A program made the translations under genes and the position numbers. Shown here piece by piece: positions 1 to 64,000 of a DNA stretch of 64,000 nucleotides. The first letter of the stretch is position 1. Each line of letters opens with the position of its first letter. A model generated the notes under the pieces. The model worked only from the letters and a program-made list of their open reading frames with translations, ran no database searches and was not told where the DNA came from. Location of the stretch: positions 1-64,000 of the forward strand of contig NZ_JAPESW010000018.1 of assembly GCF_028527925.1 (NCBI RefSeq), written 5' to 3'. This DNA comes from Cellulomonas fimi (lineage in GTDB: Bacteria > Actinomycetota > Actinomycetes > Actinomycetales > Cellulomonadaceae).

Positions 1-2
1 CG

Positions 3-632
3 CCGGGCCCGCGCGACTGGCTGTTCGGGACCGGGGCGACGCGCGCCGAACGGGGCGTCGTGTGGGCGACCACGGCCCTCGCGGTCGGCGTCCTGCTGCT
101 CACCGCACCCGACGACTGGTCCTGGCTGACGTGGGCGGTGGTGCTCCTCGTCGCGCTCGACGTCACGGGCGGTGTCGCCGCGAACGCGCTCGGCTCGGCC
201 AAGAGGCTCTACCACGCCCCGCTCGCGCCACCCGTCACCCGGGTCGACCGGGTGCTGCACGACCACGTCGCGTTCACCGCGCTGCACGTCCACCCGTTCG
301 TCCTCGCGGCGGTCGTGCCGGACACGACCTGGGTGTGGGCGCTGTGGTGGTACCTCGTGCCGCTCGCGGGCGTGATCGTGGTGCGGTCCGTCCCCGCCTA
401 CCTCGAGCGGCCCGTCGCGCTCGGATTCGCGACCGTCGCGCTCGTCGCCGCACCCATCGCGGGAACGCCCGACGGGCTCGCGTGGTTCGGACCTGTGATG
501 GTGCTCAAGCTCGTCGTCGCGCACGCCGTCCGGGAGGAGCCGTACCGGCCGGCACCGCGCACCGTCGACGTCGGCCCGGGGTCCGCCCCCGGGGGCCGAC
601 CCGACGCCGCTCAGGGTCCGACCAGGGCCTGA
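3..632 (+). CDS. Integral membrane protein, 5' end cut by window edge
   Basis: The frame is open from the first bases of the window, so the true start lies outside it. A GTG at position 60 could serve as an internal start but cuts into the coding stretch, which continues upstream as PGPRDWLFGTGATRAERG. About 209 residues are visible. They contain five or six hydrophobic segments, including AVGVLLLTA, WAVVLLVALDV, the Trp-rich TTWVWALWWYLVPLAGVIVV, and two more before a charged tail. I do not recognise the family and assign no function. It is followed at 757 by an ABC transporter pair, but the 124-bp gap makes co-transcription uncertain. Confidence 0.7.
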   Translation, partial: PGPRDWLFGTGATRAERGVVWATTALAVGVLLLTAPDDWSWLTWAVVLLVALDVTGGVAANALGSAKRLYHAPLAPPVTRVDRVLHDHVAFTALHVHPFVLAAVVPDTTWVWALWWYLVPLAGVIVVRSVPAYLERPVALGFATVALVAAPIAGTPDGLAWFGPVMVLKLVVAHAVREEPYRPAPRTVDVGPGSAPGGRPDAAQGPTRA

Positions 633-756
633 CCAGGGACGTCACCCATGTCCCCCGCCGCCGCGCGCGAGGACCATCGTCCGTGGCGGGCATGCCTGGC
701 GTGCCGTGAGGTGAGCACGGACGTCGGACGACGTGCCGGTGGGAGAGGTGGAGGAC

Positions 757-1569
757 ATGGCGAGGGACACGACCCCGATCGCGAGCGCGCGCGGGCTGGT
801 CAAGACGTACGGCAAGGGCGACACCGCGGTGCACGCGCTCGCGGGCGTCGACGTCGACTTCGGCCGCGGCGAGCTCACGGCGATCATGGGCCCCTCCGGC
901 TCGGGCAAGTCGACGCTCATGCACTGCATGGCGGGGCTCGACCGCACCGACGCGGGCACGGTCGTCGTCGACGGCCTCGAGGTGTCCGGCATGAACGAGC
1001 GCAGGCTGACCAAGCTGCGCCGCGACCGGCTCGGGTTCGTCTTCCAGGCGTTCAACCTCGTGCCGACCCTGACCGCGCTCGAGAACATGACGCTGCCCCT
1101 CGACATCGCGCGGCGTCCCGTCGACCGCGCGCACCTCGACACCGTCGTGCGGGCCGTCGGCCTCGAGGACCGCCTCGACCACAAGCCGTCCGAGCTCTCG
1201 GGCGGCCAGCAGCAGCGCGTCGCGTGCGCGCGGGCGCTCGTCACGCGGCCCGCCGTGGTGTTCGCCGACGAGCCCACCGGCAACCTCGACTCCACGTCGT
1301 CGGCCGAGGTGCTGGGCTTCCTGCGCCGGTCCGTCGACGAGCTCGGGCAGTCCGTCGTCATGGTCACGCACGACCCGACGGCCGCCTCCTACGCGCACCG
1401 CGTCCTGTTCCTGGCCGACGGGCGCCTGGTCGGGGAGGTCGTCGACCCCACGACCGAGTCGGTGCTCGCCGCGCTCGCGGCGCTCCGGCCGGCGCGGTCG
1501 ACCGACCCCGCGGCTGCTCCCGCCGCGTCCGCCGCTCCCGTGGCGTCGTCGTCCCCCGCGGCTCTCTGA
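757..1569 (+). CDS. ABC transporter ATP-binding protein, MacB/LolD type
   Basis: 270-residue nucleotide-binding subunit of a MacB/FtsX-type (mechanotransmission) transporter. Seen in order: Walker A GPSGSGKS, Q-loop region FVFQAFNLVPTLTALEN, signature LSGGQQQR, Walker B VVFADEP followed by TGNLDS, and the H-loop VTHD. The FNLVPTLTALEN stretch is typical of the LolD/MacB branch rather than importers. I start at ATG 757, because GGGAGAGG at 741-748 lies 8 nt upstream; an upstream GTG at 733 is in frame but has no such site. A variable Ala/Pro-rich tail follows the ATPase core. The stop overlaps the start of the permease (TGATG), so the two are translationally coupled. The substrate cannot be read from sequence. 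Confidence 0.93.
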   Translation: MARDTTPIASARGLVKTYGKGDTAVHALAGVDVDFGRGELTAIMGPSGSGKSTLMHCMAGLDRTDAGTVVVDGLEVSGMNERRLTKLRRDRLGFVFQAFNLVPTLTALENMTLPLDIARRPVDRAHLDTVVRAVGLEDRLDHKPSELSGGQQQRVACARALVTRPAVVFADEPTGNLDSTSSAEVLGFLRRSVDELGQSVVMVTHDPTAASYAHRVLFLADGRLVGEVVDPTTESVLAALAALRPARSTDPAAAPAASAAPVASSSPAAL

Positions 1570-4121
1570 TGGGCCGCGTCGCGCTCCGCGGGATCCGCGC
1601 GCACCTCGTGCGGTTCCTGCTCTCGCTGCTGGCCGTCGCGCTCGGCGTCGCGTTCGTCGCGGGCACGTTCGCGCTGCGCACCATGCTGTCCGGCACGTTC
1701 GACGGGATCGTCGACGCCGCCGCCCCCGCCGACGCGTACGTGCGCGTCGACCAGCCCGACGACGCGTCCGTCGTCATGGGCACCACGACCGCGCAGAGCG
1801 TCCCGCTCGAGCTCGTCGACGAGGTCGCCGCGGTCGACGGCGTCGCGCACGCGATCGGCGGCCTGTCCGGCACGATCGTCCTGGTCGGCGCCGACGGGAC
1901 CGCGGTTCAGTCGACGCAGGCGCCCAGCCTCGCCCTCAACTACGTGCCCGACGACCCGTCGCTCGACGTGGTCGAGGGCCGCGGGCCGGAGCGCACGGGC
2001 GAGGTCGCGCTCGAGACGGCGACGCTCGAGTCGTCGGGCCTGTCCGTCGGCGACACGACGACGGCCGTGCTCGGCGGCCAGGTGACCGAGGTCGAGATCG
2101 TCGGCCGTGTCGACCTCGGCGGGCCGATGGCGGGCGCGACGATCGTGCTCGTCGACCAGCAGACGGCCCTCGACGTGCTCGCGCCCGACGGCGGCGGCGT
2201 CAACGAGATCGCCGTCTACGCGGCCGACGGGACGACGCCGCAGCAGCTCGTCGAGCACCTCGAACCGCTGGCCGGCGACGGCCTCGAGGTCGTCACGGGC
2301 GACGCGCTGCGCGCCGACAACAAGGCCGACATCGCGTCGCAGCTCGGCTTCATCACGACGTTCCTGCTGGTCTTCGCGGGTATCGCGCTGTTCGTCGGCG
2401 CGTTCATCATCTCCAACACGTTCGCCATGTCCGTCCGGCAGCGCATGCGCGAGCTCGCGCTGCTGCGCGCGGTCGGGGCGTCGCCGCTCCAGGTGTTCTC
2501 CTCCGTGCTCGTGCAGGCGGCGGTCGTCGGCCTGCTCGGGTCGGCGCTCGGCATCGCGGGCGGTCTGGCGCTGGTCTCCGGGCTGCGGGTCGTGCTCGGG
2601 TCGATCGGCATGGACCTGGTCGGGGACATCCCCGTCGACGGGGCGACGATCGTCGTGTCCCTCGTCGTCGGGACCGCGGTGAGCGTGCTCGCGGCCGCGC
2701 TGCCCGCCCGACGGGCCGCGCTCGTGCCGCCCGTCGAGGCCATGCGCGACGACGTCGCGGTGCCCGAGCGCTCGCTGCGCTGGCGCGCCGCGGGCGGCCT
2801 CGCGCTCGGGGCGGTCGGGGTCGCGGCGCTCGTCCTCGCGCTCGTGCGGCCCGAGGCGGACGCGGCCGAGGCGCTGCTCGGCGTCGGTGCGGGCGCGGTG
2901 CTCGTCGGGGTGCTCATGCTGTCGCCCGTCGTCGCGCGCGCCGCCGTCGGCGTCCTCGCGTGGCCGTTCGTGCGGCTGCTGCGGCCCGTCGGGCGGCTCG
3001 CGCGCGGCAACGTCGTGCGCAACCCGCGCCGTACCGCGAACACGGCCGGCGCGCTCATGATCGGCATGGCGCTCGTGGGTGCGGTGTCCGTCATCGCGGT
3101 GTCGGCGCAGCAGTCCGTGACGGGTGTCGTCGAGGCGCAGACCAACGCCGACGTCGTGGTCCGCTCGGCCACCATGGTCATCCCGTCCGGGGCCGTCGAC
3201 GACGTCGCCGCGCTGCCCGAGGCCGGCACGTCCGACGCGGTCGCGTTCGCGCCGCTCGCGGTCGCCGGCCCGGGCGAGGAGCCCGCGGTCGACTACGTCA
3301 TCGGGCTGGCCGACGGCACCCTCGGCCGGTCCGTCGAGGTCGAGCTCGTCGACGGGTCGCTCGACGCGCTCGAGTCGCTGAGCGCCGGGGAGGTCGCCGT
3401 CACGGAGGCCGCGGCCGACGAGCACGGATGGCAGGTCGGCGACGACCTCACCGTGACCGGCGCCGCCGGGCCGCAGGACCTGTCCGTCGTCGCGGTCTTC
3501 ACGACGAACGTGCTCGGCGCGCCGCTCGTGGTGGACCAGGACGTGCTCGACACGCTCGTCCCCCGGGAGCAGCAGCAGGTCGACACCATCCTCGTGACCG
3601 CTGCCGCCGGGGTCAGCGCGACCGAGCTGCAGGACGCCGTCGCCGACGTCGTCGCGCCCTACGTCGTCGTGTCCGTGCTGACCCGCGACGAGTTCGTGTC
3701 GAACCTCGCCGACCAGGTCAACCAGCTGCTCGTCATCCTCTACGCGCTGCTCGGCCTGTCCGTCGTCATCGCGGTCCTCGGCATCGTCAACACGCTCGCG
3801 CTGTCGGTGATCGAGCGGACGCGTGAGATCGGGCTGCTGCGGGCCGTCGGGCTCGGGCGGCTCCAGCTCGCCGGGACGGTCACGATCGAGTCGGTCCTGA
3901 CTGCCGTGTTCGGCACCGTGCTCGGGCTCGCGGTCGGCGTCGCCCTCGCCGCGACGATGCCGACCGTGTACGCCGACGACGGCCTGTCCGAGCTCGCCGT
4001 CCCGTGGGCGAACCTCGGCGCGATGGTCGCGCTGGCGGTCGTCGTCGGGGTGCTGGCCGCGCTGTGGCCGGGGATCCGCGCTGCCCGGCTCAAGGTGCTG
4101 GACGCCGTCGCGTACGAGTGA
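1569..4121 (+). CDS. ABC transporter permease with two FtsX domains
   Basis: 850-residue membrane subunit paired with the preceding ATPase. It begins MGRVALRGIRAHLVRFLLSLLAVALGVAF, the N-terminal transmembrane helix of FtsX-like permeases. A periplasmic-side MacB-like domain follows, then three helices with the FtsX hallmark SVRQRMRELALLRAVGAS, a second N-terminal-type helix (RGNVVRNPRRTANTAGALMIG), a second external domain, and a second FtsX triplet with SVIERTREIGLLRAVGLG. This duplicated architecture (about 8 to 10 TM helices) is typical of actinobacterial FtsX-like permeases that remodel or extrude envelope lipids or peptides, or act on peptidoglycan hydrolases. Substrate unknown. A perfect hairpin follows 12 bases after the stop. 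Confidence 0.92.
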   Translation: MGRVALRGIRAHLVRFLLSLLAVALGVAFVAGTFALRTMLSGTFDGIVDAAAPADAYVRVDQPDDASVVMGTTTAQSVPLELVDEVAAVDGVAHAIGGLSGTIVLVGADGTAVQSTQAPSLALNYVPDDPSLDVVEGRGPERTGEVALETATLESSGLSVGDTTTAVLGGQVTEVEIVGRVDLGGPMAGATIVLVDQQTALDVLAPDGGGVNEIAVYAADGTTPQQLVEHLEPLAGDGLEVVTGDALRADNKADIASQLGFITTFLLVFAGIALFVGAFIISNTFAMSVRQRMRELALLRAVGASPLQVFSSVLVQAAVVGLLGSALGIAGGLALVSGLRVVLGSIGMDLVGDIPVDGATIVVSLVVGTAVSVLAAALPARRAALVPPVEAMRDDVAVPERSLRWRAAGGLALGAVGVAALVLALVRPEADAAEALLGVGAGAVLVGVLMLSPVVARAAVGVLAWPFVRLLRPVGRLARGNVVRNPRRTANTAGALMIGMALVGAVSVIAVSAQQSVTGVVEAQTNADVVVRSATMVIPSGAVDDVAALPEAGTSDAVAFAPLAVAGPGEEPAVDYVIGLADGTLGRSVEVELVDGSLDALESLSAGEVAVTEAAADEHGWQVGDDLTVTGAAGPQDLSVVAVFTTNVLGAPLVVDQDVLDTLVPREQQQVDTILVTAAAGVSATELQDAVADVVAPYVVVSVLTRDEFVSNLADQVNQLLVILYALLGLSVVIAVLGIVNTLALSVIERTREIGLLRAVGLGRLQLAGTVTIESVLTAVFGTVLGLAVGVALAATMPTVYADDGLSELAVPWANLGAMVALAVVVGVLAALWPGIRAARLKVLDAVAYE

Positions 4122-4132
4122 CGGCCCCGCGA

Positions 4133-4164
4133 CGCGGACCGTGCGGTGTCCTGCACGGTCCGCG
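4133..4164 (+). terminator. Hairpin terminator after the ABC permease
   Basis: Perfect 12-bp stem (CGCGGACCGTGC pairing with GCACGGTCCGCG) with an 8-nt loop, starting 11 bases after the permease stop. There is no U-tract, as is common in high-GC actinobacteria. It separates the ABC pair from the surface-protein gene. Confidence 0.65.
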
Positions 4165-4304
4165 CCGCGCCGCCCGGGCCGGCGGTGCGAGCCCCACGCC
4201 TCCCGGGTCGTGCGGACCGTCCGTCCGTGTGACAGTCGGAGGGACGTGTCCGGCAAGGGGCACGGGCGGGTCCGGCGCCGGCAAGGGCCCGCGGGGGAGG
4301 AACC

Positions 4305-7300
4305 GTGCGCCGTCCTGCCGTTCCCGTCGCGTCCGCCGTGCTGCTCGCGGTGCTCGCCGTCCTGGGGGCCGTCGCCCCGGCCGCCGCCGCCGTCGACCCC
4401 GCCGTCACCGGCCGCCTGTCGCTGTTCAAGCGCATCGAGAACCTCGACACCGGCGCGAGCGAGGGCCGTCGCGAGCTCTGGACGATGACCGCGGTGAACA
4501 CCGAGGACCCCGCGTACACGTTCACCGGGAACGGGCTGAACGGCGTCCAGTCGCTCGTCGTGCCGGCGGGCGACTACACGATCAGCGAGTCCGGCGGCGT
4601 GCCCGGGTACGCGTTCGTGAGCTGGGACTGCGGCGCGGCGGGCACGTTCACGGACCCCGCGCCGACGATCACCGTCCCTGCCGACGGCACCGTCACGTGC
4701 ACGGTCCGCAACGACGCGATCCAGCCGAGGCTCACGCTGCGGAAGGTCGTGACGGGAGGCCCCGCCTCGCCCAACGCGTGGAACCTCACCGCGCAGGGAC
4801 CCACGACCGTCACCGGCCCGGGCACCGCGAGCGGGCCGGTGCGCATCGGCGAGTACCAGCTGTCGGAGACCGCCGGGCCGTCCGGGTACACCGCGAGCGC
4901 CTGGACCTGCACGGGCGGCACGCAGACCGGGCCCTCGAGCGTCGTCGTCTCGCTCGGGCAGGACGTGGAGTGCGTCATCACGAACTCCCGCAGCCAGCCG
5001 ACGCCGCACCTCGTGACGCTGCGCAAGGAGGTCGTGGGCGGCCCCGCGACGACCGCCGACTTCCTGCTGTCCGGGACCGGACCGCCCGGCACCGTCCAGG
5101 GTGTCTCCGGGTCGCCGACGGTCACCGAGGTGCCCGTCCCGTCCGGGACGTACACGCTCGCCGAGACACCGACCACGCCCGCCGCGCAGGCGGGCTACAC
5201 GGCGTCGGCGTGGACCTGCACGGCGGGGACCGTCAGCGGCAGCACCCTCACGCTCGCCGACGGCGACGGGGACGCGGTGTGCACCGTCACGAACACGTGG
5301 ACCGGCGGGACGCTCACGCTCGTCAAGCAGGTCGCGGGCGGCTCGCTGATCCCGCAGGCGTGGACCCTGTCCGCCACGGGGCCGGTGACCGTCAGCGGCC
5401 TCTCCGGCGGTCCCGGCGTCACGGGCGTGCAGGTGCCCGCGGGGACCTACGCGCTGGCCGAGTCGGGACCGACGAACTACACCACCTCCGGCTGGGTGTG
5501 CGACGGGGGAGCCGGCGGGCCCGGCACGGTCGAGGTCACCGCGGGCGCCGATGTCACCTGCACGATCACCAACACCATCGAGCGGGGGAGCCTCACGCTC
5601 GTCAAGGTCGTCGACAACCGGACCGGCGGCACCGCCGACCCGGGTGACTTCACGCTCACGGGCGTGAACGCGCCCGACGGGCTCGTCCTGAGCGGCCCGG
5701 CCGGGTCGGCCGCGGTCACGCGGCAGGCCGTCGACGTCGGCTCGTCGTGGGCGCTGTCCGAGGACGGCCCGCCCGGCTACAGCGCGGGACCGTGGACGTG
5801 CGACGGCGCCCCGGTCGTCGGCGACGTCGTGACGGTCGACCAGCCCGCCGACGTCGTCTGCACCGTGGTGAACACCTGGGCCGGGGCGTTCCTCACGCTC
5901 GTCAAGGACGTCGAGGGCAGCAGCGCGCCGCCCGCCGCCTGGACGCTCACGGCCACCGGCGCCGACACGACCGTGACCGGCCCCAGCGGGTCGGCGGCCG
6001 TCACGCGCGTGCCCGTGCCGGCCGGCGACTACACGCTCGGTGAGTCCGCGATCGCCGGCTTCACCGCCGCCGGCTGGACCTGCGGCACGGCGCCGGTCAC
6101 CGGCGACGTCGTCACGCTCGCCGCGGGCGACGACGTCACGTGCACCGTCACGAACGTCGCGACCCAGCCGCACCTGACCCTGTCCAAGCTCGTCGCCAAC
6201 GACGCCGGCGGCACCGCGACCGCGACGCAGTGGACCCTGTCCGCGACCGGGCCGACCTCGTTCAGCGGCACCACCGGTAGCCCCGCCGTCACGCGCGTCG
6301 CGATCACACCCGGGACCTACCAGCTCGCCGAGTCGCCCGAGACCACCCCCGGGTACGAGGCGTCGGACTGGCTGTGCGAGGCCGGCGGCACGTTCGTCGA
6401 CGCGCCCGACGGCGTCCTCGTCGTCCCCGCGACCGCCGCCGACGGGTCGCCGTTCACCGACGACGTCCGCTGCTCGATCGTGAACTCCGACGTGGCGCCC
6501 CTGCTCACGCTCGTGAAGAGGCTCGACAACCGCGGCGGCGGCCCCGCGGTGCCGTCCGCGTTCGTCCTGCTCGGCATCGGCGACGGCGGGCTGCTCGTCG
6601 GTGCGACGGGCAGCGCGACCGTCACGGACGTCCCGGTCGGCGCGGGCAGCTACCGGCTCACCGAGATCGGTGCGCCGCGCTACGTCACCGAGGGCTGGAC
6701 GTGCGTCGACGCCGACGGCGGCACCGTGCCGGTGGCGGGGGACGGCACGATCACGCTCGACCTCGCCGACGACGTGACGTGCGCGGTCACGAACCGCTGG
6801 ACGGGCGCGCAGCTCACGCTCGCCAAGTCCGTCGACGGCGGACCGGCCGCCGCGCAGGACTGGACCCTCGTCGCGTCGTCGCCCGGCGGCTCGTCCTTCA
6901 GCGGCACGTCCGGCACCCCGGAGGCGACCGGCGTCGTCGTGCCCGGGACGTACACGCTCACCGAGCTCCCGCGGACGTCCGTCGCCGACCTCGGCTACGA
7001 GCCCGACGGGTGGGACTGCGGACCCGACCACCCCGTGCTCGACGGGACCGTCGCGCTCGCCGAGAACGACGAGGTGACGTGCACCGCGACGAACGCCTGG
7101 GTCGGCGGAACCCTCACGCTCCAGAAGGTCGTGTTCGGCGGGGACGCGCAGCCGTCCGACTTCACGCTCGTCGCGACCGGCCCCACCGGGTCGTGGGAGG
7201 GACCCGGCGGGAGCGCGGCGGTGCGCTCGATCCCCGTCGTGCCGGGCGTGTACCGGTTGGCCGAAGGACTCGGCGGACCCGTCGGGTACCGGTTCGAGCG

Positions 7301-7604
7301 GTGGACGTGCGACGGCGCGACCGTCCTGGGCGACGCTGTCGTCGTCCCGCAGGACGCAGACGTGACGTGCGCCGCGCTCAACGTCTACGTCCCGGCCGTC
7401 GACCCGCCGGACCCGCCGGGGCCGCCTCAGCCGCCGCTGCCTCCCGGCCCGCCCGGACCCCCGCCCCCGGCAGGGACCGACACCGGAGGCGGCGCCGCGC
7501 TCGCCACCACCGGCTCGACGACGGCCGCGCTCCTCGCGGTCGCGCTCGGGCTCCTCGTCGCGGGGGCGGGCGCGCGCGTCGTCGTCCGCCGCCGGACCGT
7601 CTGA
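4305..7604 (+). CDS. Surface adhesin with ten CnaB/SpaA-like modules and LAxTG sorting signal
   Basis: 1099 residues. GTG start at 4305 is supported by GGGGGAGG at 4293-4300. Domains in order: a signal peptide (basic RRPAVPVAS, then an Ala/Leu/Val core ending AAAAV); ten consecutive modules of about 90 to 105 residues, each opening with L-T-L-x-K and closing with V-T-C-x-V-x-N; a Pro/Gly linker; the pentapeptide LATTG (nt 7500-7514); a hydrophobic helix; and a final RRRTV. This is the layout of a cell-wall-anchored protein. LAxTG is the signal used by class E sortases of high-GC actinobacteria (family knowledge). No sortase gene is in this window. The modules resemble prealbumin-like or CnaB domains, so stalk or adhesin function is inferred. 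The gene stands alone between two hairpin- or gap-bounded units. Confidence 0.85.
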   Translation: MRRPAVPVASAVLLAVLAVLGAVAPAAAAVDPAVTGRLSLFKRIENLDTGASEGRRELWTMTAVNTEDPAYTFTGNGLNGVQSLVVPAGDYTISESGGVPGYAFVSWDCGAAGTFTDPAPTITVPADGTVTCTVRNDAIQPRLTLRKVVTGGPASPNAWNLTAQGPTTVTGPGTASGPVRIGEYQLSETAGPSGYTASAWTCTGGTQTGPSSVVVSLGQDVECVITNSRSQPTPHLVTLRKEVVGGPATTADFLLSGTGPPGTVQGVSGSPTVTEVPVPSGTYTLAETPTTPAAQAGYTASAWTCTAGTVSGSTLTLADGDGDAVCTVTNTWTGGTLTLVKQVAGGSLIPQAWTLSATGPVTVSGLSGGPGVTGVQVPAGTYALAESGPTNYTTSGWVCDGGAGGPGTVEVTAGADVTCTITNTIERGSLTLVKVVDNRTGGTADPGDFTLTGVNAPDGLVLSGPAGSAAVTRQAVDVGSSWALSEDGPPGYSAGPWTCDGAPVVGDVVTVDQPADVVCTVVNTWAGAFLTLVKDVEGSSAPPAAWTLTATGADTTVTGPSGSAAVTRVPVPAGDYTLGESAIAGFTAAGWTCGTAPVTGDVVTLAAGDDVTCTVTNVATQPHLTLSKLVANDAGGTATATQWTLSATGPTSFSGTTGSPAVTRVAITPGTYQLAESPETTPGYEASDWLCEAGGTFVDAPDGVLVVPATAADGSPFTDDVRCSIVNSDVAPLLTLVKRLDNRGGGPAVPSAFVLLGIGDGGLLVGATGSATVTDVPVGAGSYRLTEIGAPRYVTEGWTCVDADGGTVPVAGDGTITLDLADDVTCAVTNRWTGAQLTLAKSVDGGPAAAQDWTLVASSPGGSSFSGTSGTPEATGVVVPGTYTLTELPRTSVADLGYEPDGWDCGPDHPVLDGTVALAENDEVTCTATNAWVGGTLTLQKVVFGGDAQPSDFTLVATGPTGSWEGPGGSAAVRSIPVVPGVYRLAEGLGGPVGYRFERWTCDGATVLGDAVVVPQDADVTCAALNVYVPAVDPPDPPGPPQPPLPPGPPGPPPPAGTDTGGGAALATTGSTTAALLAVALGLLVAGAGARVVVRRRTV
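4411..7390 (+). repeat. Ten tandem CnaB-like modules in the adhesin
   Basis: Module starts lie near nt 4411, 4729, 5007, 5307, 5586, 5886, 6168, 6498, 6807 and 7107. Every module has the same landmarks: Lys in LTLxK, Glu in a Y/W-x-L-x-E motif (for example YTLAE, YQLSE, WALSE), a W-x-C, and a second Cys plus Asn in CTVTN-like ends. They have diverged in sequence, so they are an old protein-level repeat rather than recent DNA duplications. Confidence 0.85.
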
Positions 7605-7783
7605 CGCTGCGCGCGCCGCGGGACGACCTCGGTGGGCCGCGCGTCGCGGGAACGTCCCCGGCGCGACGCACGCCGCACGACCGTGCGGGCGCCCGCCGAG
7701 CCCGAGCAGGCGCGTCGCGCGCGGCCCGGTCGCGTCCGTGCTTGGCTGACCACGGGTGCGACATCCGACGCTGGGGGGCGCCG

Positions 7784-8809
7784 ATGACCGACCGCCGAGC
7801 AGAGCCCGCGCGCAGCGACGGGCCCGACGACGACGCGTCCCCGGGCGCGCCTGACGTGCCGGCGCCGACGACCGCCGACGACGCCACCGCCGGCCACGAG
7901 GCGCGCGCCGACGGAGACGCGACCGCCGCTCCGCCCGACACCGCGCGGCCGGCCACCGGTCCGTCGTCCGACCGTCCGCTCCCGAGCGAGGCGACCGCAC
8001 CCGCCGGCCCGACCGCACCCGTCCCCGTCGTCGGCACCGCGCCGACCCCGCCCGTCCGCACGCCGCCGCCGGCAGCACCCACCGCCCCGCTCCCGCGCGC
8101 CGTCCCGCCCGCACCCATGCCGCCCGCGGCGATCGGCGCGGCCGTCGGCACGGTGCTGGTGCCCGACGCGTCGACGCCCGTCCTGGAGGCGGCGGGCGTC
8201 GGCGTGCGCGACCGCTCGCGCTGGCTCGTCCGGGGTCTCGACCTCAGCCTCGCCGCCCGCACGGTCACGTGGCTCGTCACGCTCGACCCGTTCGCGCGCG
8301 ACGCGACGGCCCTCGCGCTCGCGGGCCGCCTGGCGGTCGACGAGGGGCACGTCCACGTCGTCGACCCGCGGGACGCGACACGCCGGTCGGGCCGGGCCGT
8401 GCGCCGCGTCGTCGGGATCGGCTGGGTGCCGCGGCTGCGGCTGCTGGAGGACCGCGCGCGCGTCGGCGAGGTCGTCCGGCAGGCGCACCGGCGGGCGGGG
8501 ACGCGGCTCGACGACGAGACGCTCGACGCGCTGCTCACGGACGCGGGCCTGGCCGGCGCGGCCGGGCAGGCCGCCGACGACCTCCCGGCGTCGCAGAAGG
8601 CGCTGCTGGGTCTCGTCGCCGCCGTCGCGGGCGACCCGCCGGTGGTCGTCGCACCGTTCCCGTCCGGGTCGACGCAGGACCGCGACGCGATGACGTCGTT
8701 CACCGAACGGCTCGCGCGCGAGGGGTCGACGGTCCTCGTCGTGACCGCGGGCGACTTCCGCCCGCCCGACGCCGGTGCGCTCACGCGCATCGTGGGGCGC
8801 GTCGCATGA
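7784..8809 (+). CDS. ABC-fold protein lacking ATP-binding motifs, partner of YhgE/Pip protein
   Basis: 341 residues from ATG 7784, preceded by GGGGGG at 7773-7778. Residues 1-115 are disordered and rich in Pro, Ala and Thr. The remaining 220 or so follow the order of an ABC ATPase: VRGLDLSLAARTVTWLV (normally leading to Walker A), LALAGRLAVDEGHV, a Q-loop-like RVVGIGWVPRLRLLEDR, a degenerate signature LPASQKALLGLVAAV, a Walker B-like VVVAPFPSG, and VLVVTAGD where the H-loop would be. Walker A is absent (TLDPFARDATA at its place), the Walker B acid is gone, and no LSGGQ is present. I therefore read it as a pseudo-ATPase. Its stop overlaps the start of the downstream YhgE/Pip gene (ATGA), so the two should be made together. 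The alternative is an unrelated Rossmann-like protein. Confidence 0.75.
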   Translation: MTDRRAEPARSDGPDDDASPGAPDVPAPTTADDATAGHEARADGDATAAPPDTARPATGPSSDRPLPSEATAPAGPTAPVPVVGTAPTPPVRTPPPAAPTAPLPRAVPPAPMPPAAIGAAVGTVLVPDASTPVLEAAGVGVRDRSRWLVRGLDLSLAARTVTWLVTLDPFARDATALALAGRLAVDEGHVHVVDPRDATRRSGRAVRRVVGIGWVPRLRLLEDRARVGEVVRQAHRRAGTRLDDETLDALLTDAGLAGAAGQAADDLPASQKALLGLVAAVAGDPPVVVAPFPSGSTQDRDAMTSFTERLAREGSTVLVVTAGDFRPPDAGALTRIVGRVA

Positions 8810-10635
8810 GGGCCGCGGGGCTGACGCTCGCGCGGTTCGTGCGCGACCGGTTCGCGGCGCTCGTGCTGGTCGGGGTGCTCGCCGTGCCGGCGATCTACGG
8901 CGGCGTGCTCGTCTGGGGCTACTGGGACCCGTACGCGCGCTCGGGCCACATCCCGGCCGCGCTGGTGAACCTCGACGAGCCCGTGCAGACGAGCGACGGC
9001 AGCGACCTCGCGGCGGGCGACGACCTCGAACGCGTGGTCCTCACCTCCGACACCCTCGACTGGACCGCGACCGACGCCGACAGCGCCGCGCAGGGCCTCG
9101 AGGACAAGACGTACTACGTCGTCGTCACGATCCCGCCGGAGTTCTCCGCGCAGGTCGCGTCGCTGTCGAGCGCCGACCCGCAGCAGGCGCGCGTCGAGGT
9201 CCGCACCAACGACGCGGGCAACTACCTCGTCGGGGTGCTCGCCAAGGACGCGTCGCAAGCCGTCGAGGGGACCGCCGGGAGCCAGGTGCAGGCCGACTAC
9301 CTCGACGTCGTGTACGGCCTGCTCGGGCAGGCGAAGGACGCCGGGGGCGAGGTCGGCGGGTCCGCGCAGGAGCTCGCGGACGGCACGCAGGAGGCCGCCG
9401 ACGCCGCGCGGCAGGTCGCCGACGGCGCCGCGCAGGTCGCGGACGGCGTCGCGCAGGTCGCCGACGCGCTCGCCGACGTCGACGACGCCGTGCAGGACGC
9501 CCCCGCGCTCGCGGACTCGGTCGCCAACGTGGCGTCGTCGGTCGCGGCCCGGACGTCCGGGGCCGCCGACGCCGCGCAGGACGTCTCGGCCCGCCTCACG
9601 GCCCTCGAGCAGCAGCTCGCGGCCGGGGGACAGGCCGACGCGGCGGCGCGCGTCGCGGAGATCCGCGACTCGTTCGAGGCGACGGTCCTGCCTGCCGTCG
9701 AGGACGCCGCCGACGACGCGTCCGACATCGCCGACGACGCCAGCGCGCTCTCGGACCTCGCGACCGAGGCCGTCACGGCCGCGGACCAGGCGAACCAGCA
9801 GGGCCAGGCCCTCGCCGACGGCGCACAGGCGGTCGCGGACGGGTCGGAGGACCTCGCGACGGTGCTCGCCGACCAGCTCGCACCCGGCGCGCAGCAGCTC
9901 GCCGACGGGCTCGCGCAGGCCGCGGAGCGGCTCGACGTGCCGATCACCGACGTGGACCGCGAGACGTTCGGGGAGGTGCTGTCCCGGCCGGTCACCGTCG
10001 AGCAGGTCCGCGACAACCCGATCGCGCACTTCGGCGACGGCTTCACGAGCTACTTCGCGGGCCTCGGGCTGTTCGTCGGCGCGGTGTTCGTCTTCCTCGT
10101 GCTGTCGCCGCTGGACCGGCGCGGGCAGCTCTGGGGTGCGGGCCCGCTCGCCGTCGCCGGGGCGCCCCTGCTGGCCGGTGGCGCCGTCGTGCTGCTGCAG
10201 GCGGCGCTGTTGTTCGGCGCGCTGCTGCTGGTCGGGGTCGCGCCCGACGCGCCGTGGGTCCTGCTCGGGGTGCTCGCCGCGTCGGCCGTGTGCTTCGTCG
10301 CCCTCATGCAGCTGCTCAAGGCCGCGTTCGGGCTGGTCGGCGAGTTCGTCGGGGTGATCCTGCTGGTCCTGCAGGTCGCCGCCGGCGAGGGCGCGTACCC
10401 GATCCAGACGTTCGGCACGTTCTTCCAGACCGTGCACCCCTACCTGCCGATGAGCTGGACCAACGACGCGGTGCGCCGCGCGGTCGCTGGCGGCCCGCTG
10501 ACGCCCTACGTGTGGGTCGACCTCGCGCTGCTGCTCGGCACCGCCGCCGTCGCGTTCGGGCTGACGTGCCTGGCCGCCCGGCGTCGCGAGCGGTGGACCC
10601 CGGCGCGCCTGCGCCCGTCGGTCGAGCTCGTCTGA
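8806..10635 (+). CDS. YhgE/Pip family membrane protein
   Basis: 609 residues. One N-terminal TM helix (LVLVGVLAVPAIYGGVLVWGYWDP) is followed by the YhgE/Pip signature region with VNLDEPV and KTYYVVVTIPPEFSA. Then comes a roughly 250-residue Ala/Asp-rich coiled-coil section with repeats of the type ADGxAQVADG, and at the C-terminus five or six TM helices (from FTSYFAGLGLFVGAVFVF to LALLLGTAAVAFGLTC) with the HPYLPMSW motif. The family includes phage-infection protein Pip and the EsaA-like component of type VII secretion, and resembles ABC-2 permeases. Start ATG 8806 overlaps the preceding stop. The presence of a degenerate ATPase immediately upstream suggests an ABC-derived export or scaffold complex (inference). 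Confidence 0.9.
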   Translation: MRAAGLTLARFVRDRFAALVLVGVLAVPAIYGGVLVWGYWDPYARSGHIPAALVNLDEPVQTSDGSDLAAGDDLERVVLTSDTLDWTATDADSAAQGLEDKTYYVVVTIPPEFSAQVASLSSADPQQARVEVRTNDAGNYLVGVLAKDASQAVEGTAGSQVQADYLDVVYGLLGQAKDAGGEVGGSAQELADGTQEAADAARQVADGAAQVADGVAQVADALADVDDAVQDAPALADSVANVASSVAARTSGAADAAQDVSARLTALEQQLAAGGQADAAARVAEIRDSFEATVLPAVEDAADDASDIADDASALSDLATEAVTAADQANQQGQALADGAQAVADGSEDLATVLADQLAPGAQQLADGLAQAAERLDVPITDVDRETFGEVLSRPVTVEQVRDNPIAHFGDGFTSYFAGLGLFVGAVFVFLVLSPLDRRGQLWGAGPLAVAGAPLLAGGAVVLLQAALLFGALLLVGVAPDAPWVLLGVLAASAVCFVALMQLLKAAFGLVGEFVGVILLVLQVAAGEGAYPIQTFGTFFQTVHPYLPMSWTNDAVRRAVAGGPLTPYVWVDLALLLGTAAVAFGLTCLAARRRERWTPARLRPSVELV

Positions 10636-10690
10636 CCTCGCCCCTCGGCACCGGAGGTGTGGCCCGATCCGGTGAAGCCGCAGGTCCGCA

Positions 10691-10704
10691 GTGACCTAAG
10701 TCCC
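10691..10704. promoter_or_regulatory. DosR/NarL-like box, one mismatch
   Basis: GTGACCTAAGTCCC; on the other strand GGGACTTAGGTCAC. It matches the 14-bp core GGGAC-N4-GTCCC of DosR-type operators with one mismatch. It lies 55 bp after the YhgE/Pip stop, far from the next gene, so a role is uncertain. Confidence 0.35.
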
Positions 10705-10821
10705 GCGCCACGGCGTCGCGGGGGGAGTGAGATTGCGGGCATGGCCCCGGGCAACCGGCAGGTGCGGCCGGCCGGGGCAGCAGGGGGCACGACGCCGGGG
10801 CGTGGGGACGCGCTCCGGCGA

Positions 10822-10865
10822 GGAGGAGGGCGCGTCCGACCCCCGGTCCCCGCGCGCCCTCCTCC
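10822..10865. terminator. 13-bp perfect hairpin after YhgE/Pip gene
   Basis: GGAGGAGGGCGCG (10822-10834) pairs perfectly with CGCGCCCTCCTCC (10853-10865) across an 18-nt loop. It may terminate the YhgE/Pip transcript, whose stop is 187 nt upstream, or act in the leader of the next gene. There is no U-tract. Confidence 0.45.
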
Positions 10866-10918
10866 GTGCGCCTGCCCGAAAAGGGCGGATGACCTGCGAC
10901 GACACCGTGGAAAAACGT

Positions 10919-10932
10919 GGGACTTGGGTCCC
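10919..10932. promoter_or_regulatory. DosR/NarL-like box, perfect palindrome
   Basis: GGGACTTGGGTCCC, inside a longer partial dyad (acgt...gtacgt flanks). Arms GGGAC and GTCCC with a 4-bp spacer are the core of the operator bound by DosR/DevR-type NarL-family response regulators in actinobacteria. It lies 103 bp upstream of the gene at 11035, a reasonable position for an activator site. Confidence 0.45.
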
Positions 10933-11034
10933 GTACGTGAAGCAGATGTGAACGCAACGATCGTCATGTGAGCCCGATCGGCTCACCGGATCTGGGGAGA
11001 TCCGCACTCCGGGGGTACCGAAAGGTCACGAACC

Positions 11035-11508
11035 ATGAGCACCAGCACCGTCACCACCAAGTCGCCGGCCCGCCTGATCGGCCTGATCGTCATGATCCTC
11101 GGCGGCATCTTCCTCGTCTCGGGCGCCGTCACGTGGGGTGCCGTCTCGAGCAACCTGCGCGCCGAGAACATCACGGTCTCGGAGGACGCGGACATGTTCG
11201 CGAACCAGATCGTCGACACGCCCTGGGAGGCGTACTCGCAGGCCGCGATCATCAACCACCACGCGCTCGAGGCGTCGGGCGGCAAGACCTACGCCGAGCT
11301 GGACCGTGAGGACCCGGTCCGCGCCACGGTGATGAACGGCTCGTTCCTGCGGGCGTCGCTGTTCACCTCGGTCGTCGCCTTCGGTGTCGCGCTCCTCGTC
11401 ATGGGCGTCGGCGTCACCTTCGGGCTCGTGGGCTGGGCCATCCGTTCGCTCGGCACCGTCGTCGCCGGAACCTCGACGGTCGAGCGGCCCGCGGTGGCCG
11501 CGGTCTGA
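11035..11508 (+). CDS. Small two-helix membrane protein
   Basis: 157 residues. A Ser/Thr-rich start (MSTSTVTTKSPAR) is followed by a TM helix (LIGLIVMILGGIFLVSGAVTWGAV), an outside loop of about 65 residues with ADMFANQIVDTPWEAYSQAAIINHHALEASGGKTYAELDR, a second TM helix (LFTSVVAFGVALLVMGVGVTFGLVGWAI) and a short tail. The AENITVSEDA...PWEAYSQAAII pattern recurs in actinobacterial membrane proteins that databases sometimes mislabel as aromatic ring-opening dioxygenase LigA. Nothing here supports an enzyme. ATG 11035 follows a long leader with hairpins and a DosR-like box. A strong hairpin terminator 58 nt downstream makes it a single-gene unit. Function unknown. Confidence 0.8.
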   Translation: MSTSTVTTKSPARLIGLIVMILGGIFLVSGAVTWGAVSSNLRAENITVSEDADMFANQIVDTPWEAYSQAAIINHHALEASGGKTYAELDREDPVRATVMNGSFLRASLFTSVVAFGVALLVMGVGVTFGLVGWAIRSLGTVVAGTSTVERPAVAAV

Positions 11509-11566
11509 CACCGCACGGCGAACCCGCCAGCACGGCGGTGACCCCGCCGCGGTGAGGACCACCGGG

Positions 11567-11597
11567 AGGCCGGCACCCGACCAGGGGGTGCCGGCCT
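11567..11597 (+). terminator. Hairpin terminator
   Basis: Perfect 12-bp stem AGGCCGGCACCC / GGGTGCCGGCCT with a 7-nt loop, followed by TTCC. It lies 58 nt after the small membrane protein and separates it from the glycogen phosphorylase gene. Confidence 0.75.
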
Positions 11598-11727
11598 TCC
11601 GCACGCCTGCCCCGCACCTGTCCGCAGCACCCCGGCCCGACCCGGACGACCGTCCGGCGGGCCCGGCAGGGTGCCATGACCTGCACCGTCACCGCAACGG
11701 TGACCTTCTGGGAGGAGCGCCGCTACC

Positions 11728-14214
11728 GTGAGTGAGGTGACAGCGAACACCGAACCCGTCGCGACGCGTGAGCGCACTGTCGAGGGCTTCGTGCGGGAGT
11801 ACCTGCGCGAGCTCAACTTCGGGCAGGGAGTCGACCTCTCCCGGGCGTCCGTCAACGACCAGTACCTCGCGCTGGCCCGCACCGTCCGCCACTACCTCAT
11901 GGTCCGCTGGCTCGAGACCCTGCGCCGGCAGTCCGAGCTCCAGGCCAAGTCCGTCGCCTACCTGTCCGCCGAGTTCCTGCTGGGGCGCCAGCTCGACAAC
12001 GCCCTGCTCGCCGCCGACCTCACCGACATCGTCGAGGAGGGCCTCGCGGGCCTCGGGATCAGCCTCGACACGCTGCGCCAGGCCGAGGTCGAGCCCGGTC
12101 TCGGCAACGGCGGCCTCGGCCGGCTGGCCGCGTGCTTCATCGACTCGCTCGCCACCATGAACGTCCCGTCGATCGGCTACGGGATCCGCTACGAGTACGG
12201 CATCTTCCGCCAGACCTTCGTCGACGGCTGGCAGGTCGAGAAGCCCGACTCGTGGCTCACGCTCGGCTCGCCGTGGGAGTTCCCGCACCCCGAGATGGCC
12301 GTCAATGTGAGCTTCGGCGGGACCGTCGAGGACTACGAGGACGACGACGGCACCACCCGCAAGCGCTGGGTCCCGGGCTGGAGCGTGCTCGGCGTCCCGT
12401 ACAACTACATGGTCCCCGGGTACGGCAACAACCGCGTCAACACCCTGCGCCTGTGGTCCGCCCGCGCGACGCGCGCGTTCGACCTGCAGATCTTCAACTC
12501 CGGCGACTACGCCCAGGCGGTCCGCGCGCAGACCTTCGCCGAGAACATCTCGAAGGTCCTCTACCCCGAGGACTCGACGCCGCAGGGCAAGGAGCTGCGG
12601 CTCCAGCAGCAGTACTTCTTCGTCGCGTGCTCGCTCAAGGACTTCGTCGACCAGGTGCTGCCGAAGGACTTCGACCTCACGCGCCTGCCCGACCGCATCC
12701 ACTTCCAGCTCAACGACACGCACCCCGTCATCGCGATCCCGGAGCTCATGCGGATCCTCGTCGACGAGAAGAAGTGGGCCTGGGACGACGCGTGGAGCGT
12801 CGTGCGGCAGGTCTTCTCCTACACGTGCCACACGCTGCTGCCCGAGGCGCTCGAGGTGTGGTCCGTCGAGCTGCTCGGCCGGCTCCTGCCGCGCCACCTC
12901 GAGATCATCTACCGCATCAACGAGGAGTTCCTCGAGGGGCTGCGCGCCGCGTACCCCGACGACGAGCTGCGGGCGCGACGCATGTCGATCATCGCGGAGT
13001 TCCCCGAGCGGGGGATCCGCATGGCGCACCTCGCGACCGTCGCGGCCGTCAAGGTCAACGGCGTCGCGGAGCTGCACTCGCAGCTGCTGCGCGACAAGGT
13101 GCTGCACGACTTCGCCGAGTACTACCCCGGCAAGTTCACCAACGTGACCAACGGCATCACGCCGCGCCGGTTCCTGCGGCTGTCCAACCCCGGCCTGTCC
13201 GGGCTGGTCACCGAGGTCCTCGGCTCCGAGAGGTGGGTCACGGACCTCGACGAGCTGCGTGCGCTCGAGCCGCTGGCCGAGGACGCCGAGTTCCGGCGGC
13301 GGTTCCGTGAGGTCAAGGCCGCGAACAAGCGCCGGCTCGTCGACGTGCTCGCCGAGCGCGACGGCATCGTGCTCGACCCCGAGACGATGTTCGACGTCAT
13401 GGTCAAGCGCCTGCACGAGTACAAGCGGCAGACCCTCAAGCTGCTGCACATCGTGTCGCTCTACGACCAGATCTCGTCGGGTGCGCTCGACCCCGCCGAC
13501 GTGACGCCCCGGACGTTCGCGTTCGGCGCGAAGGCCGCGCCCGGCTACCGGATGGCCAAGCAGATCATCGGCCTCATCAACGCGGTCGGGCGGACCGTCA
13601 ACGCCGACCCCGCGGTCAAGGGGCGGCTCACCGTCGCGTTCCCGGCGAACTACAACGTGACGCTCGCCGAGACCCTCATCCCCGCCGCCGACCTGTCCGA
13701 GCAGATCTCGCTCGCCGGCAAGGAGGCGTCCGGCACCGGGAACATGAAGTTCATGCTCAACGGCGCCCTGACGATCGGGACGGACGACGGCGCGAACGTC
13801 GAGATCCGCCAGCTCGTCGGCGACGAGAACTTCTTCCTGTTCGGCCTGACGGAGCCGGAGGTCGCGGACGTCGTCGAGCGCGGCTACCACCCGACGTCGT
13901 ACTACGAGACGAACCCGAAGCTGCGCCGCGCGCTCGACCTCATCGCGTCGGGCGCCTTCTCCGGGGGCGACCGCAGCGTGTTCGAGCCCGTCGTGTCGAA
14001 CCTGCTGAACGAGGACCGGTTCCTGGTGCTCGCGGACTTCCAGGCGTACGTCGACGCGCAGGCCCGCGTCGACGCCGCGTACGCCGACCCGGAGGCGTGG
14101 ACACGGTCGGCGATCATCAACGTCGCGCGTGCCGGGTTCTTCTCGTCCGACCGGTCGATGCGCGACTACCTCGAGCGCGTCTGGCACGCGACCCCCGTCC
14201 CCCCGGGCGCCTGA
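11728..14214 (+). CDS. glgP: Glycogen/maltodextrin phosphorylase
   Basis: 828 residues, the normal length of the GT35 (MalP/GlgP) family. It phosphorolyses alpha-1,4-glucans to glucose 1-phosphate in the cytoplasm. The pyridoxal-phosphate signature EASGTGNMKFMLNGAL is present, with the PLP lysine at about residue 674. Other landmarks are YLSAEFLLGRQL near residue 75, GLGNGGLGRLAACFIDS, YGIRYEYGIF, NDTHP, NVTNGITPRRFL and KRLHEYKRQTL. I use GTG 11728, with GGAGGAG at 11711-11717 ten bases upstream. A perfect 14-bp hairpin follows the stop, so the gene appears to be transcribed alone. It is possibly within reach of the hypoxia-type boxes upstream at 10.7-10.9 kb, but the terminator at 11567 intervenes. 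Confidence 0.97.
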   Translation: MSEVTANTEPVATRERTVEGFVREYLRELNFGQGVDLSRASVNDQYLALARTVRHYLMVRWLETLRRQSELQAKSVAYLSAEFLLGRQLDNALLAADLTDIVEEGLAGLGISLDTLRQAEVEPGLGNGGLGRLAACFIDSLATMNVPSIGYGIRYEYGIFRQTFVDGWQVEKPDSWLTLGSPWEFPHPEMAVNVSFGGTVEDYEDDDGTTRKRWVPGWSVLGVPYNYMVPGYGNNRVNTLRLWSARATRAFDLQIFNSGDYAQAVRAQTFAENISKVLYPEDSTPQGKELRLQQQYFFVACSLKDFVDQVLPKDFDLTRLPDRIHFQLNDTHPVIAIPELMRILVDEKKWAWDDAWSVVRQVFSYTCHTLLPEALEVWSVELLGRLLPRHLEIIYRINEEFLEGLRAAYPDDELRARRMSIIAEFPERGIRMAHLATVAAVKVNGVAELHSQLLRDKVLHDFAEYYPGKFTNVTNGITPRRFLRLSNPGLSGLVTEVLGSERWVTDLDELRALEPLAEDAEFRRRFREVKAANKRRLVDVLAERDGIVLDPETMFDVMVKRLHEYKRQTLKLLHIVSLYDQISSGALDPADVTPRTFAFGAKAAPGYRMAKQIIGLINAVGRTVNADPAVKGRLTVAFPANYNVTLAETLIPAADLSEQISLAGKEASGTGNMKFMLNGALTIGTDDGANVEIRQLVGDENFFLFGLTEPEVADVVERGYHPTSYYETNPKLRRALDLIASGAFSGGDRSVFEPVVSNLLNEDRFLVLADFQAYVDAQARVDAAYADPEAWTRSAIINVARAGFFSSDRSMRDYLERVWHATPVPPGA

Positions 14215-14234
14215 CCCCGGCCGACCCGCCTCGA

Positions 14235-14275
14235 CCCGTGGGGCCCCGTCGCGACGTGCGGCGGGGCCCCACGGG
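14235..14275 (+). terminator. Hairpin terminator after glgP
   Basis: Perfect 14-bp stem CCCGTGGGGCCCCG / CGGGGCCCCACGGG with a 13-nt loop, 21 nt after the phosphorylase stop. Confidence 0.75.
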
Positions 14276-14321
14276 CGTCCGGGGCGCGGTCGTCGGCGCG
14301 GACGGTCGTTAGGGTGGGCGC

Positions 14322-14726
14322 GTGAGCCCCAAGAAGCCGCAGGAGATGAAGCCGTCGACCGCGGCCGCCAAGCTCGACGTCTACCTCCCCGCGACGCCGC
14401 CCGAGTTCCAGGCCGGCCCCGTGACGCGAGACGAGCTCGCCGACCTCCAGCGCAACCCCCCGCAGTGGCTCGTCGACCTGCGCCGCGACGGGCCGCACCC
14501 GCGCACCGTCGTCGCGGGCCGCCTGCGCGTCTCGATCAGCGGCCTCGCGCGCGGCGGCATCACGGATCCGCTCACGACCGAGCAGATCGACGCGCTCATC
14601 GCCGACCCGCCCGAGTGGCTGGTCCGCGAGCGTGCGACGTTCGAGGAGGTCCGCCGCGAGGAGCGCCGCCTGCGCGCCCGCGCGACGGACCGCCGCGCCG
14701 AGGCGGCCAAGCGCGCGCAGGACTGA
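14322..14726 (+). CDS. DUF5997 family protein
   Basis: 134 residues, cytoplasmic, no membrane segment. Begins MSPKKPQEMKPSTAAAKLDVYLPATPPEF and contains PQWLVDLRRDGPHPRTVVAGRLRVSISGLARGG, then a charged C-terminal helix rich in Arg and Glu (RREERRLRARATDRRAEAAKRAQD). This pattern matches DUF5997, a small family found across actinobacteria with no known function; the central part has the look of a DNA- or RNA-binding fold (inference). GTG 14322 is the only reasonable start. Confidence 0.8.
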   Translation: MSPKKPQEMKPSTAAAKLDVYLPATPPEFQAGPVTRDELADLQRNPPQWLVDLRRDGPHPRTVVAGRLRVSISGLARGGITDPLTTEQIDALIADPPEWLVRERATFEEVRREERRLRARATDRRAEAAKRAQD

Positions 14727-14790
14727 CCCCACGGCACCCCCGCGTTGCCGCCGAGGTCGTGAGGTCGCGGCGAGATCGTGCGATCCCGCG

Positions 14791-14813
14791 CGTGACGTCG
14801 CCAGGACGTCACG
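14791..14813. promoter_or_regulatory. Inverted repeat CGTGACGTC-N5-GACGTCACG
   Basis: Perfect 9-bp arms around GCCAG, in the 210-bp gap between the DUF5997 gene and the secreted protein. It could be a weak terminator or an operator for the gene at 14937. The short loop and TGACGTCA-like arms favour a protein-binding site, but neither reading is proven. Confidence 0.35.
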
Positions 14814-14936
14814 ACGTCGAGACCGCCGAACGGGCCCGTGGTGTCGGGGCGCTCCGCTACGGTGCAGCCGGACGTCGCCCGTCCCCGGGAAGGACCGGGG
14901 GTCCCGCGGGCACGCCGCACGACGCGGAGGTCGTAG

Positions 14937-16457
14937 ATGCGCAGGTCGGTCCAGTGGTCCACCCCCGGTCGGAGCGGGCGCGCGCGTGGCGCGGTCGTGG
15001 CCGCGCTCGTCGCGGCAGCCTCGCTGCTCGCACCGAGCGCCGCGACGGCGGCGCCACCGACGGCCGGCCACCCGCACCGTCTGGTGAATCGTGCGCCGCT
15101 CGCGCCCACCGACCTCGCGGTCGACCCGGGTGGTGCGTGCGCGGCCGGCGTGGCGGCGCCCGTCCGAAGCACGACGCCCACCCTGCGGGTCACGCTCACC
15201 GACCCGGACGGCGACCACGTCGCGCCGACCACCACGGTGCGCGACCGCGGCACCGGCAAAGTGGTGTGGCGTACGGGTATGGGCACCTCGCAGGCGTCCG
15301 GCTCGTCGCACGCGGTGCAGGTGCCGGCGGGCGTGCTCCGGGACGGCCGCACCTACGAGTGGGCGGTCGAGCCGCGCGACGCGCACGGTCGCAAGGGTCC
15401 CGTGGCTCGCTGCCTCCTGACCGTCGACGTCACCGCCCCTGGTGCCGTCGACGTCGCGCCCGCGCCGGGCTCGGCACCGGCGGCGTACGCGGAGGACACC
15501 ACCGCGGGAGCCGTCGGCCTCGCGGGGCAGTTCCGGTTCTCCGCGTCGGCGGCTGACGGCGTCGTGGCGTTCGAGTACGCGGTGGCCGGTGTGCGCGACC
15601 GTGTCGGCGTCGCCGCCGGCGAGGCTTCGGCGACGGTCTCGTGGACGCCGGCGCTCGACGGTCCGACGGTGCTGACCGTGCAGGCGGTCGACGCGGCGGG
15701 CAATGTCGGTCCGGAGCGGTTCTACCGCTTCACCGTCGGCAGCCCGGTGGTCGAGCTCCCGTCGGACGCGCGGTGGAGGCTCGACGAGGGCGCCGGTGCG
15801 ACCGCGGGGAGCGCGACCCCGACCGGCGCCGGTCCGACGCTGACGCTGTCGCCGTCGACCACCTGGACGGGCGGCCTCATGGCCGACCTCTTCGGCGAGG
15901 ACGACGACCGCGCGCTGCTGCTCGACGAGGCCGGTGACGGAGCCGCGAGTGCCGGGCCGTTGCTCGACACCGCCTCGAGCTACTCGGTGATCGCTGTCGT
16001 CCGTGCCGACGGCACCGGGGCGGGCACCGTCGTGAGCCAGGACGGCGCAGGTGGTCCGGCATTCACGCTCGGGCAGCGGACCGACGGCTGCCCCGACGGC
16101 GTGATCTCGTGCTGGGCGTTCGACGTGGCCGGGGACGGCGCGTCGGAGGCGGTCGCGACGTCGACGGTCCCGGTCGTCCCGAGCGCGTGGGTGGCGCTCG
16201 TCGGCATCCGCGACGCCGCGACGGGAACGGTGCGGCTCGACGCCTGCTCGTTCGGCACCGCCGACCAGCCTGGCGACTTCCGCATCGTCACCGGTGCCGC
16301 GCAGCCCGTCGGTGCCACGCCGGCATCCTCCGGCCCGTTCCGGATCGGGACGGCGTCCGGTGGTGACGCGTGGTCAGGTGCGGTCGGCGGGCTCCGGACG
16401 TACGCGAAGGCCGTGGGCGCGCCCGAAGAGCGGATCGTCTGCAGTTCGGGCGTCTGA
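14937..16457 (+). CDS. Secreted protein with Fn3-like and LamG-like domains
   Basis: 506 residues. The signal peptide has a basic start and the core AVVAALVAAASLLAPSAATAA, with likely cleavage after AATAA. The mature part opens NRAPLAPTDLAVDPGGACAAG and then TPTLRVTLTDPDGDHVAPTTTVRD, an Ig/Fn3-like region seen at the start of large actinobacterial LamG/RHS surface proteins. Two further beta-sandwich segments (FRFSASAADGVVAFEYAV; TVLTVQAVDAAGNVGPERFYRFTV) precede a LamG/concanavalin-like domain from about residue 275 to the end (WRLDEGAGAT, SYSVIAVVRAD, GTVRLDACSFG, AWSGAVGGLRTYAKAV). There is no anchor. ATG 14937 follows GCGGAGG at 14924-14930. Carbohydrate or matrix binding is inferred. Confidence 0.75.
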   Translation: MRRSVQWSTPGRSGRARGAVVAALVAAASLLAPSAATAAPPTAGHPHRLVNRAPLAPTDLAVDPGGACAAGVAAPVRSTTPTLRVTLTDPDGDHVAPTTTVRDRGTGKVVWRTGMGTSQASGSSHAVQVPAGVLRDGRTYEWAVEPRDAHGRKGPVARCLLTVDVTAPGAVDVAPAPGSAPAAYAEDTTAGAVGLAGQFRFSASAADGVVAFEYAVAGVRDRVGVAAGEASATVSWTPALDGPTVLTVQAVDAAGNVGPERFYRFTVGSPVVELPSDARWRLDEGAGATAGSATPTGAGPTLTLSPSTTWTGGLMADLFGEDDDRALLLDEAGDGAASAGPLLDTASSYSVIAVVRADGTGAGTVVSQDGAGGPAFTLGQRTDGCPDGVISCWAFDVAGDGASEAVATSTVPVVPSAWVALVGIRDAATGTVRLDACSFGTADQPGDFRIVTGAAQPVGATPASSGPFRIGTASGGDAWSGAVGGLRTYAKAVGAPEERIVCSSGV

Positions 16458-16539
16458 CGCCGTCGGGGCAGGGCCGTGCGCGCCGCGTCGCGAGACGCCG
16501 CTGCGCTCGGCCCCGCCCGGGCCACGAGGCACTTCCCCC

Positions 16540-17397
16540 TCAGCGGCCGCGTCGGGGGCGTCGCGCCGCGGACCGGCCGGACCGGCCGCCGCTCTGCCCG
16601 CTGCCGGAGCTGCCGCGTGAACGCCCCGACGCGGGGTCGCGTCGCGAGGATCCGCCCGCGCCGCGCGCCGCGCTCGCGCCCTGCCCGCCGGCGCGCCCTG
16701 TCGTGCCAGGGCCCTTCTCAGCGGTCGACGACGCCTCCCGCTGCGGCGTGCCGCGGCCGCGCGACGAGCCGGCCGTGCGGCCGCGGACGATGCCGATGAA
16801 CTCCTCGGTGAGGTCGTCATGGGCGTCGGTGAGCCAGGTGAGCGCGACGACCGAGCCGGGGGCGTCGGTGACCGGGCGGGAGACGAGGCCGCGGCGGTGG
16901 TGCAGGCGCGCGACCGACTGGGGGAGCAGGACGACGCCGATCCCCGCGGCGACGAGGTCGACGGCGTCGGCGGTGGTCGCGACCGCGCCGCCCGCGAACG
17001 GCTCACCGGGAGCGTCCGTCCAGCGGACGAGGTCGTCGTCGGGGCGGACCACGGTCTCGTCGGCGAGGTCCGCGGGCGTGACCTGCTCGGCGACGGAGAA
17101 GACGTGGTCGCGGGCGGCGACCACCACGGTCTCCTCGGTGTAGAGCGGGATCGCCGAGAGCGCGTCGCGGTCGACGGGCAGGCGCAGGATCGCCACGTCG
17201 GCGTCGCCCGCGCGCAGGGCGGGCTCGGCGTCCGGCGGCTCGACGACGACGAGCTCGAGCGGCACGTCGGCGAGGCGCTCGCGCCACACCCGCAGCCAGC
17301 GGTCGGGGTTCACGCCGGGCACGACGAGGACGCGGAACACGCGGGCCCCGCCGCCGGAGTCGTCGGCCGCGGGCGTGACGTGCTCGTCGGGGGTCAT
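16540..17397 (-). CDS. LysR-type effector-binding domain without DNA-binding domain
   Basis: 285 residues. After a 16-residue lead comes RVFRVLVVPGVNPDRWLRVWRERL, the first strand of a LysR substrate-binding domain, followed by DVAILRLPVDRDALSAIPLYTEETVVVAARDH and VVLLPQSVARLHHRRGLVSRPV. The winged HTH normally found in front is absent. The last 80 residues are a basic low-complexity tail rich in Arg, Gly and Ser, ending RRPRRGR, which could bind nucleic acid. Start ATG 17397 has GAGGAGA upstream and overlaps the trmB stop by 4 bp, so the gene is co-translated with trmB. Function unknown; a ligand-binding partner or titrating protein is possible. Confidence 0.8.
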   Translation of the reverse strand: MTPDEHVTPAADDSGGGARVFRVLVVPGVNPDRWLRVWRERLADVPLELVVVEPPDAEPALRAGDADVAILRLPVDRDALSAIPLYTEETVVVAARDHVFSVAEQVTPADLADETVVRPDDDLVRWTDAPGEPFAGGAVATTADAVDLVAAGIGVVLLPQSVARLHHRRGLVSRPVTDAPGSVVALTWLTDAHDDLTEEFIGIVRGRTAGSSRGRGTPQREASSTAEKGPGTTGRAGGQGASAARGAGGSSRRDPASGRSRGSSGSGQSGGRSGRSAARRPRRGR

Positions 17398-18137
17398 CGG
17401 GCTCTCCTCATGACGACGTCGCGGACTTCGTGGCCCAGGTCGATCCCGCGCTGCTCGAACTTGGTGACCGGCCGGTGCGCGGGACGTGCGACGAACCCGT
17501 CGGCGGTGTTCTCGAGGCCGGGGTCGGCCGCGAGGACGTCGAGCATCTGGTCGGCGTAGTCGGCCCAGTCGGTCGCGCAGTGCAGGGTGCCGCCGACGCG
17601 CAGCCGCGACCGCAGCAGCGCGACGTGCGCGGGCTGCACGAGCCGCCGCTTGTGGTGCCGGGCCTTGGGCCACGGGTCGGGGAAGAAGACGTGCACGGCG
17701 TCGAGCGTGCCCTCGGGGACGTGCCGGCGCACCAGGTCGAGCGCGTCGCCGTGCGCCACCCGCACGTTCGTCAGGCCCGCACGCTCGACGAGGACCAGCA
17801 GGTTCGCGACGCCCGGCAGGTGCGCCTCGACGGCCAGGTAGTCGCGCGACGGGTCGGCGGCGGCCATCGCGACGGTCGTCTCGCCCATGCCGGAGCCGAT
17901 CTCCAGGACGAGCGGCGCCTCGCGGCCGAAGAGCGCCGCGACGTCGAGCGACCCGTCGGCGCGCAGCGGTGCCCGGCCCAGGGCGTCATCGTGCACCGAG
18001 AACCCGAACCGCGGCCACAGGTGCGCGAGCGCGCGCTCCCGCTCACGGCCGAGCGTCGCGCGGCGCGGGTGGAACGTCCGCAGCGGCTCGTGGGGTCGCG
18101 ACGCGACGTGCCGGAACGCGTCGGAGGGCAGGCTCAC
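17394..18137 (-). CDS. trmB: tRNA (guanine46-N7)-methyltransferase
   Basis: 247 residues. SAM-dependent enzyme forming m7G46 in the variable loop of tRNA. Seen: an N-terminal RTFHPRRATLGRERERAL, the SAM-binding LVLEIGSGMGETT, the acidic LAVEAHLPGVANLL, the family signature FFPDPWPKARHHKRRLVQ, and the C-terminal TKFEQRG that closes the active site. All fit TrmB. The first gene of a two-gene unit with the HTH-less LysR domain, with which it overlaps by 4 bp. Confidence 0.95.
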   Translation of the reverse strand: MSLPSDAFRHVASRPHEPLRTFHPRRATLGRERERALAHLWPRFGFSVHDDALGRAPLRADGSLDVAALFGREAPLVLEIGSGMGETTVAMAAADPSRDYLAVEAHLPGVANLLVLVERAGLTNVRVAHGDALDLVRRHVPEGTLDAVHVFFPDPWPKARHHKRRLVQPAHVALLRSRLRVGGTLHCATDWADYADQMLDVLAADPGLENTADGFVARPAHRPVTKFEQRGIDLGHEVRDVVMRRAR

Positions 18138-18209
18138 CCCGCGAGCCTACGGAACCCGTGCCGGTGCTCGTCCTCGTCGCTCCCTGCGAGGGCTGACGGC
18201 CGCGCCGCC

Positions 18210-18239
18210 CGGCGTGCCGGCCCGCGGACCGGCACGCCG
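18210..18239 (-). terminator. Hairpin terminator after the VOC gene
   Basis: Perfect 11-bp stem (CGGCGTGCCGG / CCGGCACGCCG) with an 8-nt loop, 16 bp downstream of the VOC gene stop on the minus strand and ahead of trmB. Confidence 0.65.
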
Positions 18240-18255
18240 AGGGCCCGGCTGGTCG

Positions 18256-19071
18256 TCAGGCCGGAGCGTCGTCGGGCCGGCCCTCGTCAGGCCCGTCGTC
18301 GCTCTCCGCGATGAGCGCGAACACCTCGCCGAACGGGCCGGAGACGATCGACATACGGCCGTAGGGCGTGTCGGACGGCGGGCTCAGGACGGTGCCGCCG
18401 AGGTCGACCGCGCGCTGCGTCGCGAGGTCGGTGTCGGGCGTGCCGAAGTACAGCGTCCACGCGGCGGGCGTCTCGGGGTCGACCTTGTCGCTGTAGCCGC
18501 CGATGCCGCACACGAGCTGGCCGTCGAGCCGCACCGACGCGTACGTGAAGCCGGGGCCGCTCATGTCGTCGGCGGTGAACCCGAACACGTGCTGGTAGAA
18601 CGCGAGCGACGCGGGCTGGTCGTGCGACATGACCTCGGTCCAGACGATCGCGCCGGGCTCGTCGGTGACGTCCCACCCGGTGTGCCCGTGCGGCTCCCAG
18701 CCGCCGAAGACGGCGCCCGTCGGGTCGACGAAGATCGCCATGGACCCGAAGTCGACGATCTCCATGCCCGGCAGCAGCACCTGCCCGCCCGCCTCGGTGA
18801 CGGCGTCGGTCGTCGCGGCGAGGTCGTCGGTCGCGAGGTACAGGCACCAGGCCGACGGCGGTGCGGGGTCCTCCCCGGTCGGCTCGCCCATCCCGACGAC
18901 GCGTCGACCGCCCACGAACGCCTGCGTGTACCCGCCGACCTCCGGGCCGCCGCGCTCGAACCGCCACCCCAGCAGGGCGCCGTAGAAGTCGATCGCGCGG
19001 TCCAGGTCCGGCACGGTGATGTCGGCCCAGGCGGGCGTGCCCGTGGGCCAGCTGCCCCGGTGCGTCGTCAT
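18256..19071 (-). CDS. VOC family protein with two glyoxalase domains
   Basis: 271 residues in two halves with the vicinal-oxygen-chelate fold. First half: WADITVPDLDRAIDFYGALLGWRF, ending FVDPTGAVFGGWEPHGH. Second half: WTEVMSHDQPASLAFYQHVFGFTADD, ending GPFGEVFALIAES. This two-domain layout is common in actinobacterial VOC proteins (glyoxalase/bleomycin resistance/dioxygenase superfamily), most without known substrate. I start at ATG 19071 because GAGGAGG lies just upstream; a longer start ten codons earlier has no support. The gene is flanked upstream by the divergent CDF transporter. Confidence 0.9.
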   Translation of the reverse strand: MTTHRGSWPTGTPAWADITVPDLDRAIDFYGALLGWRFERGGPEVGGYTQAFVGGRRVVGMGEPTGEDPAPPSAWCLYLATDDLAATTDAVTEAGGQVLLPGMEIVDFGSMAIFVDPTGAVFGGWEPHGHTGWDVTDEPGAIVWTEVMSHDQPASLAFYQHVFGFTADDMSGPGFTYASVRLDGQLVCGIGGYSDKVDPETPAAWTLYFGTPDTDLATQRAVDLGGTVLSPPSDTPYGRMSIVSGPFGEVFALIAESDDGPDEGRPDDAPA

Positions 19072-19156
19072 CGGTCCTCCTCGTCGTCGGTGCGTGCCCA
19101 TCCCACACCGATCCTCCGGGTCGCACCACGCGAGCGATGGTGCTAGTCACGGACGC

Positions 19157-20152
19157 ATGACGCAGCCGGGTCCCGACGAGCCCGCCGTCGACGTGCTCGG
19201 CGTGTCCCCGGAGGCCGACGACGACGGCCACGGCGAGTCCGCGCTGACGGTGGCGATCGCGCTCGGGGCGAACGTGCTGATCGCGGTCGCGAAGACGGCG
19301 GCGGCCATCCTCACGGGCGCCGCGTCGATGCTCGCCGAGGCCGCGCACTCCTGGGCCGACGCGGGCAACGAGGTCTTTCTCCTCATCGCCCAGCGCCGCG
19401 CGGCCAAGCCGGCCGACGACTCCCACCCGCTCGGGTACGGGCGCGAGGTCTACGTGTGGTCCCTGTTCGCCGCGATCGGGCTGTTCGCCGTCGGCGCCGG
19501 GGTGTCGATCACGCACGGCATCCAGGAGCTGTCGCACCCCGAGCCGGCATCGGACTTCGGCATCGCGTACGCGGTGCTCGGCGTGTCCCTCGTGCTGGAG
19601 GGCGTCTCGTTCGTGCAGGCGTCGCGGCAGGCCAAGCGCGCCGCGGCCCGACGGGACCGCGACCTCGTCGACCACGTGCTCGCGACGTCCGACCCCACCG
19701 TGCGCGCGGTGTTCTTCGAGGACGCCGCGGCGATCGTCGGCATCCTCATCGCGACCGGCGGGATCGCGGCGCACCAGATCACCGGCTCGGCGGTGCCCGA
19801 CGCGATCGGGTCGATCCTCGTCGGGATCCTGCTGGGCGTCGTCGCCGTCGTGCTGATCGACCGCAACCGCCGCTTCCTCGTGGGCGAGGCCGTCGACCCC
19901 GCCCTGCACGCCGCCGCGGTGCACGCGCTGCTCGCGCTGCCCGAGGTCGCGCGCGTGACGCAGCTGCGCCTCGAGTTCGTCGGCGCCCGCCAGGTGTACC
20001 TCACGGGGGCCGTCGACCTCGAGGGCGACCCGAACGAGACCGTCGCGTCCCACGTGCTCGCGTCGCTCGAGCGTCGGATCTCCGCGACGGACGGCGTCGT
20101 CGGGGCCGTCCTGTCGCTGTCGGAGCCGCAGGAGCCGTCGATCCACGACTGA
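19157..20152 (+). CDS. Cation diffusion facilitator family transporter
   Basis: 331 residues, five or six TM helices and a C-terminal cytoplasmic domain. The TM2 metal-site pattern AEAAHSWADAGNE (His and Asp four apart), SHPLGYGREVYVWSL before TM3, and the second site FFEDAAAIVGI in TM5 fit the CDF family, which exports divalent metals such as Zn, Fe, Mn or Co in exchange for protons. Mid-protein RQAKRAAARRDRDLVDHVLATSDPTVRAVFFED is typical of the subfamily annotated simply as cation diffusion facilitator in actinobacteria. ATG 19157 is chosen because it precedes the first conserved residues and lies outside the divergent VOC gene. The metal cannot be told from sequence. Confidence 0.9.
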   Translation: MTQPGPDEPAVDVLGVSPEADDDGHGESALTVAIALGANVLIAVAKTAAAILTGAASMLAEAAHSWADAGNEVFLLIAQRRAAKPADDSHPLGYGREVYVWSLFAAIGLFAVGAGVSITHGIQELSHPEPASDFGIAYAVLGVSLVLEGVSFVQASRQAKRAAARRDRDLVDHVLATSDPTVRAVFFEDAAAIVGILIATGGIAAHQITGSAVPDAIGSILVGILLGVVAVVLIDRNRRFLVGEAVDPALHAAAVHALLALPEVARVTQLRLEFVGARQVYLTGAVDLEGDPNETVASHVLASLERRISATDGVVGAVLSLSEPQEPSIHD

Positions 20153-20225
20153 CCGCCGGTCATCCGCAAGGGGTGACGCGCACGACGAGCCGCTCCGGGG
20201 ACGCTGGGCGGAGACGGGGGTGGCG

Positions 20226-21563
20226 ATGACCGAGCCGAACACCGAGTTCCACGTGCCCGTGCGGCAGCTGCTCAGGCTGGCCGTCCCGGCTGCCCTGGTC
20301 GGCATCCTGTGCGGGCTCCTGCTGATCGGGCTCAGCGCGCTCGCGGACGTCGTCGAGGGCTGGCTGTGGGACGACCTGTCGGGCGTCTTCGGCCTCGACC
20401 GCGACTCTCCCGTGTGGATCGTCGTGATCCTCACGCTCACCGGCCTGCTGGTGGGGCTCGTCATCCGGTTCGCGCCGGGGCACGCCGGCCCGGACCCCGC
20501 GTCGGCCGGGCTCGTCGAGCCGCCGCTGCCGCCGCGGGTGCTGCCCGGGCTCGCGCTCGCGATGGTCCTCATGCTCGCCGGCGGCGTCAGCCTCGGGCCC
20601 GAGAACCCGATCATGGCGATCAACGCCGCGCTCGTGGTGTGGCTCGGCGCACGCGTCGCCGGACAGGTCGGTGCCCCGCAGTGGATGGCGCTGTCGACCG
20701 CCGGGACGCTCGGCGCGATGTTCGGCACACCGCTCGCGGCGGCGCTCATGTTCAGCGAGCTCGACCCCGGCGACCGTCGCATCCCGCTGTGGGACCGGCT
20801 GTTCGCGCCGCTCGTCTCGGCCTCGACCGGCGCGCTGACGATGCTGATGCTGTCCGACCTCGACTTCGCGATGGACGTACCCGCCTACCCCGGGCTCCAG
20901 GTCACGGACCTCGCGATCGCCGTCGCGGTGTCGCTCGGTGCCGCCGCGCTCGGGCTGCTCGCGTCGTACGTCTTCACGCCGCTGCACCGGTTCGTGCACC
21001 GCGTCCGCCAGCCCGTCCTGCTCCTGACGCTCGGCGGCCTCGTCCTCGGGCTCCTCGGTGCCCTCGGCGGGCCCATCACGCTGTTCAAGGGCCTCGAGCA
21101 GATGAAGCAGCTGCCCGGTCTGGTCGGCGAGACGACGGCGCTCGGGTTCCTCGCGTTCGCCCTGATCAAGCTCGTCGCGCTGCTCGTCGCGTCGAGCGTC
21201 GGGTTCCGCGGCGGTCGGATCTTCCCCGCGACGTTCGTCGGCGTCGCGCTCGGTTACGCGGTGGCCGTCGCGTTCCCGTCGGTCCCGACCGCGCTCGCCG
21301 TGGGCTCCGCCACCGTCGGCATCATCGTCGCCGCGACCCGCAGCGGGTGGCTGAGCATCTTCCTCGTCGTCGCGATCATCCCGCAGGCCACGCTCATCCC
21401 GCCGCTGCTGTTCGCGACGCTCGCCGCCTGGCTGCTCGTCACCAACCGCCCGGAGCTGCGCGCCGCGCCGCTCGACGAACCGGCGACCGCCGAGGCCGGC
21501 GCGGGTGCGCCGCTCGCTCCGCCGGACACGACCGGGGAGCGAGGGTCGGTCGACAGGACCTGA
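20226..21563 (+). CDS. ClC-family ion channel/transporter
   Basis: 445 residues with about ten hydrophobic segments. The ClC selectivity loop appears as GGVSLGPENPIMAIN, where GPENP replaces the usual GREGP; AAALMFSEL and FRGGRIFPATFVGVALGY match later ClC loops. The sequence is closest in feel to the YfeO-like ion channel subgroup (recognition, not alignment). Start: ATG 20226 with GGGGGTGG just upstream; GTG 20220 two codons earlier is also possible. The C-terminal 35 residues are disordered. It may be co-transcribed with the CDF gene 74 bp upstream, as both move ions. Confidence 0.85.
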   Translation: MTEPNTEFHVPVRQLLRLAVPAALVGILCGLLLIGLSALADVVEGWLWDDLSGVFGLDRDSPVWIVVILTLTGLLVGLVIRFAPGHAGPDPASAGLVEPPLPPRVLPGLALAMVLMLAGGVSLGPENPIMAINAALVVWLGARVAGQVGAPQWMALSTAGTLGAMFGTPLAAALMFSELDPGDRRIPLWDRLFAPLVSASTGALTMLMLSDLDFAMDVPAYPGLQVTDLAIAVAVSLGAAALGLLASYVFTPLHRFVHRVRQPVLLLTLGGLVLGLLGALGGPITLFKGLEQMKQLPGLVGETTALGFLAFALIKLVALLVASSVGFRGGRIFPATFVGVALGYAVAVAFPSVPTALAVGSATVGIIVAATRSGWLSIFLVVAIIPQATLIPPLLFATLAAWLLVTNRPELRAAPLDEPATAEAGAGAPLAPPDTTGERGSVDRT

Positions 21564-21656
21564 GCGCACCACCGGCCGGGGCGCAGGGGCGCGACCGGGC
21601 CGACCGACGACCACGCGCACCCCCCGCCCTGGACCGTGAGGCGCAGCGTGGCCCGC

Positions 21657-21983
21657 TCACGTCGCGGGCGCCGACCCGCCGGCGTCGCCCGCACGCCACG
21701 CGACGACGGCCGCCGTCACGTCGGCCCCGTGCACGCGGGTGAGGTCGCGGGCGCGGTACGGCGACGTCGACCCCGCCGCGAGCGGCGCCGAGGCCTGCAC
21801 GCGCGCGGCGAGCCGCGTCAGAGCCGCCCGCCCCTCGTGCTCGTAGGCGTCGTGCTCGCCGTCCGTGAGCGCGATGAGCAGCGAGCCGCTGACCGGCCCC
21901 TGGCTCACGTGCACGTCGAGCAGGAGCGACCCGTCGGACTCGAGCAGGAACCAGGACGAGCGCTCGTGGTCGAGGACCTTCAC
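21657..21983 (-). CDS. Small protein of unknown function, coupled to hydrolase
   Basis: 108 residues, no signal or TM segment. Begins MKVLDHERSSWFLLESDGSLLLDVHVSQGPVSGSLLIALTDGEHDAYEHEGRAALTRLAARVQ, a mostly beta pattern followed by a helix, then an Ala/Arg-rich tail. I do not recognise the family, although actinobacterial proteins with the same WFLLESDG-LLLDV opening are familiar as hypothetical. Its ATG overlaps the stop of the alpha/beta hydrolase by 4 bp (21980-21983), which strongly supports it as a real, co-translated gene. Confidence 0.7.
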   Translation of the reverse strand: MKVLDHERSSWFLLESDGSLLLDVHVSQGPVSGSLLIALTDGEHDAYEHEGRAALTRLAARVQASAPLAAGSTSPYRARDLTRVHGADVTAAVVAWRAGDAGGSAPAT

Positions 21984-22972
21984 GACGCGTCCGGGCGACC
22001 GCCCGTCACGCGGTCGAGGAAGTCGACGACCTCCTTGAGGTAGCGCTCGCGGGCCGGCGCCGGCGACAGCGCGAGGTCGTGCGCACCGCCCGGCACCTCC
22101 ACGAACGTCACGTCCGGGCCGAGCCGTGGGGCGAGCGTGCGGATGTGCGCGACGTCGAGCACCGAGTCCGTCGTGAGCAGCGCGTCGTGCTCACGGTCGT
22201 CCGGCCCGGACGCGTCGGACGCCAGCACCAGCACCGGCACCTGGATGTCGAGCCCGTGCGCGACCCGCCGGTGCCCCGCGCGGACCGCGCGGACGAACCC
22301 CGCCCGCGCCGGGAAGCCGTCGTGGGGCTTCCACGTGAGGTCGAAGTCCCACTCGCCGCCGGTCCCGCTGTGCAGCGCGCGCCCGTAGTGCGGCGCGATG
22401 TGCCCGACGACGACGTCGGGTGCGACCCGCCCGACGACGCGCAGCGCCTGCGTGAGCGCGTGCCGCTCGAACCACGACCCGCGCAGGTCGAGCCAGGGGC
22501 TGTTGAGCACGACCGCGTCGACCGCGCCCGCCCGCCCGTTCGTCCACAGCGCCGCGATCAGCCCGCCCGTCGAGTGCCCCAGCAGCGACACCGACGCGTA
22601 CCGCTCGCGCAGCAGCCGCACGGCGGCGTCGATCTCCTCGGCGTAGACCGACAGCTCGCGCGTGTCGTTCGGGACGCGGCCGTCGCGGATCGACCGCCCG
22701 TAGTCCCGCAGGTCGAGGCCGTGCAGGTCGTACCCGTGGTCCGCGAGCGCGCCGGCGACGTGCGGGTGGAAGAAGTAGTCGACGAACCCGTGCAGGTAGA
22801 GCACGGCCCGGCCGCGGCGCGGTCCGTCGGCGCCTAGCGAGCCCGCCGGGCTGACCAGGGTCGCGACCGGGTCGACGCCGCCCGTCGACCGGCCGTCGGG
22901 CGCCAGCGGGATCGTCCGGGCGGTCCACCCGTCGCCGAGCACGTCGGGCACGTCGATGACGTCGTTGTCCAT
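21980..22972 (-). CDS. Alpha/beta hydrolase (serine hydrolase)
   Basis: 330 residues. Seen: strand and oxyanion region RAVLYLHGFVDYFFHPHVAGAL, DLHGLDLRDYGRS, the nucleophile elbow LLGHSTGGLIAALW with Ser, the VLVLASDAS strand with the acid region after it, and the catalytic His in VPGGAHDLALS. This layout fits the monoacylglycerol lipase / S33 aminopeptidase-like branch (Hydrolase_4). I start at ATG 22972; an in-frame ATG 13 codons upstream is less likely. Substrate unknown, cytoplasmic. The downstream small gene overlaps it by 4 bp. Confidence 0.9.
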   Translation of the reverse strand: MDNDVIDVPDVLGDGWTARTIPLAPDGRSTGGVDPVATLVSPAGSLGADGPRRGRAVLYLHGFVDYFFHPHVAGALADHGYDLHGLDLRDYGRSIRDGRVPNDTRELSVYAEEIDAAVRLLRERYASVSLLGHSTGGLIAALWTNGRAGAVDAVVLNSPWLDLRGSWFERHALTQALRVVGRVAPDVVVGHIAPHYGRALHSGTGGEWDFDLTWKPHDGFPARAGFVRAVRAGHRRVAHGLDIQVPVLVLASDASGPDDREHDALLTTDSVLDVAHIRTLAPRLGPDVTFVEVPGGAHDLALSPAPARERYLKEVVDFLDRVTGGRPDAS

Positions 22973-23029
22973 GCGGCGATCCTGCCACCCCCGGTCGTCG
23001 GCCGGTGGCACACGCCGACCCCGTCATGA

Positions 23030-23056
23030 GGCCCGCTCGACGAGTCGACGCGGGCC
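23030..23056 (-). terminator. Hairpin terminator after phosphatase gene
   Basis: GGCCCGC (23030-23036) pairs with GCGGGCC (23050-23056), 31 bp past the phosphatase stop on the minus strand. A modest 7-bp stem, so only likely. Confidence 0.4.
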
Positions 23057-23087
23057 CCAGGACGGGGTCGTGGCGTGGCGCGGGGCG

Positions 23088-23744
23088 TCAGGCGACCGAC
23101 GGGACCGCCGTTGCGGTGCGCATCGGGCGGGCGGCGACGTGGCCCTGGTGCGCGACGTCGACGGCGAGGCTCGTGATGCGGGCGGTGCCGTCAGGGTCGA
23201 CCTCGACCGTCGAGACGGACGCGTTGGGCAGCGGGACCAGTCCGACCTCGTCGACCGTGGCCAGGTACGCGCCCAGGGTGAGGCCGTGGCCGACGACGAG
23301 GACGTGCCCGTCCTCGTGCTGCGCGGCGATGCGGGCGAAGACGTCGCGCGTGCGGTCCATGAAGTCGCGCGCGTGCTCACCGCCGGGCAGGCCCGGGTGG
23401 CGGCCGGCGAGGACCTCGGTGACCAGGTCCGGCCACGCGACGACCTCGTCGAGCACGCTCTCGGGCTTCTGCTCGTAGATGCCGAACGCGTACTCCAGCA
23501 GCCCACGGTCCGTGCGCAGCGGCACGCCCTCGTGGTGCCGGAGCAGCTCGACGGCCGTGGCGACGGCCCGGCCGGACGGCGAGGACCACGCGGCGGTGAA
23601 CGGGACGTCGGCGAGGTGGCGCGCGGTGGTCCGCACGCCCGCGCGGCCGTCGCGCGTGAGGGGGGAGTCGCAGCGTCCCTGCAGGACGCGGCGCGCGTTG
23701 AAGTGGGTGCGCCCGTGCCGGACGAGCGTCATCGTGAGGGTCAT
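23088..23744 (-). CDS. Histidine phosphatase family protein
   Basis: 218 residues of the phosphoglycerate mutase-like superfamily. The catalytic motif LVRHGRTHFNARRVLQG carries the phospho-accepting His, with SSPSGRAVATA, a Glu in GLLEYAFGIYEQ and the second His in VLVVGHGLTLGAYL. All four expected residues (Arg, His, Arg, His) are there, so it should be active. The length suggests a small-molecule phosphatase or CobC/GpmB-like enzyme; substrate unknown. The start at 23744 gives MTLTMTLVRHG; the internal ATG four codons later is equally good. It is transcribed divergently from clpB. Confidence 0.9.
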   Translation of the reverse strand: MTLTMTLVRHGRTHFNARRVLQGRCDSPLTRDGRAGVRTTARHLADVPFTAAWSSPSGRAVATAVELLRHHEGVPLRTDRGLLEYAFGIYEQKPESVLDEVVAWPDLVTEVLAGRHPGLPGGEHARDFMDRTRDVFARIAAQHEDGHVLVVGHGLTLGAYLATVDEVGLVPLPNASVSTVEVDPDGTARITSLAVDVAHQGHVAARPMRTATAVPSVA

Positions 23745-24046
23745 CGGTGCCCTGCTCTCTCTTCGGTGTCGCCCGCGACGCTAGGCGGGTGACGTGTCCT
23801 CGGGCCGACGGGGAGGTGACGTGTCGGCGACGTCTCGCCGCCGATGGCCTCGCGGACGGCCCGGGATCGTGGTCGAGCACAACATCAGGCGCCGTCACGG
23901 GGTACGGCGGGCGCGTGATGTTGTGGTCGGCGGACGGGTGGCGGGTGCGGCACCGTCAGATGGCTCGGCGAAGTTGAGTGGAATAGACTCAACTTTGGTC
24001 GATGTTGAGTCGGGCAGACCCCGATCCCGTCCTGACAGGAGATTCC
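23745..24046 (+). promoter_or_regulatory. 302-bp clpB promoter region
   Basis: Divergent control region between the phosphatase and clpB. No gene is seen in it. The first 220 bp show nothing I can name; the AT-richer last 80 bp contain a HAIR operator at 23973-23993, an extra half-site at 24004-24010, and the clpB ribosome site AGGAG at 24037-24041. Confidence 0.7.
23973..23993. promoter_or_regulatory. HAIR operator (HspR-type) ahead of clpB
   Basis: GTTGAGT-GGAATAG-ACTCAAC, perfect 7-bp arms with a 7-bp spacer. The HAIR consensus bound by the heat-shock repressor HspR is CTTGAGT-N7-ACTCAAG, so this differs only at the outermost bases, symmetrically. A further half-site GTTGAGT lies at 24004-24010. 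Position 54 bp before the clpB start fits repression of clpB by HspR and its release at heat shock. The hspR gene itself is not in this window. Confidence 0.85.
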
Positions 24047-26647
24047 GTGGACGCCAAGTTCACCACCCGCTCGCAGGAGGCCCTCGGCGACGCCATCCAG
24101 CAGGCGTCGGCCGCCGGCAACCCCCAGCTCGAGCCCGCGCACGTCCTCAACGCCCTGCTCCAGCAGGAGGGCGGCGTCGCGAACGCGCTGCTCGACGCCG
24201 TCGGCGCCGACCGCGCCGCGCTCGGCCGGTCCGTGCGCTCGACCCTCGTCGGCCTGCCGTCGTCGGCCGGCCAGACGGTCGCGCAGCCGTCGGCGTCGCG
24301 CGCCACCGCCGCCGCGCTCGAGGCCGCGTCGGCCGAGGCGCGCGCGCTCGGCGACGACTACGTCTCGACCGAGCACCTGCTGCTCGGCCTCGCTGCGGGG
24401 CAGTCCGGCGTCGCCGACGCCCTGCGCTCCGCCGGTGCCAGCCGCGACGCGCTCGCGGCCGCGCTGCCGAACGTCCGCGGCAACAGCCGCGTGACCAGCC
24501 CGAACCCGGAGGGCACGTTCAAGGCGCTCGAGCAGTACGGCATCGACCTCACGCAGCGTGCGCGGGACGGCAAGCTCGACCCCGTCATCGGTCGCGACTC
24601 GGAGATCCGACGCGTGGTCCAGGTCCTGAGCCGTCGCACCAAGAACAACCCCGTGCTCATCGGCGAGCCGGGCGTCGGCAAGACCGCCGTCGTCGAGGGC
24701 CTCGCGCAGCGCATCGTCGCCGGCGACGTACCGGAGTCCCTGCGCGGCAAGCGGCTCGTCAGCCTCGACCTCGCGGCGATGGTCGCGGGCGCCAAGTACC
24801 GGGGTGAGTTCGAGGAGCGGCTGAAGGCCGTCCTCGCGGAGATCACGGGCGCCGAGGGGCAGGTCGTCACGTTCATCGACGAGCTGCACACCGTCGTCGG
24901 CGCGGGCGCCGGGTCCGAGGGCGCGATGGACGCGGGCAACATGCTCAAGCCCATGCTGGCCCGCGGCGAGCTGCGCCTGGTCGGCGCGACGACGCTCGAC
25001 GAGTACCGCGAGCGCATCGAGAAGGACCCCGCCCTGGAGCGCCGGTTCCAGCAGGTCTTCGTCGGCGAGCCGTCCGTCGAGGACACCGTCGCGATCCTGC
25101 GCGGCCTCAAGGAGCGGTACGAGGCGCACCACAAGGTGACGATCTCCGACGCCGCGCTCGTCGCCGCCGCGACGCTGTCCGACCGGTACATCACCGGCCG
25201 CCAGCTGCCCGACAAGGCGATCGACCTGGTCGACGAGGCCGCGTCGCGCCTGCGCATGGAGCTCGACTCCTCGCCCGTCGAGATCGACGAGCTGCAGCGC
25301 GCCGTCACGCGCTTGGAGATGGAGGAGGTCGTCCTCCAGGAGTCCGACGACCCCGCGTCGCTCGAGCGCCTGGAGCGGCTGCGCAAGGACCTCGCCGACC
25401 GCCGCGAGGACCTCGCGTCGCTCACCGCGCGGTGGGAGAAGGAGAAGGCCGGCCACAACCTGGTCGGTGACCTCAAGGCGAAGCTCGACGCGCTGCGCAC
25501 CGACGCCGAGCGGCTGCTGCGCGAGGGCGACCTCGAGGCGGCGGCGCGCATCCAGTACGGCGAGATCCCGTCGCTCGAGCGCGAGATCGCGGCGGCCGAG
25601 GCGTCCGAGGAGGCCGCCGACGACGCGCTCGCGCCCGAGGGGACGCCGATGATCGCCGACAAGGTCGGGCCCGACGAGGTCGCCGAGGTCGTCGCCGCGT
25701 GGACGGGCATCCCCGCCGGCCGGCTGCTGGAGGGCGAGACCGCGAAGCTGCTGCGCATGGAGGACGTGCTCGGCGAGCGGCTCATCGGTCAGCGCACCGC
25801 CGTCGCCGCGGTGTCCGACGCGGTCCGCCGCGCGCGGGCCGGCATCTCCGACCCCGACCGCCCGACCGGCTCGTTCCTGTTCCTCGGGCCGACGGGTGTC
25901 GGCAAGACCGAGCTCGCCAAGGCGCTCGCGGACTTCCTCTTCGACGACGAGCGGGCCATGGTCCGCATCGACATGTCGGAGTACTCCGAGAAGCACTCGG
26001 TCGCGCGGCTCGTCGGTGCCCCTCCCGGGTACGTCGGGTACGAGGAGGGCGGCCAGCTCACCGAGGCCGTGCGGCGCCGGCCGTACTCGGTCGTGCTGCT
26101 CGACGAGGTCGAGAAGGCGCACCCCGAGGTCTTCGACGTCCTGCTCCAGGTGCTCGACGACGGCCGCCTCACCGACGGCCAGGGCCGCACGGTCGACTTC
26201 CGCAACGTCATCCTCGTGCTCACGTCGAACCTGGGGTCGCAGTTCCTCGTCGACCCGCTGCTGTCGGCCGACGCGAAGAAGGACGCCGTGATGAGCGCCG
26301 TGCGTACCGCGTTCAAGCCGGAGTTCCTGAACCGGCTCGACGACGTCGTCCTGTTCGACCCGCTGTCGCTCGACGAGATCGGGCACATCGTCGAGCTGCA
26401 GGTCGCCTCGCTGGCACGCCGGCTCGCCGACCGTCGGCTCACGCTCGACGTCACGCCCGCCGCGCGCGAGTGGCTCGCGCTCGAGGGGTACGACCCCGCG
26501 TACGGTGCGCGGCCGCTGCGGCGGCTCGTCCAGCGGGAGATCGGCGACCGGCTCGCGCGCTCGCTGCTCGCGGGCGACGTGCACGACGGGCAGACCGTCC
26601 GCGTCGACCGCGACGGCGACACGCTGACGGTGACGTCCGCGGCCTGA
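24047..26647 (+). CDS. clpB: ATP-dependent chaperone ClpB
   Basis: 866 residues, full length for ClpB. A hexameric AAA+ disaggregase that works with DnaK. Domains: N-terminal Clp_N repeat (1-145), AAA-1 with Walker A GEPGVGKT at about 206-213, the long coiled-coil middle domain (about 395-520) characteristic of ClpB, AAA-2 with Walker A GPTGVGKT at about 614-621, and the C-terminal ClpB_D2-small domain. GTG 24047 is preceded by AGGAG. It starts [18 protein letters not shown], as in actinobacterial ClpB. A HAIR operator upstream indicates HspR control. A hairpin follows the stop. Confidence 0.98.
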
Positions 26648-26676
26648 CGCTCGCGACCGCGGCGACCGCGGCGACC

Positions 26677-26720
26677 CGACGCCCGGTGCTCGCGTCCTCG
26701 TGACGCGGCGCCGGGCGTCG
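26677..26720 (+). terminator. Hairpin terminator after clpB
   Basis: CGACGCCCGG (26677-26686) pairs with CCGGGCGTCG (26711-26720) over a 24-nt loop, 30 nt past the clpB stop. Confidence 0.5.
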
Positions 26721-26798
26721 TCGTGCACGCGCGGCGGCACGGCGGGACGCTGGACCGGTGTGAGGAGGCCGCACGGACGCCCGACGACGGAGGCCGAC

Positions 26799-27437
26799 GT
26801 GGCCCGACCCGATCCCGACCGCCCCGGAGCCCAGCAGTGGGTGCCCGACGGCGCCGACGTCGACACCCTGGCCGCCGCGGCCCCCGCGTGCCGGGGGTGC
26901 GAGCTGTGGGCACCCGCGACGCAGGTCGTGTTCTCGACGGGCTCGCCGACCGCGCGGCTCGCGCTCGTCGGCGAGCAGCCCGGCGACCGCGAGGACCGCG
27001 AGGGTGAGCCGTTCGTCGGCCCCGCCGGGCGCATGCTCGATCGCGCGCTCGACGAGGCCGGCATCGCGCGCGACGACGTCTACCTGACGAACGCCGTCAA
27101 GCACTTCCGGTTCGACGAGCGCGGCCAGCGCCGGATCCACAAGACCCCGGCCGTCGCGCACATCCGCGCGTGCCTGCCGTGGCTCACCGCCGAGCTCGCC
27201 GCCGTCCGCCCGCGCGTCGTCGTCGCGCTCGGGGCCACCGCCGCGCGCGCGGTCCTCGGGCACGACGTCACGGTCGGGGACGTCCGCGGGCGTGTGCTCG
27301 ACGAGGCCGGCGCCCGCGTCGTCGTCACCGCGCACCCGTCGTCGATCCTGCGCCTCCGCGACGACGTCGACCGCACCGCCGCGCTCGCCGCCCTGGTCGC
27401 CGACCTGCGCACGGCGTCCGGGGCCGCCGCGTCCTGA
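26799..27437 (+). CDS. udgX: UdgX family uracil-DNA glycosylase
   Basis: 212 residues from GTG 26799, with GGAGG at 26789-26793. A longer frame upstream has no ribosome site and would not match family length (about 210). Family 4/UdgX features seen: Cys pair CRGC at 31-34 for the iron-sulfur cluster, GEQPGDREDREGEPFVGPAGRML around 59-80, TNAVKHFRF, then the UdgX-specific loop RRIHKTP with His at about 114, and the AHPSSILR motif near the end. In studied UdgX proteins the loop His forms a covalent bond with the abasic sugar after uracil removal. All expected residues are present, so I expect the same suicide-type chemistry. Confidence 0.9.
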   Translation: MARPDPDRPGAQQWVPDGADVDTLAAAAPACRGCELWAPATQVVFSTGSPTARLALVGEQPGDREDREGEPFVGPAGRMLDRALDEAGIARDDVYLTNAVKHFRFDERGQRRIHKTPAVAHIRACLPWLTAELAAVRPRVVVALGATAARAVLGHDVTVGDVRGRVLDEAGARVVVTAHPSSILRLRDDVDRTAALAALVADLRTASGAAAS

Positions 27438-27526
27438 CGACGCCGGTGTGACGACGTCCGAGCCCTCGGGGTGCGCGTCCCTGGGCTCCGACTGCTCGTC
27501 CGCCGTGCGTCTGGCACGCTGGCCCG

Positions 27527-28576
27527 ATGTCCGCCGACCTGCACCTCCCCGACCCGCGCACGCCCGACCCCGCCGACGCCCCGCCGCTGCGTTGGGGGAT
27601 CCTCGCGCCCGGCTACATCGCCGGGCGCTGGGCGACGGCCGTCCGTGAGCACACCCGCCAGCGGCTCGTCGCCGCCGGGTCGCGGTCCGTCGAGCGGGCG
27701 CAGGCGTTCGCCGACGAGCACGGCGTCGAGCGCGCGCACGGGTCCTACGAGGCGCTCGTCGGCGACCCGGAGATCGACGCCGTCTACGTCGCGAGCCCGC
27801 ACAGCCACCACCACGAGCAGGCCCTGCTCGCGCTGCGCGCCGGCAAGCACGTCCTCGTCGAGAAGGCCTTCACACGCAACGCCGCCGAGGCGCGCGACCT
27901 CGTCGACGCCGCGCGCGAGGCGGGCGTGCTGCTCATGGAGGCGATGTGGACGCGGTACCTGCCGCACACGGACGTCCTGCGGCAGCTGCTGGACGACGGC
28001 GTGCTCGGCGACGTCCACCGCGTCACCGGAGACTTCGCGGTCCGCGCCGAGGTCGACCCCACGCACCGGCTGGTCGACCCGGCGCTCGCGGGCGGCGTGC
28101 TGCTCGACCTCGGGGTGTACCCGGTCGCGTTCGCGTCGTTCGTCGCCCGCCACGCGGGTCTCGGCGTCGCGCCGTCGGCCGTGCAGGCCACGGGCTCGCT
28201 CACGTCGACCGGGGTCGACGCGCAGGCCAGCCTCCAGGTCGCGTACGGCGCGGCGCAGGCGCAGCTGTTCACGTCGATGCTCACCGCGACCGGCCAGACG
28301 ACCGCGGTGCACGGGTCGCTCGGCCACGTCGCCGTCGACGAGTCCGCGTACGTGCCGTCCGCGCTCACCGTGACGGTCGGCGACCGCACCGCCCGCTGGG
28401 ACGCGAACCGCGTCACCGGGTACGGCGGGCTCGCGTTCCAGGCCGCGGCGTTCGCGACCTACGTCGCCGAGGGGCGCACCGACTCGCCGCTGCTTCCCCT
28501 GGCCGAGACGGTCCGCATCCTCGAGACGACCGACGAGGCCCGCCGCCAGCTGGGCGTCGTCTACCCCGGCGAGTGA
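27527..28576 (+). CDS. Gfo/Idh/MocA family oxidoreductase
   Basis: 349 residues. An N-terminal NAD(P)-binding Rossmann domain (LRWGILAPGYIAGRWATAV, then the strand end RLVAAGSRSVERAQAFADEHGV) is followed by the family EKP-like element as VEKAFTRNAAEARDLV, and LMEAMWTRYLPHTDVLRQLL. The C-terminal domain has DLGVYPVAFASFV with the expected Asp and Tyr. The family acts on sugars or inositols, or forms dehydrogenases of trans-dihydrodiols; substrate unknown. The ATG at 27527 follows a long gap from udgX. No operon with DedA can be claimed, but only 49 bp separate them. Confidence 0.9.
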   Translation: MSADLHLPDPRTPDPADAPPLRWGILAPGYIAGRWATAVREHTRQRLVAAGSRSVERAQAFADEHGVERAHGSYEALVGDPEIDAVYVASPHSHHHEQALLALRAGKHVLVEKAFTRNAAEARDLVDAAREAGVLLMEAMWTRYLPHTDVLRQLLDDGVLGDVHRVTGDFAVRAEVDPTHRLVDPALAGGVLLDLGVYPVAFASFVARHAGLGVAPSAVQATGSLTSTGVDAQASLQVAYGAAQAQLFTSMLTATGQTTAVHGSLGHVAVDESAYVPSALTVTVGDRTARWDANRVTGYGGLAFQAAAFATYVAEGRTDSPLLPLAETVRILETTDEARRQLGVVYPGE

Positions 28577-28625
28577 CCCGCCGCCCGCCGGGCGCCCGCG
28601 CCGACCGGATGACAGCATCGGACCG

Positions 28626-29321
28626 ATGAGGTCCCCCCTGCACCTGGCCGCCGGTCTCGGACCCCACGCGAGCCTCGGTACCGCCACCTCGGAGGCCGAG
28701 CTCACCGGCCTCGTCGGGTGGGTCGTCTCGGTGATCGCCGCGCTCGGACCCGTGGGCGTCGGCCTGCTCGTCGCGCTCGAGAACGTCTTCCCGCCGCTGC
28801 CGTCCGAGGTCGTGCTGCCCGTCGCCGGGTACGTCGCGAGCCAGGGGCAGATGTCGCTGGTCTGGGCGGTCGTCGCGTCGACGCTCGGCTCGCTGATCGG
28901 AGCGTGGGTCCTGTACGGGATCGGCGTGAGCGTCGGGCGGGTCCGGCTGCGGCGCTGGCTCGGCAAGGTGCCGCTCGTCGAGGTCGAGGACCTCGACCGG
29001 TCCGAGGGCTGGTTCGAGCGGCACGGCGGCGCCGCCGTGCTGGTCGGGCGGTGCGTGCCCGTCGTGCGCAGCCTCGTCTCGATCCCCGCGGGCGTCGAAC
29101 GGATGCCCCTGCTGCGGTTCAGCGTCTTCACGGTGATCGGCTCGGGCGTCTGGAACGCCGGCCTGATCCTCGCCGGGTACGCCCTCGGCGACCGTTGGGA
29201 GGACATCGGGCGGTACAGCGACTGGCTCAACTGGCTGGTCTACGCGATCCTCGCGTGGCTCGTCGGCCGGTTCGTCTGGACGCGCACCCGCCGTCGCCGG
29301 ACCGTGCCCGACCGCGGCTGA
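28626..29321 (+). CDS. DedA family membrane protein
   Basis: 231 residues with four to six TM segments. Family landmarks: ALENVFPPLPSEVVLPVAGYVASQG, the Gly-rich SLIGAWVLYGIG, the amphipathic helix WFERHGGAAVLVGRCVPVVRSLVSIPAGVERMPLLRF containing the conserved Arg, and WNAGLILAGYALG. DedA proteins are half-transporters of the SNARE-associated (VTT) superfamily that recycle lipid carriers such as undecaprenyl phosphate or phosphatidylethanolamine across the inner membrane (family knowledge). The C-terminus is basic and cytoplasmic. Confidence 0.92.
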   Translation: MRSPLHLAAGLGPHASLGTATSEAELTGLVGWVVSVIAALGPVGVGLLVALENVFPPLPSEVVLPVAGYVASQGQMSLVWAVVASTLGSLIGAWVLYGIGVSVGRVRLRRWLGKVPLVEVEDLDRSEGWFERHGGAAVLVGRCVPVVRSLVSIPAGVERMPLLRFSVFTVIGSGVWNAGLILAGYALGDRWEDIGRYSDWLNWLVYAILAWLVGRFVWTRTRRRRTVPDRG

Positions 29322-29348
29322 CGCCGCGGCGCGCCGCCGCGTGCCCGC

Positions 29349-30023
29349 TCAGGGCAGCGTCGCCGACCCGTCCAGGAACGACCCGGTCACGCCCCCGCCG
29401 TCGACCACGGCGAGGCACAGCCCGCGCCGGTCACCCCGCGCCCAGCCCTGCTCGGTGGGCGCCCACGTCACCGGACGCACGCCTGCCGCCGTCTCGTCGT
29501 CGTCCAGCACGCAGGCTCGCGCGACACGCGCGTCGGCGGCCTGCTGCCCCGGCCACACCGCGTTCCCCGCGAAGTCGTACTCCGTGACGACCTGCGCCTC
29601 GTGCGGCTGCGCGCACGGCACGACGCGCACCACGTCGACGGACCCGTCGGCCGGCAGCTCCTCGACGCACGTGCCCGTCACGAGCTGCACCGCGTGCGCG
29701 TCGCGCGCCGACCCCACGTCGCCCGGCAGGGGACGCGTGGCCTGCGCGGTCACGAACCCCACGACGACGGCCACGACGACGCCGAGCGTCGCCAGCGCGC
29801 CGAGCACGATCGCGGCGACCGCCATGCCGCGGCCCCGCGTGCCGTGCGCGGACGTCCGCCGCAGCGCGAGGATCCCGAGGACCAGCGCGAGCGGGCCGAT
29901 CAGCAGCACGCCCCCGGCGAGCGCCCACCCCGCGAGCGGCTCACGTCGCGCGGGGGCGTCCTCCCAGCCCGGGGCGTAGTACGGCTCGGGGTAGTCGTCC
30001 CCCTGCGCGAGCGGCTCGTTCAG
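29349..30023 (-). CDS. DUF4190/septum formation domain protein, short paralogue
   Basis: 224 residues if it begins at CTG 30023, where CTG overlaps the stop of the upstream gene (CTGA) and AGGGGG lies about 8 nt before it. No ATG, GTG or TTG exists near the junction. The nearest in-frame GTG at 30107 would overlap the upstream gene by 88 bp. The protein has a short acidic lead, two TM helices with a typical DUF4190 loop ([31 protein letters not shown]), then an external septum-formation domain ([32 protein letters not shown], Cys pairs). It is a paralogue of the gene directly upstream. Function in cell envelope or division is inferred from the family name only. Confidence 0.75.
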
Positions 30024-31204
30024 GAGCCGACCCCCTGCCCGGCGACCTGCACGTCCCCCACGACGATCGAGCCGGTGAGGTTCGACTCGTCCGCGGTGTA
30101 CGTGCACAGGGCGGTCGAGCCGCCCGCCTGGTCGAAGTCGTCGGGGTGCGGGTAGTACACGTCGGGGAACCCGCCGACGTCGAAGAGGCCGGGGGCGCGC
30201 GAGTCGATCGCGGTGAAGCACACGTCGACCGCGGCGTCGTAGGCCGGGTCGTCCACGTCGTCGACGATCGGACCGTCGAGCTGGACCTGCGTGACGATCT
30301 CGGTGCTGTGCGGCTCGGAGCACGGCACGACCTCGGCGTCGCTCATGTCGTACTGGTTGGGGTACTCGGCGAGGCACGTGCCGACCGGCAGGTCCGTCCG
30401 GAGCTCCCAGTAGCCGAGGTCGCCCGACGTGTCAGGTCCCGGCTGGCCCTCGTCGACGGTCTCCCCGAGGTCGTCGAGCGCCGACTGGACGGTGTCGTCC
30501 GTCGCGACGCGCGCGAACAGGATGAGGCCGACGATCACGCCGAGGACGAGGAGCACCGTCCCGATCGCGCCGACCACGACGCCCGCGATCGCCAGACCGC
30601 GCCCCTCCTGACCGGTCCGCCTGATGCGGCGCAGCGACGCGATGCCGAGCCCGAGGCCGACGGGGGACAGCAGGCCCGCCGTGAGCAGGAGCCCGCCCGC
30701 GCTGGTGGCGATCGACGCGACCGCGAGGCCGTCGGTGGAGCGGGTCGCGGGCGCGTAGCCGGGCTGTCCGTAGCCGCCGTACGCCGTCGGCGCGCCGTAT
30801 CCGGCCTGCTGGCCGTACCCGGGCTGTCCGTACGCCTGCGGCTGTCCGTACGCCTGCGGCTGCCCGTACGCCTGCGGCTGTCCGTACGCCTGCGGCTGCC
30901 CGTACGGCTGGTCCGCCCGGCTGGGCGGCTGTCCCGTCGCGCCGTACCCGTGCGGCTGCTGGCCGTAGGGCTGCCCGTACGGCTGCTCAGGCGGCTGCGC
31001 GCCGGACGGCGGCTGGCCCGGACCCTGCCCCGGCGGAGGGCCGGCCGGTGACGGACCGGTCACAGGCCCGGCGGATGTCGGCACGGCCTCGTACCCGCTC
31101 GGCGGGGGAGGCAGGGGCCGGGTCGGCGCGTCCGACGGCGTCCGGTCGTCCGGGGCGGCGAAGGGGTTGTGCTCGGGCGTGGGCCCGCCCGGCTCGTTGC
31201 TCAT
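30020..31204 (-). CDS. DUF4190/septum formation domain protein, long paralogue
   Basis: 394 residues. Residues 1-155 are a disordered Pro/Gly/Gln/Tyr-rich cytoplasmic region with four exact PQAYGQ repeats. Then come two TM helices with the DUF4190 connecting loop ([28 protein letters not shown]), and an external septum-formation domain with [39 protein letters not shown] and ALCTYTA, whose four Cys likely form two disulfides. The family (Septum_form) is actinobacterial and was named after a Corynebacterium septation phenotype. Start ATG 31204. It is the first gene of a two-gene unit with the short paralogue. Confidence 0.85.
30823..30908. repeat. 18-bp tandem repeat coding PQAYGQ
   Basis: Four copies of an 18-bp unit (GCTGTCCGTACGCCTGCG and one-base variants) at 30823-30840, 30841-30858, 30859-30876 and 30877-30894, plus a partial copy to 30908. 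Near-identity at DNA level suggests copy number can change by slippage, altering the length of the disordered tail without frameshift. Confidence 0.9.
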
Positions 31205-31247
31205 GGCCGCAACCTAGCCGACCGCGCCGACGCGCGGATCCCCCTGC

Positions 31248-32051
31248 TCAGGTGGTCGCCCGGTCCGCGATCTCGAGCACCACGGGGACGTGGTCGGACG
31301 GCGCCTTGCCCTTGCGCTCGTCGCGCACGATCGTCGCCCCGGTGACCCGGGCGGCGAGCGCGGGAGACGCGTACGTGAGGTCGATGCGCATGCCCTGGTT
31401 CCGCGGGAAGCGCAGCTGCTGGTAGTCCCAGTAGGTGTACGTGTGCTCGGCCGGGAGGTGCTCGCGGGACACCTCGGTGAGCCCGGCCTCGGCGAGCGCC
31501 GTGAACGCGGCGCGCTCGGCGGGCGTGACGTGCGTGCGACCCGCGAACCAGGCGGGGTCCCAGACGTCGGTGTCGAGCGGCGCGATGTTCCAGTCCCCGA
31601 CGAGCGCGAACGGTGCGTGCGGGTCCGCGGCGAGCCACCCGGCGGCGGCGTCCCGGAGCCGCGCGAGCCAGTCGAGCTTGTAGGCGTAGTGCGGGTCGTC
31701 GATCTCCCGCCCGTTCGGCACGTACAGGCTCCAGACGCGCACCCCGCCGCACGTCGCGCCGAGCGCCCGTGCCTCGGCGACGGCCGGGTCGCCCCACGTC
31801 GGCATGCCGGGAAAGCCGGTCTCGACGTCCTCGATGCCGACGCGCGACACGATCGCGACGCCGTTCCACTGGCTGAACCCGGCGGTCGCGACCTCGTAGC
31901 CGAGCGCCTCGAACGGCTCGCGCGGGAACTGCTCGTCCTTGCACTTCGTCTCCTGCAGCGCGAGGACGTCGACGCCGCTGCGCTCGAGGAAGGACACGGC
32001 GCGCTCGGTGCGCGCGCGGATCGAGTTGATGTTCCAGGTGGCCAGACGCAT
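31248..32051 (-). CDS. xth: Exodeoxyribonuclease III / AP endonuclease
   Basis: 267 residues from ATG 32051, the normal length. It starts MRLATWNINSIRART, with the metal-binding Asn and then the ALQETKC Glu motif. Also present: WSLYVPNGREIDDPHYAYKLDWL, GDWNIAP with the Asp/Asn catalytic pair, YTYWDYQQLRFPRNQGMRIDLTYASP, and the terminal SDHVPVVLE with the catalytic Asp-His. It repairs abasic sites and removes 3' blocks in DNA. A much longer in-frame open stretch upstream overlaps the SDR gene and is not part of it. Divergent from the SDR gene. Confidence 0.96.
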   Translation of the reverse strand: MRLATWNINSIRARTERAVSFLERSGVDVLALQETKCKDEQFPREPFEALGYEVATAGFSQWNGVAIVSRVGIEDVETGFPGMPTWGDPAVAEARALGATCGGVRVWSLYVPNGREIDDPHYAYKLDWLARLRDAAAGWLAADPHAPFALVGDWNIAPLDTDVWDPAWFAGRTHVTPAERAAFTALAEAGLTEVSREHLPAEHTYTYWDYQQLRFPRNQGMRIDLTYASPALAARVTGATIVRDERKGKAPSDHVPVVLEIADRATT

Positions 32052-32339
32052 GGACGGCGACGTTACCGGCCCCGGCCGACACCGCCGGACGCTCGGGTGG
32101 GCCGGTCGGCGGGGACGCGGGACACGCCGGGCGTGGCCTCGCGGCGCGCGCAGCAGCACGGCGAGCGGGGCCGGCGCGACGGACGTTGGACCGGGTGGGT
32201 GTCGACCGGACGGACGAAAAGGACGTCCGGGCTGTTCCTGGGGCGAAGCGCCTCGATACCGTTCCGCCAGCGACACCGGGGCAGAACCGGGCTCCCCGGC
32301 CGGCGGGCACCCGTCACGAGCGGGTCGAGGAGGACGACG
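32052..32339. other. Divergent spacer between xth and SDR gene
   Basis: 288 bp without a gene. The only structure I see is a short dyad CGGACG-N7-CGTCCG at 32211-32229, whose AAAAGGA centre is unusually A-rich for this genome, and the SDR ribosome site GAGGAGG at 32327-32333. Confidence 0.4.
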
Positions 32340-33095
32340 GTGGACGAAGGGCTCAAGGGGCGGCGCGCGCTCGTGACGGGCGGCGCGAGCGGGATCGGCC
32401 GCGCGGTGGCCGTCGCGCTGGCCCGCGCAGGGGCGGACGTCGCGGTCACGCACCTGTCCCACGACCCGGCGCACGTCGTCGCGGAGATCCAGGAGGAGGG
32501 GCGCTCGGCGACCGCCGTGCAGGTCGACGCCCGGCACTCGTGGGACGTCGACAAGGCGGTCAGCACGGCGGCCGACGCGCTCGGCGGCGGGATCGACGTG
32601 CTGGTCAACAACGTCGGCGGCATCGTCGAGCGGCGCACGCTGGCGGCGATGGACGACGCCCACTGGCACCACGTGCTGGACCTCAACCTGTCGTCGGTGT
32701 TCTACGCGACGCGCGCGGCGCTCGCGGTCATGCCCGACGGCGGCCGCGTCGTGAGCATCGGCGCGCAGGCGGCGCGCAGCGGCGGCGGCACGGGCATGGT
32801 CGCGTACACGACCGCGAAAGCCGCGCTCGAGGGGTTCACGCGCGCCCTCGCGCGCGAGCTCGGCCCGCGGCGGATCACCGTCAACGCGGTCGCGCCGGGG
32901 TTCGTCGCGCACACCCCGTTCCACGCGACGCACACGCCCGAGCCGGCGCAGCGCGCCGCGGTGGCGGCGGCGGCCGTCGGCCGCGCGGGTGTCCCGGACG
33001 ACGTCGCGGAGGCCGTGCTCTACCTCGTGTCCGACGGTGCCGCGTTCGTCACCGGTGCCGTGCTCGACGTCAACGGCGGCGCGTACTTCAGCTGA
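32340..33095 (+). CDS. SDR family NAD(P)-dependent oxidoreductase
   Basis: 251 residues from GTG 32340, with GAGGAGG seven bases upstream. Classical short-chain dehydrogenase: cofactor motif LVTGGASGIGRAVAVALA, NNVGG, the catalytic triad Ser in VVSIGAQAA and Tyr-Lys in YTTAKAAL, then ELGPRRITVNAVAPGFV and the C-terminal LVSDGAAFVTGAVLDVNGG. It resembles 3-oxoacyl-ACP reductase (FabG-like), but many SDRs with this profile act on other alcohols or ketones. Genome context gives no clue to substrate. Confidence 0.92.
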   Translation: MDEGLKGRRALVTGGASGIGRAVAVALARAGADVAVTHLSHDPAHVVAEIQEEGRSATAVQVDARHSWDVDKAVSTAADALGGGIDVLVNNVGGIVERRTLAAMDDAHWHHVLDLNLSSVFYATRAALAVMPDGGRVVSIGAQAARSGGGTGMVAYTTAKAALEGFTRALARELGPRRITVNAVAPGFVAHTPFHATHTPEPAQRAAVAAAAVGRAGVPDDVAEAVLYLVSDGAAFVTGAVLDVNGGAYFS

Positions 33096-33149
33096 CGCGC
33101 CGCGGGCGGCGGTCGGAAGAAAATCACCTGACTCGCCGCCGGGCGTCTC

Positions 33150-33338
33150 TCAGGCGAGCGCGCGGCGCGCCCGGCGGCCCGTGGACTCGACGAGGCGCAG
33201 GCCGCGCGAGACGAGCGTGGGACCGCCCTGCGCCCGCTCGACACGGGTGGCGATCTTGCCGGCCACGCCGGAGACGACGGGCACGACGACGGCGGCGATC
33301 AGGACGGTGCGCACGCGGCGCATCAGGAAGGCCCACAT
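33150..33338 (-). CDS. Small single-pass membrane protein
   Basis: 62 residues: MWAFLMRRVRT, a TM helix (VLIAAVVVPVVSGVAGKIA), then a basic tail with RRARRALA. GGAG lies a few bases ahead of ATG 33338. The positive C-terminus and short hydrophobic stretch suggest an inner-membrane microprotein. No family recognised. It lies 15 bp after the small acidic gene on the same strand, so the two probably share a transcript. Confidence 0.7.
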   Translation of the reverse strand: MWAFLMRRVRTVLIAAVVVPVVSGVAGKIATRVERAQGGPTLVSRGLRLVESTGRRARRALA

Positions 33339-33353
33339 GATGGCTCCTCGGGG

Positions 33354-33542
33354 TCAGTCGGGCGGCTCCCCGGCCGACGTCGTCGGACCGAGGTCCCCGC
33401 GGTCCGGCACGCCGGGCGCGTCCGGTGCGGGCGGCGCGTCGCTCGGCAACGGGTCCTCCTCGCGACGGGGGTCGTCGGGCGGGAGGTCGTCGAACGCGGG
33501 CGAGTCGGGCACGCGGCCGGGGTCGGGGATCGGGCTGCTCAT
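33354..33542 (-). CDS. Small acidic proline-rich protein
   Basis: 62 residues, almost entirely Pro, Asp, Glu, Ala and Gly (begins MSSPIPDPGRVPDSPAFDDLPPDDPRREEDPLP). GAGGGAG sits just ahead of ATG 33542. No hydrophobic segment; predicted disordered. Similar short acidic Pro-rich proteins are common hypothetical genes in actinobacteria. Nothing in the sequence points to a function. The next gene on the strand starts 15 bp later. Confidence 0.6.
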   Translation of the reverse strand: MSSPIPDPGRVPDSPAFDDLPPDDPRREEDPLPSDAPPAPDAPGVPDRGDLGPTTSAGEPPD

Positions 33543-33640
33543 GGGTGCTCCCTCTTCCTGGGAGCGGCCGTGCGGTCGCTCCGCCGTTCGACGGGCGTCC
33601 GCCCACCCCGACGGTATGTCGGCGACGCGGTTCGCGCGCG

Positions 33641-34453
33641 TCAGGTGAGGTCGTCGAAGTCGCCGCGGGTCCAGGCGGCGTGCCGTTCGGCGGACCGCTG
33701 CACGACGGCCGACGCGTCGGCGGGGATGACGCCGTCGAAGTTGTTGTAGAGCCGGTCGAACGGCCGCCGCGCGACGTGCGCCGCGACGCGCAGCGCGACC
33801 GCGCCGGACAGCGGGATGCGGTTCGGGTAGGACCGCATGAACGACGCGGTGCGGTCGGGGTTCGCGAAGATCGTGTCGCCCGACAGCAGCACGCCGCGGC
33901 CCTCGGCACCTGCGGCCCAGTGCACGACCGCGCTGCCGGCGAAGTGCCCGCCGGGCTGGGACAGCACGACGCCGGGCAGCGCCTCGCGCTCGCCCTCCCA
34001 CGTCTCGATGCACGGGTCCGGCCGCTGCACCCAGCCCGCGTCCGCCGCGGACACGAGCACCGGCACCCCGCCGAGCGCACGGCTCCACTCGACCTGCACG
34101 CCGAACATGTGCGGGTGCGACGCCGCGACCGCGACCACGTCGCCGAGCGCGCGGACCGCCGCGACCGCGGCGTCGTCGACGTAGCCGAGCGGGTCCCACA
34201 GCAGCATCCCGGTGGGTGTGCGCAGCAGCTTCGACTCCTGCGCGATCCCCACGCCGGGCGCGACCGTCAGGCCGAAGAGGTCGGGCTCGAGCTCGCGGAC
34301 CGCGACGCCGTGCCCCTCGGACCGCAGGTCGTCGAGCGTCGTCCACTCCTGGCCCGTCACGGGCACCCACTGCCGCTCGTCGGCGCAGATGGGGCACACG
34401 TCGGACCGCTCGGCGCTCTCGACCGCGCACGTCCGGCAGATCCACCACGTCAT
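33641..34453 (-). CDS. MBL-fold protein with N-terminal zinc ribbon
   Basis: 270 residues from ATG 34453 (upstream GAGGAGACGACG gives a ribosome site). It opens WWICRTCAVESAERSDVCPICADERQWVP, a rubredoxin/zinc-ribbon with CxxC twice. The rest is a metallo-beta-lactamase-like fold (LLRTPTGMLLWDPLGYVDD, VAVAASHPHMFGV, GVVLSQPGGHFAGSAVVHW, GVLLSGDTIFANPDRTASFMRSYPN). The usual HxHxDH motif is seen only as SHPHMFG, so the metal site is altered; the remaining His and Asp positions (GGHFAGS, LSGDT) are kept. Function unknown; the ribbon may bind nucleic acid or another protein. Confidence 0.85.
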   Translation of the reverse strand: MTWWICRTCAVESAERSDVCPICADERQWVPVTGQEWTTLDDLRSEGHGVAVRELEPDLFGLTVAPGVGIAQESKLLRTPTGMLLWDPLGYVDDAAVAAVRALGDVVAVAASHPHMFGVQVEWSRALGGVPVLVSAADAGWVQRPDPCIETWEGEREALPGVVLSQPGGHFAGSAVVHWAAGAEGRGVLLSGDTIFANPDRTASFMRSYPNRIPLSGAVALRVAAHVARRPFDRLYNNFDGVIPADASAVVQRSAERHAAWTRGDFDDLT

Positions 34454-34593
34454 CGTCGTCTCCTCCGCGGCCCCCGGCGCACACGGCCGCGGGTCCGCCG
34501 CCCATGCTGCCGTCGACCACCCACGACGAGCGAGGGCGGGGTCCGTCGTCGGAAACGCGATCCATGCCCGGGCCCTCGTCGTCCCGGGCACGC

Positions 34594-34629
34594 CGAGGGC
34601 CGGGTGGCCTGCGGTCCACCCGGCCCTCG
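34594..34629 (-). terminator. Hairpin terminator after glpK
   Basis: Perfect 14-bp stem CGAGGGCCGGGTGG / CCACCCGGCCCTCG with an 8-nt loop, about 48 bp past the glpK stop on the minus strand. It ends the glpD-glpF-glpK unit. Confidence 0.75.
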
Positions 34630-34676
34630 TGACGGTCGCGGCTGCCCCGGTGCCGCGTCCGTCCTCCCGTGACGTC

Positions 34677-36200
34677 CTACTGCACGTCGTCGTCGACCCA
34701 GTCGAAGGTCTTGGTGACGGCCTTCTTCCACAGGCGGTACTGGCGGTCGCGCTCGGCCTCGTCGGCGTTCGGCTCCCAGCGCTTGTCCTCGGCCCAGTTG
34801 TCGATGACGTCCTGCTCGCCGGACCAGTACCCGACGGCGATGCCCGCGGCGTACGCGGCGCCGAGGGCGGTGGTCTCGGCGACCTTCGGCCGGATGACGG
34901 GCACGCCGAGGATGTCGGCCTGGAACTGCATGAGCGCGTCGTTGGCGACCATGCCGCCGTCGACCTTGAGCTCGGTGAGGTCCACGCCCGAGTCGGCGTT
35001 CATCGCGTCGAGCACCTCGCGCGTCTGGAAGGCGGTGGCCTCCAGCGCGGCGCGGGCGATGTGGCCCTTGTTGACGTACCGCGTGAGCCCGACGAGCGCA
35101 CCGCGCGCGTCCGCCCGCCAGTACGGCGCGAACAGGCCCGAGAAGGCGGGCACGAAGTACGCGCCGCCGTTGTCCTCGACGGTCGCCGCGAGCTGCTCGA
35201 TCTCGGGCGCCGACGAGATGATCCCGAGGTTGTCGCGCAGCCACTGCACGAGCGACCCGGTGACCGCGATCGAGCCCTCGAGGGCGTAGACCGGGTCGGC
35301 GTCGCCGATCTTGTAGCAGAGCGTGGTGAGCAGGCCGTTCTTCGACGGGATGGGCTTCGTGCCGGTGTTGAGCAGCATGAAGTTGCCGGTGCCGTACGTG
35401 TTCTTGGCCGTGCCGACCTCGAAGCACGCCTGCCCGAACGTCGCCGCCTGCTGGTCGCCGAGGATGCCGGCGATCGGGACACCGGGCACCATGCCGCCCT
35501 CACGGCCGTTGCCGTAGACCTCGGACGACGACCGGATCTCGGGGAGCATCGACAGCGGGATGCCCATCTCGCCCGCGATCTCCTCGTTCCACGACAGCGT
35601 GTCGAGGTTCATGAGCATCGTGCGGGACGCGTTGGTGACGTCGGTGACGTGCACGCCGCCGTCGACGCCGCCCGTCATGTTCCACAGCACCCACGCGTCG
35701 GTGTTGCCGAACGCGAGGTCGCCGCGCTCGGCCTTCTCGCGCGCACCGTCGACGTTGTCGAGGATCCACTTGATCTTCGGGCCGGAGAAGTACGTCGCGA
35801 GCGGCAGGCCGACGCGGTCCTTGTAGCGGTCCGCACCACCGCCGAGCGCCCCCAGCTCGTCGGCGATCTTCTGCGTGCGCGTGTCCTGCCAGACGATCGC
35901 GTTGTAGACCGGCTTGCCGGTGGTGCGGTCCCAGACGACGGCCGTCTCGCGCTGGTTGGTGATGCCGACGGCCGCGATGTCGCGGTGCGTCAGGTTCGCA
36001 CGGGTCAGGGCGAGGCCGACGACCTCACGGACGTTGACCCAGATCTCCTCGGGGTCGTGCTCGACCCACCCCGCTCTGGGGAAGATCTGCTCGTGCTCCT
36101 TCTGGCCGACGGCGACGATCTGGCCGCCGTGGTCGAAGACGATCGCGCGGGAGCTGGTGGTGCCCTGGTCGATCGCCAGGACGTACTGCGTGTCGGGCAT
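34677..36200 (-). CDS. glpK: Glycerol kinase
   Basis: 507 residues from ATG 36200, full length. It phosphorylates glycerol to sn-glycerol 3-phosphate with ATP. Signatures: [15 protein letters not shown] at the N-terminus, [33 protein letters not shown], the substrate loop [52 protein letters not shown], and [19 protein letters not shown]. All active-site segments are intact. Last gene of the glpD-glpF-glpK transcript, 29 bp after glpF, ending at a strong hairpin. Confidence 0.98.
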
Positions 36201-36229
36201 GGGGGTCTGCCTTTCGGTCGAGGCCGCGG

Positions 36230-36994
36230 TCAGTAGAGGTAGGCGGCGCCGACGAGTCCCGCGAGGACACCGCCGACGAGGGGCCCGAGCACCGGGACCC
36301 ACGAGTACGACCAGTCGCCCCCGCCCTTGCCGGGGATCGGGAGGACGGCGTGCGCGATGCGCGGGCCGAGGTCACGCGCCGGGTTGATGGCGTAGCCGGT
36401 GGGTCCGCCGAGGCTCGCGCCGATGCCCACGACGAGCAGCGCGACCGCGAGCGGGCCGAGGCCGGACGGCGTCGGTCCGAACGCGAGGACGACGAAGACC
36501 AGCACGAAGGTCGCGATGACCTCGGTGACGAAGTTCCACGCGTACGACCGCAGGGCCGGACCGGTGGAGAAGACCGCGAGCTTGATGCCCGGCTCGGCCT
36601 CCTGGTCGAAGTGCTTCTTGTAGGCCAGCCAGGCGAGGACGGCACCGACGAACGCGCCGATCATCTGCGCGAGCCAGTACCAGAGCATGTTGCCGACGGT
36701 CGGGGCGATCGAGGCGGTGACGATGTCTTCTGGCCCCGTCTTGCTGTAGAACGGCTGGTCGGCCGTGAACAGACCGATCGTGACGGCGGGGTTGAGGTGG
36801 GCGCCCGACTTGAAGGCGGTGTAGACACCGGCGAAGACGGCGAGACCCCATCCGAAGTTGATGAGGAGCCAGCCGCCGCCGAAGCCCTTCGTGCCGGGCA
36901 GGATCACGTTCGCCACCACACCGGCGCCGAGCAGGATCAGCATCGCGGTACCGAAGATCTCGGAGACGAACGCCTGGGACATGAGTGTGCCCAC
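36230..36994 (-). CDS. glpF: Glycerol uptake facilitator (aquaglyceroporin)
   Basis: 254 residues, six TM helices plus two half-helices with NPA motifs ([11 protein letters not shown] and [11 protein letters not shown]). The Asp after the second NPAR (RDLGPR) is the residue that widens the pore in glycerol facilitators compared with water-only aquaporins. GTG 36994 has GAAGGGAT five or so bases upstream; ATG 36982 four codons later is an alternative with no clear ribosome site. It sits between glpD and glpK and supplies glycerol to the kinase. Confidence 0.96.
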
Positions 36995-37071
36995 GGCCTA
37001 TCCCTTCTGTTGACGAGACGTCGTTGTCACGTGCACCCCGCGCACGGGCCGCGGGGAGTCTGGGGTGGTGC

Positions 37072-38883
37072 TCAGGTGCCGGCCGGACCGGCCGATCCGC
37101 GGCCGCGCGGCGAGCCGGGCTTGGTCCCGGCCTCGACCACGTCGTCCAGGCGGCGCATCGGCGCCAGGTCGGCGGCGCGCAGGCGCACCTGCTCGGCCGC
37201 CGCGTCGTCGTGCTCCTGCGCGGCGGCGTCCTCGGCCTCGGCGCGCGCGGTGTACGCGGCGATCTCCTTGCTGCGCGTGCGCTCGTCCCAGCCCAGGACG
37301 GGGGCGATGAGGTCGACGATCTCGTCGAGCGCGCCCACGCCCTTGTCGGCCTGCTCGTAGTTGAGCCGGGTGCGGTGCATCATCACGTCGTCGAGGTGCA
37401 GGGCACCCTCGTGGCTGACGGCGTAGACGATCTCGGCACCGATGTACGCGGGTGCGTTCTTCAGCGGCTCGGCGAGCGCCGGCTCGGCGTCGACGAGGTC
37501 GATGAGCTCCCCGAGCAGCGAGCCGTACCGGTGCAGCAGGTGGTCCATGCGCGGCCGGTCCCAGCCGTACTTCGCGCCGATGGCCTTCGCCTGGCGCTGG
37601 AACACGCGCAGGCCCTCGGCGCCGACGAGCGGCAGGTCGTGCGTGAGCGACGGCAGGCTCGTGGCGCGCGAGCCGATCGCGAAGTCGACGGCGTCCTTCG
37701 CCATGACGCGGTACGTCGTGAGCTTGCCACCGGCGATGACGGTCAGGCCGGGCGTCGGGGACGCGACGGTGTGCTCGCGCGACACCTTGGCCGACGACGT
37801 GCCCTCCTTGACGTGCGGCTGCAGGAGCGGCCGCAGGCCCGCCCAGGTGCCGATGACGTCGTCGCGGCTGATCGGCCGGGACAGCACGGCGTTCGCGTGC
37901 TCGATGACGTAGTCGATGTCCGCGCTCGTCGCGACGGGGTGCACGAGGTCCTGCTCCCACGGGGTGTCGGTCGTGCCGATCACCCAGTAGCGGGACCACG
38001 GGATGATGAACAGCACCGACTTCTCGGTCTGGAGGATCAGGCCGGTGTTGCCCGCGATGCGGCTGCGCGGCACGACGATGTGGATGCCCTTGGAGGCGAG
38101 CACGCGCAGGCCGCCCTCGGTACCGGCGAGGCTCTCCGTCTCCTCGGTCCAGACGCCTGTCGCGTTGATGACCGCGCGGGCCCGGACGTCGAGGTGCTCG
38201 CCCGTCTCGAGGTCGACGAGCTCGGCGCCGGTCACCGCGCCGCCCGTCGTGGTGTGCAGGTCGAGCACCTGGGTGCGGCTCGCGGCGTGCGCGCCGTACG
38301 ACACGGCCGTGCGGATCAGGGTCTCGACGAGGCGCGCGTCGTCGACGCTCGCGTCCCAGTACCGGACTGCGCCGACCGCCGCGTCGTGCCGCAGGTCGGG
38401 GAACAGCCGCTCCATGCCCTTGCGGGACAGGTGCTGGTGCATCGGCATCGCGCGCTTGGAGCCGTTGACCGTGGCGAGCGTGTCGTAGAGCAGGACGCCC
38501 GCGCCGACGTACGCGCGCTCCCAGACGCGGTTCTCGAGCGGGTACAGGAACGAGACGGGCTTCACGAGGTGCGGCGCGAGCGTGTTGATGAGCAGGTCGC
38601 GCTCGGTGAGCGCCTCGCGCACCAGGTGGAAGTCGAGCATCTGCAGGTACCGCAGCCCGCCGTGCACGAGCTTGCTGGACCGGCTCGACGTGCCGCTCGC
38701 CCAGTCCTGCGCCTCGACGACGGCCGTCGACAGGCCGCGGGTCACGGCGTCGAGCGCGATGCCCGCGCCGGTCACACCGCCCCCGATGACCAGCACGTCG
38801 AGCTCGTTGCCGCGCTCGCCGCTCGCGCGCATGACGTCGAGCGCGTCCTGGCGTGCCTGGACCGTCAGTGGTGCTGTCCGCAT
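37072..38883 (-). CDS. glpD: Glycerol-3-phosphate dehydrogenase (FAD)
   Basis: 603 residues from ATG 38883. Oxidises sn-glycerol 3-phosphate to dihydroxyacetone phosphate, passing electrons to the respiratory chain. FAD-binding GGGVTGAGIALDAVTRG near the N-terminus, SGTSSRSSKLVHGGLRYL, VINATGVWTEE, IPWSRYWVIGTTDTPWEQD and TVIAGGKLTTYR are all present, and the C-terminal DAO_C domain is intact. A variable acidic and Pro/Gly-rich tail of about 35 residues follows. First gene of the glp unit. The 140-bp spacer to the divergent regulator carries a candidate operator. Confidence 0.96.
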   Translation of the reverse strand: MRTAPLTVQARQDALDVMRASGERGNELDVLVIGGGVTGAGIALDAVTRGLSTAVVEAQDWASGTSSRSSKLVHGGLRYLQMLDFHLVREALTERDLLINTLAPHLVKPVSFLYPLENRVWERAYVGAGVLLYDTLATVNGSKRAMPMHQHLSRKGMERLFPDLRHDAAVGAVRYWDASVDDARLVETLIRTAVSYGAHAASRTQVLDLHTTTGGAVTGAELVDLETGEHLDVRARAVINATGVWTEETESLAGTEGGLRVLASKGIHIVVPRSRIAGNTGLILQTEKSVLFIIPWSRYWVIGTTDTPWEQDLVHPVATSADIDYVIEHANAVLSRPISRDDVIGTWAGLRPLLQPHVKEGTSSAKVSREHTVASPTPGLTVIAGGKLTTYRVMAKDAVDFAIGSRATSLPSLTHDLPLVGAEGLRVFQRQAKAIGAKYGWDRPRMDHLLHRYGSLLGELIDLVDAEPALAEPLKNAPAYIGAEIVYAVSHEGALHLDDVMMHRTRLNYEQADKGVGALDEIVDLIAPVLGWDERTRSKEIAAYTARAEAEDAAAQEHDDAAAEQVRLRAADLAPMRRLDDVVEAGTKPGSPRGRGSAGPAGT

Positions 38884-38979
38884 GTGGTTCTCGTCCCCCG
38901 GGTGATTCGTCTGCCTCGGATCGCTGCGCCCGTGGCCGCTCGCTATCGTCATCACGGGGCGAACGGACGCGCAACCGGG

Positions 38980-38999
38980 GTGCACAAACGTGCATGCAC
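38980..38999. promoter_or_regulatory. Candidate operator between glpD and its regulator
   Basis: GTGCACAAACGTGCATGCAC: two overlapping palindromic elements (GTGCAC at 38980-38985 and GTGCATGCAC at 38990-38999). Repeated TGCAC half-sites resemble those bound by SorC/DeoR-type regulators. It lies 97 bp before glpD and 24 bp before the regulator gene, so one protein could control both. Confidence 0.5.
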
Positions 39000-39023
39000 A
39001 GGCGTCCGGGAGAGGAGGGGTCC

Positions 39024-40016
39024 ATGTACGTCGAGCGGGAGCAGGACGTCCTGCGTGCGGCGTCCATGTACTACCTGCAGGACCTCAAGATGGAGGTCAT
39101 CGCGCGGCACCTCGGGACGTCCCGGTCGACCGTCTCGCGACTCATCAAACGTGCACGGCAGGCCGGCCTCGTGGAGATCACGCTGCGCCCCGCGAGCACA
39201 CGTGCACCCGGGCTGGGGCGGTCGGTGGCCGCCACGTTCGGCGTCGACGCCTACGTCGTGCCGGTGCCGGACTCCGCGTCGCACATCGAGCGGCTCGACC
39301 AGGTGTCGATGACCGCGGCACGCCTGCTCTCGTCGTGGTTCGACTCGGACATGGTCATGGGCGTGGCCTGGGGGACGACGCTCGCGTCGGTGTCCCGCTA
39401 CCTCACGCCCAAGCCGACGCGCGGGTCGCACGTCGTGCAGCTCAACGGCGCCGCGAACATGCGCACGTCCGGGATCGAGTACGCGTCCGACCTCATCTCC
39501 TCGTTCGGCACCGCGTTCGGCGCGGCCGTGCACCACTTCTCGGTGCCCGCGTTCTTCGACTACCCCGACACCAAGCGCGCGATGTGGCGCGAGCGCTCGG
39601 TCATGCGCGTCCTCGACATGCAGCGGCGCGCGGACATCGCCGTCTTCTCGGTGGGGGCCGTGGCGGGCGCGGTCCCGTCGCACGTGTACTCCGCCGGCTA
39701 CCTCGACGACGCCGACGTGCGCCTGCTGCACGACGAGGGCGTCGTCGGTGACGTCTGCACGGTCTTCCTGCGCGCCGACGGGTCGTGGCAGGACGTGCAC
39801 CTGAACGAACGTGCGACGGGCCCGACGCCCGAGGAGCTGCAGCGCGTGCCGCGTCGGGTGTGCGTCGTCGCGGGGGACAACAAGGTCGCGCCGCTGCTCG
39901 CCGCGCTGCGCGCGGGGGTCGTGACGGACCTCGTCGTCGACGAGCTCACCGCGACCGGGCTGCTCGACGCGGCCGAGCCGCCGCCACCACGTCGCAGCCG
40001 CGCGACGCACGCCTGA
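39024..40016 (+). CDS. SorC/DeoR-type sugar-binding regulator of glycerol genes
   Basis: 330 residues from ATG 39024, with AGAGGAGGGG at 39011-39020. N-terminal HTH (QDLKMEVIARHLGTSRSTVSRLIKRARQAGLVEI) followed by a SorC-family sugar-phosphate-binding domain (VVPVPDSASHIERLDQVSMTAARLL, MGVAWGTTLASVSRYL, AVFSVGAVAG). Proteins of this family sense phosphorylated metabolites. Its divergent placement against glpD-glpF-glpK makes glycerol 3-phosphate the likely signal (inference). A 28-bp direct repeat spans its stop codon and has probably altered the last 20 residues. Confidence 0.88.
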   Translation: MYVEREQDVLRAASMYYLQDLKMEVIARHLGTSRSTVSRLIKRARQAGLVEITLRPASTRAPGLGRSVAATFGVDAYVVPVPDSASHIERLDQVSMTAARLLSSWFDSDMVMGVAWGTTLASVSRYLTPKPTRGSHVVQLNGAANMRTSGIEYASDLISSFGTAFGAAVHHFSVPAFFDYPDTKRAMWRERSVMRVLDMQRRADIAVFSVGAVAGAVPSHVYSAGYLDDADVRLLHDEGVVGDVCTVFLRADGSWQDVHLNERATGPTPEELQRVPRRVCVVAGDNKVAPLLAALRAGVVTDLVVDELTATGLLDAAEPPPPRRSRATHA

Positions 40017-40042
40017 CCGGGCTGCTCGACGCGGCCGAGCCG
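39953..40042. repeat. 28-bp direct repeat at the regulator 3' end
   Basis: The same 28 bp occur at 39953-39980 and 40015-40042, a 62-bp offset (not a multiple of 3). The second copy begins at the base right after the T of the stop codon TGA. Read in the other frame, copy two again encodes TGLLDAAEP. Confidence 0.85.
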
Positions 40043-40163
40043 TCGACACCGACCGGCCGCAGCGCCGCGGCGCCCGTCCGGCCGGACGCCGTGCCGCCCC
40101 GCCGCGGCCGCGGGCCGGTCCGCTCGCCGTGCGGACCGGCCACCCGGTGCTGATACTCGCCCG

Positions 40164-41504
40164 ATGACCGACACCGCCACCGCACCCGACGACGTCGACG
40201 CCACGCGTCTGCGGCGCAGCGTCTCCGGCCGCCTGCTGTTCCTGTTCATCCTGGGCGACGTGCTCGGCGCGGGCGTGTACGCCCTGGTCGGCGAGCTCGC
40301 GGGCGAGGCGGGCGGCATGGTGTGGGTGCCGCTGCTCGTCGCGCTCGGCATGGCGCTGCTCACGGCCGCGTCGTACGCGGAGCTCGTGACGAAGTACCCG
40401 CGGGCCGGCGGGTCGGCGGTCTACGCGCAGCGCGCCTTCGGGCGGCCGGTCGTGTCCTTCCTCGTCGGCTACTGCATGCTCGCGGCGGGCGTGACCTCGG
40501 CGGCGGGGCTGTCGCTCGCGTTCACCGGGGACTACCTCGGCGTCTTCGTCGACGTGCCCGCCGTCCCCGCGGCCCTCGTCTTCCTGGCGCTCGTCGCCGC
40601 GCTCAACGCGCGCGGGATCCAGGAGTCGCTGCGCGCGAACGTCGTCATGACCGCGATCGAGCTCAGCGGGCTGGTGCTGGTCGTCGTGCTGGGGGCGATC
40701 GTGCTCGGCCGCGGCGACGGCGACGTGTCGCGCCTGACCGAGCTCCCCGAGGGCACGGGCGTCGCGGCCGCGACCCTCGGCGGTGCGCTCATCGCGTTCT
40801 ACTCGTTCGTCGGCTTCGAGACGTCCGCGAACCTCGCCGAGGAGGTCCGCGACGTGCGTCGCACGTACCCGCGCGCGCTGTTCGGCGCGCTGCTCACGGC
40901 CGGGGTCGTCTACGTGCTCGTGGGGATCGTCGCGCCCGCGGTCGTCGCGCCCGCCGACCTGCAGGCGTCGAGCGGGCCGCTGCTCGAGGTCGTGCGCGTG
41001 GCCGGCGGGGTGCCGCTCGAGGTGTTCTCCGTCGTGGCCCTCGTCGCCGTCGCGAACGGCGCGCTGCTCACGATGATCATGGCCAGCCGGCTCGCGTACG
41101 GCATGGCCGAGGAGGGGCTGCTCCCGTCCGTCTTCGGGAGGGTGCTGCCGGGCCGGCGGACGCCCGTCGTCGCGATCGTCGTCACGACGGCCGTCGCGAT
41201 GGTGCTCACCACGACCGGCTCGCTCGTCGACCTCGCGTCGACCGTCGTGCTGCTCCTGCTGCTCGTCTTCCTCAGCACCAACGTCGCGGTGCTCGTGCTG
41301 CGGCGCGACCGCGTCGAGCAGCCGCACTTCCGGGCGTGGACGCCCCTGCCCGTGCTGGCGGCCGCGACCTGCGTCGGGCTGCTCACGCAGCAGGAGGCGC
41401 GGCACTGGCTGCTCGCCGGGGTGCTGCTCGGCGTCGGGCTCGTGCTCTACGCCGTCGCGCGGTTCGCGTCGCGCCGGTCGGGGGACGCGTCGCGGCAGGC
41501 GTGA
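40164..41504 (+). CDS. APC family amino acid permease
   Basis: 446 residues with 12 TM helices. Begins with a short cytoplasmic lead, then LLFLFILGDVLGAGVYALVGELAGEAGG, the unwound TM1 Gly-rich motif of the amino acid-polyamine-organocation family. TM6 appears as GGALIAFYSFVGFETSANLAEEVRDVRRTYPRAL, the conserved APC stretch. It has no extra domain. Substrate is unknown; polyamine or basic amino acid is possible. ATG 40164 has no obvious ribosome site because the upstream bases are very GC-rich. Confidence 0.93.
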   Translation: MTDTATAPDDVDATRLRRSVSGRLLFLFILGDVLGAGVYALVGELAGEAGGMVWVPLLVALGMALLTAASYAELVTKYPRAGGSAVYAQRAFGRPVVSFLVGYCMLAAGVTSAAGLSLAFTGDYLGVFVDVPAVPAALVFLALVAALNARGIQESLRANVVMTAIELSGLVLVVVLGAIVLGRGDGDVSRLTELPEGTGVAAATLGGALIAFYSFVGFETSANLAEEVRDVRRTYPRALFGALLTAGVVYVLVGIVAPAVVAPADLQASSGPLLEVVRVAGGVPLEVFSVVALVAVANGALLTMIMASRLAYGMAEEGLLPSVFGRVLPGRRTPVVAIVVTTAVAMVLTTTGSLVDLASTVVLLLLLVFLSTNVAVLVLRRDRVEQPHFRAWTPLPVLAAATCVGLLTQQEARHWLLAGVLLGVGLVLYAVARFASRRSGDASRQA

Positions 41505-41615
41505 CGCGACTTCGTCACTCGTCCGGGTGGTTCTGGACGGCTGGCTCACGTTGTCACAGCGTCCGGGCGCGGACGGGCGTGGCGCGGTGTCGGTGGTGCA
41601 GGGCACCATCGTGTC

Positions 41616-42497
41616 ATGGCCGATGACGACGCAGTCTCACAGCGCTATGACGGCGCCGCACGACGCGGTCACGACCGTGTCGCCACGCGACCCGGTCCGC
41701 TCGCCGGCGTCCTCGCCGGTGTCGTCGGCGTGAGCCTCGCGCTCTCGCCCGAGCTCGTCCTCGTCCCCGGTGGCGCCTACCTCACGCACCCCCCGCTCCA
41801 GTCGCCGCTGCTTCTCGCCGCGATCGCCGCCGTCGTCGTCGGTGTGCTCGTCGCCCGGCGCCACCCCGGGTGGGCGACCGTCCTCGTCCTCATGCCCTTC
41901 GCGACCACCGTCTGGACGGGCTGGTTCGTCCTCGGCTGGTGGGCCGGGCTCGTCGCCGTCGCGGCCGTCGCCGCCCACCGCGGTCCGCGTCGCGCGCTGC
42001 TGCCCGCCGCCGCGGCCGTCGCCGTCACGGCCTGGTTCACCGTGTCCGACATCATCGCGTCCGTACCGCTCGGGTCGAGCGCGGTCGGGGACGGCCGCGA
42101 CGAGCTCGTGTCGATCGCCGCGATGCTCGGCCTGCTCCTCGTCGCCATCACCATCGCGACGGTCGGCGGGATGGTCGACCGGCCGCGCGAGCCCGACGCG
42201 GCCCCCGACGACGACGCCGCCGCGGAACGGGCGCGGCTCGCCCGCGAGCTCACCGACGCCGCCGCCCGGCGCATCTCGCTCGTCGCCGCCCGTGCCGAGA
42301 CCGCCCCGCCCTACCGCTACCGCGACGGCGGCGCCGACCGGCGCGCGGCCCTCGCGGCGCTCGCGGTCGACGCCCGGCGCGCCCTCGGCGAGCTGCGGCA
42401 CGCGCTCGTCGTCCTCGACGACGCCGACGCCCGGGCCGACCGCCCCGGTCCGGCGGGCCGCGCGGAACCGGGGCTCCGCGCGGGGGCGCTGCGCTGA
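41616..42497 (+). CDS. Degenerate histidine-kinase-like membrane protein (pseudokinase)
   Basis: 293 residues. The membrane half (VLAGVVGVSLALSPELVLVPGG ... RRHPGWATVLVLMPFATTVWTGWF) and the dimerisation segment AAAERARLARELTDAAARRISLVAARAETAP align by eye with the sensor kinase at 49681 (AAAERARLARDLHDVVAHHVSLVVVRAESAP). The phospho-accepting His is Thr at about residue 213, and the protein ends after the second dimerisation helix (ALGELRHALVVLDD), so the ATPase domain is missing. No response regulator is adjacent. It looks like a duplicated, truncated kinase that could still sense the signal or heterodimerise with the intact paralogue (inference). Confidence 0.75.
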   Translation: MADDDAVSQRYDGAARRGHDRVATRPGPLAGVLAGVVGVSLALSPELVLVPGGAYLTHPPLQSPLLLAAIAAVVVGVLVARRHPGWATVLVLMPFATTVWTGWFVLGWWAGLVAVAAVAAHRGPRRALLPAAAAVAVTAWFTVSDIIASVPLGSSAVGDGRDELVSIAAMLGLLLVAITIATVGGMVDRPREPDAAPDDDAAAERARLARELTDAAARRISLVAARAETAPPYRYRDGGADRRAALAALAVDARRALGELRHALVVLDDADARADRPGPAGRAEPGLRAGALR

Positions 42498-42576
42498 CGG
42501 CCGCACCGGTCGCCGCGGTCCCGACGCGCGTGACCCTGCCGGACCGGCGACCGGGGGTGCCGGTTACCGTGTCCGC

Positions 42577-43101
42577 GTGACGACCGACCAGCTCACGATC
42601 CGGTCCGCCCGCCCGGCCGACGTGCGCGCGATCCGTGCCCTCGTCCAGCCCTACGCCGACCAGCGCATCCTGCTGGCCAAGGAGTGGGTGGGCTACTACG
42701 AGGCCGTGCAGGAGTTCGTCGTCGCCGAGGCGCCCGACGGGACCGTCGTGGGCTGCGGGGCCCTGCACGTCATGTGGCAGGACCTCGCCGAGATCCGCAC
42801 GCTCGCCGTCGACCCGACGTACCGCGGTCAGGGCGTCGGGCACCTGCTGCTCGACGCGCTCGTCGACCGCGCGCGCGACCTCGGGCTGCGGCGGCTGTTC
42901 TGCCTCACGTTCGAGGTCGACTTCTTCACCGCGCACGGGTTCCACGCGATCGAGGGCACGCCCGTCACGCCCGACGTGTACGCCGAGCTGCTGCGCTCGC
43001 ACGACGACGGCGTCGCCGAGTTCCTCGACCTCGCACGCGTGAAGCCGAACACCCTCGGCAACACCCGCATGCTGATCGAGCTCGACGACCCGACGCACTG
43101 A
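42577..43101 (+). CDS. argA: Short N-acetylglutamate synthase-type GNAT acetyltransferase
   Basis: 174 residues, the length of the single-domain amino-acid N-acetyltransferase (NAGS) of mycobacteria. GNAT fold: TIRSARPADVRAIRALVQPYADQRILL, then VGCGALHVMWQDLAEIRTLAVDPTYRGQGVGHLLLDALV (acetyl-CoA loop RGQGVG), LFCLTFEVDFFTAHGFHAIEGTPVTPDVYAELLRSHDDGVAEFLDLARVKPNTLGNTRM. The last segment is typical of ArgA-like enzymes of arginine biosynthesis. GTG 42577. Convergent with the carboxylase operon; the product N-acetylglutamate is the first step to arginine. Confidence 0.85.
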   Translation: MTTDQLTIRSARPADVRAIRALVQPYADQRILLAKEWVGYYEAVQEFVVAEAPDGTVVGCGALHVMWQDLAEIRTLAVDPTYRGQGVGHLLLDALVDRARDLGLRRLFCLTFEVDFFTAHGFHAIEGTPVTPDVYAELLRSHDDGVAEFLDLARVKPNTLGNTRMLIELDDPTH

Positions 43102-43123
43102 CCGGCGCCGTGACGGCCGTGGG

Positions 43124-46761
<3,638 letters not shown>

Positions 46762-46765
<4 letters not shown>

Positions 46766-47553
46766 CGTGCGGCCTCCGTCGTCGGCGTGGTCGGGGTGCC
46801 CGTCCGGTCGGGGTGGGTCACGACCATGCGGACCGGGGTCGGGTCGAAGCCGTTGCACGGGTTGTTGACCTGCGGGCAGTTCGAGACGACGACGAGGACG
46901 TCGCGCTCCGCCCGCAGCGACACCGCCAGCCCCGGTGCGGAGATGCCGTCGACGATGCCGAGCGCACCGTCCGGGTCGACCGGCACGTTCATGTACCAGT
47001 TGATGTTCGACACCAGGTCGCGCTTGCCGAGCCCGTGCCGCCCGCCCTCCGCGAGGAAGTTCTCGACGCATGCGTGCTGCGCGCGGGTGTGGTGGCCGTA
47101 GCGCAGGGTGTTCGACTCCTGCGAGCACGCGCCCCCCAGGGTGTCGTGCCGGCCGCAGGTGTCGGCGACGACCGTCATGAGCTCGCCGTGCTCGCAGTCG
47201 CGCAGCACCGATCCGGTCGTGAGGAACACCGAGTCCTGCGCCTGGATCGTGTCGGGCGCGCTGTACCGCAGCGACGTGTCGTGCGCGTCGTAGACGAGGA
47301 AGTCGACCGCCTGGTTGCCGCCGAGGTCGACGATCGTCAGCACGTCGCCGGCCGCGACCACCGCCGACCAGGGCGCGCGGGCCGGGACGACGTCGTCACG
47401 CAGCACCTCGCCGGCCGGGACGGGGTCGGCGTCGGGTGCCGGCCCGGTCGTCGGAGCAGAGGTGACGGGGGTCGCCGGGCTGGCTGCGGTCGCGGGGAAC
47501 GCGTCGGCGACCGCCGTGTCGGGCGTGCCGGTCGCGGGCGTGGTCGTGGTCAT
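46762..47553 (-). CDS. UAAP2 / carboxyguanidine deiminase subunit (DUF1989)
   Basis: 263 residues. A low-complexity Thr/Pro/Ala lead of 55 residues is followed by the DUF1989 fold: APWSAVVAAGDVLTIVDLGGNQAVDFLVYDAHD, VFLTTGSVLRDCEHGELMTVVADTCGRHDTLGGACSQESNTLRYG, and NINWYMNVPVDPDGAL. The Cys, His and Asp clusters are those of urea-amidolyase-associated protein 2. In characterised systems UAAP1 and UAAP2 form a heteromeric carboxyguanidine deiminase (CgdA/CgdB) acting after guanidine carboxylase. ATG 47553. Overlaps both neighbours by 4 bp (ATGA). Confidence 0.88.
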
Positions 47554-48422
47554 GCGATCCCCCGGGCGGTGAGGTCGGCGACGGTGTTGGTGAAGGCGCG
47601 ACGGCCCTCGGGAGTGGCGGTCCACAGCGGGTCCTCGGGCGTGGTGGCCGAGCCGTGCCAGGCGAGGACCTCGAGCGGCGACGACGTGAACTCCGGCCGC
47701 GGGTCGAGCGGGTGCGCGGTGTTGGCGACGAGCAGCAGCAGCGGCACCTCGGCGCGCAGCGTGACCGCCGCACCGGCGCCGGCCGAGCCCTCGAAGTGCG
47801 GACGGCCGTCGTCGTCGACCCGGACGCCCTGGAAGAACGACACGCTCGGCGGCAGGTCCCGACGTGTCAGCCCGTGCTTCGCGGCCGCCAGGGCGAACAG
47901 CTCACGGCCCGCGGGCGACGGGCCGTGCGCGTCGCCGTCGCCGTAGCGCTGCGCGTTGCGCGCGCGGGTCGTCGTGCCGAACAGCGCGTCCTGCCGGCCC
48001 GACGAGTCCTGCACGACCGAGGCGAGCACGCGGCCCGCGTCGGACAGCAGCAGGTGCCCCGCCGTCAGGTAGACCTGCCACTGCACCTTGACGGTGTCCG
48101 CGACGTTGAGCCGCTCCCACGGCCGGTCCAGCCGGTACGCGAGCACGTGCGCGCACGCGTCGCCGGTCAGGTCCGTGAGCCGGACGTGCGTGCCGCGCGC
48201 GACCGCGAGATGCGTGTACCCGCCGCCCGTGACGACCTCCGCGTGCACCAGGTCCGCCGGGTCGACGTCGGCCGGCGGGCTGGGCCAGGCGCTCGCGGGG
48301 AGCGTCGGCATCGCGTGGACCTGGCCGGCGGCTGCGGCCTCCTGGGCCCGGGCGTGTGCGCGGGCACCGGCGGTGGTGCCGGTCCCCGGGTCGCTCGTCG
48401 GGGGAGCGCTGGCGGTCGTCAT
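47550..48422 (-). CDS. UAAP1 / carboxyguanidine deiminase subunit (DUF1989)
   Basis: 290 residues from ATG 48422, with AGGAG eight bases upstream. Low-complexity Ala/Thr/Gly lead of about 60 residues, then GGYTHLAVARGTHVRLTDLTGDACAHVLAYRLDRPWERLNVADTVKVQWQVYLTAGHLLLSDAGRVLASVVQDSSGRQDALFG and FFQGVRVDDDGRPHFEGSAGAGAAVTLRAEVPLLLLVANTAHPLDPRP. This is the partner fold of UAAP2. First gene of the operon. A 20-bp palindrome sits 15 bp before it, between promoter and start, as expected for repression by the divergent TetR. Confidence 0.88.
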   Translation of the reverse strand: MTTASAPPTSDPGTGTTAGARAHARAQEAAAAGQVHAMPTLPASAWPSPPADVDPADLVHAEVVTGGGYTHLAVARGTHVRLTDLTGDACAHVLAYRLDRPWERLNVADTVKVQWQVYLTAGHLLLSDAGRVLASVVQDSSGRQDALFGTTTRARNAQRYGDGDAHGPSPAGRELFALAAAKHGLTRRDLPPSVSFFQGVRVDDDGRPHFEGSAGAGAAVTLRAEVPLLLLVANTAHPLDPRPEFTSSPLEVLAWHGSATTPEDPLWTATPEGRRAFTNTVADLTARGIA

Positions 48423-48437
48423 GTCGGGCTCCTGGGT

Positions 48438-48457
48438 TTTCTGTCGTCTGACAGAAA
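48438..48457. promoter_or_regulatory. TetR-type operator of the carboxylase operon
   Basis: TTTCTGTCGTCTGACAGAAA, a perfect 8-bp-arm palindrome with 4-bp spacer. The core CTGTC-N4-GACAG recurs, with GACAGAAA on the right arm, ahead of the sodium:solute symporter at 51753-51769. It lies 15 bp before the UAAP1 start. Confidence 0.7.
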
Positions 48458-48538
48458 CAGCCTCCCGACCGCCTGTTCCCCGCCGGTCACCACCCCGTAA
48501 ACGTTGCGTTACGCCGCCCCGCCGGCCGGGCGCCCGCT

Positions 48539-48593
48539 CGATACCGACATGGGTGCCGCTCACGGCCCGCGAACGGCACCCATGTCGGTATCG
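48539..48593. repeat. Perfect 20-bp inverted repeat with 15-nt loop
   Basis: Left arm 48539-48558 begins CGATACCGACATGGG; right arm 48574-48593 is its exact reverse complement. The 55-bp element sits in the divergent spacer, between the operator and the TetR promoter. As RNA it would form a very strong hairpin in either direction. It is not a binding site of usual size. Could be a bidirectional terminator or a mobile palindromic repeat. Confidence 0.9.
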
Positions 48594-48716
48594 CCGCAGG
48601 AAGGGGCTCGCCCGGCGTCGACGCAGGCCCGGTGCCGGACATGTGCGTGGCAGTCGCCCGGGCCCGGGGGCGAGGTCTCCGGGCACCGCACGGACCGGTG
48701 GTACGTTCCCCAGGCC

Positions 48717-49592
48717 ATGGGACGCAGACCTGGACGACCACGCGCGACCGGCGACCCGCACGAGCAGCGGGACACCCGGCAGGACGTGCTCGACGCCGCC
48801 GCGGCCCTGTTCTGCACCGTCGGCTACGCCGCGACCAGCACCCGCGCGGTCGCCGACCGGGCGGGCGTCCGGCAGGCGTCGATCTACCACCACTTCGCGA
48901 GCAAGGACGCGATCCTGCTCGACCTGCTGCTCGGGTCCGTCCGCCCGTCGCTCGAGCTCGCCGACCGCCTCGCGACCACCGACGACGCCCCGGCCGCCGC
49001 CCGCCTCTGGGCCCTCGCGCACGCCGACGTGCTGCTGCTGACGACGAGCCCCGTCAACGTCGGCGCGCTGTACCTGCTGCCCGAGGTCGACGGCGAGCAG
49101 TTCGCCGAGTTCCACGCGCTCCGCGACCGCCTGCGCACCCGCTACGACGACCTCGCCGCCCAGGTGCTCGCCGCGCTCGCGGCCGCCGGGGAAGCGCCCG
49201 CCACCGACGACGTGGTCGCGGTCGAGGCCGCCGGCCCGCTCGTCCTCGGGCTCGTCGAGTCGGTCATCCTCCGGCGGCGCGCGGGCGAGCGCCTCGACGA
49301 CGACGCCGTCGCTCGGTCGGTGGCGGACGGCGTGCTCCGGCTCCTCGGCGGTGACGCCACGACCGTGGAGGCGGCACGCACCGCGTCCGCGGACCTCGCG
49401 TCGGCGGCCACGGGTGCGACCGCGCGCGCGTCGGGGGTCCGGGAGGTCACTGAGCGTGTCCCCGTCACCATGTCCGGCCGTGCGCCGCTCCCGGCGTCGG
49501 ACCGTGCGCCGCTCGCCGCACCTGGCCGTGCACCGGTCTCCGCGCCGGACGACGGTCGCGGTGCGCCGTCCGTCGACGTAGCACCCGCGTGA
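48717..49592 (+). CDS. TetR family regulator of the carboxylase operon
   Basis: 291 residues from ATG 48717. HTH: TRQDVLDAAAALFCTVGYAATSTRAVADRAGVRQASIYHHFASKDAILLDLL, a clear TetR DNA-binding domain. The ligand domain runs to about residue 205 (VGALYLLPEVDGEQFAEFHALRDRLRTRYDDLAAQVLAALAAAG). The last 80 residues are disordered with repeats of the GRAPLPASDRAPLAAPGRAP kind. Transcribed divergently from UAAP1-UAAP2-carboxylase; the perfect palindrome in front of that operon is the expected binding site. The likely inducer is guanidine, urea or a derivative (inference). Confidence 0.88.
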   Translation: MGRRPGRPRATGDPHEQRDTRQDVLDAAAALFCTVGYAATSTRAVADRAGVRQASIYHHFASKDAILLDLLLGSVRPSLELADRLATTDDAPAAARLWALAHADVLLLTTSPVNVGALYLLPEVDGEQFAEFHALRDRLRTRYDDLAAQVLAALAAAGEAPATDDVVAVEAAGPLVLGLVESVILRRRAGERLDDDAVARSVADGVLRLLGGDATTVEAARTASADLASAATGATARASGVREVTERVPVTMSGRAPLPASDRAPLAAPGRAPVSAPDDGRGAPSVDVAPA

Positions 49593-49680
49593 CCGTGCGC
49601 GTCCTCCGTCGCGAGGGGGAGGTGGTGGTCCCGCGCGCGGCCCTGGCGCGGGCACGACCACGGCCGCGAGCATCGACGTC

Positions 49681-50961
49681 ATGAGCACGCTGCCCGTTGC
49701 CGGCCCAGTCGCCGCTGCCGTGCCGGCGGCCGGCGCCGCGCTGCGCAGGTCCTTGCCGTCGATCGTCCTCGCGACGCTCGTCGGGGCGTTCCTGCTGGCG
49801 AGCCCCGCCCTCGACGGCGTCGTGTACCGCGACGGCTCCTGGGTGTCGTACGGCACGGCGCCGGGGGCGTCGTCGGGGTACGTGCTGGCCGCGCTCGTCG
49901 TCGTGGTCGTCGGCGTGCTCCTCGGGCGCGCGCACCCCGTGTGGGCGACCGTCCTCGTGCTGCTGCCCTTCCTCGGGTACGCCTGGCTCGGGTGGTGGGC
50001 CTACGGGTGGTGGCTCGCGCTGGTCGCGGTCGCGGTGCTCGCCGCGCTCGACGGCCCGGTGCGGGCGGTCGTGCCGGTGGTGGCGGCGGTCGGGGTCGCA
50101 CTGTGGTTCTGCGCGGCTCCGGTCGTCGCGAGCGTGCCTGTCGGCCTGACCGACTCCGGTTCGGGGTCCGGGTTCTCGGCGTACGTCTTCGTCGCGCACG
50201 TCGTCGCGGTGGGCGCCGCGGTGAGCCTCGCGGCGGCGGCCGGCTCGTCGTCGCGGAGCCGGGCCCGGACGCGCGCGGCGGAGTCGCAGGAGCGGCGGGC
50301 GCTCGAGGTCGAGTCCGCCGCGGCCGAGCGCGCGCGGCTCGCGCGCGACCTGCACGACGTCGTCGCGCACCACGTGTCGCTCGTCGTCGTGCGCGCCGAG
50401 AGCGCGCCGTTCCAGTACCCCGACCTCGACGACGACGCGCGCGAGGTGCTCGCGGCGGTCGCGTCGGACGGGCGCCAGGCGCTCGGCGAGCTGCGGCAGG
50501 TCCTCACGGTGCTGCGGCGGTCCGAGGCGACGGAGGGTGCGGAGCGGGCGCCGCAGCCCGGTGCGCAGGACGTCGACGTGCTCGTCGCCGCCGCCCGGGA
50601 CGCCGGGCAGGAGGTCCGGGTGTCGGGCGCCTGGCGCGACATCGACGAGCCGACCGGCTACGTCCTCTACCGCGTGGTCCAGGAGTGCCTGACGAACGCG
50701 CGACGGCACGCCTTCGGGGAGCCCGTCGACGTCGAGCTCCGCAGCGACGCCCGTGGCGTCGGCCTGGTCGTCCGCAACGCGTCCCCCCAGCCGGACCGAC
50801 CGGTCGTGCCCGGGCGCGGGCTCGTCGGGATGCGGGAGCGCGTCGAGGCGCTCGGCGGTCTGCTCGACGTGCGCACGGCGGGCGGGCAGTTCGTCGTCGA
50901 GGCGCTGCTGCCCGACGGGCCTCCCGGCACGCCCGAGGCCGGCGCGGGGGCACGCGCATGA
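49681..50961 (+). CDS. Sensor histidine kinase, NarL/DesK-type (HisKA_3)
   Basis: 426 residues. Four to six TM helices without a recognisable extracellular domain (AALVVVVVGVLLGRAHPVWATVLVLLPFLGYAWLGWWAYGWW), then the HisKA_3 motif ERARLARDLHDVVAHHVSLVVVRAES with the phospho-His at about residue 225, and HATPase_c with TGYVLYRVVQECLTNARRHA (N box) and GRGLVGMRERVEALGG (G box). All catalytic motifs are intact. A degenerate paralogue lies at 41616. The stop overlaps the response regulator start by 4 bp, so they form a two-component pair. Confidence 0.95.
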   Translation: MSTLPVAGPVAAAVPAAGAALRRSLPSIVLATLVGAFLLASPALDGVVYRDGSWVSYGTAPGASSGYVLAALVVVVVGVLLGRAHPVWATVLVLLPFLGYAWLGWWAYGWWLALVAVAVLAALDGPVRAVVPVVAAVGVALWFCAAPVVASVPVGLTDSGSGSGFSAYVFVAHVVAVGAAVSLAAAAGSSSRSRARTRAAESQERRALEVESAAAERARLARDLHDVVAHHVSLVVVRAESAPFQYPDLDDDAREVLAAVASDGRQALGELRQVLTVLRRSEATEGAERAPQPGAQDVDVLVAAARDAGQEVRVSGAWRDIDEPTGYVLYRVVQECLTNARRHAFGEPVDVELRSDARGVGLVVRNASPQPDRPVVPGRGLVGMRERVEALGGLLDVRTAGGQFVVEALLPDGPPGTPEAGAGARA

Positions 50962-51599
50962 CGCGCGTCGTCGTCGCGGACGACCAGCCGGTCGTCCTGC
51001 AGGGGTTCGCGGCGATCCTCGGCTCGGCGCCGGACCTGGAGGTCGTCGGCACGGCCGCCGACGGGCGTGCGCTGGTCGAGCTCGTCGCGCGCACCGAGCC
51101 CGACGTCGCCGTCGTCGACGTGCGGATGCCCGTGCTCGACGGGATCGCCGCGACGCAGCAGGTCGTCGCGCGGCACCCGTCGACGCGCGTCCTGGTCCTC
51201 ACGACGTTCGACCTCGACGAGTACGTGCTGGACGCGCTGCGCGCCGGTGCCAGCGGGTTCCTCCTCAAGGACGTCACCGCGGAGCGGCTGGTCGAGGCGG
51301 TCCGCCTCGTCGCCGAGGGTTCGATGCTGCTCGGCCCGAACGTGACGCGGCGGCTCGTCGAGGACTTCTCGCGACGCGTCCGCCGGCCGTCGCCGGAGTT
51401 CGACGCACTGACCCCGCGCGAGCGTGAGGTGGCGCTCGCGGCGGCGCGCGGGCTGTCGAACGGCGAGATCGCGGCCGAGCTCTACATCGGCGAGTCGACG
51501 GTCAAGACCCACCTGTCGGAGGTGCTGCGCAAGCTGCGGTGCCGGGACCGGGTGCAGCTCGTCGTGCGCGTGCACGAGGCGGGCCTCGTCGAGGGCTGA
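50958..51599 (+). CDS. NarL/LuxR-type response regulator
   Basis: 213 residues from ATG 50958. Receiver domain with VVVADDQPVVLQGF, phospho-Asp 54 in VVDVRMPVLDG, the Thr and Lys of TTFDLDEY and FLLKD; then the LuxR-type HTH ALTPREREVALAAARGLSNGEIAAELYIGESTVKTHLSEVLRKL. Intact. Partner of the upstream kinase. Target unknown; regulators of this subclass bind GGGAC-type or similar dyads, so the palindromes at 10.7-10.9 kb are one possible target, which is speculation. Confidence 0.95.
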   Translation: MTRVVVADDQPVVLQGFAAILGSAPDLEVVGTAADGRALVELVARTEPDVAVVDVRMPVLDGIAATQQVVARHPSTRVLVLTTFDLDEYVLDALRAGASGFLLKDVTAERLVEAVRLVAEGSMLLGPNVTRRLVEDFSRRVRRPSPEFDALTPREREVALAAARGLSNGEIAAELYIGESTVKTHLSEVLRKLRCRDRVQLVVRVHEAGLVEG

Positions 51600-51752
51600 C
51601 ACCCGCCGCGCGCACCCCGGAGCCGGACGGCCGACGCGGCGCCTCGCGCGCGTGCGCGTGTGCCCGCGTCCGCGCGGTCGCTGCGGAGCGGGATTTAACA
51701 CAGCCGTTTCGTGCGTGCAGCGACGGCGACACAGCCCGGGTGGTCAATGAAC

Positions 51753-51769
51753 CTGTCGAGCGACAGAAA
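51753..51769. promoter_or_regulatory. Second CTGTC-N4-GACAG box, upstream of symporter
   Basis: CTGTCGAGCGACAGAAA: same CTGTC-N4-GACAG core and the same AAA on the right as the operator before UAAP1. It sits 83 bp before the symporter start in a 252-bp gap. Confidence 0.6.
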
Positions 51770-51851
51770 CTCTCGACACGCGTCGTGACCTGGCCACCGC
51801 GCCGACCCGGGAGAGCAGCCCGGCGCCGCCGCCGTCCCTCCCGGAGCCACC

Positions 51852-53453
51852 ATGATCATCGCCGGAGTCGGGCTCTCCGTCCTCGCCGTCGTCCTCGTCG
51901 GCATCCTCGTCGCCCGCAAGGTCGACGGGGACAGCGCCAACTACCTCGTCGCCGGGCGTCGCCTCGGCGTCCCGCTCGTCGCCGCCTCCCTCATGGCGGC
52001 CGCGGTCGACTCGAACGCGACCGTCGGCAACACCGACCTCACCTCGTCGTTCGGCTTCTGGGCGGGCACGTCGCTCGCGCTCGGCCTCGCGATCTGCCTC
52101 ACGCTGACCGGCCTCTTCCTCGCCAAGCCCATGCACCGCCTGAAGCTCTTCACGCTCGGCGACTTCTACCGGATCCGGTACGGGCGTGGCGTCGAGGTCT
52201 CGGCGTCCGTCCTCATGATCTTCGCGTTCGCGATCCTCATGGCGGGCAACCTGGTCGCGTGCGGGTTCCTGCTCGAGCGGTTCCTCGGGCTCGACTACAC
52301 GGTCGGCGTCGTCATCGCCGTCGTCCTCGTGCTCGTCTACACGATCGGCGGCGGCATGTTCTCCGACGCCTACACCGCGGCGATCCAGATCACCATCACC
52401 GCCGCCGCGACCGTCGCGATGCTGTGGTGGGTCGGCTCGACGATCGGCTTCCAGATCGACCCCGGCATGGGCCCGTTCGACCTCGAGCAGCTCACGTCCA
52501 CCGACGCGGGCGCCCCCATCAACTGGGCGACGCTCATCTCGCTCGGCATCGGCGACATCGTCGCGATCGACTTCATGCAGCGCGTGTTCTCCGCGAAGTC
52601 GCCCGAGATCGCCCGCCGCTCGTGCTTCACCGCCGCCGCGGGCACCGCGCTCGTCGGCGTCGCCTACGGCCTCGTCGCGCTCACCGCGGTCTCCGTGCTC
52701 GGCATCACGACCGCCGACGGACCGGTCCTGTTCACGCTGCTCGACGACTACGCGCCGCCCGGGCTCGCGATCCTCGTCCTCTCGGGCATCGTCGCCGCGT
52801 CGTTCTCGACCGCGTCGGGGGCCATCCTCGCGACGTCCGCCGTCGCGGTGCGCAACATCTTCGGCGTCCGCCGCGTCGTCGACACCCCCGGTGTCAAGGA
52901 CCCGCTGCTGCGCTGGACCCGCCTCGCGATGGTGCCGATCGTCGTCCTGGGCGTGACCGTCGCGCTCGAGGTCGCCCAGACGGGGATCCTGCTGACCCTC
53001 GCGTTCGACCTCATGCTCGCCGCACTCGTCGTGCCATTCCTGCTCGGCCTGTTCTGGAAGCGCGGCGGTCGCGACGCCGCGGTCGCCGCGATGGCGGTCG
53101 GCCTCACCGTGCGGCTCGGGCTCTTCGTCCTCACGCCCACGATCTACGGCGTCCCGAACGACGTCCTCTACGTCCCGAACGACCTCGTGCCCGCGACCTT
53201 CGACGGCTGGCCGACGTTCTACGGCGCGATCACGTCGCTGCTCGCCTACCTCGTCGTCGCGTTCCTCCGCCCGCGCTCCGTCGCCGAGGAGGCCTGGGCC
53301 CTCACCGACACCGCCCCGGCCGCGACCGAGGCAGCGCCCGCGGCGGTCCCGGAGGCCGCGCTCGCGGAGCCGCACGACGGGGCCGCGGGCGTGGGGTCCG
53401 GCATCCCGACCGAGCCCGGTCCTCGCAACGACGGGCTCCCGGCACCGGCCTGA
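51852..53453 (+). CDS. Sodium:solute symporter (SSS family)
   Basis: 533 residues with about 13 TM helices. Begins MIIAGVGLSVLAVVLVGILVARKVDGDSANYLVAGRRLG, the typical SSS N-terminus. Na+-site features: SLMAAAVDSNATVGNT, IGGGMFSDAYTAAIQ, and SGIVAASFSTASGAILATSAV in TM8, with Ser/Thr residues that bind Na+. The C-terminal 60 residues are disordered. SSS proteins carry urea, proline, sugars or vitamins. The shared operator with the UAAP/carboxylase operon makes guanidine or urea a plausible cargo (inference). ATG 51852 follows GGAGCC. Confidence 0.93.
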   Translation: MIIAGVGLSVLAVVLVGILVARKVDGDSANYLVAGRRLGVPLVAASLMAAAVDSNATVGNTDLTSSFGFWAGTSLALGLAICLTLTGLFLAKPMHRLKLFTLGDFYRIRYGRGVEVSASVLMIFAFAILMAGNLVACGFLLERFLGLDYTVGVVIAVVLVLVYTIGGGMFSDAYTAAIQITITAAATVAMLWWVGSTIGFQIDPGMGPFDLEQLTSTDAGAPINWATLISLGIGDIVAIDFMQRVFSAKSPEIARRSCFTAAAGTALVGVAYGLVALTAVSVLGITTADGPVLFTLLDDYAPPGLAILVLSGIVAASFSTASGAILATSAVAVRNIFGVRRVVDTPGVKDPLLRWTRLAMVPIVVLGVTVALEVAQTGILLTLAFDLMLAALVVPFLLGLFWKRGGRDAAVAAMAVGLTVRLGLFVLTPTIYGVPNDVLYVPNDLVPATFDGWPTFYGAITSLLAYLVVAFLRPRSVAEEAWALTDTAPAATEAAPAAVPEAALAEPHDGAAGVGSGIPTEPGPRNDGLPAPA

Positions 53454-53494
53454 ACGACCGGGACCGAGGCGGCCGGTCGACTGAGGTCAGGCCG
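53446..53494. terminator. Bidirectional terminator between symporter and cupin genes
   Basis: Nested inverted repeat: CGGCCTGA (53446-53453) with TCAGGCCG (53487-53494), and inside it CGACCGG (53455-53461) with CCGGTCG (53473-53479). The outer arms contain both stop codons. It would end both convergent transcripts. Confidence 0.65.
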
Positions 53495-53843
53495 TCCGCT
53501 CGACGAACGGGTCCGCGACGTCGAGATCGCCGGACGTCTCGACGATCACCAGGACGGCTTCCGTCACGGCCCACGTCTGGTGCAGCTCGCCGGGCTCCCA
53601 GACGACGAGCGTGCCCGGGCCGGCGGTGACGCGCGGCTCGTCGTCGGTCCGGACCTCGACATCCCCCGACACGACGCCGAGCACCTGTCGCCGCACCGCC
53701 CGGTGCCGGCCGATCGTGCCGCCCGCGTCGAGCCGCGCGACGTGCACGCTCGTCGCACCGGTCGTCGGCGGGACGGCGTCGAGCAGCACCCCCGCGCTGT
53801 CGAACCGGTCGAGGGGGTAGCGGACGACGTCGAAGAGGCGCAT
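53487..53843 (-). CDS. Cupin domain protein
   Basis: 118 residues from ATG 53843. A small beta-barrel with the first cupin motif HRAVRRQVLGVVSGDVEV and second motif PGTLVVWEPGELHQTW, with His positions to bind a metal, plus SVHVARLDAGGTIG before. A one-domain cupin of unknown substrate; the motif HxHxxEF is not classical. Convergent with the symporter. Confidence 0.8.
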   Translation of the reverse strand: MRLFDVVRYPLDRFDSAGVLLDAVPPTTGATSVHVARLDAGGTIGRHRAVRRQVLGVVSGDVEVRTDDEPRVTAGPGTLVVWEPGELHQTWAVTEAVLVIVETSGDLDVADPFVERTA

Positions 53844-53945
53844 GCCCGCACCGTCTCCGCTCGCCCGACGACCGTCAAGCGCAGGTCGCCCGAGCGGCCG
53901 TCGGACGACCTGCACGGACGAGGACGCGCGGACGGCGAGCCGGCG

Positions 53946-54854
53946 TCAGGCGGGCAGGCGGTAGGTCGGCGGCGCGTCGTCGTCGTGGCCCGGGACGCGC
54001 ACGACGAGACCGTCCGCGACGAGCGCGTCCACGCACCGCTCCCGCTGCACGCGGTCCGGCCAGACGGCGTCGACAGCGTCCTGCGGCACCGGCTCGATCG
54101 CGAGGCGGAGCAGCGCCATCACCCGCCCGCGCACCTGCCGGTCGGTCCCCGCCCACGCCTGCGTGCGGCGTCGCGCGGCGTGCTCGTCGGCGGGTCGGCC
54201 CGCCGCGCGCCACGCGCAGCGGTCGGCGACCGGGCACGCGTCGCAGCGTGGCGACCGCGCCGTGCAGACGAGCGCGCCGAGCTCCATGGACGCCGCCGCC
54301 CACCGCGCCGCCGTCGCGTCGTCGTCGGGCACGAACGTCCCCGCGAGGCGCAGCTCGGTCACCGTCTGGGCCGGCGCCGGGAGTGCGGCTCCCGCGGCGA
54401 CCCGCGCGATCACCCGTCGGACGTTGGTGTCGAGCACCACCGACCGCCGTCCGAACGCGAACGCCCGGACGGCTGCCGCGGTGTACGAGCCGATCCCGGG
54501 GAGCGCGAGCAGCGCGGCCTCGTCGTCGGGGACCTCGCCCCCGTGCCGCTCGACGACGGCCCGCGCGCACTCCTGCAGCCGCAGCGCCCGTCGCGGGTAG
54601 CCGAGGCGGTCCCACGCGCGCAGCACGTCGGCGGTGCTCGCGGCGGCCAGGTCGGCCGGCGTCGGCCAGCGCGTCATCCACGCGCGCCACGCGGGCTCGA
54701 CGCGCACGACCGGCGTCTGCTGGAGCATGACCTCGCTGACCAGGACGCCCCACGGCGTGCGGTCCGGTGCGCGCCACGGCAGGTCGCGCGCGTGCTCGTC
54801 GAACCACGCGACCACGTCGTCGCGCACGCCGGCGGCGTCGAAGGTCGGGGACAC
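53946..54854 (-). CDS. mutY: A/G-specific adenine glycosylase MutY
   Basis: 302 residues from GTG 54854, with GGGGAGG eight bases upstream. It removes adenine mispaired with 8-oxoguanine. Seen: LPWRAPDRTPWGVLVSEVMLQQTPVVRVEPAW with the catalytic Glu, the helix-hairpin-helix LPGIGSYTAAAVRAFAF, VVLDTNVRRV with the Asp, and the 4Fe-4S ligands C-x6-C-x2-C-x5-C in CTARSPRCDACPVADRC. It is shorter than E. coli MutY because the C-terminal NUDIX-like domain for 8-oxoG recognition is reduced to a short winged-helix-like end, as in many actinobacteria. Confidence 0.93.
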   Translation of the reverse strand: MSPTFDAAGVRDDVVAWFDEHARDLPWRAPDRTPWGVLVSEVMLQQTPVVRVEPAWRAWMTRWPTPADLAAASTADVLRAWDRLGYPRRALRLQECARAVVERHGGEVPDDEAALLALPGIGSYTAAAVRAFAFGRRSVVLDTNVRRVIARVAAGAALPAPAQTVTELRLAGTFVPDDDATAARWAAASMELGALVCTARSPRCDACPVADRCAWRAAGRPADEHAARRRTQAWAGTDRQVRGRVMALLRLAIEPVPQDAVDAVWPDRVQRERCVDALVADGLVVRVPGHDDDAPPTYRLPA

Positions 54855-55066
54855 CCGGACATCCTCCCCGACGCCGCCCACGCCCGTGTGGGTGCGACGC
54901 CGGCCGGCGCCGGCGCCGGCGTCCGCCCGTGCGTCTCGGCCCGCGAGTCGGGTCCGGTCACCGTGCGCCGCCGCCGTACTGTGGTCGCGCGTCAGGCCGC
55001 TGCACCGCGCGCGAGCGCCGGTCGACGCGACGACCGACCGACCGAGAAGCCGACCGAGGGGGTGCG

Positions 55067-55699
55067 ATGGGCGTCGTCCGGCCCGCAGGCCCGCTGCCCG
55101 CCCGGGTGTACTGGGTGCGGCGGGGCGTCGTCCTCGGGATCCCGCTGCTCCTCGTCGCGCTGGTCGTCTGGCTGGTCGCCGGCCGCGGCTCGGCGACCCC
55201 GCCGACCGACGCCTCGCCGGCGGACACGCCGTCGTCCGAGCCGAAGGACCCGGCGCAGACGCCCGCAGCCGACGGCGACGAGGACACCGAGGACACCTCG
55301 GGCGTCCCGCAGACCTGCGCGCCCGAGGCCCTCGCGCTCGCGATCGCCGCGACCGCCGAGTCCTTCCCCGAGGGCACGAGCCCGACGTTCACGGTGAGCA
55401 TCACGAACACCGGCACGCAGCCGTGCGTCGTCGACGCGGGCGACGCGCAGCGCGAGATCGTCATCACGTCCGGCGTCGACCGCGTCTGGTCGTCCAAGGA
55501 CTGCCCGGTCGCGGGCAGCGAGTCCCGCACGCTCCTGCTCGCCGGTGGCACGGCCGACGAGTCGACGCTCGCGTGGAACCGGGTGCGCTCCGCCCAGGGC
55601 TGCCCGGCCGACCAGCCGACCCCGGGCGCGGGGACCTACTCGGCGGCGTTCACGCTCGCCGGTGCGACGGCGACGCCGGTGGTCTTCGGCCTCGGCTGA
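55067..55699 (+). CDS. Membrane-anchored protein with beta-sandwich domain
   Basis: 210 residues from ATG 55067, with GAGGGGG upstream. One TM helix (VVLGIPLLLVALVVWLVAG), a Thr/Pro/Asp-rich linker of 45 residues, then an external domain with AESFPEGTSPTFTVSITNTGTQPCVVDAG, an Ig-like pattern with four Cys. Homologous genes are common next to disA in actinobacteria (from experience, not a search). No lipobox, so it is anchored by its N-terminal helix. Function unknown. Confidence 0.75.
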   Translation: MGVVRPAGPLPARVYWVRRGVVLGIPLLLVALVVWLVAGRGSATPPTDASPADTPSSEPKDPAQTPAADGDEDTEDTSGVPQTCAPEALALAIAATAESFPEGTSPTFTVSITNTGTQPCVVDAGDAQREIVITSGVDRVWSSKDCPVAGSESRTLLLAGGTADESTLAWNRVRSAQGCPADQPTPGAGTYSAAFTLAGATATPVVFGLG

Positions 55700-55762
55700 C
55701 CTGCAGCGGACGGCGCCGGAGCGTTCGACGCTCGCCCGCCGACCGGACGTCCGGCTCGCGCG

Positions 55763-56833
55763 TCAGACGTACCGCTCGAGGATCGACGACTCCGCGAGCC
55801 GGGAGAGACCCTCGCGCACCGCACGCGCCCGCTGCTCGCCGACGCCGTCGACGGCCATGAGGTCGTCGATGCTGGCCGCGAGGAGCTTCTGCAGACCGCC
55901 GAAGTGCGCGACGAGCCGGTCGACGATCGTGCCGGGCAGCCGCGGGACCTTCGAGAGCAGCCGGTAGCCGCGGGGGCCGGCGGCCGCGTCCAGGGCGTCG
56001 CCGCCGCCGGGCAGCCCCAGCACGCGGGCGATGTGCGCGATGTCGAGGAGCTCCGTCGAGGTGAGCTCGCCGAGCGCGGCGAGGACCGTGTCGACGTCGC
56101 GGCGGTGGGTGTCGACGTAGTCGCGGATGACGAGCGCGCGGTCGGACCCGAGGCCGCCGACGAGCTCGTCGAGCTGGAGCGTGAGGAGGCGCCCGTCGGT
56201 GCCGAGCTCGACGACGTAGCCCTCGATCTCCTCGGAGATGCGGCGGACCATCTCGAGCCGCTGGACCACGGTGGACACGTCGCGGACGGTGACGAGGTCC
56301 TCGATCTCGAGCGCCGACAGCGTGCCGCTGACCTCGTCGAGGCGGGCCTTGTAGCGCTCGAGCGTCGCGAGGGCCTGGTTGGCGCGCGACAGGATCGTCG
56401 TGGAGTCCTCGAGGACGTGCCGCTGGCCGCCGACGTAGAGCGCGATGATCCGCATGGACGCGGACACCGAGATCACGGGGAAGCCGGTCTGCTTGGCGAC
56501 GCGCTCGGCGGTGCGGTGCCGCGTGCCGGACTCGGACGTCTCGATGGTCTGGTCGGGCAGCAGCTGCACGGCGGCGCGGACGATGCGGTCCCCGTCGACG
56601 ACGACCGCGCCGTCCATCTTGGCGAGCTCGCGCAGGCGGGTCGCGGAGAACTCGACGTCGAGCTCGAACCCGCCGGAGCAGATGCTCGAGACGAGGTCGT
56701 CGAAGCCGAGCACGATGAGGGCGCCCGTGCGGCCGCGCAGGATCCGCTCGAGGCCGTCGCGAAGTTCACCGCCGGGGGCGACGGCGGCGAGGGTGGACCT
56801 GAGCAGGTCGTCGGGGGCGTGCGAGGTCGGCAC
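55763..56833 (-). CDS. disA: Diadenylate cyclase DisA
   Basis: 356 residues from GTG 56833; M. tuberculosis and B. subtilis DisA have about 358 to 360. It makes c-di-AMP from two ATP and scans DNA. DAC domain motifs DGA at 74-76 and RHR at 105-107 are intact ([24 protein letters not shown]). A linker helix domain follows, then a C-terminal HhH DNA-binding domain ([27 protein letters not shown]). No ribosome site is visible before the GTG, which lies 8 nt after TACCAT (a possible -10), so the mRNA may be leaderless. Adjacent to radA, as is usual; RadA and DisA interact in other bacteria. Confidence 0.96.
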
Positions 56834-56922
56834 CTGAGCATGGTAACGAGCCGTGTCGAGCGAGTTCCGGACGACCCGCCTACCGGGCACGACGAGTGCG
56901 GACGTCCGCGCGTTCGCCCCGC

Positions 56923-57309
56923 TCACAGGGCCGGCAGCCTGCGGTGGTCGATGAGCGCCGTCTCGACGCCGCACGCGGTGCACCGCAGCCGGTGGACGGT
57001 GCTCTCCACGTCGGTCCACAGCACGACGGGGGACGGCTCCCAGGCGACGTCCCGGTGCTCGCAGACGGCGTCGTCCCCGCGGACGCGGTCGTGCTCCGCC
57101 GCCGCCTCTCGCCGCACCGCGTCGTCGCGCTCAGCCGCGCCCTCGCGCTCAGCCGCGCCCTCGCGCTCAGCCGCGCCCTCGCGCTCTGCCGCCTCCTCGC
57201 GCTCTGCCGCCCGCTCGCGTTCCGCCGCCCCTTCGCGTTCCGCCGCGTCTCCGCGCTCGGCCGCCACCTCGCGCTCCGCCGCCGCGCCGCGCTCGTGCTC
57301 CCCGCTCAC
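56923..57309 (-). CDS. Charged-repeat protein between radA and disA
   Basis: 128 residues. GTG 57309 overlaps the radA stop by 4 bp, so it is co-translated with radA. Residues 5-70 are an Ala/Glu/Arg helix made of nine 6-residue repeats (AAEREG variants), long enough for a single alpha-helix. The C-terminal part ([47 protein letters not shown]) has CEH and CTAC, perhaps a small zinc site. No family recognised. Because it lies between radA and disA it could be a partner of either. Confidence 0.7.
57127..57288. repeat. 18-bp tandem repeats in the charged-helix gene
   Basis: Nine head-to-tail 18-bp units; the first three (57127-57144, 57145-57162, 57163-57180) are identical, later ones increasingly diverged. 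Each codes one EREGAA-type hexapeptide, so gain or loss of a unit keeps the frame. Confidence 0.9.
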
Positions 57310-58703
57310 GCGCCGATCCCGGCTGCGCTGACGGCCTGCGCGAGGTCGCCGACCTGCAGCACGCGGATCCCGTCGGGCGGGGCGACGCCGTCGAGCGACC
57401 CGGCCGGCACGACGGCACGTGTGAACCCGAGCCGCGCGGCCTCCGACAGCCGGCGCCCGACGCCGGACACGCTGCGGATCTCCCCGGCGAGCCCGACCTC
57501 GCCGACGGCGACGAGCCCCTGCGGCAGCGCGGTGTTCTCGCGCGAGCTGACGGCGGCCAGCGCGAGCGCGAGGTCGGCGGCGGGCTCGACGACGCGCGCG
57601 CCGCCGACGGTCGACACGTAGACGTCCTGGTCGGCGAGCCGCGCGCCGAGGCGTCGCTGCAGCACGGCGAGCACCATCGCGAGCCGGGAGGAGTCGACGC
57701 CGGAGGTCGTCCGGCGCGGGTTCGGCACCGCGGACGGCGCGACGAGCGCCTGGACCTCGGTCGCGAGCGGCCGGCGCCCCTCGAGCGTGACGGTCAGGCA
57801 GGTGCCCGGGACGGCGGCGTGCGACCGCGACACGAACAACCCGGAGGGGTCGGCGAGGCCGACGATGCCGTTCTCGGACAGGTCGAAGCAGCCGACCTCG
57901 TCGGTCGGTCCGAAGCGGTTCTTGGTCGCGCGCAGCAGCCGCAGGCGCGAGTGCCGCTCGCCCTCGAACTGGCAGACGACGTCGACGAGGTGCTCGAGCG
58001 TGCGCGGCCCGGCGACGGACCCGTCCTTGGTGACGTGCCCGACGAGCACGACGGGCAGGTCGCGGGACTTCGCCGCGGCGATGACGGCGGCGGTGACCTC
58101 GCGGACCTGCGCGACGCCTCCCGCGGTGCCCTCGACGGCCGCGGACGCGATCGTCTGGACGGAGTCGAGGACGAGCAGGTCGGGGTCGACGACCTCGATG
58201 TGGCCGAGCACGGTCGCGAGGTCGGTCTCGTCCGCGAGCAGCAGCTGCTCGTGCAGCGCGCCGACGCGCCCGGCCCGTAGGCGCACCTGCCCGGCGGACT
58301 CCTCGCCCGTCACGTAGAGCACGCGGCGTCCGCCCCGGGCCGCGCGGGCTGCGACGTCGAGCAGCAGCGTCGACTTGCCCACGCCCGGCTCGCCCGCGAG
58401 CAGCACGACCGCGCCGGGCACGATGCCGCCGCCGAGCACGCGGTCGAGCTCGTCGACGCCGGTCGGGCGGGCTCGTGCGGCCTCGACGTCGATCTCGCTG
58501 ATCGGGCGCGCGGGGGAGCGGGTGGGCGCGGTCGCGACGGTGCGCGGAGCGCCGCCGCCGGGCCCGAGGTCCTCGCTGACCGTGCCCCACGCCTGGCACT
58601 CGCCGCACCGTCCGACCCACTTCGTGGCCGTCCAGCCGCACTCGGCGCAGCGGAAGCCGGGGCGGGCGCTGCGGTCGGCGCGCTTGGTGGTCGTCGTGCT
58701 CAC
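57306..58703 (-). CDS. radA: DNA repair protein RadA (Sms)
   Basis: 465 residues from GTG 58703. N-terminal zinc finger with Cys 19, 22, 33 and 36 (RCAECGW, RCGECQAWG). RecA-like ATPase with Walker A GEPGVGKS at about 104-111 and LLVLDSVQT, the RadA-specific motif KNRFG, and a C-terminal Lon-protease-like domain that lacks protease residues. It promotes branch migration during recombination. Position upstream of disA on the same strand is typical of actinobacteria. The stop overlaps the next gene (GTGA). Confidence 0.97.
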   Translation of the reverse strand: MSTTTTKRADRSARPGFRCAECGWTATKWVGRCGECQAWGTVSEDLGPGGGAPRTVATAPTRSPARPISEIDVEAARARPTGVDELDRVLGGGIVPGAVVLLAGEPGVGKSTLLLDVAARAARGGRRVLYVTGEESAGQVRLRAGRVGALHEQLLLADETDLATVLGHIEVVDPDLLVLDSVQTIASAAVEGTAGGVAQVREVTAAVIAAAKSRDLPVVLVGHVTKDGSVAGPRTLEHLVDVVCQFEGERHSRLRLLRATKNRFGPTDEVGCFDLSENGIVGLADPSGLFVSRSHAAVPGTCLTVTLEGRRPLATEVQALVAPSAVPNPRRTTSGVDSSRLAMVLAVLQRRLGARLADQDVYVSTVGGARVVEPAADLALALAAVSSRENTALPQGLVAVGEVGLAGEIRSVSGVGRRLSEAARLGFTRAVVPAGSLDGVAPPDGIRVLQVGDLAQAVSAAGIGA

Positions 58704-58770
58704 GCCCGGCACCGTACCGACGCCCACCGACAGCGCCGCACGCGACACCCCCGCCGCGGCGACCGGACCC

Positions 58771-58816
58771 TTGCGCGCACACTGAACGAGTGTTTAGTGT
58801 GGTGAACGTGCGTTCA
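58771..58816 (+). promoter_or_regulatory. Promoter with two TetR-like operators
   Basis: TTGCGC (58771-58776) and TAGTGT (58795-58800) are an 18-bp-spaced -35/-10 pair. An imperfect operator TGAACGAGTGTTTA (58783-58796) overlaps the -10; a perfect one TGAACGTGCGTTCA (58803-58816) lies exactly 20 bp further and covers the start codon. The expected transcript start coincides with GTG 58808, so translation would be leaderless. Confidence 0.65.
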
Positions 58817-59461
58817 GCCTCCGACGACCTGACCGCCCGCGCCCGCATCCGCGACGCGGCCATCGCGCGCTGGGGCCGCGAGGGCTTCCGGGTGGGCATG
58901 CGGGCGATCGCCGCCGACGCGGGCGTCAGCGCGGCGCTCGTCGTCCACCACTTCGGCTCGAAGGACGCGCTGCGCGCCGCGTGCGACGAGCACGTCCTGC
59001 ACCGCATCTTCGAGGAGAAGTCCGCCGCGGTCGCCGGTGCCCCGCCCACCGACGTCGTCGCCAAGCTCGCGATGCTCGAGGAGTACGCGCCGCTGTTCGC
59101 GTACGTCGTGCGGAGCCTGCTCGACGGCGGCTCGCTCGCGGCGCGGTTCGTCGACGGCATGGTCGAGGACGCGGAGAAGTACCTGGAGGACGGCGTCGCT
59201 GCCGGCACGATCCGGCCGAGCCGCGACCCGCACGGGCGCGCGCGGGCGCTCATCGCGACGACCGTCGGCACGATCGTCATGGCGCAGACCGACGCTGCAG
59301 CGGGCCGCGGCCCGGCCCCGACCGAGGACCCGACGGCCGCCATGAAGGCGATGTACGCCAACGTCATGGTCGGCAGCCTCGAGCTCTACACGCAGGGCCT
59401 GTTCACCGACAGCTCCTACCTCGACGCCTTTCTCGCCTACGAGGAGAACCCCCATGAGTGA
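58808..59461 (+). CDS. TetR family repressor of the ABC exporter
   Basis: 217 residues if it starts at GTG 58808; earlier in-frame GTGs at 58790, 58799 and 58802 lie inside the promoter. [56 protein letters not shown]. The C-terminal domain ([33 protein letters not shown]) is typical of drug-sensing TetR proteins. Two operator-like palindromes cover its own promoter, suggesting autoregulation. It overlaps the ABC ATPase by 8 bp, so it is co-transcribed with the exporter it probably controls. Divergent from radA. Confidence 0.9.
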
Positions 59462-60383
59462 CGCGATCGTCACACGCGACCTGGTGAAGACGTTCGGCGC
59501 GAAGCGCGCGCTCGACGGCTTCGACCTCACCGTGCGGACCGGTGAGGTGCACGGCTTCCTCGGCCCGAACGGGGCGGGCAAGTCGACGACGATCCGCGTC
59601 CTGCTAGGACTCCTGCGCGCGGACTCCGGCGAGGTGCGGCTGCTCGACGGCGACCCGTGGCACGACGCGGTCGCGTTGCACCGCCGGCTCGCGTACATCC
59701 CGGGCGACGTGAGCCTGTGGCCCAACCTGTCGGGCGGCGAGGCGATCGACGTGCTCGGCCGCCTCCGCGGCGGTCTGGACCCCCGCCGTCGGACGGAGCT
59801 CGTCGAGCGGTTCGAGCTCGACCCGCGGATCAAGGGCCGCGCGTACTCCAAGGGCAACCGGCAGAAGGTCGCGCTCGTCGCGGCGCTCGCGACCGACGCC
59901 GAGCTGCTGCTCATGGACGAGCCGACGAGCGGCCTCGACCCGCTCATGGAGGCGGTGTTCCAGGACGTCGTGCGCGAGGCCGCGGCCGAGGGCCGAACCG
60001 TCCTGCTGTCGAGCCACATCCTCGCGGAGGTCGAGGCGCTGGCCGACCGCGTCACGATCATCCGGCAGGGGAAGGCGGTGCAGTCCGGGTCGCTCGACGA
60101 GCTGCGCGGCCTGACCCGCACCACGGTCGTCGCGGGTGTCCGCGACGGCGCGGCCGCGGAGACGGCGCTCGGCGCGCTGCCGGGCGTCCACCACCTGCGC
60201 CGCGACGACGGCCACGTCACCGCGGACGTCGACACGGCCGCGCTCGACGAGGTCCTGGCCACCCTGCCCCGGCTCGGCGTCACCTCGCTCGTCGCGCACC
60301 CGCCGACCCTCGAGGACCTGTTCCTGCGCGAGTACAGCGACGAGCTCGCGACGCTCGGTGTGCGGGAGGGCGAGGGACGATGA
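59454..60383 (+). CDS. ABC exporter ATP-binding protein
   Basis: 309 residues. Walker [11 protein letters not shown]-loop region [18 protein letters not shown], signature [15 protein letters not shown] (in place of LSGGQ, as in drug-exporter ATPases), Walker [16 protein letters not shown]-loop SSHIL. The C-terminal 80 residues form the regulatory domain of this ABC subfamily. It overlaps the TetR stop by 8 bp and the permease start by 4 bp. With the permease it should form an exporter of antibiotics or other hydrophobic compounds. Confidence 0.93.
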
Positions 60384-62026
60384 CGACGACGACCACGCGG
60401 CCGCGCGTGCCGGCCGCCGCCGAGCGCCCCGGTCGCGACGACCCCCTCGTCGGGACGGGAGCCCTCGTCCGGGTCGCGCTGCGGTTCGACCGCTGGCGCA
60501 TCCTCGTCTGGGCGGTCGCGGTCGCCGGGATGACGCAGGTGTCCGTCGACGCCCTGGCCGACGTCTACGCCGACCCCGCGACGCGCGCCGCCCGCGCGAC
60601 GCTCATCTCGTCGCCCGCGGCGACCGCGCTGGCCGGCCCGGGCTACGGGCTCGACGACTACACGCTCGGCGCCATGACCGCGAACGAGATCGCGCTGTGG
60701 GTCATGCTGCCCGTCGCGATCATGGCGATCCTCGCGGTGACGCGTCACCTGCGCGCCGCCGAGGAGGACGGCCGCCTCGAGCTCGTGCGGTCCGCCCCGG
60801 TCGGCCGGGACGCACCGGTCGTCGCGGGGCTCGTCGCCGCGGTCGTCGCGACGCTCGCCGTCGGCGGGCTCACGTTCCTCGCGCTCCTGTCCACCGACCT
60901 CGACCCGGTGGGCTCCGCCGCGATGTGCGCGGGCGTCGTCATGGTCGGACTCGTGTTCGCGGGCATCTCGGCGGTCGCCTCGCAGCTCTCGTCGCACGGG
61001 CGCACCGCGTCGAGCCTCGGCATGGCGGCGCTCGGCGTCGCGTTCCTGCTCCGCGCGGTCGGCGACGTCCGCGGACCCGAGAGCACGAGCGTCCTCACCT
61101 GGCTCTCGCCGTTCGGCTGGGCGCAGGCCACGCGCGCCTACGTCGACGAGCGCTGGTGGCCGCTGCTGATCGGCGTCGCGTTCGCCGCCGCGTGCGTGGC
61201 GGTCGCGTTCCGGCTCGTCGGCCGACGTGACCTGGGCACCGGGCTCGTCCCCGAACGGCTCGGACGGCCCGCGGCGCGTCCCGCGCTCTCGGGCATGACC
61301 GCGCTGACGCTGCGCCGGCAGACCGGCGCGATCACGTCCTGGGGCATCGCGATCGTGCTGTGCGGCGCGCTGATCGGCGTCCTCGCCGGGGCGATCGTCG
61401 ACTTCATCGAGGACGACGCGACCCTCGGCGAGATGTTCGGCAGCGGGACCGACGCGACCGCCGGCGCCTTCGCGCTCTACACGATGTTCCTCGCCGTCAT
61501 GGCCGCGTCGTACGTCGTCACCGGCGTCGCCGCGGTCCGGCACGAGGAGGTCGCGACCCGCGGTGCCCGCGTGCTCGCTGGACCCGTGTCGCGGTGGCGC
61601 TGGCTCGGCACGCAGGTCGGCGTGGCGGGCGTCGCCGGGCTCGTCATCATGCTCGTCAGCGGGCTCGTCATGGGTGTCACGGCCGCTGCGAGCCTCGACG
61701 ACCCCGCCCAGGTCGGCGTGCTCGTCGGCGCGGCCGCCGTCACGCTGCCCGGCATCGCGTGCGTGCTCGGGCTGGCCGTCCTCGTCTACGCCGTCGCCCC
61801 GCGACTGCTGGGGGTCGTCTGGGCGTACGTCGCGTACGTCGGCGTCGTGGGGATGTTCGGCCAGCTCCTGCCCGACGGGTCCGACGCGCTCTCCCCGTTC
61901 ACCTACCTCCCCGGGCTTCCCGCCGACGAGATGGCCTGGCCGCCGGTCGTCGCCGTGACCGCCGTCGCGGTCGTGCTGCTCGCCGCCGGGTTCACCGCCT
62001 TCCGGCGTCGCGACGTCCTCGGCTGA
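60380..62026 (+). CDS. ABC exporter permease, polyketide-antibiotic exporter type
   Basis: 548 residues with about 12 TM helices in two halves (first: [26 protein letters not shown]; second: [26 protein letters not shown]). External loop LATVYA-like region after TM1: [33 protein letters not shown], typical of the fused ABC-2 permeases annotated as exporters of polyketide antibiotics. [22 protein letters not shown] and [20 protein letters not shown] are the matching cytoplasmic loops of the halves. Forms a two-gene exporter with the upstream ATPase. Confidence 0.93.
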
Positions 62027-62091
62027 GCGCCCGTCGGTAGGCTGCGGAGCGTCCGACGGGCTCGTCGGGCACCGCGAGCGATGGGAACCCG

Positions 62092-63840
62092 ATGACCGAG
62101 ACCGGCGGATCCGGCGGCAACACGAGCCCGCACTGGGGGCGGCTGGGCTGGGCGCCGACGGGTGCGACGGCCTCCGACGGCCCGCCCCCGCCGCCTCTGG
62201 TCCCCGCGACCGCGCCGAGCGCCGCCGCGCCGCCGGCGTCCGCTGGTGCGGAACCCGTTCCCGTGCCGCCCGCCGCGGCGCCGCCCGCCGCGCCGCCGGC
62301 TCCCCCGACACCGGCGAACGCGCCGTTCGCCCCGACCGACCAGGCGCCCGCCGACGCCGCACCCCTTCCTCGCCGCGGCGGGGCGGCAGCTGCGACCGCG
62401 GCCCCCGCGACCGCAGCTGCCTCGGCGCCCGCCGGTGGTGCCCCCGCGGGTACGGCCGCCGGCACCGCGCCGGCAGGCGCGCTCGCGGGCGCCCTCGCCG
62501 GTGCCGTGTCGACGCCGGGGACCGCCTCGGCGCCCCCGGCGACTGCCGTGCCCCCCGTGGGTCCGCCGCCGGGGCTCGTCCGGCCGGCGCCCCTCACCGC
62601 CGAGCCCGGGTCCGCCCCCGGCCGCCCCACGTTCACGGCCCCGACGCCCGCGACCACCTCCGCCGCGACCCCGCTGCCCACGCGCGCGGCGACGACGTCC
62701 GGCGCGCCGGGTACGGCCTCCGGCGCGGCGGGCGTGGCGCCCACGGGTCCGGAGACGACCGTCGGTCGTCCGGCGTCCGGCGGTCCCGCTGCGCCCGGCG
62801 GTCCCGTTGCGTCCGCTGGTCCGGCTGCGCCCGCCGGTCCGGTCGGCCGTCCCGTCGCGTCCGCCGGTCCGGTCGCGCCCCGCGGTCCCGTCGCGTCCGC
62901 CGGTCCCGTCGCGTCCGCCGGTCCTGCTGCCGCCGTCGGTACTGCTGCGTCGGCCGCGCCGGTGCCGGCCGCGGCCCCGGCGGGTCCCCCGGTCCGCGCC
63001 GCGTCCGCCGCCGGGGCACCCGCCGGTGCCGACGTCCCCTCCGGGATCCCGACCGCTCCCCCCACCGCGCCCACGACAGGCCCGTCACGTCGCGTCCCCG
63101 TGCGCCCGTCGTTCGGCAAGCCGTCGACGCGTCCCGTCCGTGCGGTCGCGGCGGCGTCGGCGGCGGCGGGCGCCTCCGGCGAGCCGGGCGCCTCGACCGA
63201 CGGCCCGACGGGTGGTGGCGGCGGTCGCCCGCGCTGGCTCCTGCCGGCCGTGATCGGCGCGGTCGTGGTCGTCGTCGCGGCGGTCGTCGTGGGCATCCTG
63301 ATGTCGCGGAACACGGACGGCGACGCGCCGCCGCCGGTGGCGAGCACCGTCCTGCTGCCGTCGCCGACCCCGACGATCCAGCCCGCGGCGCGGACCGCCA
63401 CGACCGCGTTCGCGACGGCTCTTCCGACGACCGTGCTGCAGTACGCGCTGACGAGCTCCGCCCCCGACGACGAGTGGCTCGCCGCGGGTGCGGTCGAGGC
63501 GTACACGGAGACGTTCGGGGACGGCGCGGACGGCGAGGCGCTCGTGCGGGCCGGCCAGTGGGAGACGCCGGAGGAGGCGTCTGCGGTCGCGGCCGGGCTC
63601 GTCGCGGCGCTGCCGACCACCGCGGCCGAGCCGAGCCCGTCCGCCTCGGCGGGTACGGGCGACCAGTCGCTCCCGATGACGGGCGAGGTCGTCGCCGGCG
63701 GTACCCCGGCGGGGTCCTTCACGGTCGTCGACGCCGGTGACGGCACGGGCGTCGCGGTCTGGACCAACGGGTCGTCGGTGTTCCGTGTCGTCGCCCCCGT
63801 CGAGGACATCGCCGACTTCTACGCGGCCTTCCCGCTGTAG
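62092..63840 (+). CDS. Pro/Ala-rich single-pass membrane protein
   Basis: 582 residues from ATG 62092. Residues 1-375 are low-complexity Pro/Ala/Gly/Thr, including hexapeptide repeats of the type PVASAG around nt 62790-62935. One TM helix (LLPAVIGAVVVVVAAVVVGILM) follows a basic Gly-rich KR segment, then an external domain of about 170 residues (TAFATALPTTVLQYALTSSAPDDEWLAAGAVEAYTETFGDGADGEALVRAGQWETPEEASAVAAGLV ... VFRVVAPVEDIADFYAAFPL). It lacks Cys. I do not know the family. It looks like a membrane-anchored sensor or cell-wall-associated protein with a long disordered cytoplasmic tail. Confidence 0.8.
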   Translation: MTETGGSGGNTSPHWGRLGWAPTGATASDGPPPPPLVPATAPSAAAPPASAGAEPVPVPPAAAPPAAPPAPPTPANAPFAPTDQAPADAAPLPRRGGAAAATAAPATAAASAPAGGAPAGTAAGTAPAGALAGALAGAVSTPGTASAPPATAVPPVGPPPGLVRPAPLTAEPGSAPGRPTFTAPTPATTSAATPLPTRAATTSGAPGTASGAAGVAPTGPETTVGRPASGGPAAPGGPVASAGPAAPAGPVGRPVASAGPVAPRGPVASAGPVASAGPAAAVGTAASAAPVPAAAPAGPPVRAASAAGAPAGADVPSGIPTAPPTAPTTGPSRRVPVRPSFGKPSTRPVRAVAAASAAAGASGEPGASTDGPTGGGGGRPRWLLPAVIGAVVVVVAAVVVGILMSRNTDGDAPPPVASTVLLPSPTPTIQPAARTATTAFATALPTTVLQYALTSSAPDDEWLAAGAVEAYTETFGDGADGEALVRAGQWETPEEASAVAAGLVAALPTTAAEPSPSASAGTGDQSLPMTGEVVAGGTPAGSFTVVDAGDGTGVAVWTNGSSVFRVVAPVEDIADFYAAFPL

Positions 63841-63859
63841 ACACCCGCGCAGCCGCCTC

Positions 63860-63895
63860 GTCGGGCCCCGGACGCGTCTCGCGCCGGGGCCCGAC
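63860..63895 (+). terminator. Hairpin terminator
   Basis: Perfect 12-bp stem GTCGGGCCCCGG / CCGGGGCCCGAC with a 12-nt loop, 20 nt after the membrane protein stop. I see no gene from here to the end of the window. Confidence 0.75.
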
Positions 63896-64000
63896 GTCCG
63901 TCGTGCCACCGCCCCGACGCCTCCGCGCCACCGTTCTGACGTCGCCTGCGCCCGCTCCGACGCCTCCGGCGCAGGTCCCGCCACCGTCTCCGACCGGTCC

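Follow-up and report, generated by a model that had tools for sequence, protein, structure and literature searches.

A predicted AmtR-type repressor and its two operators at a putative guanidine uptake and catabolism locus of Cellulomonas fimi

Introduction

The guanidine genes of many other bacteria are governed by an RNA switch. An operon of the type described here is controlled by a protein in Mycobacterium smegmatis, where the repressor AmtR (MSMEG_4300) controls the genes msmeg_2184-2189; a search for its effector in 2013, covering urea and amino acids, was negative (PMC4222082). The AmtR box has the consensus tttCTATN6AtAGat/aA, with the frame CTAT-N6-ATAG (PMC2723105). Because of the published M. 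smegmatis precedent, operator control of the operon type described here is not new.

Here we describe a locus in a stretch of 64,000 nucleotides of DNA from the soil bacterium Cellulomonas fimi (the window). In it, a repressor of the AmtR family, probably released by guanidine, very likely controls the uptake and catabolism of guanidine, and a GlnR-like box precedes UAAP1 (Table 1).

Table 1. Features of the locus, in window coordinates
Feature	Position	Strand	Remarks
Carboxylase, annotated 'urea carboxylase'	43127..46765	-	TIGR02712, 1740 bits over cut-off; guanidine signature
UAAP2	46765..47553	-	TIGR03424 over cut-off
UAAP1, first gene of the operon	47556..48422	-	TIGR03425 over cut-off
Operator 1 (predicted AmtR-type), TTTCTGTCGTCTGACAGAAA	48438..48457	-	TTTCTGTC-N4-GACAGAAA; 15 bp before the UAAP1 start codon (48422)
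GlnR-like box, GTAAC-N6-TTTAC-N6-GTGAC-N6-GGAAC	48475..48512	-	upstream of operator 1; predicted binding
AmtR-type TetR repressor	48717..49589	+	divergent from UAAP1; sequence closest to characterised AmtR
Sensor histidine kinase	49681..50958	+	between AmtR and symporter in the window genome
NarL-type response regulator, partner of the kinase	50958..51596	+	family match
Conserved block, degenerate GlnR-like, TTAAC-N6-GTTTC-N6-GCAGC-N6-GACAC	51695..51732	+	upstream of operator 2
Operator 2 (predicted AmtR-type), AACCTGTCGAGCGACAGAAA	51750..51769	+	AACCTGTC-N4-GACAGAAA; 82 bp before the SSS start (51852)
Sodium:solute symporter (SSS/PF00474), predicted guanidinium importer	51852..53450	+	PF00474, 94.1 bits against a gathering score of 22.8

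The TetR protein and its predicted operators

The TetR protein matches AmtR of M. smegmatis (5e57) with E=5.5e-36 and AmtR of C. glutamicum (5dy1, 5dy0 and 5dxz) with E values of about 1e-33; the first TetR chain that is not an AmtR follows at 1.4e-11. Among the nine of 102 candidates from its own genome that were scored, it is the only one to match AmtR at E<=1e-25. The motif shared by the two operators, CTGTC-N4-GACAG, fits the CTRT-N6-AYAG frame of the AmtR box. As judged from sequence, the TetR protein is AmtR and the motif is the AmtR box. The initial annotation had named the TetR protein as the regulator of the operon and had missed its identity as AmtR, the known box and the M. smegmatis precedent.

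The motif occurs twice in the window, where 0.09 occurrences are expected, and none of 100 shuffled sequences reaches two. A count over the whole genome (4,396,627 bases), which had been set as a check on the shared motif, gives four places. The two outside the window lie inside reading frames: C121, which by eye resembles an alpha/beta hydrolase, and C156, which by eye resembles a phosphate acetyltransferase. When the extended 20-mer is searched genome-wide with up to three mismatches, the two window sites are the only matches, and the reversed control pattern gives none in the same search. Operator 1, earlier called a perfect palindrome, has two 8-nt arms that are perfect inverted repeats around a 4-nt centre, GTCT, that is not self-complementary. 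The symporter had been described as distant, which overstates a spacing of 3.3 kb between the operators; the start of the AmtR gene is 259 bp from operator 1, a distance at which autoregulation is uncertain.

The same box is also present near AmtR outside the family. UAAP2 lies near AmtR in 59 of 80 named loci of Mycobacteriaceae and Nocardiaceae, with an exact CTRTC-N4-GAYAG box in 53 of these and a box with a mismatch in the other six. In M. wolinskyi, used as a stand-in for M. smegmatis (AmtR 86% identical over the query), the identical 14-mer is present at the operon permease-UAAP1-UAAP2-carboxylase-AtzF. Among 296 sampled genomes, AmtR was found in 12 and UAAP in ten. The nine genomes with both always have them at most 2.7 kb apart; three have AmtR without UAAP and one has UAAP without AmtR.

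Conservation of both sites in related genomes

UAAP1 is present in 37 genomes of the same family, 22 of which have the TetR, symporter and carboxylase genes together. The exact motif is located upstream of UAAP1 in 19 of these 22 loci, the remaining three keeping nine of the ten bases, and upstream of the symporter also in 19, the rest keeping nine, eight and eight bases. These counts are not independent, because the loci are related by descent. The two upstream regions hold 38 of the 39 exact motifs in the 428 kb of the full-set loci. In the other 15 genomes with UAAP1, the fetched piece, which in some cases is at a contig end, does not contain the full set, and only one of them, L051, has the exact motif before UAAP1.

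The two motifs might be a chance pair of palindromes, as a 10-base core is expected a few times in 4.4 Mb and four places were found. However, both positions are kept in the relatives as described above, whereas only 0.5% of random 250-nt windows without exact sites reach nine of the ten bases. Chance is rejected by the conservation of both positions, and its probability is negligible. The proposal that one TetR-type motif is shared by both promoters is thus borne out by its rarity in the genome and its retention in relatives, and the retention of both sites supports, at the level of sequence comparison, the earlier reading of one putative regulon of uptake and breakdown. From the sites and their conservation, we infer that AmtR binds both operators.

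Substrate of the carboxylase

According to PMC11410670, the criterion for a guanidine carboxylase is Asp at the positions of K. lactis 1330 and 1584. When aligned to 5i8i and 3va7, the window carboxylase has Asp at residue 699, which corresponds to K. lactis 1330, and it keeps the sequence GLGDV, the Asp of which corresponds to K. lactis 1584. These signature residues support its prediction as a guanidine carboxylase. Every readable AmtR-linked carboxylase has Asp, the guanidine type, and not the Asn of the urea type. At the named AmtR loci, all 57 carboxylases that could be read bear the signature. It is also present in each of the six mycobacterial genomes searched via their loci, and in the window together with 25 of 25 fetched family loci. 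A TetR match is present in 22 of those 25; the three others show that the signature also occurs at loci other than those of AmtR. The sole Asn carboxylase is a paralog in the genome of the window, adjoining AtzF, and no motif was found at it. UAAP1 and UAAP2, encoded next to the carboxylase, are presumably the subunit pair of carboxyguanidine deiminase.

It is very improbable that the operon breaks down urea and that the symporter carries urea in the manner of a bacterial DUR3. The annotation 'urea carboxylase' and the title of Petridis 2016, which describes the M. smegmatis AmtR regulon as urea metabolism, speak for this reading. However, the Asp at K. lactis 1330 rejects the carboxylase as a urea enzyme, a separate Asn-type carboxylase with AtzF is encoded in the same genome, the binding of M. 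smegmatis AmtR is unaffected by urea, and relatives of the symporter are tied to guanidine-I riboswitches. The preference for guanidine over urea as the predicted substrate is thus supported.

The sodium symporter and its relatives

The symporter scores 105.7 bits against TIGR00813, below the cut-off of 184. Members of its family bear only general names, and one is called a choline transporter. Outside the family, 15 relatives from 15 genomes were analysed. Seven are in UAAP clusters with AmtR boxes, and five adjoin guanidinase genes with a guanidine-I riboswitch. One of these guanidinases, L254, matches 9FEK with 6e-152 and 7ESR and 7OI1 with 3e-147, the next best match being 4e-46, and the T/H/W signature is present in five of the five. 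The remaining three loci (L271, L276 and L277, all from one genus) have no guanidine gene, box or riboswitch nearby, and the symporter is not upheld as an exclusively guanidine gene. Because most of the relatives outside the family are linked to guanidine, the predicted cargo is, with high probability, guanidinium. The initial annotation had expected the regulon to name a cargo, and the relatives tied to guanidine-I riboswitches and guanidinases support this one. Riboswitch and AmtR control probably alternate on one transporter family.

It is quite unlikely that the symporter, though under the same operator, brings in another organic cation, such as choline or methylguanidine, that feeds the pathway indirectly. 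The solved proteins nearest to it in sequence are choline transporters (9rws, 6e-17), and in the single genus mentioned above the gene is not near guanidine genes. Against this, the symporter adjoins a guanidinase and a guanidine-I riboswitch in five genomes and occupies the slot of the APC permease in Nocardia fusca (L166).

Guanidine riboswitches

Comparison of the window with Rfam (cmscan) gave no match at the gathering score, and the guanidine-I riboswitch (RF00442) was found in none of 200 family genomes. Riboswitch control of the window operon is rejected on these grounds. Guanidine-III riboswitches (RF01763) are over the cut-off in 102 of the 200 genomes and were not found in the genome of the window. 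Where a genome has both, the guanidine-III riboswitch is on another contig than the UAAP locus or at least 20 kb from it, by comparison of coordinates by eye. Twelve guanidine-III sites were fetched; nine of the ten next genes given to Pfam belong to PF00893 (small multidrug resistance) and the tenth, L208, matches no family, while for L210 and L211 the next genes were assessed by eye alone. The initial annotation had proposed a protein-controlled guanidine system where other bacteria have the ykkC riboswitch. The Rfam result agrees with this description.

GlnR-like boxes and the kinase pair

The GlnR motif follows the rule AC-n9-AC (PMC3662644). The form A[CT]-N9-AC is positioned at offset 55 or 56 before operator 1 in 21 of the 22 loci, the exception being L053, and an input of GlnR at the UAAP1 promoter is likely. 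The canonical form was not found in the region upstream of the symporter. The GlnR-like assignment of the conserved block there is weak, because AC-n9-AC is not fitted, and a GlnR input at the symporter promoter is somewhat less likely than not.

The gap between the TetR and symporter genes is 2262 bp in the window, where the kinase and response regulator lie between them, versus 35-639 bp in the 21 other loci, none of which has a kinase or regulator match at this place. The pair is probably outside the regulon.

Proposed regulation

In the proposed mechanism, AmtR would bind operators 1 and 2 and thereby repress two units. One is the guanidine-carboxylase operon (UAAP1-UAAP2-carboxylase), the other the sodium symporter, which would import guanidinium. 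When guanidine enters, it or its immediate product would release AmtR, and both units would be transcribed. Through the GlnR-like box upstream of operator 1, nitrogen limitation would be a further condition. UAAP1/UAAP2 would deiminate carboxyguanidine to allophanate; an allophanate hydrolase is encoded elsewhere in the genome (C33).

Release of AmtR by guanidine is moderately probable. The effector may be another one, because C. glutamicum AmtR answers to PII and not to a small molecule. It is possible, though unlikely, that AmtR controls both units but senses nitrogen status via the PII protein GlnK, guanidine not being the inducer. The window repressor belongs to the same protein family as C. 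glutamicum AmtR, which is released by PII (PMC4617892). However, M. smegmatis retains its nitrogen control in the absence of AmtR, through GlnR, and PII has no role in the transcriptional nitrogen response of that species. Furthermore, all of 82 AmtRs linked to guanidine have D104 and E181, whereas the corresponding positions are mostly E and L in the best-listed 120 relatives of C. glutamicum AmtR, and the GlnR-like box already offers a nitrogen input at UAAP1.

A broader reading has about even chances. AmtR would originally have been a guanidine-responsive transcription factor and the first protein known to sense guanidine, and across Actinomycetota it would do what guanidine riboswitches do elsewhere. 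The master nitrogen regulator of Corynebacterium would have been derived from it through loss of the guanidinium site and a gain of control by GlnK. The SSS subfamily, previously unassigned, would add a third class to the guanidine importers, one that swaps between control by AmtR and by riboswitch.

Comparison with known systems

According to a 2025 review, transcription factors that bind guanidine are yet to be discovered. The locus points to a protein family with solved structures and to its predicted operators. If true, the proposed regulation would account for the negative 2013 result with M. smegmatis AmtR, which neither urea nor amino acids released. It would also make the 'urea' operon of mycobacteria a guanidine operon, and name a cargo for a symporter family with only general names.

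The locus resembles the AmtR regulon of M. smegmatis in its AmtR-family repressor, its operon type (permease, two 'urf' genes, carboxylase and amidase) and GlnR as second regulator. In M. smegmatis, however, the permease is annotated as an amino acid permease (of the APC type in the relatives seen), AmtR is encoded elsewhere and the pathway was interpreted as that of urea, whereas in the window a symporter with its own predicted operator replaces the permease, AmtR is adjacent and the carboxylase has the guanidine signature. C. glutamicum AmtR is a homologous repressor with the same box frame, CTAT-N6-ATAG (PMC2723105), but its regulon comprises 35 genes or more, and PII/GlnK releases it; D104 and E181, kept in the group of the window AmtR, are mostly changed in its close relatives.

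The guanidine carboxylase operons of Raoultella and Klebsiella (reviewed in PMC12186494) have the same degradation enzymes and a linked importer. They combine RNA control by guanidine-I or guanidine-II riboswitches with an ABC importer, in contrast to the predicted protein control and SSS symporter of the window. The guanidinase loci of Nitrospira inopinata and Synechocystis, which have a guanidine-I riboswitch, likewise link an importer to a guanidine-specific enzyme. Their importer is of the APC or ABC type, whereas the five actinobacterial guanidinase genomes use the SSS family of the window symporter.

AmtR and its predicted operators in the Cellulomonas fimi locus

The TetR repressor encoded beside the predicted guanidine-degradation operon is, as judged by sequence comparison, an AmtR. 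Among proteins of solved structure it is closest to the AmtR proteins of Mycobacterium smegmatis (5.5e-36) and Corynebacterium glutamicum (~1e-33), with the next TetR far behind at 1.4e-11, and it is the sole match at E ≤ 1e-25 to the AmtR alignment in its own genome (9 of 102 candidates scored). The operator core CTGTC-N4-GACAG, with ten fixed bases, agrees with the CTRT-N6-AYAG form of the AmtR box, the published consensus of which is tttCTATN6AtAGat/aA (PMC2723105). The window sequence is that of a high-GC actinobacterium, and the closest named symporters are from Cellulomonas.

Features of the predicted AmtR-controlled locus in the window
Feature	Position	Strand	Remarks
Carboxylase, 1213 residues	43127-46765	minus	above NCBIfam cut-off
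UAAP2	46765-47553	minus	above NCBIfam cut-off
UAAP1	47556-48422	minus	above NCBIfam cut-off
Operator 1	48438-48457		15 bp before UAAP1
GlnR-like box	48475-48512		four half-sites at 11-bp steps
Inverted repeat	48539-48593		27-nt arms; between operator 1 and TetR
TetR gene (AmtR-type)	48717-49589		divergent from UAAP1
Sensor kinase, then response regulator	49681-51596		between TetR and symporter
Operator 2	51750-51769		82 bp before SSS symporter
SSS symporter	51852-53450		downstream of kinase/regulator pair

Two copies of the core are present in the window against 0.09 expected, and none of 100 shuffles contained two. The initial annotation had proposed that the two sites define one regulon. In 4.4 Mb the core is found at four places, two of them the window operators and two inside genes. 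With up to three mismatches allowed, the operator 20-mer matches the genome only at operators 1 and 2, and its reversed control pattern has zero genome matches.

In the window, 2262 bp separate TetR from the symporter, compared with 35-639 bp in the 21 other loci with both genes, where tblastn mapping placed no kinase or regulator match between the two. Automatic annotation may count this two-component system into the locus. The inverted repeat belongs to a dispersed family and looks like a REP-type element: its 19-nt arm (up to three mismatches) has 16 genomic occurrences, 14 of which form seven pairs 34 bp apart.

Conservation of the operators in Cellulomonadaceae

Among 200 sampled Cellulomonadaceae genomes, UAAP1 was matched in 42 and exceeded the cut-off in 37, the window included. 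Forty regions were fetched, comprising those of all 37 genomes except that of the window, whose locus is the window itself, and a few others; the weak UAAP1 matches of genomes G005, G047 and G166 fall outside this set. Genes were mapped by tblastn. TetR, symporter and carboxylase are all present in 22 of the 37, the window included. In 19 of these 22 loci the 250 nt before UAAP1 contain the exact core, and the remaining three retain nine of the ten fixed bases, a score that random windows of this length, once those with an exact site are set aside, reach in 0.5% of cases. The symporter is likewise preceded by the exact core within 250 nt in 19 of 22 loci, the other three scoring 9, 8 and 8. 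Altogether, 38 of the 39 exact cores in 428 kb lie in the upstream regions of UAAP1 or the symporter. The arms are kept and the four central bases vary among the loci, which is the pattern expected of a repressor site.

Fifteen of the 37 do not have the full set, some being cut by contig ends. In these, the exact core precedes UAAP1 only in locus L051 and the rest score 6 to 8; in L065 it is found near an APC gene instead. In seven family loci (L049, L056, L057, L060, L061, L062 and L068), UAAP1 and UAAP2 adjoin an allophanate hydrolase, with no carboxylase match and no exact core. It is possible that this group uses another substrate or a diverged carboxylase.

Guanidine as the predicted substrate

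Enzymes with Asp at the positions of Kluyveromyces lactis residues 1330 and 1584 are classified as guanidine carboxylases, and those with Asn at 1330 as urea carboxylases (PMC11410670; PMC12186494). The window enzyme has Asp at both positions, whereas a 62% identical paralog in the same genome (contig C33, L080, 5419-11235), adjoining an allophanate hydrolase, is of the Asn type. The initial annotation had spoken of guanidine or urea, and these residues favor guanidine. The paralog, the locus of which contains no core motif, is probably a true urea carboxylase, and its neighboring allophanate hydrolase may serve both pathways.

This paralog aside, Asp is found in every one of the 25 family loci that were fetched and have a carboxylase. 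A TetR match is present in 22 of them and in none of L043, L051 and L070, so that Asp is not limited to AmtR loci. Asp also occurs in all 57 readable carboxylases of the best 80 named AmtR loci among the matches listed, and in those of six mycobacterial genomes searched via their loci, Mycolicibacterium wolinskyi included. The presence of Asp in every readable AmtR-linked carboxylase argues that AmtR regulons are guanidine regulons wherever the signature residue can be read. Most AmtR-linked carboxylases of Mycobacteriaceae and Nocardiaceae (L098-L167) align only to approximately residues 449-1115 of the window enzyme; these genes seem to lack the portions encoding biotin carboxylase and biotin carrier, which may be supplied from elsewhere.

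AmtR boxes in other actinobacteria

UAAP2 is near AmtR in 59 of the best 80 named Mycobacteriaceae and Nocardiaceae loci among the matches listed; the other 21 have AmtR and no UAAP2 in the piece. Exact CTRTC-N4-GAYAG lies between the genes in 53 of the 59 (three of the boxes just outside the 460-nt frame used for counting), and with one mismatch in six. M. wolinskyi, one of the 21, has elsewhere in its genome a permease-UAAP1-UAAP2-carboxylase-AtzF operon that contains the 14-mer of operator 1 unchanged. Of 296 genomes sampled across the phylum, AmtR is present in 12 and UAAP in ten; nine have both, always within 2.7 kb of each other, three AmtR alone and one UAAP alone.

Predicted cargo of the symporter

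A search for symporter relatives outside the family (E ≤ 1e-140) yielded six among 296 class genomes and nine among 297 order genomes, the remaining matches being in the family of the window. Seven of these 15 belong to UAAP clusters that carry an AmtR box, and in five of the seven the box directly precedes the symporter; in G675, boxes are upstream of UAAP1, symporter and AtzF. The AmtR gene is present in six of the seven, the exception being G931 (20 kb covered). For G894, the contig ends before the position where the carboxylase would be. Five others adjoin an arginase-family gene. In four (L252-L255), this gene and the symporter are divergent, with a guanidine-I riboswitch directly before the symporter and a guanidine-III riboswitch before the other gene; two riboswitch classes for one ligand are thus back to back in one intergenic region. 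A CN-hydrolase gene comes next in L254 and L252. The fifth (G780) has a guanidine-I riboswitch, then the arginase-family gene, then the symporter. The L254 enzyme matches solved guanidinases at 6e-152 and 3e-147 and the next family at 4e-46, and the guanidinase signature T, H, W is conserved in all five enzymes. The last three loci, from one genus, have neither a UAAP cluster or AmtR box nor a guanidinase or riboswitch; their symporters nest among guanidine-linked ones in a midpoint-rooted tree read for topology only. The Nocardia fusca locus (L166) has the symporter in the position that an APC permease fills in 12 other loci. Since this transporter accompanies one guanidine pathway where AmtR boxes are present and an unrelated one where guanidine riboswitches are, its predicted cargo is most simply guanidinium.

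In family genomes having a UAAP locus as well (for example L200-L211), SMR-type exporters follow guanidine-III riboswitches in 9 of 10 cases tested, which would put efflux under RNA control and catabolism under protein control within one cell.

Proposed mechanism and comparison with known systems

With the GlnR-like box on one side of operator 1 and the UAAP1 start codon on the other, AmtR bound to it would block either initiation or the early phase of elongation. In 21 of the 22 loci, all but L053, A[CT]-N9-AC precedes the operator at an offset of 55 or 56; upstream of the symporter is a conserved block without the canonical GlnR form. From pathway logic, from the reported failure of urea to release M. 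smegmatis AmtR (PMC4222082), and from two AmtR residues, we infer that guanidine is the effector. D104 and E181 do not vary among 82 guanidine-linked AmtRs. Of the 404 relatives of C. glutamicum AmtR, the named members of which are Corynebacterium, the 120 best-listed mostly carry other residues at these positions (E 91%, L 60%); this pattern is correlative only, because relatedness alone could produce it.

Literature searches, with most subscription journals outside their reach, returned only insect work, by title, for AmtR with guanidine; no overlap with that literature for AmtR with allophanate; and only phosphate-promoter work, by title, for guanidine-sensing transcription factors. For guanidinase with symporter, the symporter described in the accessible part of the literature is a urea symporter. 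The guanidine importers named in the accessible part of a review are of the ABC and APC types (PMC12186494). The closest published precedent is the M. smegmatis operon msmeg_2184-2189, of like gene content. GlnR is reported to bind the msmeg_2184 promoter region (PMC3662644), and expression of the gene is GlnR-dependent (PMC3662644; PMC4222082). AmtR bound the region before msmeg_2184, an amtR mutant had raised transcript levels for msmeg_2184, the carboxylase gene msmeg_2187 and msmeg_2189, and neither urea nor amino acids at 0.5-5 mM released the repressor (PMC4222082). Operator control of this type of operon by AmtR is therefore already known.
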